Position numbers and translations under genes: made by a program
In this document: positions 1 to 32,746 of the stretch, one piece after another
Layout: each line of letters begins with the position of its first letter
Numbering within the stretch: the stretch's first letter is position 1
Assembly: GCA_030684835.1 (NCBI GenBank)
Contig: JAUXWZ010000075.1
Span: forward strand, 1 to 32,746
Direction of reading: 5' to 3'
From: Beijerinckiaceae bacterium
GTDB taxonomy: Bacteria; Pseudomonadota; Alphaproteobacteria; Rhizobiales; Beijerinckiaceae
DNA: 32,746 nt
The notes under the pieces: generated by a model
Seen by the model: only the letters and a program-made list of their open reading frames with translations
Told to the model about the DNA's origin: nothing
The model's database searches: none

Positions 1-46
1 ACACCTGAGCCGCAAGATGCCACCAAGCAAGCATGGGAGAGATACG

Positions 47-1087
47 ATGACGCTGAAGCTTTTTCGCGCAGCCGCCGTTGGCGCGATTGCAACTCTCATC
101 GTCGCGCCTGCTTCGGCCCAATCGCCCGCCGATTTCTATAAAGGGCGGACCGTCTCGATCGTCGTCGGCAGTTCGGCTGGCGGCGGCTTCGATCTTTACG
201 CCCGAATGATCGGGCGGCATATGCAGCGCCATATGCCGGGCGCGCCGAATATCGTCGTGTCCAACATGCCAGGCGCGGGCTCCATTCGTCTGGCGCAGCA
301 CATCTATGCGGTTGCGCCCAAGGACGGCACAGTCATTGGAGCGGTGTTCGCGGGCGCGATCATGGACCCGCTGCTGGGCGCGCGCACCAACAAGGTGGAG
401 TACGACGCGGCAAAGTTCACCTATATCGGCAGCGCAAACTCGGAAGCGTACGTCTGTCTCGCGCGCAAGGATGCGAAGGCGCAGACGTTCGCGGATGCCC
501 TCAACACGGAAATCGTTCTTGGCGCCAGCGCAAGCGGCGGCTCGACGCTCGATTTTCCTACGCTTTTGCGCAACGTGCTCGGCGCCAAGTTCAAGATCGT
601 GAACGGCTATCCCGGCACCAACGAAATCTCGATGGCGGTTGAAAGCGGCGAAGTGCAGGGCGCTTGCGGCTATGCCTGGTCAACGGTGCAAAGCCGCCGC
701 CGACATTGGCTAACGGACAATCTTGTGAATATCCTTGTGCAGGAAGTGCCCGAGCCCTACGCCGAGATGACGAAAATGGGCATCCCCGTCGCCCAGGAAT
801 TCGCCAAGACGGACGAGCAACGCCGTATCCTTGATCTCGTCTATGCGCAGCTTCGTTTTGGACGTCCCTACATCGCCTCGCCGGGCATTCCGGCCGACCG
901 CGTCGCCACCCTGCGCAAGGCGTTCGTTGACACTCTTAACGACCCCGAACTGCGCAAGGAGGCGGACAAGCTTCAAGTTGACATTGATGTTCTGGAAGGC
1001 GGCGCCATGCAGAAGTTTGTCGCAGAGCTTTACACGACGCCTGCGGACATCGTGGAAAAGACCCGCGCCGCACTGAGGCCGAAGTGA
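47..1087 (+). CDS. TctC-family (tripartite tricarboxylate transporter) periplasmic binding protein, orphan
   Basis: Predicted periplasmic solute-binding protein of the Bug/TctC family, which captures small carboxylates for a TctAB permease. The 346-residue protein begins with a signal peptide of about 25 residues ending in an ASA/AQ cleavage region, followed by the family opening FYKGRTVSIVVG. The NMPGAGS and APKDGTVIG blocks typical of the fold follow near residues 75-105. I chose ATG 47 because GGGAGA lies 6 nt upstream and the signal peptide then starts directly; an ATG 30 nt upstream adds a charged, non-signal extension. No TctA or TctB gene is visible, so its permease must be encoded elsewhere. 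The substrate cannot be read from sequence. A clear paralogue lies at 10169-11188. Confidence 0.9.
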   Translation: MTLKLFRAAAVGAIATLIVAPASAQSPADFYKGRTVSIVVGSSAGGGFDLYARMIGRHMQRHMPGAPNIVVSNMPGAGSIRLAQHIYAVAPKDGTVIGAVFAGAIMDPLLGARTNKVEYDAAKFTYIGSANSEAYVCLARKDAKAQTFADALNTEIVLGASASGGSTLDFPTLLRNVLGAKFKIVNGYPGTNEISMAVESGEVQGACGYAWSTVQSRRRHWLTDNLVNILVQEVPEPYAEMTKMGIPVAQEFAKTDEQRRILDLVYAQLRFGRPYIASPGIPADRVATLRKAFVDTLNDPELRKEADKLQVDIDVLEGGAMQKFVAELYTTPADIVEKTRAALRPK

Positions 1088-1109
1088 CCGCTTTCGCGGG
1101 CGTCGTCGC

Positions 1110-1787
1110 TTGATCCCATGGGTCCATCTTGACAGCACCACGCTACCAGACGGCGGCGTTTTGAAGCTGGCCCGCCGGGGCGATGAATTCTCTATCCGGC
1201 TCGGCGGCGCGGAGTTGATGAACAGTCGTCTCAGCGCATCCGAAGAGGCGCTGGCCACGCTGACCTGCGCGCGTCTCGCCAACACGCCTGCTCCCAGCAT
1301 TCTGATCGGGGGCCTTGGCATGGGATTCACGCTGCGCGCTGCGCTTGGGGTGTTGGGCCCCAACGCCCGCGTTGTCGTCGCGGAATTGTTGCCCGCTGTT
1401 GTGGCGTGGGCCCGGGGGCCGATGGCGGATCTTTTCGCCGGATCAATGGATGACCCGCGCGTGCGGGTAGAGGTTGTCGATGTCGATCAGGCGATCAGGG
1501 AAGGGCGGTGGGACGCCATTTTACTGGATGTCGACAACGGTCCCGAAGCGATGACACAGGCAGCCAATGACGGCCTCTATGACGCGGCAGGCCTTGCCGC
1601 AGCGCGGCGCGCGCTAAAGCCCGGCGGCGTACTCGCCGTGTGGTCCGAGGGGCCGGCGCCAGCTTTCGCCAAGCGCCTCAAGCGCGGCGGCTTCGACGTG
1701 GAAGAGGTGAAGGTCGCGGCGCATCGCGGCAAGAGCGGGCGGCGGCATGTGATATGGGTTGCAACGCCCGTCGTCAAAACGCGATAG
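1110..1787 (+). CDS. Spermidine-synthase-like class I methyltransferase-fold protein
   Basis: A protein of 225 residues with a Rossmann-type SAM or decarboxylated-SAM binding fold. Motif I reads IGGLGMGFT near residue 67, an acidic strand end (VVAELLP) follows near residue 90, and an ILLDVDNG block near residue 137 matches the catalytic region of SpeE-like proteins. RRALKPGGVLAVWSE near residue 165 is a standard methyltransferase strand-4 signature. It is shorter than true spermidine synthases and lacks their N-terminal beta domain, so polyamine synthesis is not assured. The only start that keeps the N terminus is TTG 1110, 22 nt after the preceding stop, with no strong ribosome-binding site. 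It may be co-transcribed with the upstream TctC gene. Confidence 0.72.
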   Translation: MIPWVHLDSTTLPDGGVLKLARRGDEFSIRLGGAELMNSRLSASEEALATLTCARLANTPAPSILIGGLGMGFTLRAALGVLGPNARVVVAELLPAVVAWARGPMADLFAGSMDDPRVRVEVVDVDQAIREGRWDAILLDVDNGPEAMTQAANDGLYDAAGLAAARRALKPGGVLAVWSEGPAPAFAKRLKRGGFDVEEVKVAAHRGKSGRRHVIWVATPVVKTR

Positions 1788-1894
1788 GCCCCTACTGGCG
1801 CGCACGGCAGATATACGCGTGCGCTGATTGCGCACCGACCGCGCCAAGACTAGATACCGTTTGTCCGGCGCATTGCGTCCTGTGAGATTTCATC

Positions 1895-2893
1895 ATGGCC
1901 GTCGTCATCGACACGCTGAACAACGATCCCCGCAAGGCGCACGAAGGCGCAGCGGCGAAGGCCGCTGTCCGGCACCCCGAAAAGGCGCACCGGCCCGATC
2001 AGGCGATTGCCCGCAAGCCCGACTGGATTCGCGTGAAGGCGCCAGGCTCGCCGCGATACGCCGCCACGCGCGCCATCGTGAAAGAGCACAAGCTCGTCAC
2101 CGTGTGCGAGGAGGCTGGCTGCCCCAATATCGGCGAGTGCTGGGAGAAGAAGCACGCGACCTTTATGATCATGGGCGACACCTGCACCCGCGCCGGCGCC
2201 TTCTGCAATGTGAAGTCCGGCATGCCTTACGCGCTCGACGCGAGCGAACCGGACTATGTGGCGGATTCAGTGGCCAAGCTGGGCTTGTCCCATGTCGTCA
2301 TCACCTCGGTGGATCGCGACGATCTGGCTGACGGCGGCGCCGAGCATTTCGCCCGCACGATCCGCGCCCTTCGCTCGCGCGCGCCGCAGACGACTGTCGA
2401 AATCCTTACGCCAGATTTTCTGCGCAAACCCGGCGCTTTGGAAGTCGTGGTCGCCGCGCGTCCTGATGTGTTCAACCACAATCTTGAAACCGTGCCCTCG
2501 AAATATCTTAAAGTCCGGCCCGGTGCGCGTTACTTCCATTCCATCCGCCTGTTGCAGCGCGTGAAGGAGCTTGATCCGACTATCTTCACCAAGTCCGGAA
2601 TCATGGTTGGGCTGGGCGAGGAGCGTAATGAAGTGCTTCAACTCATGGACGATCTGCGCTCGGCGGACGTCGATTTCCTCACCATCGGCCAATATCTGCA
2701 GCCGACGCGTAAACATCATCCCGTGATGGGCTTTGTGACGCCGGATGAGTTCAAGGCCTACGAGGCGGTGGCGATGGCGAAGGGCTTCCTGCTTGTTTCA
2801 GCGACGCCGCTGACGCGTTCCTCCCATCACGCAGGCGAGGACTTCGCGCGTCTCAAAGCCGCCCGCCTGGCGCGGCTCGACACGAGCGCCTGA
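1895..2893 (+). CDS. lipA: Lipoyl synthase LipA (radical SAM), with an altered cluster motif
   Basis: Inserts two sulfurs into protein-bound octanoyl groups to make lipoate for pyruvate and 2-oxoglutarate dehydrogenases and the glycine cleavage system. The 332 residues match the family from end to end. The auxiliary-cluster cysteines C71, C76 and C82 are intact in [12 protein letters not shown], and the C-terminal [10 protein letters not shown] supplies the conserved serine region. The radical-SAM cluster motif, normally CTRACxFC, here reads CTRAGAFC: C97 and C104 are present but position 101 is Gly (codon GGC at 2195-2197, one base from TGC). In known LipA proteins all three cysteines hold the SAM-binding [4Fe-4S] cluster, so this copy may be impaired unless the base is an error. 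The VOC gene follows 17 nt downstream. Confidence 0.95.
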
Positions 2894-2910
2894 CTTCAAC
2901 GGAGACTTTA

Positions 2911-3336
2911 ATGACCGCCGCCATCCCTCTCTTCCACCTCGCTTTTCCGGTGAAGGATATTGCGGAGACGCGCTCGTTTTATGGCGATCTTCTGGGCTGC
3001 CGCGAAGGACGCAGCGCGCCGACATGGGTCGACTTTGACTTCTACGGCCATCAACTCGTTGCGCATCTGGCGCCCGAGGAATGCGGCCACAAGGCCACCA
3101 GCGCGGTCGATGACCATCAGGTGCCCGTGCGCCACTTCGGCGCCATTTTGCCCATGGGCGAGTGGGAAGCTCTGGCCGCCAAGCTGAAGGGCGCCAACGT
3201 CAGCTTCGTGATCGAGCCCTACGTGCGCTTCAAGGGCGAGGTCGGCGAGCAGGCTACGATGTTCTTCCTCGATCCGTCAGGCAACGCGCTGGAGTTCAAG
3301 TCCTTTGCGGACATGAGCCAGGTTTTCGCAAAGTAG
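2911..3336 (+). CDS. VOC-family (glyoxalase/dioxygenase superfamily) protein
   Basis: A 141-residue single-domain vicinal-oxygen-chelate protein. The sequence opens [10 protein letters not shown] with a likely metal-ligand His near residue 9, continues with FYGDLLGC, and ends with [15 protein letters not shown], where the Glu near residue 128 is the usual last metal ligand. A HQLVAHL stretch near residue 47 offers another His. The family includes glyoxalases, extradiol dioxygenases and resistance proteins; the substrate cannot be assigned here. ATG 2911 has GGAG 6 nt upstream and starts 17 nt after the lipA stop, so it is probably co-transcribed with lipA. Confidence 0.85.
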
Positions 3337-3435
3337 CCGGCCCGCCTGCGTTCAAACTCAGCGCCGCGCTTGCGCGGGATCAAGGACGGAGCGGAATGAA
3401 TCCGGGAGTCTAGCGCCCAGAATTGGGAGGGTCCG

Positions 3436-5547
3436 TTGGCGCCAGATGTCTCCACTCCGCTGGTCGCGCTTGACGCGGTCGTCATTGATACGGAAACGAC
3501 GGGCCTTGATACGAGCCGGGCGCGCGTTCTCGAATTTGGCGCGCTGCACATAAATCTTGGCTTGCTGGCGGCCGACGGCTTCGCTCTGCGGGTCAATCCG
3601 GGGGAAGCAATACCCAAATCTGCCAGCGACGTACATGGTATCGATGACGCCGCGGTCGCCGACGCGCCACCCTTCTCCGACGCATGGCCGCGCTTTGTCG
3701 AGGTCACGAACGGGCGGCTCTGGATCGGACATACGATCGGCTTCGATATGGCCATTCTTGCGCGCGAATGCGCCCGGTGCGGATTGCCCTTTACGCCGCC
3801 TGCTGCGCTCGACACCCGCATGCTGGCGCAGATCGCCAATCCCAATCTGCCGGGCTACAGCCTCGAGACGTTGTCCGCATGGCTTGGCGTTGAGCCCGGG
3901 CCGCGTCATAGCGCGCTTGGAGACGCCATCACGACCGCGCGTGTTTTTGAAGCGCTGGCGACGAAGCTTCGTGACGTTGGCGTGCGAACCTACGGGGAGG
4001 CGATGCGCGCATCCTCCGCGCTCACGCAGGTTCTTGACCAGCAGCACCGCGCTGGCTGGGTGGAGGTTGCGTCGCGCCCGGTTGCAGCAGCCCAGCCCGA
4101 GCGCGTAGACTCTTTCGCATACCGGTACAGGGCGGGCGATCTGGCGTCGCGCCCGGCGCGTTTCATCGCGGCGGGCGAGAGTGTGCAAGCTGCGCTTTCG
4201 GTGATGATGAGCGCCCGCATCTCATCGCTGTTCGTCTCGGCCGATGGGCAGCCTGCACACGTATCGAACTGCGCCATCGTGACCGAACGCGACATACTGC
4301 GGGCGTTCAATGCGAATGCGTCTCGTGCCGGGACGGAGGCGGTGGGCGCTTTTGCGAGCCGGCCGCTGGAAGCGATTGATACACAGATGTTTCTCTATTC
4401 AGCCGCTGCGCGCATGAACCGGCTGCGCATCCGGCATCTTGCCGTGACGGATGATAGCGGCGAAGTCATCGGCGCGTTATCGGCGCGTGATCTTCTGAAG
4501 TCGCGCACATCGGAGGCGCTGGCGCTTGGTGACGAGGTTGGCGCGGCCACGGACGGGCGCACGCTTGCTGGCGCGTGGTCAAAATTGCCGCGCGTCAGCG
4601 CAGGTCTTCTCGCGGACGGCATGGACGGACGCGGACTCGCGCAAGTCATTTCCCATGAGGTTGCCGGGCTGACGGCCCGCGCCGCCGCGTTGGCGGGGGA
4701 CGAAATGCAGCGCAGCGGACAGGGCGCCGCGCCGTGCGCTTACGCCGTGCTGGTGCTGGGGTCGGCCGGTCGCGGCGAGAGCTTGCTCGCCATGGATCAG
4801 GACAACGCTATCGTCTTTGAACGTGGAGTCCCTGGCGGGGCCGAAGACGCGTGGTTTGAAACCATGGCCGGGCGTATGAATGAGATTTTGCACGAGGCTG
4901 GCGTGCCGTTGTGCAAGGGCGGCGTGATGGCGAGGAACGACCAATGGCGCGGTTCGCTTGAGGACTGGCGCGAACGTGTGGGGGGATGGGTCGAACGGTC
5001 GAAGCCCGCGGACCTCTTGAGCGTAGAGACCTTTTTCGATCTGCGCGGCGCCGCTGGCGACCTATCTCTGGCGAACCGGCTGCGCGCGGACGCATTTGAC
5101 GCCGCAAAGGGACGCAACGCTTTTGCTAAACTGCTCGTGGACACTGCGCCGCCAACGGATTCCGCGCTTGGCCTGTTTGGGCGCATTCGCGCCGTTGAGG
5201 GCCGTGTTGATCTCAAAAAGTCTGGCCTCTTCGGCATCGTCTGCGCAGCGCGGGGGCTCGCGCTACGCCATCATATTGTTGACTATTCGACACGCGAGCG
5301 GCTGGAAAAGATCCGCGCGCTTGGGCTCGGCGGCGATCAGGACCTTGAACGGCTGATCGATGCGCACGGGCTTTTTCTCACCCTGATCGCGCGCCAGCAG
5401 GCGCTCGATATTGGGGCGGGGAGGCCCCCGGCAAACACAGTCGAGGTCGCGAGACTTTCAAAACTGGAGCGGGATCGCCTTGTCGAGGCGCTGCAGGCTG
5501 TGGGGTCGCTGGAGACGCTGGTAAAGGATCTGCTGTTTGCGGCGTAA
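3436..5547 (+). CDS. DEDDh 3'-5' exonuclease - CBS pair - DUF294 nucleotidyltransferase-like fusion protein
   Basis: A 703-residue cytosolic fusion protein. Residues 10-180 are a DnaQ/RNase T-type exonuclease with the full DEDDh set: D18 and E20 in VIDTETTGLD, D104 in IGHTIGFDM, H158 and D163 in HSALGDA. Residues about 230-365 form a CBS-domain pair, which usually binds adenine nucleotides. Residues about 390-560 carry the DUF294 nucleotidyltransferase-like signature GSAGRGE (442-448) followed by DQD (454-456), as in GlnD-type transferases, then a DUF294 C-terminal helical region. The start is TTG 3436, supported by GGGAGGG 4 nt upstream. In other bacteria CBS-DUF294 proteins and exonucleases are often encoded beside VC_2705-type symporters, which is the situation here. 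A role in nucleotide-responsive control of that transporter is inference. Confidence 0.88.
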   Translation: MAPDVSTPLVALDAVVIDTETTGLDTSRARVLEFGALHINLGLLAADGFALRVNPGEAIPKSASDVHGIDDAAVADAPPFSDAWPRFVEVTNGRLWIGHTIGFDMAILARECARCGLPFTPPAALDTRMLAQIANPNLPGYSLETLSAWLGVEPGPRHSALGDAITTARVFEALATKLRDVGVRTYGEAMRASSALTQVLDQQHRAGWVEVASRPVAAAQPERVDSFAYRYRAGDLASRPARFIAAGESVQAALSVMMSARISSLFVSADGQPAHVSNCAIVTERDILRAFNANASRAGTEAVGAFASRPLEAIDTQMFLYSAAARMNRLRIRHLAVTDDSGEVIGALSARDLLKSRTSEALALGDEVGAATDGRTLAGAWSKLPRVSAGLLADGMDGRGLAQVISHEVAGLTARAAALAGDEMQRSGQGAAPCAYAVLVLGSAGRGESLLAMDQDNAIVFERGVPGGAEDAWFETMAGRMNEILHEAGVPLCKGGVMARNDQWRGSLEDWRERVGGWVERSKPADLLSVETFFDLRGAAGDLSLANRLRADAFDAAKGRNAFAKLLVDTAPPTDSALGLFGRIRAVEGRVDLKKSGLFGIVCAARGLALRHHIVDYSTRERLEKIRALGLGGDQDLERLIDAHGLFLTLIARQQALDIGAGRPPANTVEVARLSKLERDRLVEALQAVGSLETLVKDLLFAA

Positions 5548-5550
5548 GGC

Positions 5551-5952
5551 TCAACTGGAGACCAATGCGCCAAGCCCCAGGGATCCAGCGAGCATCAGGA
5601 CTGCGATCTTTGCCGTAACATTGGCGAACCAGTAGAGTACGCGCTGCCGGGCGCGGCTTATCACTGACTGGGCAATGGGTCGCGGCGGACGCTCGTCCTT
5701 GTCGAGCATGATCCAGGTTTCGGTCCGCGAATACCGCACATCCGGGGCACGCCACGCCATCAGGAGAAGGATGGACGTGGTGATCAGCGCACTATAGCCG
5801 CCGAACTTCAGCGCCTGTGGCGGATCGAAGGACAGCCCCACCATTCCGCACACTGTGGCAAGACCGGCGAAGCCGCATCCGCGGGCCACTGAAATCCATG
5901 CGTTGGTTTCCACGGGAGCGTGCATCGGCGCCGCATCATGTTCATGACTCAA
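5551..5952 (-). CDS. Small integral membrane protein of unknown function
   Basis: A predicted 133-residue membrane protein not assigned to a known family. It has a His- and acid-containing N-terminal tail, two hydrophobic segments near residues 22-70, a charged middle loop with KDERPPRP, and a third hydrophobic segment near residues 108-130. The reading begins with TTG 5952 and no strong ribosome-binding site is visible; an internal ATG at 5925 is an alternative start. It lies 54 nt downstream of another small membrane-protein gene on the same strand and converges on the exonuclease-CBS-DUF294 gene with a 3-nt gap. Steady membrane topology and codon use like the neighbours support a real gene. 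Confidence 0.65.
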   Translation of the reverse strand: MSHEHDAAPMHAPVETNAWISVARGCGFAGLATVCGMVGLSFDPPQALKFGGYSALITTSILLLMAWRAPDVRYSRTETWIMLDKDERPPRPIAQSVISRARQRVLYWFANVTAKIAVLMLAGSLGLGALVSS

Positions 5953-6006
5953 GCGAATCTGGGGCGCGTTGACCGCCGCGTCCAGTCGCCAACAGCCTCT
6001 CCGATT

Positions 6007-6360
6007 TCACGATCCAGTGAAAAACGTGATCACGGTCGGGATGGTCAGGACCATCGCAGTCACAAGCCATATGCCGAGTGATGCGCCATCGCTCTCGCCC
6101 AAGCCCTTTGCGCGCTCATAAAGCGCAGCGGGAACACCCGCCACAATGGCGGTCGCGACGCCCAGCGTGAGCGAGGCGAAGTAGAACAGCAAGATCGGCG
6201 ACGTGATGTAGAACGCCGCCAGAAGCGGGGCGAGCGCCGCCGCAAACAGGTTAATCCAGGGCGAAAAATGCATGCCGTTGAGCATGCAGACGACTGCGAC
6301 TCCAATCAGCAGGCCGTCACGGCGAAGGGCCTTCTCGCGTTCTTCCGGGCTATCGATCAC
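6007..6360 (-). CDS. Small integral membrane protein of unknown function
   Basis: A predicted 117-residue inner-membrane protein, not recognised. It starts with a short charged segment (DSPEEREKALRRDG), then shows hydrophobic stretches near residues 16-30, 33-75 and 95-115, suggesting three or four membrane spans. I chose GTG 6360 because GGGAGG, embedded in the last codons of the upstream gene, sits 8 nt before it, and only 2 nt separate that gene's TGA from this GTG. That arrangement implies translational coupling. An upstream in-frame start would add a charged, non-membrane extension that overlaps the preceding gene. Confidence 0.72.
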   Translation of the reverse strand: MIDSPEEREKALRRDGLLIGVAVVCMLNGMHFSPWINLFAAALAPLLAAFYITSPILLFYFASLTLGVATAIVAGVPAALYERAKGLGESDGASLGIWLVTAMVLTIPTVITFFTGS

Positions 6361-6362
6361 GT

Positions 6363-6653
6363 TCAGCCTCCCGATTTGTTGAAGAGGCCAAGGCTGACGG
6401 CCAGAATGATCAGAAAAATGCGCAGGATAATGGTCCAGAACACCGCAAAGATCATGACCATGCCGTTTGGAACGACGGCCGGCGTGATTTTCCGAGCGAG
6501 ATTGAGGAGCGGATTCGTAATCTGGCAAAAAACTTTCCAGATGACCTTGTCGCTGTCGGCTTTAAAGAACAGCGACAGGATGTACCGGCCGAGCAGCGTG
6601 TACATCGCTGCGGCCAGAACCATGTTTGTCAGATGATAAAACCAATAAGTCAT
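6363..6653 (-). CDS. YggT-like integral membrane protein
   Basis: A 96-residue protein with hydrophobic segments near residues 5-30 and 64-92 joined by a basic loop containing ITNPLLNLARKITPAVVP. That loop resembles the hallmark of YggT proteins, in which a (T/N)(D/N)PLL…RKI.P stretch lies between two membrane helices. YggT-family proteins are widely conserved, poorly understood membrane proteins linked to cell division, osmotic response or chloroplast complex assembly. The resemblance is by eye and moderate. The ribosome-binding site is weak. The gene heads a three-gene cluster of small membrane proteins and is separated from the symporter gene upstream by a strong terminator hairpin. Confidence 0.6.
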   Translation of the reverse strand: MTYWFYHLTNMVLAAAMYTLLGRYILSLFFKADSDKVIWKVFCQITNPLLNLARKITPAVVPNGMVMIFAVFWTIILRIFLIILAVSLGLFNKSGG

Positions 6654-6692
6654 ATACCCGGCCCAAAGCGGCGCAGTTTTCGCAAATAAAGA

Positions 6693-6715
6693 GGGGCGGG
6701 GGAAGCCCCCGCCCC
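6693..6715 (-). terminator. Strong rho-independent terminator (or attenuator) after the symporter gene
   Basis: A perfect 10-bp, all G/C stem (GGGGCGGGGG at 6693-6702 with CCCCCGCCCC at 6706-6715) encloses a 3-nt loop. Read on the minus strand, the stem is followed by TCTTTATTTG, a U-rich tail. It lies 22 nt past the symporter stop and 40 nt before the YggT-like gene, so it should end the symporter transcript and separate it, fully or partly, from the membrane-protein cluster. Confidence 0.85.
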
Positions 6716-6737
6716 AAAAAGAAGTTTTGAACGGACC

Positions 6738-8714
6738 TTAGGCCGTCTTTTCTTCCATAAGGGTTTTACCCCGCGGACGGCGGCACGCGTCGATAAAGTC
6801 CTGCATTTCCTGGTTCGGAGCAGGCGTCATCAGCGATACCACGTACATCACCGCAAAGCCGGCGGGCAGCCCGAATGCCGCAGCCGAGATGTTGTTGATG
6901 TTGAACCAGCCGACCTTGGACTGCAGGGGATGAGTCGCGGCGACCCAGCTGTCCAGCGCGCCCGGAGCCGCCATCGCCTTTGCGAGGTCGACAACAGGAG
7001 CGTTGGTGATTGGGTTGAGAAGCGAGCTCATTCCCAGGTACTGCACGCCGAAGCCCGGGAAGTAACGCGTCACCAGCAGGTAGCCGAGGCACATGCCAAA
7101 GCCAGCGGCCATGCCCGCAATCGCGCCCTGCTTGGTGCAGCGCTTCCACCAGACTCCGAGAACGAGAGCCGGGAAGAGGCCCGCCGCCGCCAGCGAGAAC
7201 GCCCACGCCACCATCGACAGAATGTCGGCGGGACGTTGCGACGCCGTCCATGCGGCCAACAAGGCCACAATGACGAGGAAGATGCGCGAGACGATAAGTC
7301 GGCGCGCCGTTGGCGCGTTCGGATCGATCATCTTGTAGTAGATGTCGTGCGAAAGCGCGTTGGCGATTGCGAGCAGCAGACCGTCGGCTGTCGACAGCGC
7401 GGCGGCGAGGCCACCGGCCGCTACAAGACCGGTGATCACATAGGGCAGGCCCGCGATTTCAGGGGTCGACAGCACCACCACGTCGGTGTTGATGCCGAAA
7501 TCCTGCCAGCGCACTACGCCTGCGTGACCAGGAAGCGCTGCGCACGCCGCCATGACCGCGTCCAGCGAAGCTGCCGCCTTGCCGCAGATATTCACGAGTC
7601 CAAGCGAACCCCAATTGTAGACCCACATCGGCAGATCGGTGACGTTTTTGCCGATCAGCGTTGAATAGACCTCAAGCTTGGAGAACGCAGCGTAAGCGGG
7701 CGCCGTGAAGTAGAGCAGGAAGATGAAGAGCAGCGACCATGCGACCGAGATGCGGGCTTCCTTGACGCTAGGCGTCGTGAAGTAACGCATCAGGACGTGC
7801 GGGAGAGACGCCGTACCCACCATCAGACAGAAGATCAGCCAGAAATAGTTGGCTGGCGAAAAACTGGTGAAGGGCGCCGTGTGCAGTTTCATCGTCGCAG
7901 GCGCCAACCCGTTCTGAATGAAACTCTGTTCGAGTTGCGAAATCTGCTCGAGCGCCGCGCCGTAGGTCAGTTGCGGAATCGGAAGACCAAACTTCTGCGC
8001 CGACAGAATCACGACCGGAAGCAGGTATGCAACGATCAGCACGATGTACTGAGCAACCTGCGTCCAGGTGACAGCGCGCATGCCGCCGAGCATCGAGCAG
8101 ACAAGGATGCCCGCCAGACCGACGTACACGGCCACCACGAAGTCCATGCCCAGAAAGCGTTGGGCGATAAGGCCCGTCGCGAAAATCTGAGCCACGACAT
8201 ACGTGAACGAGCAGGCGAGAAGGACGATGACGCCCATCATGCGTGCGCCGTTGCCGTCGTAGCGCGCGGCCAGGAAGTCCGGCACCGTGTACGCGCCAAA
8301 CTTGCGCAGGAAGGGCGCGATCAGGATTGCGACCAGCACGTAGCCGCCGGTCCATCCAAGTACGAAGGCCAGGCCGTCGTAGCCGAGAAGGAAGAGCGAG
8401 CCGGCCATGCCGACGAACGATGCGCCGGACATCCAGTCCGCGCCTGTCGCCATGCCATTGTAGACGGCCGGGACGCGTCGTCCGGCCACGTAGTATTCCG
8501 ACACCTGCATCGTGCGCGAGATAATGCCGATGAAAGCGTAAACGAGGATCGTGAAACCCACGAACATGTAGCCCAGAATCCGGTTTGGAACTCCGAGCTG
8601 TTCAAGGATGGCGATGAGCACGACAAACGCGGCGAACCCGCCGGTGTAAATCGCGTAGACCTTGCCGAGATTACTGACGAAATCGCCGCCGCCAGTTGTT
8701 GATTGAGTTGACAT
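6738..8714 (-). CDS. Sodium:solute symporter, VC_2705/ActP-like large subunit
   Basis: A 658-residue SSS-family membrane transporter. It has about thirteen hydrophobic segments and the family core ADWMSGASFVGMAGSLFLLGY near residue 93, followed by AYTVPDFLAARY and GGMRAVTWTQV. These features and the paired DUF4212 gene match the two-component SSS group that includes acetate and other short-chain monocarboxylate importers; acetate, propionate or pyruvate are candidate substrates, not proven. It is longer than plain ActP, as expected for this group. ATG 8714 has GGGAGGGG about 5 nt upstream and lies 11 nt after the DUF4212 stop. A terminator follows at 6693-6715. Confidence 0.93.
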   Translation of the reverse strand: MSTQSTTGGGDFVSNLGKVYAIYTGGFAAFVVLIAILEQLGVPNRILGYMFVGFTILVYAFIGIISRTMQVSEYYVAGRRVPAVYNGMATGADWMSGASFVGMAGSLFLLGYDGLAFVLGWTGGYVLVAILIAPFLRKFGAYTVPDFLAARYDGNGARMMGVIVLLACSFTYVVAQIFATGLIAQRFLGMDFVVAVYVGLAGILVCSMLGGMRAVTWTQVAQYIVLIVAYLLPVVILSAQKFGLPIPQLTYGAALEQISQLEQSFIQNGLAPATMKLHTAPFTSFSPANYFWLIFCLMVGTASLPHVLMRYFTTPSVKEARISVAWSLLFIFLLYFTAPAYAAFSKLEVYSTLIGKNVTDLPMWVYNWGSLGLVNICGKAAASLDAVMAACAALPGHAGVVRWQDFGINTDVVVLSTPEIAGLPYVITGLVAAGGLAAALSTADGLLLAIANALSHDIYYKMIDPNAPTARRLIVSRIFLVIVALLAAWTASQRPADILSMVAWAFSLAAAGLFPALVLGVWWKRCTKQGAIAGMAAGFGMCLGYLLVTRYFPGFGVQYLGMSSLLNPITNAPVVDLAKAMAAPGALDSWVAATHPLQSKVGWFNINNISAAAFGLPAGFAVMYVVSLMTPAPNQEMQDFIDACRRPRGKTLMEEKTA

Positions 8715-8725
8715 GGACCCCTCCC

Positions 8726-8983
8726 TTATTCTTCTTCCGCCACGCCTTCTTCGGTGTCGATCTTTTCCTGCGCCTTGGCGAACACGAAAAGCATCACAAC
8801 GAAGACGATGAGCGAGCCCTGCGCGGCCATGTAGAAGCCAAGCGGGAAGCCAGCGATAACGATCTTGTTGAGCGGTTCCACAAACATGTGGACGATTAAA
8901 CTGAAGAACGCCCACAGGCCTAACATCGTCCACATCAGGGTCGATGTGCGTTTCCAGTATCTGTCACCAGTGCTATCTGACAT
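8726..8983 (-). CDS. DUF4212-family small subunit of the sodium:solute symporter
   Basis: An 85-residue membrane protein with two hydrophobic helices near residues 15-35 and 42-68 and an acidic C-terminal tail ending EEGVAEEE. The RYWKRTSTLMW opening and the MVEPLNKI-like connector (here MFVEPLNKI) match the small partner that regularly precedes VC_2705-type symporters. ATG 8983 is supported by GGAGGGAAG immediately upstream. It starts the operon with the symporter gene. The partner probably aids assembly or activity of the large subunit, an inference from genomic pairing. Confidence 0.9.
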   Translation of the reverse strand: MSDSTGDRYWKRTSTLMWTMLGLWAFFSLIVHMFVEPLNKIVIAGFPLGFYMAAQGSLIVFVVMLFVFAKAQEKIDTEEGVAEEE

Positions 8984-9002
8984 GTCTTCCCTCCATACTG
9001 GC

Positions 9003-9026
9003 CTCCTGAGACAGGAGACAATTGTC
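9003..9026 (-). promoter_or_regulatory. Leader hairpin and palindrome before the symporter operon
   Basis: CTCCTG-AGA-CAGGAG (9003-9017) is a perfect 6-bp stem, overlapping by one base the 10-bp palindrome GACAATTGTC (9017-9026). Both lie 20-43 nt upstream of the DUF4212 start. They could be an operator or an RNA structure acting on initiation. No clear -35/-10 pair could be fixed. Confidence 0.35.
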
Positions 9027-9230
9027 ATTTCGTCTGGAGCTGGCGGGCCAATTGCGCCTCTACCGAACGCGGCGTCGCGCTCTTGCACGCAATTGAGTCT
9101 CGCCCGCATCCTCCCGTTATCAGCCCGCCGAAGGCCGTGTATCGAAATGCCACACATAGCGTCAGGCGCAAGACATGCAGCGATCATCACTTAAGCTAAC
9201 CGTGTTTTTACCATAGTATATTTACGGTAT

Positions 9231-9247
9231 AAAAATAGACTATTTTT
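9231..9247. promoter_or_regulatory. AT-rich perfect palindrome, possible operator
   Basis: AAAAATAG-A-CTATTTTT is a perfect inverted repeat with a one-base centre. It sits next to TACC…GGTA (9209-9212 and 9226-9229), a second, looser dyad. In a high-GC genome such an AT-rich symmetrical block is a good candidate for a regulator-binding site or promoter core of the divergent symporter and ratA units. The binding protein is unknown. Confidence 0.4.
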
Positions 9248-9640
9248 GGTCGAATTTAAGCTCTGTAATTACAATCAAGTATCGCAGCCGAATCTGGCTT
9301 TGTGCGCTGCAACAAGCGGGCAGATACACTATCAAACCTGATTGAAAATGAGCGCGGGCTCCCAGTCTTCATCCGTACAATTGCCGGGTCGTCAAAGGGC
9401 CATTCGCGGGACCATGCGGAGGATCCGCCTCGTAACGAGGGCGAGCAACCGGAATGGAAAACGGCTGAAAAATCTGGTTGATCGTCACGTGTTTGGTCGC
9501 GACGCCGTTCCAGAGAAAAGGACGCATCGCGACAGGTGCAGACAGGAACGAGGTCTGTATGTTCCGCTAACGGGTCGCACGTGGGTGGGGGTTCGACAGG
9601 CGGCGCGGCGTGGTATAGGCGTGCCGCAATCGGAGTTCAG

Positions 9641-10162
9641 ATGCCTTCATTTCGCACCAAGCGCCGGGTCCGGCACAGCGCCGCCGATATGTTCGACCTC
9701 GTTGCTGACGTCGAGAAGTATCCGCTCTTTGTGCCGCTTTGCACCGGCATCAAAGTGCGCAAGCGCTCGCCTGATGGGGAAGGGCGGGAGGTTCTCACTG
9801 CGGATATGTCGGTGGGGTACAAGGCGATTCGTGAGACGTTTACGAGCAAGGTGACGCTCGACCGCCCCAACTTCAGCATTCAGGTCGAATATCTCGACGG
9901 TCCGTTTTCGAAACTGGATAACCGCTGGGCTTTCGTCGACACGCCGACTGCCGCGGGTCAAGAAAATCGCAAGCTTTGCGACATCGACTTCTACATCGAC
10001 TATGAATTTCGCAGTCGCATGCTCGGGCTGTTGATGGGCACGATGTTCGACACGGCCTTCCGCCGTTTCGCGGAGGCGTTCGAGAGGCGCGCGGATCTCG
10101 TTTACAGCCGCCGCGCTACTGCCGCGCGCACAACGCCGCCCGCCGGGGAAAGCAAAGCCTGA
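9641..10162 (+). CDS. RatA/COQ10-type START-domain protein
   Basis: A 173-residue member of the polyketide-cyclase/START family that includes yeast Coq10 and E. coli RatA. The sequence carries the typical RVRHSAADMFDLVADVEKYP opening, the PLCTG block, and the DIDFYIDYEFRSRML and MFDTAFRRFAEAFERRA segments. In alphaproteobacteria it is normally taken to be a coenzyme Q-binding factor for respiration; the ribosome-toxin role of RatA is not expected to carry over automatically. ATG 9641 has CGGAG 6 nt upstream, and the conserved domain begins at once; an upstream ATG at 9536 adds unrelated sequence. It converges on the second TctC gene with a 6-nt gap. Confidence 0.88.
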   Translation: MPSFRTKRRVRHSAADMFDLVADVEKYPLFVPLCTGIKVRKRSPDGEGREVLTADMSVGYKAIRETFTSKVTLDRPNFSIQVEYLDGPFSKLDNRWAFVDTPTAAGQENRKLCDIDFYIDYEFRSRMLGLLMGTMFDTAFRRFAEAFERRADLVYSRRATAARTTPPAGESKA

Positions 10163-10168
10163 TCCGCG

Positions 10169-11188
10169 CTAGTCGGGGCGCGTCAACTCGATGGCTCGCG
10201 CAATCGCGCGCTTGTCGAATGTCGCCAGTCGCGCAACGGTCTTGGCCATCTCCGCGCCGCTGACCGGCTCAATCTCGATATCAAGCTTTCGCGCCTCGGC
10301 AAGGAAATCGCGATCTTTCATGGTTGCGTCAAAGGCGCGGCGCAATTCATCAATCCGCGCCGCAGGCACATCCGGGCCAGCCACGATTGGCCATGCGAAG
10401 GCTTCCGGCGCGAACACAAGCTCCAGCGCCTGCCGGTCGAGATCGGTCTTTGCGTAATCCATGATGAATGGGACATCGGGCAAATCCGGCGCCCGCATGA
10501 TGCCCATCTGGAGAATGATGTGGATCTTCTTCTGATCGAGCCAGTCCCTGGCGCGGCTCTTCACGCTGCCCCATGACCATCCGAACCGCGAGTCGACTTC
10601 GCCCCGCTCCATCGCCATCGTGATGTCATTGCCGCCGGGATAGCCTGCGACGATTTTCATTTTCGCTGGCGTCACGCGGTTAACAAGGCGAGCGTAGCGA
10701 ACGATCCCACTGGCGGCTGAGGTGGTTCCCGCCGTGATCTCCCGCTGGAATATCTCCTCAAACGTGGTGATCTTCGACGTGTGCCACGTGACGACGGTCG
10801 AGGTCTCGGTTGATGTTGAACCAATCGGTTGAAGTCGCACGGGATCATAGCCCTCGTCGGGCGTGAATAAGGGGTCGGTCGCGAACGAACGCTTTATAAG
10901 GCCGATCACCGTACCGTCCTTGGGCGCGATTGAATTGAGGTGCTGGATTGCCCGCGTGCCGCCGGCGCCAGGCATGTTCTGTACATTACCCGCAGGATTG
11001 CCCGGTATCTGCTTGCCGATGTGGCGGGAAACGAGGCGGGCGGTGATGTCATAAAGACCGCCGGGTGAAAAGCCGACGATGATCGTCAAAGTCTTGCCCT
11101 GATAAAAGGGCGTTTGAGCGATAGCCGCGCAAGGGCATGAAACTGCAATAAGCGCCGCCGTGCGAAACAGATTGGCGGTCTTCGCCAT
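10169..11188 (-). CDS. TctC-family periplasmic binding protein, second orphan copy
   Basis: A 339-residue Bug/TctC-type binding protein with a signal peptide ending near AIAQ, then FYQGKTLTIIVGFSPGG, NMPGAGG and APKDGTVIG blocks. Together with the protein at 47-1087 it shares long stretches of the same pattern, so the two are paralogues of one subfamily. ATG 11188 has GGGAGGAAG 3 nt upstream. No TctAB permease is present. It lies between ratA and cinA, which are usually neighbours in related genomes, so it looks like an added gene. Ligand unknown. Confidence 0.9.
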   Translation of the reverse strand: MAKTANLFRTAALIAVSCPCAAIAQTPFYQGKTLTIIVGFSPGGLYDITARLVSRHIGKQIPGNPAGNVQNMPGAGGTRAIQHLNSIAPKDGTVIGLIKRSFATDPLFTPDEGYDPVRLQPIGSTSTETSTVVTWHTSKITTFEEIFQREITAGTTSAASGIVRYARLVNRVTPAKMKIVAGYPGGNDITMAMERGEVDSRFGWSWGSVKSRARDWLDQKKIHIILQMGIMRAPDLPDVPFIMDYAKTDLDRQALELVFAPEAFAWPIVAGPDVPAARIDELRRAFDATMKDRDFLAEARKLDIEIEPVSGAEMAKTVARLATFDKRAIARAIELTRPD

Positions 11189-11307
11189 CGCTTCCTCCCA
11201 ACGTTGTGGCCCGCGGTTCATCCGGCGTGGCCTCGCCCTGCAAAGGGTTATTAGGGGAGGATAGACTTATTTTGTTATCGGTCCAGAGCATGCTCGACAG
11301 GCTGCGC

Positions 11308-11814
11308 CTAGCGTTCAGCCAATGCCTGTTCCATGAGGCTCAGAGCGAACGCCAGCGCCGCCATCCGCACTTGAATGCGGCCAATGTCGCCAAATAATTG
11401 CTCTGCGCTTTTGATCGGGCTCATGCGGCGCCCGCAGGCAAAGTGGACGAGACCAACGGGTTTTTGCTCCGTGCCGCCGCCGGGGCCCGCGACGCCGGTG
11501 ATCGCGACCGAAATGTCCGCCTTTGAATGGGTGAGGGCGCCGTCAGCCATCGCCCGCGCCACTTCGGGACTGACTGCGCCGCAGGCGTCTATCAATGTTT
11601 CGGAGACACCGAGCAACTGGTGTTTTGCGGCGTTCGAATAGGTGACAAAGCCGCGATCGAACACGTCGGACGAGCCGGGAATTTCTGTGAGCAATGCGGC
11701 TACGAGCCCCCCGGTGCACGATTCAGCCGTCACGATCTTGAGCGCCTTGGCGCGGCAGGCGGCCAGAAGCGCCGTGGCGCGCGCGGTCAATTCTGAATCG
11801 AAAATCGAGTCCAT
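11308..11814 (-). CDS. CinA C-terminal-domain protein (PncC, nicotinamide-nucleotide amidase)
   Basis: A 168-residue stand-alone CinA C-terminal domain. Such proteins deamidate nicotinamide mononucleotide to nicotinate mononucleotide, recycling the pyridine nucleotide pool. The motifs [21 protein letters not shown] near residue 29, the [12 protein letters not shown] block near residue 59, and [18 protein letters not shown] near residue 104 are all present. It lacks the N-terminal MoaB-like domain of full CinA, as is usual in alphaproteobacteria. Its ATG abuts the ispDF stop (TGAATG), so the two are translated from one message. Confidence 0.93.
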
Positions 11815-13017
11815 TCACATGTCTCCCGTTGGCAGCCGGACAGTGGCGATCGCCTGCACGGCAATACCTTCTCGCCGCCCGGTAAAGCCGAGCTGTTCGG
11901 ATGTCGTCGCCTTGATGGCGACGCGGCCAAGATCGAGGCCAGTGATGTCTGCAATTCGCGCGCGGATCGCGTCGCGATGCGGGCCAATCTTCGGCGCCTC
12001 ACAGATGATGGTCGCGTCGAGATGGGCGATCAAGCCGCCCCGTTGCGCAACGCGCTCGACCGCGTGCCTGAGAAAAATGTCCGACGCGGCGCCCTTCCAG
12101 CGTTGATCCGACGGCGGGAAGTGGGAGCCAATGTCTCCATCGGCGATGGCTCCAAGGATAGCGTCGGTCAACGCATGAAGAAGAACATCGGCGTCTGAAT
12201 GGCCAACCAGGCCCGCGTCGTGGGCAATGCGCAGTCCGCCCAGCCAGACATGATCGCCGGGGCCAAAAGCGTGTACGTCGTAGCCAAGCCCCGTGCGCAC
12301 ATCGCCAAGCGCATGCATGAGCTGCGCTTGTGCGGCTGCGAAATCTTGCGGATGCGTAAGCTTCACGTTAGTTGCCTCTCCCTCGAATGTGTGTACGGCA
12401 TGCCCCGCCCACACAGCGATCGCGGCGTCGTCCGCCGCCTCGCCAAAGTCTTGGGCCGCGGCGCGGTCATGGGCGTTACGGATGAGATCGTAGTTGAAGG
12501 CTTGGGGCGTTTGCACGGCGCGCACGCCATTGCGATCAATGTCGCGCAGGATGCGATCCTGCCGATCAATCGATTTCAGCGCATCGACGGGCGCCAACGC
12601 CGGAATGGCGGCGCCGTGGGTGCGGGCCGCGTCGACAGCTGCGCGTATCAGGCGGGCGCTGACGAGGGGCCGCGCGGCGTCGTGGATGAGGACGATTTTT
12701 GTCAAATCCACATCGAGCGTTGCGAGACCCGCGCTGACGCTGGCTTGCCGCGTCGCGCCGCCGAGCGCCGGCTGCAAAATTCGCACGCCGGTGTGCAGGG
12801 CAGGGGCGCTCGCAATTGCGCTCTCGTAGAGGTCCACATCGTCGGGATGGATCACGCAGACGAGGGTCGCTCCGGGTATCGAGGCGGAGAACGCGTTGAG
12901 CGTGCGCGTGAGCACGGGCACGCCCGCGAGCGGCTGATACTGCTTCGGCCCATCGCCGCCTGCGCGGACGCCGCGTCCGGCTGCGACAACAACTACGGCG
13001 ACATCGCTCCAATTCAT
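11815..13017 (-). CDS. ispDF: Bifunctional IspD/IspF isoprenoid enzyme
   Basis: A 400-residue fusion that carries out two steps of the MEP isoprenoid pathway: CDP-ME formation (IspD) and MEcPP cyclisation (IspF). The IspD half (about 1-225) has [24 protein letters not shown] and TPQAF. The IspF half (about 238-400) starts GLGYDVHAF with the DxH zinc motif, and carries the [15 protein letters not shown] and [14 protein letters not shown] signatures. IspDF fusions are normal in alphaproteobacteria. I chose ATG 13017, with GGGGAC upstream, because it lies directly before the IspD core; longer frames add unrelated residues. It is divergent from dusB across 117 nt, which must hold both promoters. 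Confidence 0.95.
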
Positions 13018-13134
13018 ATCAAGTCCCCGGCGGGTCCAAGCACTCACAGAAGTCGTGTCCCGCTTTTGCGGGCGCCGGTCAATTCGGCCGCAAGCGCCAT
13101 TGGCGTTGCGGTGAGAAATGTCTATCTTGTGTGC

Positions 13135-14169
13135 ATGAATAATCCTGCTCAATTGTTAGGCGAGAGCTCGTTAGGCGCGGGCTTGCGCATAGGCTCTGTC
13201 CAGCTGGACGGCTGCGCGGTTCTTGCGCCCATGTCCGGCGTCACCGATGTCGGCCTGCGCCGGATCGCACGCCGCTTCGGCGCGTCGCTCGTCGTGTCGG
13301 AAATGGTCGCGTCCGATGATTTTGTGCGCGGGCATGAGGTGTCTCGGCTGCGGGCGGAAGGCGCCGGTCTTGACGTTCACGTGGTGCAGATTGCCGGTCG
13401 CGAGCCCTCCTGGATGGGTGAGGCGGCCCGGGTGGCGGAAGAAACAGGCGCGTCAGTTGTGGACATCAACATGGGCTGTCCGGCCAAGCGGGTCACGGGC
13501 GGGTACGCGGGTTCGGCGCTCATGCGCGCGCCCGATCACGCGTTGCGGCTGATCGAGGCGACTGTGAAGGGCACGAGCCTGCCGGTGACACTCAAGATGC
13601 GCCTCGGCTGGGATTTGGATTGCCTCAATGCGCCCGAAATCGCGAGGCGCGCGCAGGATGCAGGAGTGCAACTGATCACAATTCATGGGCGCACGCGCAA
13701 CCAGTTTTACAAGGGCGTGGCAGACTGGCGGGCGATCCGCCCGGTTGTCGAGGCGACGCGCCTGCCGGTCGTTGCCAATGGCGATTGCACATCGCTCGCG
13801 GACGCTCACACGATGCTGGCGCAATCTGGCGCCGCAGGCGTCATGATCGGCCGGGCGGCTATGGGGCGACCGTGGCTTGTCGGTGAAATCGCCAGCGGTC
13901 TGGCGGGGCGCAAGTGGCGTGAGCCGACTGCGGACCAAAAGCGGGATGCGGCGCTTGAGCATCTGGAAACCTTGATGGCGACCATGGGCGCGCGGACGGG
14001 CCTTCGTCATGCACGCAAGCACCTTTCAGCCTATGCCGAGCACGCTGGCGCGCCGGACGCGCTGCGGCTGCTGCTTGTCACAACCGATGATCCGGCACAG
14101 GCGATCGCGCTTTTGCGCGAGGCTTTCTTGCACCTGTCCGGCGCGTCCCTTCCAGCCGAGGCCGCATGA
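13135..14169 (+). CDS. dusB: tRNA-dihydrouridine synthase DusB
   Basis: An FMN-dependent enzyme of 344 residues that reduces uridine to dihydrouridine in the tRNA D-loop. The sequence shows LAPMSGVTD near residue 31, [18 protein letters not shown] with the catalytic Cys, [11 protein letters not shown] (a single Asn where Cys is more usual), and [11 protein letters not shown] in the phosphate-binding region. ATG 13135 fits the family length; a GTG at 13111 is an alternative start and the ribosome-binding site is weak. The last bases overlap the ntrB start (ATGA), the classic dusB-ntrB-ntrC order of proteobacteria. Confidence 0.94.
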
Positions 14170-15284
14170 GCAGCGCAAAGACCCGTGACGATCCGGCAGC
14201 ACAGGTGCTGGCCGTGCTTCCGCATCCTATCCTGACAATCGACCCCGCTGGCCGCATCACAACCGCGAACGCGGCCAGCGAAACCTTCTTTCAGATGAGC
14301 CAGGCGCAGCTGGCCCGAATGTTCATCAAGGACATTTTGCCGTTCGGATCTCCGGTTCTGGCGGTTATTGACGACGCTCGGAGCCGCCGCAGCGGGATCA
14401 ACGAATACCGGATCGACGTCGGTACGCCCCGCATCGGCGTGGATCGAATTGTCGACGTGAACGCCACACCGCTTCTGCCAAATGCTGAAATTATAGTCAT
14501 AATGCTTCAGGAGCGAACGATTGCCGATAAGATGGACAGGCAGCTGACGCATAGAGGAGCAGCGCGATCCGTTACGGCGCTTGGCGCCATGCTGGCGCAT
14601 GAGATCAAGAATCCGCTTTCCGGCATACGGGGCGCGGCGCAGCTTCTCGAAAGTGCGTTGGGTGATGAGGACCGGGCTCTGACGCGGCTGATCTGCGAAG
14701 AAACGGACCGCATTGTGAAGCTGGTGGACCGTTTCGAGGTGTTTACCGACGAGCGGCCCGCCGAGCGAGAAGCTGTCAACATTCACTACGTGCTCGACCA
14801 CGTGAAGCGGATCGCGCAGGCGGGCTTCGCGCGGCATATTCGCTTTGTGGAGACCTATGACCCATCGCTGCCTCCAGTCAGCGGCAATCGTGACCAGTTG
14901 ATCCAGATTTTCCTGAATCTGGTGAAGAATGCGGCGGAGGCGGTTGGTCAGGACGCTGTCGATGGTGAAATCGAGCTTACGACCGCTTTTCGACCGGGTG
15001 TGCGTCTTCGTGTGGCAGGATCTGCTCAACCCGTCGCCTTACCGCTCGAATTCTGTGTTCGTGACAACGGGCCGGGGGTTCCGCCGGAGCTTCTCGATCA
15101 CCTGTTCGACCCTTTCGTGACCAACAAGCCATCGGGGACTGGCCTGGGTCTTGCACTGGTTGCAAAAATAGTGGGCGATCACGGCGGGACTGTAGAGTGT
15201 GAATCCCACCCGCGGCGCACCACGTTTAGAGTACTCATGCCGATGTTCAGTCCGCGCGACGGCCGCGAGGAGGAACCCGGCTAA
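14166..15284 (+). CDS. ntrB: Nitrogen-regulation sensor histidine kinase NtrB
   Basis: A cytosolic two-component kinase/phosphatase of 372 residues that sets NtrC phosphorylation in response to PII (GlnB/GlnK). There are no membrane segments. A PAS domain occupies about residues 12-115. The H-box [19 protein letters not shown] holds the phospho-accepting H145. The N-box ([11 protein letters not shown]), the DNGPGVP G-box and GTGLGLALV follow. It overlaps dusB by 4 nt and is followed after 26 nt by ntrC, so it probably shares a dusB-ntrB-ntrC transcript. Confidence 0.96.
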
Positions 15285-15310
15285 GCCCAGCATTCAGGAG
15301 ATAAGCCTTC

Positions 15311-16801
<1,491 letters not shown>

Positions 16802-17072
16802 TCCCGGTCTTATGTCCCCGGCGGGCTGCATAACAGCCGTCCGCTGGGAATAGGCGGCCACTACAAACTGCCCGCGCAATCATTGATGGCCCCCAGAAGT
16901 GCGCATAAGTCGCCGCTTGCTGGGCGCTGCTTGCCCCGCCCCTCAATTTTGTCGCAATCTTGCAACACCGTTGTATGATTGCCACGGGGAACAGTATCCC
17001 CGGAGGCAGCCAAGCCCATCTGCATCCCGCCCGGATCGCCTGCGGCTTCGATGCTGAGGGAAACGCGCACGC
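16802..17072 (+). promoter_or_regulatory. ntrC-ntrY intergenic region with a possible ntrY promoter
   Basis: These 271 nt hold no gene. A short hairpin (GGCTG at 16824-16828 with CAGCC at 16834-16838, no U-tract) lies after ntrC. TTGTCG (16949-16954) and TATGAT (16974-16979), 19 nt apart, form a weak sigma-70-like pair. The size of the gap, compared with 26 nt between ntrB and ntrC, suggests separate transcription of ntrYX. No sigma-54 GG/GC pattern was noted. Confidence 0.35.
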
Positions 17073-19337
17073 ATGAAGCACGAGCGAATGTCGCAGCCCA
17101 CGCCTAGTGAAGAGATGATTACCCCAGCTCGCGAACGGCGCTGGCTTGCCCGTCTGGGCCCCATCTCCGTCACGATCGCTCTGCTGAGCGCGTTGGCGAC
17201 GCTACTTATTTTCGCCGATTACACCCCAATTTCACCCACGAGCCAGGTGGTGCTGGCGCTATTCGCGCTTAACGCGGCAATCAGCCTGTTTCTGATGGTG
17301 CTGTTGTTTATGGAGGCGCGCCGGCTCGTCGCGGCGAGGCGGGCGCAGGCCGCTGGCGCGCGAATCCATTTCCGCATGGTGGCGCTGTTTTCCGGTGTGG
17401 CGGCGTTCCCGGCCATTTTGATGGCGATGGTTGGTTCGGTGACGCTGGACCGCGTACTGAACCCGGCCTTCATGCAGGATGTGCGGGGGTTCATCTACAC
17501 GACGGGCTCCGTCGCGCAGATCTTCCGCGAATCGCAGTGCCGGGCTTTGCTTCAGGAGGCCAAACTCACCGCCACCGACCTCGACCGCGCCAGTCCCCTG
17601 TTCACATCCAACCGGGCGCTCTTCAAGGAGTATTTTGCGGGCCGCGCGCAGGTGCTTGGCTTCTCTGCGGCAGCCATGATGAAGCGCGATGGGACCATCG
17701 TCGAGTATGGCACTTCGTCGACGTCACGCATCGTCCAGCCCGAGGCGAGCGACTTTGACGACGCTGCGCGCGACGAGCCGCTTTGCCTGATCCTCGACGA
17801 GGGCCGGACGTTTGCAGCCGTCCGGCAAATGCAAAATGTGCCGGAGACGTTTGTCTACGCGTCGCGCCCTGTCGATCCGCTTGCGACGACGTTTCCACTT
17901 CAAGTGCAGAAACTGACGGCGCTTTACGAAGCTTATGAAGGGCATCGCTACAATATCCAGATAGCCTTCGCGATCATGTACGCGCTAATCGCGCTCATCA
18001 TGTTGCTCTCCGCGACGTGGCTTGGTCTGTCGGTCGCCAACCGGCTGGTCACCCCGATTCGGCGACTGATCACGGCGACCGATCAGGTGTCGTCAGGCAA
18101 TCTCTATGTGCAGGTTCCGGTGCACCAGTCTGACGGCGATCTGGGGCATCTGGGCGAGACGTTCAACAAGATGACCTCGGAACTGCGCCTGCAGCAGAAC
18201 CGACTGATCGCCGCCAGTCGCCTGAACGATGAGCGACGCGCGTTTACGGAAGCCGTGCTCGCGGGTGTTCCGGCCGCCATCATCGGCATTGACGCCATGG
18301 GCATCGTGAACGTCCTCAACCCTTCGGCGACCCGGCTCCTGGACGAGAAAATCGACGTCGATCCGGATCATGCCGCTGGCCGTCCCATTGCGGAGATCGT
18401 GCCGGAACTGGGCGCCGTTCTAGAAGAGGCGCGCGCCAGCCACATGCGCACGCACCAAAGCCAGATCGCCCTGACACGTAAAGGGCGAGAGCGCATCTTC
18501 AACGTGCGCGTGACGACAGAACAATCCTTCAGCGCCGAGCGTAACGAGGTCATTACGCTCGATGACATCACCGATCTCGTCTCGGCGCAGCGCACATCTG
18601 CATGGGCGGATGTGGCGCGTCGCATCGCGCATGAAATCAAGAATCCCCTGACGCCCATCCAGCTTTCCGCGGAGCGACTGAAGCGCAAATACGGCCGCAC
18701 CATTACAGAGGATCGTCATATTTTCGACCAGTGCACAGATACGATTATCCGGCAGGTGGACGACATCAAGCGCATGGTGGATGAGTTCTCATCATTTGCG
18801 CGGATGCCCAAAGCGCGCCTCGAGCGCGATGATTTGCGGGCATGCGTCAATCAGGTTGTGTTCCTGATGCGGGTGGGTCATCCGGAAGTCACAATCGAGG
18901 AACATCTGCCGGATGAGCCTTTGTACGCGCGGTTTGATCGGCGACTTCTTTCGCAGGCGCTGACCAACATCGTTAAAAACGCAACAGAGGGAATCACAGG
19001 CGATGAAGACGCCGAGAAACCTGCACCGCGTGTGCGGGTGCGCCTTGCGCGCAGCGATGACGGACAGATCGCAATCGATGTGATCGACAACGGAAAGGGC
19101 TTTCCCAAGGAGAACCGCCAACGCCTCCTTGAGCCCTACATGACGACCAGAGCGGAGGGGACAGGCCTTGGCCTGCCAATCGTCGCCAAGATCCTTGAGG
19201 ATCACGGCGGCGGCATCGACCTACTGGATGCGCCGGAGGGAAAGGGAGCCTGGGTGCGGCTTCATTTCGCCGATAGCAGCGAAGTGGCTGCGAACTTGGA
19301 CAACGCACCGGCGGTTGATTCCGCCGCGGCAAATTAG
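17073..19337 (+). CDS. ntrY: Membrane sensor histidine kinase NtrY
   Basis: A 754-residue membrane-bound kinase. Hydrophobic segments near residues 30-50, 60-80 and 100-125 precede a large extracytoplasmic region, and another segment near residues 300-325 leads into a HAMP domain (VTPIRRLITATDQVSSGNL). A PAS domain follows near residues 385-500. The kinase core has [19 protein letters not shown] with H520, an ALTNIVKNATEG N-box, DNGKGFP and GTGLGLPIV. NtrYX systems respond to nitrogen, redox or envelope state. ATG 17073 has GAGGG 12 nt upstream; ATG 17088 is an alternative. It is followed 14 nt later by ntrX. Confidence 0.94.
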   Translation: MKHERMSQPTPSEEMITPARERRWLARLGPISVTIALLSALATLLIFADYTPISPTSQVVLALFALNAAISLFLMVLLFMEARRLVAARRAQAAGARIHFRMVALFSGVAAFPAILMAMVGSVTLDRVLNPAFMQDVRGFIYTTGSVAQIFRESQCRALLQEAKLTATDLDRASPLFTSNRALFKEYFAGRAQVLGFSAAAMMKRDGTIVEYGTSSTSRIVQPEASDFDDAARDEPLCLILDEGRTFAAVRQMQNVPETFVYASRPVDPLATTFPLQVQKLTALYEAYEGHRYNIQIAFAIMYALIALIMLLSATWLGLSVANRLVTPIRRLITATDQVSSGNLYVQVPVHQSDGDLGHLGETFNKMTSELRLQQNRLIAASRLNDERRAFTEAVLAGVPAAIIGIDAMGIVNVLNPSATRLLDEKIDVDPDHAAGRPIAEIVPELGAVLEEARASHMRTHQSQIALTRKGRERIFNVRVTTEQSFSAERNEVITLDDITDLVSAQRTSAWADVARRIAHEIKNPLTPIQLSAERLKRKYGRTITEDRHIFDQCTDTIIRQVDDIKRMVDEFSSFARMPKARLERDDLRACVNQVVFLMRVGHPEVTIEEHLPDEPLYARFDRRLLSQALTNIVKNATEGITGDEDAEKPAPRVRVRLARSDDGQIAIDVIDNGKGFPKENRQRLLEPYMTTRAEGTGLGLPIVAKILEDHGGGIDLLDAPEGKGAWVRLHFADSSEVAANLDNAPAVDSAAAN

Positions 19338-19351
19338 AACGCGAGAAAAAA

Positions 19352-20719
19352 ATGGCTGCCGACATTCTCATCGTTGACGACGAAGCCGACATCCGCGAGG
19401 GCGTTGCGGGCATTCTCTCGGATGAAGGGCATGGCACGCGCACAGCGAAGAATTCTGACGAAGCGCTTGCGGCTATCGAGGCCCGCCGACCGCACCTCGT
19501 TTTCCTGGATATCTGGATGCAGGGGTCGCGGCTCGACGGACTCCAATTGCTCAACGTCATCAAGGAGAATCATCCCACCCTGCCGGTGGTGATGATCTCG
19601 GGCCACGGCAACATCGAGACCGCTGTGTCCGCGATCAAGCTCGGCGCCTACGACTTCATCGAGAAGCCGTTCAAGGCCGATCGTCTCGTCCTTGTCGCCG
19701 ACAGAGCCCTTGAAACGTCGCGTCTCAAGCGCGAGGTTACGGACCTGCGTGCGCGCGCTGGCGCTACCAATCGCATCGTCGGCAAGTCACCCATGTTGAA
19801 TCAGCTTCGGCAGGTGATCGAGCGGGTAGGACCGACGAACTCGCGGGTGATGGTGATGGGCGCGCCGGGGTCCGGTAAGGAGCTTGTTGCGCGCGTGATC
19901 CATGAAACGTCGCCGCGGGCGCAGGGGCCGTTCGTGGCCATCAACGCGGCCACCATCACACCCGAGTCGATGGAGGTCGAACTGTTCGGCGTCGAAGCGG
20001 CCGACCAGCGAAGCCGCAAGGTTGGCGCGCTTGAGGAAGCGCATGGCGGGACACTCTACCTTGACGAGGTCGGCGATATGCCGCGCGAGACGCAGAACCG
20101 CATCCTGCGCGTTCTCGTGGACCAAAACTTCCAGAGGGTTGGCGGCGCGACGCGCGTGCATGTGGATGTCCGTATTGTCTCGTCATCCAGCAAGGATCTG
20201 GCTGCTGCGATTGCGGCGGGCACTTTCAGGGAAGACCTGTTCCATCGCCTTGCCGTCGTTCCGATTCGGGCCCCGTCACTTTCTGAACGGCGCGAGGATA
20301 TTCCAGAACTCGTGGAGTATTTCATGGACCAGATTTCGGCAGCGACCGGCATGCCGCGGCGGCGGATAGGCGCCGACGCAATGGCTGTCCTGCAGTCTCA
20401 TGACTGGCCCGGCAACATCCGTCAGCTGCGCAACAACGTCGAACGATTGATGATCCTGTCTGGCGGCGATCCCGACGCTGAAATTACCGCCGAAATGCTG
20501 CCGTCAGAGATAGGCGCGCTGGTGCCGTCCACGCCGAACGGGACAGGGGGCGAAAAGTTGATGAGCCTTCCGCTTCGCGAGGCGCGCGAGGTTTTCGAGC
20601 GCGAATATCTCGTTGCGCAGATCAGCCGGTTTGGCGGAAACATCTCGCGCACTGCCGAATTCATAGGCATGGAGCGGTCTGCGCTTCATCGAAAACTGAA
20701 GTCGCTACAAATCGACTGA
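19352..20719 (+). CDS. ntrX: Response regulator NtrX
   Basis: Partner of NtrY, 455 residues. The receiver domain has D53 (VFLDIWMQG). The AAA+-like centre keeps a Walker A (GAPGSGKE, 170-177) and GGTLYLDEVGDMP, but the GAFTGA loop is replaced by a VEAADQRSRKVGALE stretch, as known for alphaproteobacterial NtrX. It therefore is not expected to activate sigma-54 polymerase in the NtrC manner and probably binds ordinary promoters. A C-terminal Fis-type helix-turn-helix ends the protein (NISRTAEFIGMERSALHRKLKSL). The ribosome-binding site is a weak GAGA followed by an A-run. Confidence 0.94.
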   Translation: MAADILIVDDEADIREGVAGILSDEGHGTRTAKNSDEALAAIEARRPHLVFLDIWMQGSRLDGLQLLNVIKENHPTLPVVMISGHGNIETAVSAIKLGAYDFIEKPFKADRLVLVADRALETSRLKREVTDLRARAGATNRIVGKSPMLNQLRQVIERVGPTNSRVMVMGAPGSGKELVARVIHETSPRAQGPFVAINAATITPESMEVELFGVEAADQRSRKVGALEEAHGGTLYLDEVGDMPRETQNRILRVLVDQNFQRVGGATRVHVDVRIVSSSSKDLAAAIAAGTFREDLFHRLAVVPIRAPSLSERREDIPELVEYFMDQISAATGMPRRRIGADAMAVLQSHDWPGNIRQLRNNVERLMILSGGDPDAEITAEMLPSEIGALVPSTPNGTGGEKLMSLPLREAREVFEREYLVAQISRFGGNISRTAEFIGMERSALHRKLKSLQID

Positions 20720-20743
20720 TCGCGAAGTGTCTGCTTGGCGCAA

Positions 20744-20822
20744 CAGTCCGCATAAACACGTAGTCCGCGCAGATGCTTGTCTTGCGATTCAGGCATGACG
20801 GTCCTTTACTGTTTGCGGACTG
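20744..20822. repeat. Spaced inverted repeat upstream of hfq
   Basis: CAGTCCGCA (20744-20752) and its exact reverse complement TGCGGACTG (20814-20822) are separated by 61 nt, with a partial third copy (TAGTCCGC) at 20761-20768. They fill much of the 183-nt ntrX-hfq gap. They could be paired binding sites or the arms of a long RNA hairpin. A CTTGCG (20781) … CCTTTACT (20803) pair loosely resembles an alphaproteobacterial RpoH promoter, but I give that little weight. Confidence 0.4.
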
Positions 20823-20902
20823 CGTGCGATTTGAATCGTAGCTAGAAAAAAAGACGTTCCGTCACGTCCATGGCGAAACGACATAACGAAGGGACCAATA
20901 AA

Positions 20903-21163
20903 ATGGCGGCCGAACGCGCCCAAAATCTGCAGGACACTTTCCTGAACTATGTCAGGAAGCACAAAGTCCCGCTCACCATCTTCCTCGTCAACGGCGTCAA
21001 GCTTCAGGGCGTCGTGACATGGTTTGACAACTTTTGTTTGCTGCTACGCCGTGATGGCCACTCGCAACTTGTGTACAAGCACGCCATATCCACGATTATG
21101 CCCGGTACGCCGATTCAAATGTTTGAAACCGGGGAAGAGGGCGGGGAAAAACCCCAAACCTGA
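20903..21163 (+). CDS. hfq: RNA chaperone Hfq
   Basis: The Sm-like hexameric RNA chaperone, 86 residues, which pairs small RNAs with target messages. The Sm1 region reads [20 protein letters not shown], and the Sm2 motif YKHAIST is intact. I chose ATG 20903 rather than ATG 20870 because AAGGGA is 8 nt upstream and the protein then begins [10 protein letters not shown], as in other alphaproteobacteria; the longer form adds 11 charged residues. It sits between ntrX and hflX, and hflX follows after 20 nt, so hfq-hflX are likely co-transcribed. Confidence 0.96.
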
Positions 21164-21183
21164 TCGGTGCATGTGGAGCGCGC

Positions 21184-22593
21184 TTGACCGAACTCGAAAA
21201 CACTCGCTTGCAAGTGAACTCGCCAGGGTTCGATCTTGAGCGAAAACTTGCGCAGAACACGCGCACGTTTGTCCTTGGGCCATATCTGAACGATCGAGCC
21301 GCCGCACGGGCGGGGGCAGGGCGTCTGTCCCCGCGCGATCAGCAGGCGCGTATCGCGGAGGCCGAGGGGCTTGCGCGCGCGATCGACCTTGACGTGGAGG
21401 GCGCTATTGTCGCGCCGCTGACCCAGATTCGCCCAGCAACTTACCTGGGCCCCGGCAAGGTTGATGAAATTGCGACTCGGATCAAGGAGGAGGACATCGG
21501 CCTCGTCGTGGTCGATTGTGCGCTTTCTCCCGTCCAGCAGCGAAACCTTGAAAAGGCCTTTTCGGCCAAGGTGATCGACCGGACCGGGCTGATCCTGGAA
21601 ATCTTCGGTCGACGGGCGCGCACGCGCGAGGGCGCGCTGCAGGTCGAACTTGCCCATCTGAACTACCAGAAGTCCCGTCTCGTGCGCTCATGGACCCATC
21701 TTGAGCGGCAGCGCGGTGGATTCGGCTTCCTAGGCGGACCCGGCGAAACCCAGATTGAAACCGACCGCAGACTCATTCAGGAACGGATGCAGCGTATTGA
21801 GCGCGATCTTGAAGGCGTGAAAAAGACGCGCGGCTTGCACCGCAAGCAACGTCAGGACGTGCCTTATCCGGTCGTGGCGCTTGTGGGTTATACGAACGCA
21901 GGCAAGTCCACGCTGTTCAACCGGATGACGCGGGCCGACGTGCTGGCGAAGGATATGCTGTTCGCCACGCTCGATCCGACGTTGCGCGCGGTCAAGCTTC
22001 CGCACGGCGAAAAGATGATGCTTTCCGACACGGTGGGCTTCATCTCCGATCTGCCCACGATGCTAGTCTCGGCTTTCCGGGCGACTCTTGAAGAGGTGAT
22101 GGAGGCGGACGTCGTGCTGCACGTGCGCGACATTTCCCACGACGACACCGAAGCGCAGAGCGAGGACGTCGAGAAAATTCTGAGCGATCTGGGAATCGGG
22201 CCGCACGACCCGCGTATTGTCGAGGTCTGGAACAAGCTGGATCTGCTGCCGCAGGACCGCGCGCAGGCCCTGCATAACCTGGCCAAGCGTAACGGTGTTC
22301 TCTCATTCGCCGTGTCGGCGATAACCGGGGAGGGCGTCGACGGATTGCTCGAAGGTATAGAAGCGCGCCTTTCGGCCGGGCATGTGCAGATGGCGTTGAC
22401 CCTCCCGGGCTCAGATGGCGAGGGGTTGAGCTGGCTATATACCAACACGCAGATTCTTGAGCGTCACGACAGGCCCGACGGCGATATCGAACTTGCGCTC
22501 AAAGTAGCCCCGACACGCCTTGAGCGATTTCAACGCAAGTTCACCGACGCCCGGGAAGTTGAGGGCGCAGGGCCTCCGGAAAACGGGAACTGA
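21184..22593 (+). CDS. hflX: Ribosome-rescue/splitting GTPase HflX
   Basis: A 469-residue GTPase that splits stalled 70S ribosomes and helps heat-shock recovery. The N-terminal HflX domain shows ATYLGPGKVDEIA and VVDCALSPVQQRNLEK; the linker carries GFGFLGGPGETQIETDRR. The G domain has the P-loop GYTNAGKS (235-242), the G3 region DTVGFISDLP, and NKLD. The start is TTG 21184 with TGGAG 5 nt upstream. A strong hairpin terminator follows directly after the stop. Confidence 0.95.
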   Translation: MTELENTRLQVNSPGFDLERKLAQNTRTFVLGPYLNDRAAARAGAGRLSPRDQQARIAEAEGLARAIDLDVEGAIVAPLTQIRPATYLGPGKVDEIATRIKEEDIGLVVVDCALSPVQQRNLEKAFSAKVIDRTGLILEIFGRRARTREGALQVELAHLNYQKSRLVRSWTHLERQRGGFGFLGGPGETQIETDRRLIQERMQRIERDLEGVKKTRGLHRKQRQDVPYPVVALVGYTNAGKSTLFNRMTRADVLAKDMLFATLDPTLRAVKLPHGEKMMLSDTVGFISDLPTMLVSAFRATLEEVMEADVVLHVRDISHDDTEAQSEDVEKILSDLGIGPHDPRIVEVWNKLDLLPQDRAQALHNLAKRNGVLSFAVSAITGEGVDGLLEGIEARLSAGHVQMALTLPGSDGEGLSWLYTNTQILERHDRPDGDIELALKVAPTRLERFQRKFTDAREVEGAGPPENGN

Positions 22594-22602
22594 GAACTTA
22601 AG

Positions 22603-22649
22603 GTCAGATATAAGAAAAATGATCTAGAATCATGTCTTATCTGACTTTT
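22603..22649. terminator. Bidirectional terminator between hflX and mazG
   Basis: A nested hairpin lies between the convergent genes. The inner stem is ATGAT (22619-22623) with ATCAT (22629-22633). The outer arms are GTCAGATATAAGA and TCTTATCTGAC (22635-22645), pairing with a 2-nt bulge. Rightward it is followed by TTTT at 22646-22649; leftward the inner stem is followed by TTTTTCTTATA. The right arm is part of the final mazG codons, so coding and terminator sequence overlap. Confidence 0.8.
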
Positions 22650-23466
22650 CGATACGCTTGGCTTCGTCCCAAAGTGCGTCCATCTCGGCCAGGGTCGAGT
22701 CCTCAGGCCGCGTGCCTCTTGTCTCGAGCCGAGCTTCTATGTGGGCAAAGCGGCGCTGGAATTTGTCATTGGTTCCGCGCAGCGCCGCCTCGGGATCAGC
22801 GCCAGCGTGTCGGGCAAGATTGACGAGCGCAAAAAAGAGATCGCCGATTTCGTCGCGAATGGCCTCGATGCGCCCGGCTTCAATCTCGCGTTCCAGCTCA
22901 TCGCATTCCTCCCGGATTTTCGCCAGCACAAGCCGCGCGTCGTTCCAGTCGAACCCAACCTTCGACGCCTTTTCCTGCAGCTTCATCGCGCGCGTAAGTG
23001 CGGGCATTCCCTCGGGCACGCCGGACAGCACGCTGCCGACCGGCTCTGCCGGCAGACCAGCAGTTGCGCGGGCCGCGGCGCGGTCGGCCTTCTCCTGACG
23101 CTTGATGTCGCCCCACAGAGCCTTCACCTGATCGGGAGAGAGATTTGCGACGTCGCTGAACACATGAGGGTGCCTGCGCAACAGCTTTGCGCAGATTGCC
23201 TCGACCACGTCGCCGAACGCGAACAGCCCGCGCTCCTGCGCCATGCGGGCGTGAAACACGACCTGCAGGAGGAGATCGCCCAGTTCGTCCTTGAGGTCGG
23301 AGAAATCGCCGCGCTGGATGGCGTCGGCCACCTCGTAAGCTTCCTCAATCGTGTAGGGCGCGATGCTCGCAAAATCCTGCTCTATGTCCCAAGGACAGCC
23401 GTCAACTGGAGACCGAAGCCGCGCCATGATGGCCAGTAGGTCAGCGATGTCTGCGGAGGCCTTCAT
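22630..23466 (-). CDS. mazG: Nucleoside triphosphate pyrophosphohydrolase MazG
   Basis: A 278-residue house-cleaning enzyme that hydrolyses non-canonical and excess NTPs to NMP and pyrophosphate. There are two MazG domains: the first has GCPWDIEQDFASIAPYTIEE and DELGDLLLQVVFHARMAQE with the metal-binding acidic residues; the second has KVGFDW, EECDELEREI and DEIGDLFFALVNLAR. ATG 23466 has GGTGAT upstream and starts just before the first domain; a longer frame reaching 23562 would run into the terminator of the upstream gene. The stop codon lies inside the bidirectional terminator shared with hflX. Confidence 0.95.
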   Translation of the reverse strand: MKASADIADLLAIMARLRSPVDGCPWDIEQDFASIAPYTIEEAYEVADAIQRGDFSDLKDELGDLLLQVVFHARMAQERGLFAFGDVVEAICAKLLRRHPHVFSDVANLSPDQVKALWGDIKRQEKADRAAARATAGLPAEPVGSVLSGVPEGMPALTRAMKLQEKASKVGFDWNDARLVLAKIREECDELEREIEAGRIEAIRDEIGDLFFALVNLARHAGADPEAALRGTNDKFQRRFAHIEARLETRGTRPEDSTLAEMDALWDEAKRIEKSDKT

Positions 23467-23548
23467 GTCATCACCAGCGGGCAGGGCAGAATAGGGTATA
23501 TTGGGGGCCGGTTTGGGCGCGGCGCGATCCGGATTTTGCGCAAAAGAA

Positions 23549-23573
23549 AAGGGCGCACACACGGCGCGCCCTT
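23549..23573 (-). terminator. Rho-independent terminator of the cold-shock gene
   Basis: AAGGGCGC (23549-23556) and GCGCCCTT (23566-23573) form a perfect 8-bp stem with a 9-nt loop. On the minus strand it is followed by TTCTTTTG. It lies 23 nt after the cold-shock gene stop and about 80 nt before mazG, so mazG should have its own promoter or depend on read-through. Confidence 0.75.
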
Positions 23574-23595
23574 CTCAAATGAGTGCACGGTTGGA

Positions 23596-24249
23596 TTAAC
23601 CGAGCGAAATCGCGACCGCTTCGCGGCCCTTGGGCGTCTCGACGACCTGCATGATCACCGCTTGCCCTTCGACCAATTCGGCAATGCCGCCGGGACGCAG
23701 AGTTGAGATGTGCACGAAGACGTCCTTGCCGCCATCGTCGCTCGCGACGAAGCCGAAGCCCTTGGTCGGATCGAACCACTTGACCTTGCCAGCAACCTCG
23801 ATCGCGGACGTCGGGTCCGGACCACGGCGCGGAGCGCGAGGACCGTCCGAGAATGTACGCGCGGGGGCCGCAGCTTGCGCTGTCGACAGGTCAACCTCGT
23901 AAACGCGGGTAACCTGCGCGCCTTTCATGCCCTGGCCAACGGTGACCTTGAGCTTTGCTCCTGGCGGGACGGTCTCATGGCCTGCGGATTGCAGCGCGCC
24001 CACGTGAAGGAACGCATCGCCCTGGCCATTATCCAGTTCGACAAAGCCGAAACCCTTGTCAGATTTGAACCATTTCACCGTCGCATCGACAGTTGAAGCG
24101 GGCGGGGCGAACCCACCCATCTCGGGCGGAGGGGCCTGGAACCCTCCGAATTGCGACCGGGCCTGGCGCTGTGGTTTTCCGCCAAAGTCCATCGGACCGT
24201 CATCGTCGAAGCCCCGCCGCCTCGGCCGAAAATCTTTACCCTTGCTCAT
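23596..24249 (-). CDS. Two-domain cold-shock protein
   Basis: A 217-residue nucleic-acid binding protein with two cold-shock domains. Domain 1 (about 53-120) has [19 protein letters not shown] with RNP1 KGFGFV and RNP2 DAFLHV. Domain 2 (about 150-216) has [19 protein letters not shown] and DVFVHIS. A 50-residue N-terminal tail rich in Arg, Gly and Pro may add RNA binding. Tandem cold-shock proteins are common in alphaproteobacteria; they act as RNA chaperones or antiterminators in cold or stationary phase. ATG 24249 has GGAAG 4 nt upstream. It is one of three RNA-related genes close together (hfq, hflX, this one). Confidence 0.93.
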
Positions 24250-24861
24250 AGCTTCCGTTCGTCTCCATCAAAGGGCGGCGCCCCATTCCGGCACCATAAT
24301 GGTGCGCGAATCCCTCCGACGTACGCACGTGTCGTCCGTCCCCTGACCCGCTTGACAGATGGTCCTCTGAGCATTGCTTCGCAATTGCCAACTATAGGTC
24401 CTGCCGCACTCGCGCTTGGAATGTAACACCATGACGGGACGGCGCCTATCCTAAATTGCGGCATTTAGCCTCTTGAGCGGAACAACTTTGTGCAGCGTCG
24501 CAAATATGCGCATCAGCGGCGCCGTAGATGCACGGGGTGCTGAAGACTCCGGCTGAGTTTGCGGCGCCGTTTCAGGCTGCGCCCAACCTGCGCGTGAACT
24601 CTTTTTCCGGCCGGAATGAATCAAGGGGTCGATGAGAGGGCGGGCGCCTCGCTGCGGATCGGAGACTTGGAAGCTGTTGACTGCTCGGGAAGAGTTCTGC
24701 TGGAAACATCCATCATTCGCATAAGACATATTATGGAACTTGACGTCGTAAGGTCTGGGGCTCAGTGCCATTCCTGATCTGAATTTCTAGGATTTATCCT
24801 CTGGCTCGCGCTTATTTTCGCGACGGCTCGTCTCGCAGCGTGCCGACAAATTGGCCGCCGT
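24250..24861. other. 612-nt stretch without a convincing gene
   Basis: This stretch separates the cold-shock gene from the end of the MBL operon. A minus-strand frame at 24451-24771 (106 codons) has no recognisable domain and a composition unlike its neighbours, so I do not call it. A TTCCGGCCGGAA palindrome lies at 24605-24616 and a small ATTGC-TTC-GCAAT hairpin at 24373-24385. A TATAGT on the minus strand near 24392-24397 could be a -10 element of the cold-shock gene. A small RNA or long cold-shock leader is possible. Confidence 0.45.
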
Positions 24862-25656
24862 TCAAAATGTGAGCCGCATTCCGTCGTGCGCGACCATCAC
24901 GCCTTTGGGCAACTCCGTCCGTAGTGCGTCATAGTCGAGGTCTGTATGGAGATTCGTCAGGACCGCGCGCCGGGGCTTCATGCGGGCAATCCAGTCCAGC
25001 GCTTCTGCGAGGCTGAAATGGCTTGGATGGCGCGTGTAGCGCAACGCGTCGATGATCCACAGATCGAGTCCGGCCAGAAACTCCACGCTCGCATCGGGTA
25101 TAGCGACGACATCTGGCGTGTAAGCCATGTCGCCAATGCGGAACCCCAATGAGTCCATATCGCCATGGTTCAGTCTGAACGGCACGGCGGCAACGGAACC
25201 TCCGGGCCCGGCGATGCTCACGCCGACCCCATGGCGCAACTCCATCGGGTTCATGAGCGGTGAATATTGGCTTCCGATTGGCGTTTCAAAGACATAGCTG
25301 AACCGGGCGCGCAACGCGGCCTCGGTTGAATCGTCCATGTAAACGTCGACGCGGCGGCGCATCTTGATGACCAGCGGTCGAACATCGTCGATGCCATGGG
25401 TGTGGTCCGCGTGGGAATGGGTGATGAGAATGCCGTCGAGACGCGTCGTCCCGGTCTCGAGCAATTGCTCGCGAAGATCCGGCGACGTGTCGACGAGAAC
25501 GATGGTTTCGCCTTCCGGGCGCGTCTGCTCGATGAGAATCGAGCAACGTCGGCGACGATTTTTGGGGTTGTCAGGATTGCACGCGCCCCATTCACCGCCA
25601 ACCCGCGGCACGCCGCCCGATGAGCCGCAGCCGAGGATGACGACGCTACGGCTCAT
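24862..25656 (-). CDS. MBL-fold hydrolase, PhnP-like phosphodiesterase
   Basis: A 264-residue metallo-beta-lactamase-fold enzyme of the PhnP type. The sequence opens with ILGCGSSGGVPRVGG. The metal motif HSHADH lies near residue 80, LNHGDMDSLGF near residue 163, and RHPSHFS near residue 208. Relatives hydrolyse cyclic ribose phosphates or act on nucleic acids; no phn genes are nearby, so a phosphonate role is unlikely here. It is the last gene of the dacA operon, its ATG overlapping the tatD stop (ATGA), an arrangement seen in many Hyphomicrobiales. Confidence 0.88.
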   Translation of the reverse strand: MSRSVVILGCGSSGGVPRVGGEWGACNPDNPKNRRRRCSILIEQTRPEGETIVLVDTSPDLREQLLETGTTRLDGILITHSHADHTHGIDDVRPLVIKMRRRVDVYMDDSTEAALRARFSYVFETPIGSQYSPLMNPMELRHGVGVSIAGPGGSVAAVPFRLNHGDMDSLGFRIGDMAYTPDVVAIPDASVEFLAGLDLWIIDALRYTRHPSHFSLAEALDWIARMKPRRAVLTNLHTDLDYDALRTELPKGVMVAHDGMRLTF

Positions 25657-26438
25657 GCAAGCGATCCCGGCATTTTATCAAACAATCGAAGGGCGTTAGC
25701 AGTCGTTTTCGACGCAATTTCCTCAGCGCTGACGCCTTTGAGATCGGCCAGGACTTTTGCTGTTTCGGCCACATAGGCAGGCTGATTCGATTTGCCCCGG
25801 TGCGGCGTGGGCGCGAGAAACGGCGCGTCTGTCTCGACCAGCAAGCGGTCCAACGGCAGGTCTCGGGCGATGTCGCGCAGCTCCTGCGAATTCTTGAACG
25901 TCAGAACGCCGGAGAACGAAACGTACAACCCCAGCTCAATGCCGGTTTGCGCGAGCTCGCGAGAAGCCGTGAAACAATGGAGCAGGGCTTTGAAAGCCCC
26001 CTTCCCCATTTCATCGCGCAGGATCGCGGCGACGTCCTCGTCAGCGTCGCGCGCATGAATGACGAGCGGCAGGTCCGTGCGGCGCGCCGCCTCGATGTGC
26101 GTGCGAAACACCTTCGCCGCCACGTCGCGCGGGCTCTTGTCGTAATGGTAGTCCAGTCCGGCTTCGCCAATGGCAACGCAACGTGGATGGCTCGCCAGCG
26201 CCGCGATTTCAGTCGCGGTGAAGTCTGGCTCCTCGTGCGCCTGATGCGGGTGGGTGCCGACCGAGAACCAAATGTTGTCGGCAGATTCTGCAATGCCGCG
26301 ATAGACGTCGTATTTCTTCACGCGGGTCGAGATGGTGATCATCCGTTCGACGCCCGCCGCGTGGGCACGCTCCCGCACGCCGGGCAAGTCGCCAGCAAAT
26401 TCCGGGAAGTCCAGGTGGCAGTGCGTGTCTATCAACAT
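25653..26438 (-). CDS. TatD-family metal-dependent deoxyribonuclease
   Basis: A 261-residue TatD-type hydrolase. The metal ligands are visible: HCH in IDTHCHLD, Glu in GEAGLDYHYD, His in VIHARDA, His in LLHCFTAS, and Asp in VETDAPFLAP. TatD proteins are 3'-5' exonucleases and D-aminoacyl hydrolases linked to DNA repair and cell death. The start overlaps the metG stop by one base (TGATG), and the stop overlaps the MBL start. Confidence 0.94.
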   Translation of the reverse strand: MLIDTHCHLDFPEFAGDLPGVRERAHAAGVERMITISTRVKKYDVYRGIAESADNIWFSVGTHPHQAHEEPDFTATEIAALASHPRCVAIGEAGLDYHYDKSPRDVAAKVFRTHIEAARRTDLPLVIHARDADEDVAAILRDEMGKGAFKALLHCFTASRELAQTGIELGLYVSFSGVLTFKNSQELRDIARDLPLDRLLVETDAPFLAPTPHRGKSNQPAYVAETAKVLADLKGVSAEEIASKTTANALRLFDKMPGSLA

Positions 26439-28051
26439 CAGGATTTCGGCTTGTCAGTCGCTTTGGGAGGGGCTTGGGCGTCCGGCTTGGGCGTCGGGCT
26501 TACGGCCGCTTCCGCCTCAATATAGCGCGGAAAAACGGGTTGAGGCGGGGGCAGGGTCAGGCCCCCGGGAATGCGGGCGCCCTCGCCTGCGCTCACGAAA
26601 ACGCGCGCGTCCGCTGCAGAGCCCACAAGGTCCAGCAGCTTTGCCGCCGCCGTGGGAATGTACGGCTGCGCCGTGATGGCGATGTTGCGGATGACCTCCG
26701 CCGTCGTCCAGAGGATTGTATTCATGCGATCCGGGTCCGACTTGCGTTTCGCCCACGGTTCTTCCGACGCGAAATAGCGATTTGCGTCGGCCACCACGCG
26801 CCAGACTTCCGCTAGCGCCTGATGGAGCGCGAAGTCCTTCATCGCAGCGCGGGTGCGGTCGGCCAGGCCCCAGGCCTGATCGAGCATCACGCGATCTTCA
26901 TCCGAAAGCGGGCCGGGGATCGGCGCCCTGCCCTCGCAATTCTTGGCGATCATGGACAGAGAGCGCTGCGCGAGATTGCCCAGATCGTTGGCGAGGTCCG
27001 CGTTGATGCGATTGACGATCGCCTCATGCGAATAATTTCCGTCCTGACCAAACGGCACTTCGCGCAGAAAGAAATAGCGCAGCTGATCGACGCCATAGTG
27101 CTCGCTCAGCGTAATCGGGTCGATGACGTTGCCGACTGATTTCGACATCTTCTCGCCGCGACTGAACAAGAAGCCGTGGACGACGATCTGCTTCGGCAGT
27201 TCGATGCCCGCCGACATGAGAAACGCGGGCCAGAAAATGGAATGAAAACGCGTGATGTCCTTACCGATAACATGGGCATTCGCGGGCCAATAGCGCCAGC
27301 GCGGATCGCTTTCGTCAGGAAAGCCGCAGGCGGTGAGGTAGTTCGTCAGCGCGTCGACCCAGACGTACATGACGTGGCGGTCATCGCTGGGGACAGGAAC
27401 GCCCCAGTTGAACGTGGTGCGGCTGATCGACAAATCCTGCAAGCCGCGCTTCACGAAGGCGAGAATCTCGTTCCGGTATTTGTCTGGCGTTATAAAATCC
27501 GGGTTCGCCTCGTAGTGGGCGAGCAGACGGTCGCCGTAAGCCGACAGGCGGAAGAAATAGCTTTCCTCCTCCACCCACTCAACTGGCGTGCCGTTGGGCG
27601 AATTCTTCGCGCCGTTGTGCCCTTCGGTGAGTTCGCTTTCGTCGAAATAGGCTTCCTCCCGCACGGAATACCAGCCGGAATATTTCGACAGATAAATGTC
27701 GCCGGTCTTTTCCATCGCGCGCCAGATGGCCTGCGAGGCGGCGTAGTGGCGCTGCTCGGTTGTGCGAATGACGTGATCGGCGCGCGCATCAAGAGCGGCC
27801 CCCATTACGTCGAACTGCGCGGCTGTTCGGTCGGCGAGCGCCTGCGGCGACAAGCCCTCACGGGCCGCCGTTTGCTGCATCTTCAGGCCGTGCTCATCCA
27901 TGCCGGTGATGAAGAACACGTCCTTGCCGTCGAGTCTGTGGAAACGCGCAATCGCGTCGGTGGCGATGCGCTCATAGGCGTGGCCAATGTGGGGCTTCCC
28001 GTTAGCGTAGGGAATGGCCGTCGTGATGCAAAATGTGGGGCGCGTGGCCAT
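26438..28051 (-). CDS. metG: Methionyl-tRNA synthetase
   Basis: A 537-residue class I synthetase that charges tRNA-Met. The HIGH motif ([15 protein letters not shown]) lies near residue 20, DEHG near residue 50, and KMSKS ([10 protein letters not shown]) near residue 300. The connective-peptide region around residues 125-165 holds no cysteines, so this is the zinc-free MetRS type. There is no C-terminal EMAP/Trbp111 tRNA-binding domain; instead the tail is Pro- and Ala-rich. ATG 28051 lies 14 nt after the holB stop with CCGGAAAG upstream, and precedes the catalytic core by few residues. Confidence 0.96.
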
Positions 28052-28065
28052 TGGCTTTCCGGTGA

Positions 28066-29154
28066 TCAACCGCGAGAGGCGCTCACCGCCGCGGAAAGAT
28101 CTGCGAATATGGACAGAACGAGCGGCCGACGGTCGAGGTTTAGCGCCTGCGTTTCGCGGGCCGAGGCGGCGATCTTTTCCCATACCTGCGCAAGCGGCGC
28201 AAGGCTGCGCGGGCCTGCGCCCGACGCCGCGTTCGCCCGCACATGGGCGTCGATCCAATCCAGAATCATGGTCAAGACCGCGTCGAAAACTTCGCCGCCC
28301 TCACGCCCGAGCGTTGAATCCGCCAATGCATGAACCGCTCGCCAGTCGATTTCCGGCAGCTTTGACAGCAGCCGCGTGACGTCGTCCGCCTGTTTGATGC
28401 TTGCGTTGGCCAGCAAAAGCAATGCGTCGCGTACGGAGCCTGACGCCCGCGCGGTGGCTATCATCAGCTCCTTGTCGGACGCGTTTGGCCCATCTTCCAT
28501 CGCCTTGATCGCGCGAATGACATCGGCGTCGGGCAGTGGCGACAAGATCAGCCGACGGCACCGCGAGCGGATGGTCGGCATGGTCGCGGCCGGGCGGTGC
28601 GAAACGATGAGGAAGAGCGACTTTGGCGGCGGTTCCTCAATGATCTTGAGGAGCGCATTGGCGCTTGAGCGGTTGAGGTCGTCGGCGCAGTCGATAATAG
28701 CGATGCGCCAGCCCCCTTCGCTCGCCGCGCGATGAAACAGGCTGATCGCCTTGCGCACGTCGTCGACGCGGATTTCCGTGAAATGCTTCTTGCCCTTGGG
28801 GTCCCATTCGCGGCGCAAAACAACCACGTCGCCGTGCGATTGCGCAACGATGCGGCGCACTGCCGGAAGATTCGGGTCCACGTGGAGATCGGTCGCGCCC
28901 TGCACGCCGGGCTGACTAGGGTCGGGGTTTGCCAGAATGAAGCGCGCCACGCGCCAGGCGAGCGTCGCCTTGCCGATTCCTTCGCGCCCGCCGATGAGCC
29001 AGGCTTGCGGGAGGCGGCCCTCGCGATAGGCATTCAGGAAATCGCTTTCCGCGGCCGAATGGCCGAACAGATGCTCGGTCTCGCGGGGATGCGGCGCTCC
29101 GGGCAGAACATCGCTCTCGGGAGGGGCTCCATCGGCTGCGGAGCGCCGGCTCAT
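28066..29154 (-). CDS. holB: DNA polymerase III clamp-loader subunit delta'
   Basis: A 362-residue AAA+ protein that is part of the DnaX clamp-loader complex, which places the beta clamp on DNA. The ATP-site-like loop [10 protein letters not shown] lies near residue 55. The [17 protein letters not shown] block near residue 160, the sensor SHRP and IRSRC motifs follow, all typical of delta'. The N-terminal 30 residues are unconserved. Its start overlaps the tmk stop by 4 nt (ATGA), and metG follows. The tmk-holB-metG-tatD order is widely conserved in bacteria. Confidence 0.94.
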
Positions 29155-29828
29155 GGCGCGGCCTTTTTCTCAGGCGATGGCTCGGGGCTTTCGACCAGCC
29201 TTTCGCAAACAATGCGCCAAATTGTGTCCGAAACAGCGTCCGCATCCCCCGCCCCGTCGACTACGGCGCACCGGCGGGGCTCATCCACCGCAATGTCGAG
29301 GAACGCGTTCCGCAGCGCTTCATGAAACGCGAGGCCTTCGGCTTCAAAGCGGTCGGCGAACGCAGAGCGCGCGCGCGCGCGGGCAAGGCCCAACTCAGCC
29401 GGCACGTCGATCACGATTGTCAGGTCTGGACGGGTGGGCCCGACAGTCACACGTTCAAGCTCTCGCAGAAACTGGGGGTCCAGATTGCCGAGCGCGCCCT
29501 GATAGGCGCGCGTGGAATCGGAAAAGCGGTCGCAAATGACCCATTTGCCGCTGTCGAGCGCCGGACGGATGGTGTGCCGAAGATGATCGATTCGGGCCGC
29601 GGAAAACATGACAGCCTCGGCCGCCGGCCCCAACGGCGCAATGGCGCCCGAAAGAATTGCGGATCGGATTTGCTCTGCAAGCGGCGAGCCGCCGGGTTCA
29701 CGCGTGAGGACGGCCTCAAAGCCGCGAGCGCGCAGACGGCTTTCGAGCCGTGCGGCTTGTGTCGATTTACCAGCGCCCTCCCCGCCTTCGAGGGTGATGA
29801 AACGTCCACGGGTATTCTGAATGGTCAT
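29151..29828 (-). CDS. tmk: Thymidylate kinase
   Basis: A 225-residue kinase that phosphorylates dTMP to dTDP for DNA synthesis. The P-loop EGGEGAGKST lies near residue 15, the REPGGSPLAEQIR segment near residue 43, the DRFSDSTRAYQG motif near residue 99, and a LID-type basic region (RARARSAFADRFE) near residue 150. A Pro- and Lys-rich tail ends the protein. ATG 29828 overlaps the dacA stop by one base (TGATG), so translation is coupled; an upstream start would extend into dacA. Confidence 0.95.
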   Translation of the reverse strand: MTIQNTRGRFITLEGGEGAGKSTQAARLESRLRARGFEAVLTREPGGSPLAEQIRSAILSGAIAPLGPAAEAVMFSAARIDHLRHTIRPALDSGKWVICDRFSDSTRAYQGALGNLDPQFLRELERVTVGPTRPDLTIVIDVPAELGLARARARSAFADRFEAEGLAFHEALRNAFLDIAVDEPRRCAVVDGAGDADAVSDTIWRIVCERLVESPEPSPEKKAAP

Positions 29829-31000
29829 CAGCTCTTGAACACGTATCGTCTGAACAGCCCGCCAAACCACTCGACGCCTGCGTCGAGCGCACGTTGGTGA
29901 AGCGCTCCGGGTTCAACGTCTTGAGCCGCGCGCAGCGGAATGTCGAGCGCGAGAGTCTTGCCGCGAAAGACCTTCAACCTTGCGATCTGATCGCCTTCCT
30001 TGACCGGCGCTACGATGGGGCCCTGCCAGACGATGCGACCGACCAGCCGTTCGTTTGAGCCGCGCGGCGACATCACCCGAACCGGCGTGTCTGACACCAA
30101 TGGCACGGAGCCCACGGCGCCCCCGAACACTCTTGCGGCGCCGACCACTTCGCCCTTTGCAAACAGCGCGCGATGATCGAACGCGCGCAGGCCCCATACA
30201 AGCAGCTTGCGCGCTTCCTCCGCGCGCTCGCGACCGGTCTTGAGGCCGTTGACGACAACGACGAGGCGCGTACCGCCTTCAACAGCCGACCCGATGAGCC
30301 CAAAGCCCGAATCTTCTATGTTGCCCGTCTTCAATCCGTCAGCGCCGATATTCATCGTCAGCAGTGGATTGCGGTTGAGCTGGCGAATTTTGTTCCACGT
30401 GAATTCGGTTTCGCCATAAATTTTGTAGAGATCCGGGTAGTTGCGGACGACATGAACGGAGAGCGTCGCAAGGTCGCGCGAGGTCGTCTTCTGCTCGGGA
30501 TGAAAGGCGCCCCACGAGTTCCTGAACGTGGTTCGCGTCATTCCAAGTTCACGAGCGCGCATATTCATTGCGGCGGCGAAAGCCTCTTCCGTGCCGCGCA
30601 TACCTTCAGCAAGCGCGATGGACGCATCGTTACCTGACTGGATGATCGCACCGCGCAACAGATCGATAACGCGCACGCGGCTGTTTAGCTGCGCAAACAT
30701 CGTCGAGCCGCCTGAAGGCGCGCCGCCCCGGCGCCAGGCGTTCTCCGAAATTGTCATCGTGTCTTCGGGATTGAGGCTGCCGTCCTTGAGCGCCTTGAAT
30801 GCAATTTCGGCGGTCATCACCTTGACCATCGACGCCGGAGACATCGGATCGTCGGCATTTTTCTCGAACAGGACGCTGCCGGATTCCGCATCAACGAGGA
30901 TGGCGAATGGGGCGCTCGTGGCAATCGTCTGCGCCCGCGCCGGCGCGGCAAGCGCCACAAACACGACCGAAAAGCTTAAAGCCCGAGTGAACCACTGCAT
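29828..31000 (-). CDS. D-alanyl-D-alanine carboxypeptidase (PBP5/DacA family)
   Basis: A 390-residue penicillin-binding protein that trims pentapeptide stems in the periplasm. An N-terminal signal peptide of about 24 residues ends ARAQ. The active-site triad is intact: S57-x-x-K60 in SPASMVK, SGN at 122-124, and KTG at 224-226. A PBP5-type C-terminal beta domain follows (about 280-370), and the last residues (FGGLFRRYVFKS) could form the membrane-anchoring amphipathic helix. I chose ATG 31000 because the signal peptide begins there. rlpA is 95 nt upstream on the same strand. Confidence 0.93.
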   Translation of the reverse strand: MQWFTRALSFSVVFVALAAPARAQTIATSAPFAILVDAESGSVLFEKNADDPMSPASMVKVMTAEIAFKALKDGSLNPEDTMTISENAWRRGGAPSGGSTMFAQLNSRVRVIDLLRGAIIQSGNDASIALAEGMRGTEEAFAAAMNMRARELGMTRTTFRNSWGAFHPEQKTTSRDLATLSVHVVRNYPDLYKIYGETEFTWNKIRQLNRNPLLTMNIGADGLKTGNIEDSGFGLIGSAVEGGTRLVVVVNGLKTGRERAEEARKLLVWGLRAFDHRALFAKGEVVGAARVFGGAVGSVPLVSDTPVRVMSPRGSNERLVGRIVWQGPIVAPVKEGDQIARLKVFRGKTLALDIPLRAAQDVEPGALHQRALDAGVEWFGGLFRRYVFKS

Positions 31001-31095
31001 GCAAAATCCCAAACGTTTCGCGCGCGGCGTTGATCTCACATCGCCGGGAATGTGCACGCGAACGCCAGCCTGATCAATGCGCTTGGCGCGCGTCG

Positions 31096-32208
31096 TCAAC
31101 GCAGGGGCTGCAGGCCTTCAAGGCTCACGCCGTCAAAAGGCCGCCGGCGAACCAGAGTCGAGGCTACTGACGATGGCTGCGCGAAGAACATCGGTTGCGG
31201 CGAGCGGCGGCGGGCCGCCGAAATCGGCGTGTCGGCGCCAGGGATCGTGCCCAGATCCAGTGGCCGAGGCGGCGGCAGAGGCGCGTACGCAGGAAAAGAC
31301 GTCGTCATCACGCCTGCTGGAGTGGCGGACGCGAGTTGAGCGTTTTGCGGCATAAGCGCAGGGCCACCAAAAGGTCCACGCGCAGGAGGAAGCGGCGCGA
31401 CCGTAGCTGCAACAACACTCACGCCGGACTCTGGCGCAGGGTCAGCGATGCTGGCGACGGTCCGCGGCGCAGGGGCGGTCAATGCGGCGCTCGCCGTTGC
31501 GCGGGGCGATGGGGGCTCAACTTGCGCAATCATGGTGGTTGGCGCCGACGTTGGCCCATTCAGCGTAGCGGGCCGGCCGTCGGTTCGCAGCGAGGCGATC
31601 AGCATATTGTCGTCAGAACCCGCGAGGCCGGCGGGGCTAATAAAGTCCACCTTGACGCGACCTGTGCCGGTGCGGCGAAAGTCCAAAGTATCAGCAACCC
31701 GTTGCGACACATCAAGGACGCGGCCAGCATGGAAAGGACCGCGATCATTCACGCGAACGACGATCGAATGGCCATTCCTGAGATTGGTGACGCGCGCATA
31801 GCTGGGCAGCGGCATCGTGGGATGCGCAGCACTCAGGGCGCGCATGTCATAAACTTCACCGTTCGCCGTGCGGCGACCGTGGAATGCGGCGCCGTACCAC
31901 GACGCCATACCTGTAACTGTATAGCCAGGCGTCACTTCACGCGGAACATACCGTTTTCCCGCCACTGTGTAAGGACGGCCTACAAGGCGCTGCCCGCCAC
32001 CGCGCGGAACGGCCTGACCATCTGTCACAACGCGCTGGCTCGCCGCACCATATTTGGAAGCCGGGAAATACTCGGAAGAGCGACCGCTGGCGTTCGGCTT
32101 GACGGGGTCCTGAGCGCAACCGCCCAGAATCAACGCCAGCGAGCCCATTCCCGCAAGGAGGAGGCCCGTAGTGACGCGACAGGGACGGGCTGGGAATGAT
32201 TCGGACAT
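31096..32208 (-). CDS. rlpA: RlpA-like septal-ring lytic transglycosylase lipoprotein, no SPOR domain
   Basis: A 370-residue outer-membrane lipoprotein. A lipobox (ILGGC) puts the acylated Cys at residue 31. The double-psi beta-barrel (about 105-195) starts GMASWYGAAFHGRRTANGE and includes VRVNDRGPF with the catalytic Asp. RlpA enzymes cut naked peptidoglycan strands at division sites. The C-terminal 170 residues are low-complexity, rich in Pro, Ala and Thr; there is no SPOR domain, so septal targeting must differ from E. coli. ATG 32208 gives a proper signal peptide but has no good ribosome-binding site; TTG 32310 is an alternative. Confidence 0.88.
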   Translation of the reverse strand: MSESFPARPCRVTTGLLLAGMGSLALILGGCAQDPVKPNASGRSSEYFPASKYGAASQRVVTDGQAVPRGGGQRLVGRPYTVAGKRYVPREVTPGYTVTGMASWYGAAFHGRRTANGEVYDMRALSAAHPTMPLPSYARVTNLRNGHSIVVRVNDRGPFHAGRVLDVSQRVADTLDFRRTGTGRVKVDFISPAGLAGSDDNMLIASLRTDGRPATLNGPTSAPTTMIAQVEPPSPRATASAALTAPAPRTVASIADPAPESGVSVVAATVAPLPPARGPFGGPALMPQNAQLASATPAGVMTTSFPAYAPLPPPRPLDLGTIPGADTPISAARRRSPQPMFFAQPSSVASTLVRRRPFDGVSLEGLQPLR

Positions 32209-32464
32209 CAAGCGGGGGGCACCGGCAACGCTACGCGCTTCGCGAGTCCCACTCGCGGAAGCAATTGCCGAAATATGAACGTTCAGCCTTGCGAAAGCTT
32301 TAACAGTCAAATTGTGCCCTGCCCCATTGCTGCGCGCTCGTTAGTGACGGTCGAAATGCGCCTGAATTGCGGCGCAATGTAACAGGATCGAAATTGAACG
32401 CTACCAGCGCTGGCGCAAATGCGCCAAGTCAATTAATGACAGTGCCGCGTCCTCGTGGCGCCGC

Positions 32465-32554
32465 GGAAGGGTGGCCGAGTGGTTTAAGGCAGCGGTCTTG
32501 AAAACCGCCGTAGGTGAAAGCCTACCGTGGGTTCGAATCCCACCCCTTCCGCCA
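32465..32554 (+). tRNA. tRNA-Ser (anticodon UGA)
   Basis: A 90-nt class II tRNA. The acceptor arms GGAAGGG (32465-32471) and CCCTTCC (32544-32550) pair perfectly, followed by discriminator G and an encoded CCA. The anticodon stem GCGGT/ACCGC holds the loop CTTGAAA, giving anticodon UGA at 32499-32501 (reads UCN, mainly UCA). A long variable arm and the TTCGAAT T-loop are present, as expected for tRNA-Ser. It is divergent from rlpA. Confidence 0.97.
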
Positions 32555-32589
32555 ATGCTTTCCGCCAGGAAAACATGCTGTGCCCGCAG

Positions 32590-32603
32590 GCTTAACCTTA
32601 AGC
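32590..32603. other. GCTTAA-CC-TTAAGC dyad after the tRNA
   Basis: A perfect 6-bp inverted repeat with a 2-nt centre lies 36 nt after the tRNA end. There is no U-tract, so a classic terminator is not supported. Nothing else is recognisable in the remaining bases to the window end. Confidence 0.3.
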
Positions 32604-32746
32604 TGGGCGCCTGACCTGGAAATCTGCCAGCAAGCCTTCAAAGCAGTGGAACGGGGAAACGTGCGACGGGAGGTGGCGATCATCCCCGCGGGCGCGTTGG
32701 AAACGCCGCGCACCAGCGCGAGGCGTTTAATCAACCACCTAAAAAA

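Follow-up and report, generated by a model that had tools for sequence, protein, structure and literature searches.

The lipA gene of a Beijerinckiaceae bacterium (assembly GCA_030684835.1, contig JAUXWZ010000075.1) encodes a lipoyl synthase in which glycine occupies the place of the middle cysteine of the radical-SAM motif, and it raises the question of whether this glycine belongs to the living organism or to its draft assembly. The stretch of DNA analysed here, termed the window, comprises positions 1–32,746 of the contig (32,746 nucleotides, forward strand). An initial annotation made from the sequence alone had described the arrangement C97-TRA-G101-AF-C104 with GGC at positions 2195–2197 and intact auxiliary cysteines. 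Both descriptions were confirmed on the open reading frame at 1895–2893 (+), which retains Cys71, Cys76 and Cys82 and also the serine of the RSS motif. As deposited, LipA residues 97–104 read CTRAGAFC, that is, CX3GX2C, and the protein lacks the CX3CX2C that defines the radical-SAM site of LipA. Gly101 is neither a frame artefact nor a translation artefact. The features of the gene are collected in Table 1.

Table 1. Position of lipA and of its cluster-binding motifs and private codons in the window
Feature	Position	Strand	Basis or remark
lipA, lipoyl synthase, 332 aa	1895..2893	+	Only LipA found in the assembly; solved relatives 8ugo, 8tsk, 8trw, 5exi and 4u0o
Auxiliary-cluster motif CX4CX5C, Cys71/Cys76/Cys82, intact	2105..2140	+	Sequence; role of the motif from the available part of PMC13232139
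Cys97, first radical-SAM cysteine, codon TGC, present	2183..2185	+	Sequence
Codon 101, GGC (Gly); Cys in 57/57 relative rows	2195..2197	+	Sequence and relatives
Cys104, third radical-SAM cysteine, codon TGC, present	2204..2206	+	Sequence
Codon 108, TCC (Ser), a conservative change; every other row of the 58-row alignment has Thr	2216..2218	+	Alignment
RSSH motif, residues 308–311; the second of its serines is an auxiliary-cluster ligand in known LipA	2816..2827	+	Sequence; role of the serine from the available part of PMC13232139

Judged by its sequence, the window gene is a lipA by descent. The protein scores 362.9 bits with the NCBIfam LipA model TIGR00510, above the model's cut-off of 310.25, and five distinct solved sequences match the protein, every one of them named lipoyl synthase. 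The classical LipA/LIAS proteins (TIGR00510 and the solved relatives in Table 1) belong to the same family and have the same length as the window LipA, and they have in common with it the auxiliary CX4CX5C motif, the RSS serine motif and the first and third radical-SAM cysteines. The two differ at the middle cysteine (Cys141 of human LIAS), which is Gly101 in the window LipA, and in two alignments to mitochondrial lipoyl synthase a cysteine stands opposite this glycine. Cys137, Cys141 and Cys144 bind the radical-SAM cluster in human lipoyl synthase, according to the excerpt available of PMC12246082, and CX3CX2C is given as canonical for 481 aligned LipA proteins in the accessible portion of a preprint (PMC13232139). 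The window LipA contains cysteines at residues 71, 76, 82, 97 and 104 only, with none to spare. As written, it would be an incompetent enzyme by the known rules. No LipA relative was found in a search of viral_contigs. An ordinary chromosomal lipA is the best explanation of the gene.

The conservation of position 101 was examined in a protein search for LipA across 61 genomes, which comprise the own genome, 36 of the same genus and 24 of the same order. The search returned 58 matches in 57 genomes and left four genomes without a match; one of the 56 relatives with a match (G059) carries two lipA genes. All 57 matches outside the own genome, including two fragments (L076 and L080), were read at position 101, and each of these rows from the 56 relatives has a cysteine there. 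The C-terminal serine motif, of the RSS(Y/F/H) type, reads RSSH, as in the window LipA, in 47 of the 57 relative rows and RSSY in eight; two rows gave no match to the motif. The closest LipA is that of G001 of the same genus (91%), and the window gene differs from its nearest relative at 179 nucleotides, 131 of them at third codon positions. In the 58-row alignment, with the count limited to columns occupied in at least 90% of rows, the window LipA departs from the other 57 rows at two columns on which these all agree, through Gly101 and Ser108. Relaxed constraint across the whole gene was rejected as an explanation, given that the differences lie mostly at third positions and that only these two private changes fall at invariant columns.

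The change from Thr108 to Ser (codon at 2216) is a second private and conservative change, located 21 bases downstream of the Gly codon, and it is one of three further private first-position changes (codons 108, 112 and 121) near that codon at window positions 2216–2257. Set against 32 genus rows, six codons of the window gene (101, 108, 112, 121, 161 and 291) have a private base at their first or second position. The changes at codons 101, 108, 112 and 121 are all nonsynonymous and all at the first position; natural variation is seen at alignment columns 112 and 121. Four of the six private codons fall within a 21-codon span, as in about 1% of random placements. This clustering was given little weight because the same count is reached by two of the seven relatives compared, all seven having at least five such codons.

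Outside lipA, the window contig shows no sign of general assembly noise, which was checked through MetG and an NtrC-like protein and which counts against an error. For each of the two, 30 loci were used of 38 genomes searched, and where these 30 rows all agree, neither protein has a change of its own. With the sets restricted to the genus (18 rows), one conservative private change appears in MetG and two in the NtrC-like protein. Among further proteins from a subset of the window frames, 18 of 20 have a Pfam match over the cut-off and two have none. A general error rate for the contig is thus unsupported, since the remainder of the contig looks clean.

The assembly as a whole consists of 208 contigs and is 96.05% complete and 3.89% contaminated. 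A 16S match was not found in it, and the same search also failed in five of 14 control genomes. The assembly contains two full LipB genes, on contigs C198 and C208, whose proteins are 73% identical. Both lipB genes adjoin a tRNA-Leu(GAG) gene, as in three relatives checked, and among the other 60 genomes two separate lipB genes occur only in G015, the two in G052 being pieces of one gene. The two loci are most likely equivalent, each from a different organism, with duplication within one genome as the alternative. The bin is probably mixed because one assembly holds two lipB/tRNA-Leu(GAG) loci whose LipB proteins are only 73% identical. The window contig is probably part of the main genome, since its LipA is closest to that of G001 of the genus. 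On C208, the second lipB lies beside tRNA-Leu(GAG) and precedes genes for a phage-type integrase and for DUF3631/Toprim proteins (L082, G000:C208, 691–7500), forming an apparent island at the tRNA. This contig has a G+C content of 58.6%, compared with 61.6% for the window, and it probably derives from another organism in the bin. Near lipB in the relative G030, ARAGORN called a tRNA-Pyl (cta) (L100, 1499–1584), which is probably a false call.

The need for lipoate is evident from the gene content. The genome encodes SucB, PDH E2 and a lipoyl-domain-containing PDH E1-beta, and PDH and 2-oxoglutarate dehydrogenase (OGDH) need lipoate. The initial annotation had reasoned that a strain with a real loss would need another lipoyl synthase or lipoate scavenging, and neither a second lipA nor an lplA was found in what is assembled. 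The weak second match to LipA is BioB, the two PF21948 proteins of the genome are both LipB, the single PF03099 protein is BirA, and an LplA-type ligase was not found in the assembly. Radical_SAM matches number 15; LipA accounts for one and a single RlmN frame for two, which leaves 13 frames besides LipA. Twelve of these have an NCBIfam match. The motif CX3CX2C is kept in all 12 of the other radical-SAM frames that reach it; the thirteenth frame encodes the C-terminal portion of RimO and lies at the end of a contig. The frame without an NCBIfam match at the threshold used (L116, 475–2331) encodes a 619-aa radical-SAM protein with the motif CNLSCANC. RimO is found in two pieces, L114 and L118, at the starts of G000:C162 and C118; their profile ranges, 1–291 and 241–432, overlap, and they may represent one broken gene or two copies.

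LipS1 and LipS2 of Thermococcus kodakarensis (PMC9585515) catalyse the same overall reaction and could in principle replace LipA, but they are a separate pair of biotin-synthase-like proteins, and the window genome has one BioB only. This BioB (L110) passes its family's own cut-off and is the only BioB-like radical-SAM frame, and an evident LipS1/LipS2 pair was not found among the Radical_SAM matches as named by general family models. A truly dead LipA should be very costly and hard to survive, because the lipoate-needing PDH and OGDH are present and neither a second LipA, an LplA nor an evident LipS pair was found.

Replacement of the middle cysteine in other species was surveyed by a pattern scan across the 84,980 species in genome_contigs for a LipA-like motif whose middle Cys codon begins with A, C or G, that is, with Ser, Arg or Gly at the middle position; own-genome records were possibly excluded. 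With a Cys codon, the same pattern matches 55 of 57 relative genes, a sensitivity gauged in the window's order alone. The scan yielded eight loci in the 84,980, which are species genomes and not lipA genes. Five of them are LipA, with Ser (L034, read up to the end of the locus only), Gly (L035 and L039) or Arg (L037 and L038), and the other three (L033, L036 and L040) gave no LipA match by tblastn. By raw count, all five variants occur in MAG-titled records, from Chloracidobacterium, Microcoleus, Rubrobacter, Burkholderiaceae and Halomicronema. The Rubrobacter gene (L037, 4123–4982, Arg) also contains a frameshift and an internal stop. Microcoleus and Halomicronema, which are cyanobacteria, both have Gly in their variant LipA. 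The Gly-containing motifs of these cyanobacterial MAG proteins lie at 107–146 of L035 and 2081–2120 of L039. Isolated variants from five different groups, all in MAG records, form the scatter that would be expected of errors. A literature search by title did not find a natural lipoyl synthase without a radical-SAM cysteine.

Together, these observations suggest that GGC at 2195–2197 is probably a base-level assembly or sequencing error in the draft. An error is favoured because Cys101 is conserved in every relative read and the gene has no visible backup, and because the assembly is a fragmented, probably mixed draft and the codon variants elsewhere are isolated and all from MAGs. Several observations stand against it. 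The contig otherwise looks clean, the motif is kept in all 12 other radical-SAM frames that reach it, the clustered, nonsynonymous first-position changes are an atypical error signature, and the same Gly occurs in two cyanobacterial genes among the five of the scan. A quasi-palindrome correction was considered as a source of the change, in that GGC makes the local GCGCCGGCGC self-complementary; the changed base is central, where a hairpin cannot form, and the idea was dropped. If GGC is an error of the draft, probably mixed, metagenome-derived assembly, the living organism would have a cysteine at position 101. In its true enzyme, the SAM-cleaving [4Fe-4S] cluster would be bound by Cys97, Cys101 and Cys104, and the sacrificial cluster by Cys71, Cys76 and Cys82 together with Ser310. 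Between them, the two clusters would add two sulfur atoms to the octanoyl chains that LipB puts in place.

The main rival, although unlikely, is that the sampled strain really carries a recent, private allele that inactivates LipA and leaves it unable to hold the SAM-cleaving cluster. Lipoate or lipoyl groups would then come from neighbours via unassembled genes, or a second lipA would reside in the unassembled or unbinned part of the genome. The clean remainder of the contig is in line with such an allele, the conserved remainder of LipA would make any loss recent, and a missed gene is possible in an assembly about 96% complete, two lipA genes being present in G059. Against it, the rescue genes sought (an LplA-type ligase, a second LipA or an evident LipS1/S2 pair) were not found, yet the E2 components of PDH and OGDH are present.

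A chimeric consensus, with GGC arising where reads of related organisms were mixed within a single bin and not through a simple miscall, is distinctly improbable. The two lipB/tRNA-Leu loci, probably from two organisms, speak for such mixing, and the private changes clustered at codons 101–121 would fit a short mixed stretch, but Gly101 and Ser108 are absent from every relative aligned in the 58 rows, and no donor is visible.

It is very doubtful that the window protein is a working LipA with its radical-SAM cluster on two cysteines and another ligand, or that it has taken another role. Apart from the glycine, the gene is intact and conserved, with the Thr108-to-Ser change nearby, and the Gly at the same place in the two cyanobacterial MAG genes is the best lead for such an enzyme. 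The change is nevertheless found in none of the 57 relative rows, the protein has no spare cysteine, and the human enzyme uses all three cysteines for its cluster (PMC12246082, in the part available). Alanine in place of the three motif cysteines abolished the activity of LipS1 and LipS2 completely, according to the available part of PMC9585515, which concerns the triple replacement and not Gly at the middle position alone. The weakest reading, a natural CxxxGxxC LipA, active or in another role and perhaps with a non-Cys ligand, for which the cyanobacterial Gly genes would be independent cases, has the slimmest chance of all.

The initial annotation had offered an error, an inactivating change or an unusual LipA. 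The first two remain, with the error favoured, and the third is without support from the relatives, none of whose rows shares the Gly. An error or a private dead allele is what is left because an unusual LipA is unsupported and rescue genes were not found. When a draft assembly lacks one catalytic residue of an enzyme, caution is in order, with the reads first and interpretation after. If the glycine were real and the enzyme active, the window LipA would break the three-cysteine rule for the SAM-cleaving cluster in LipA.
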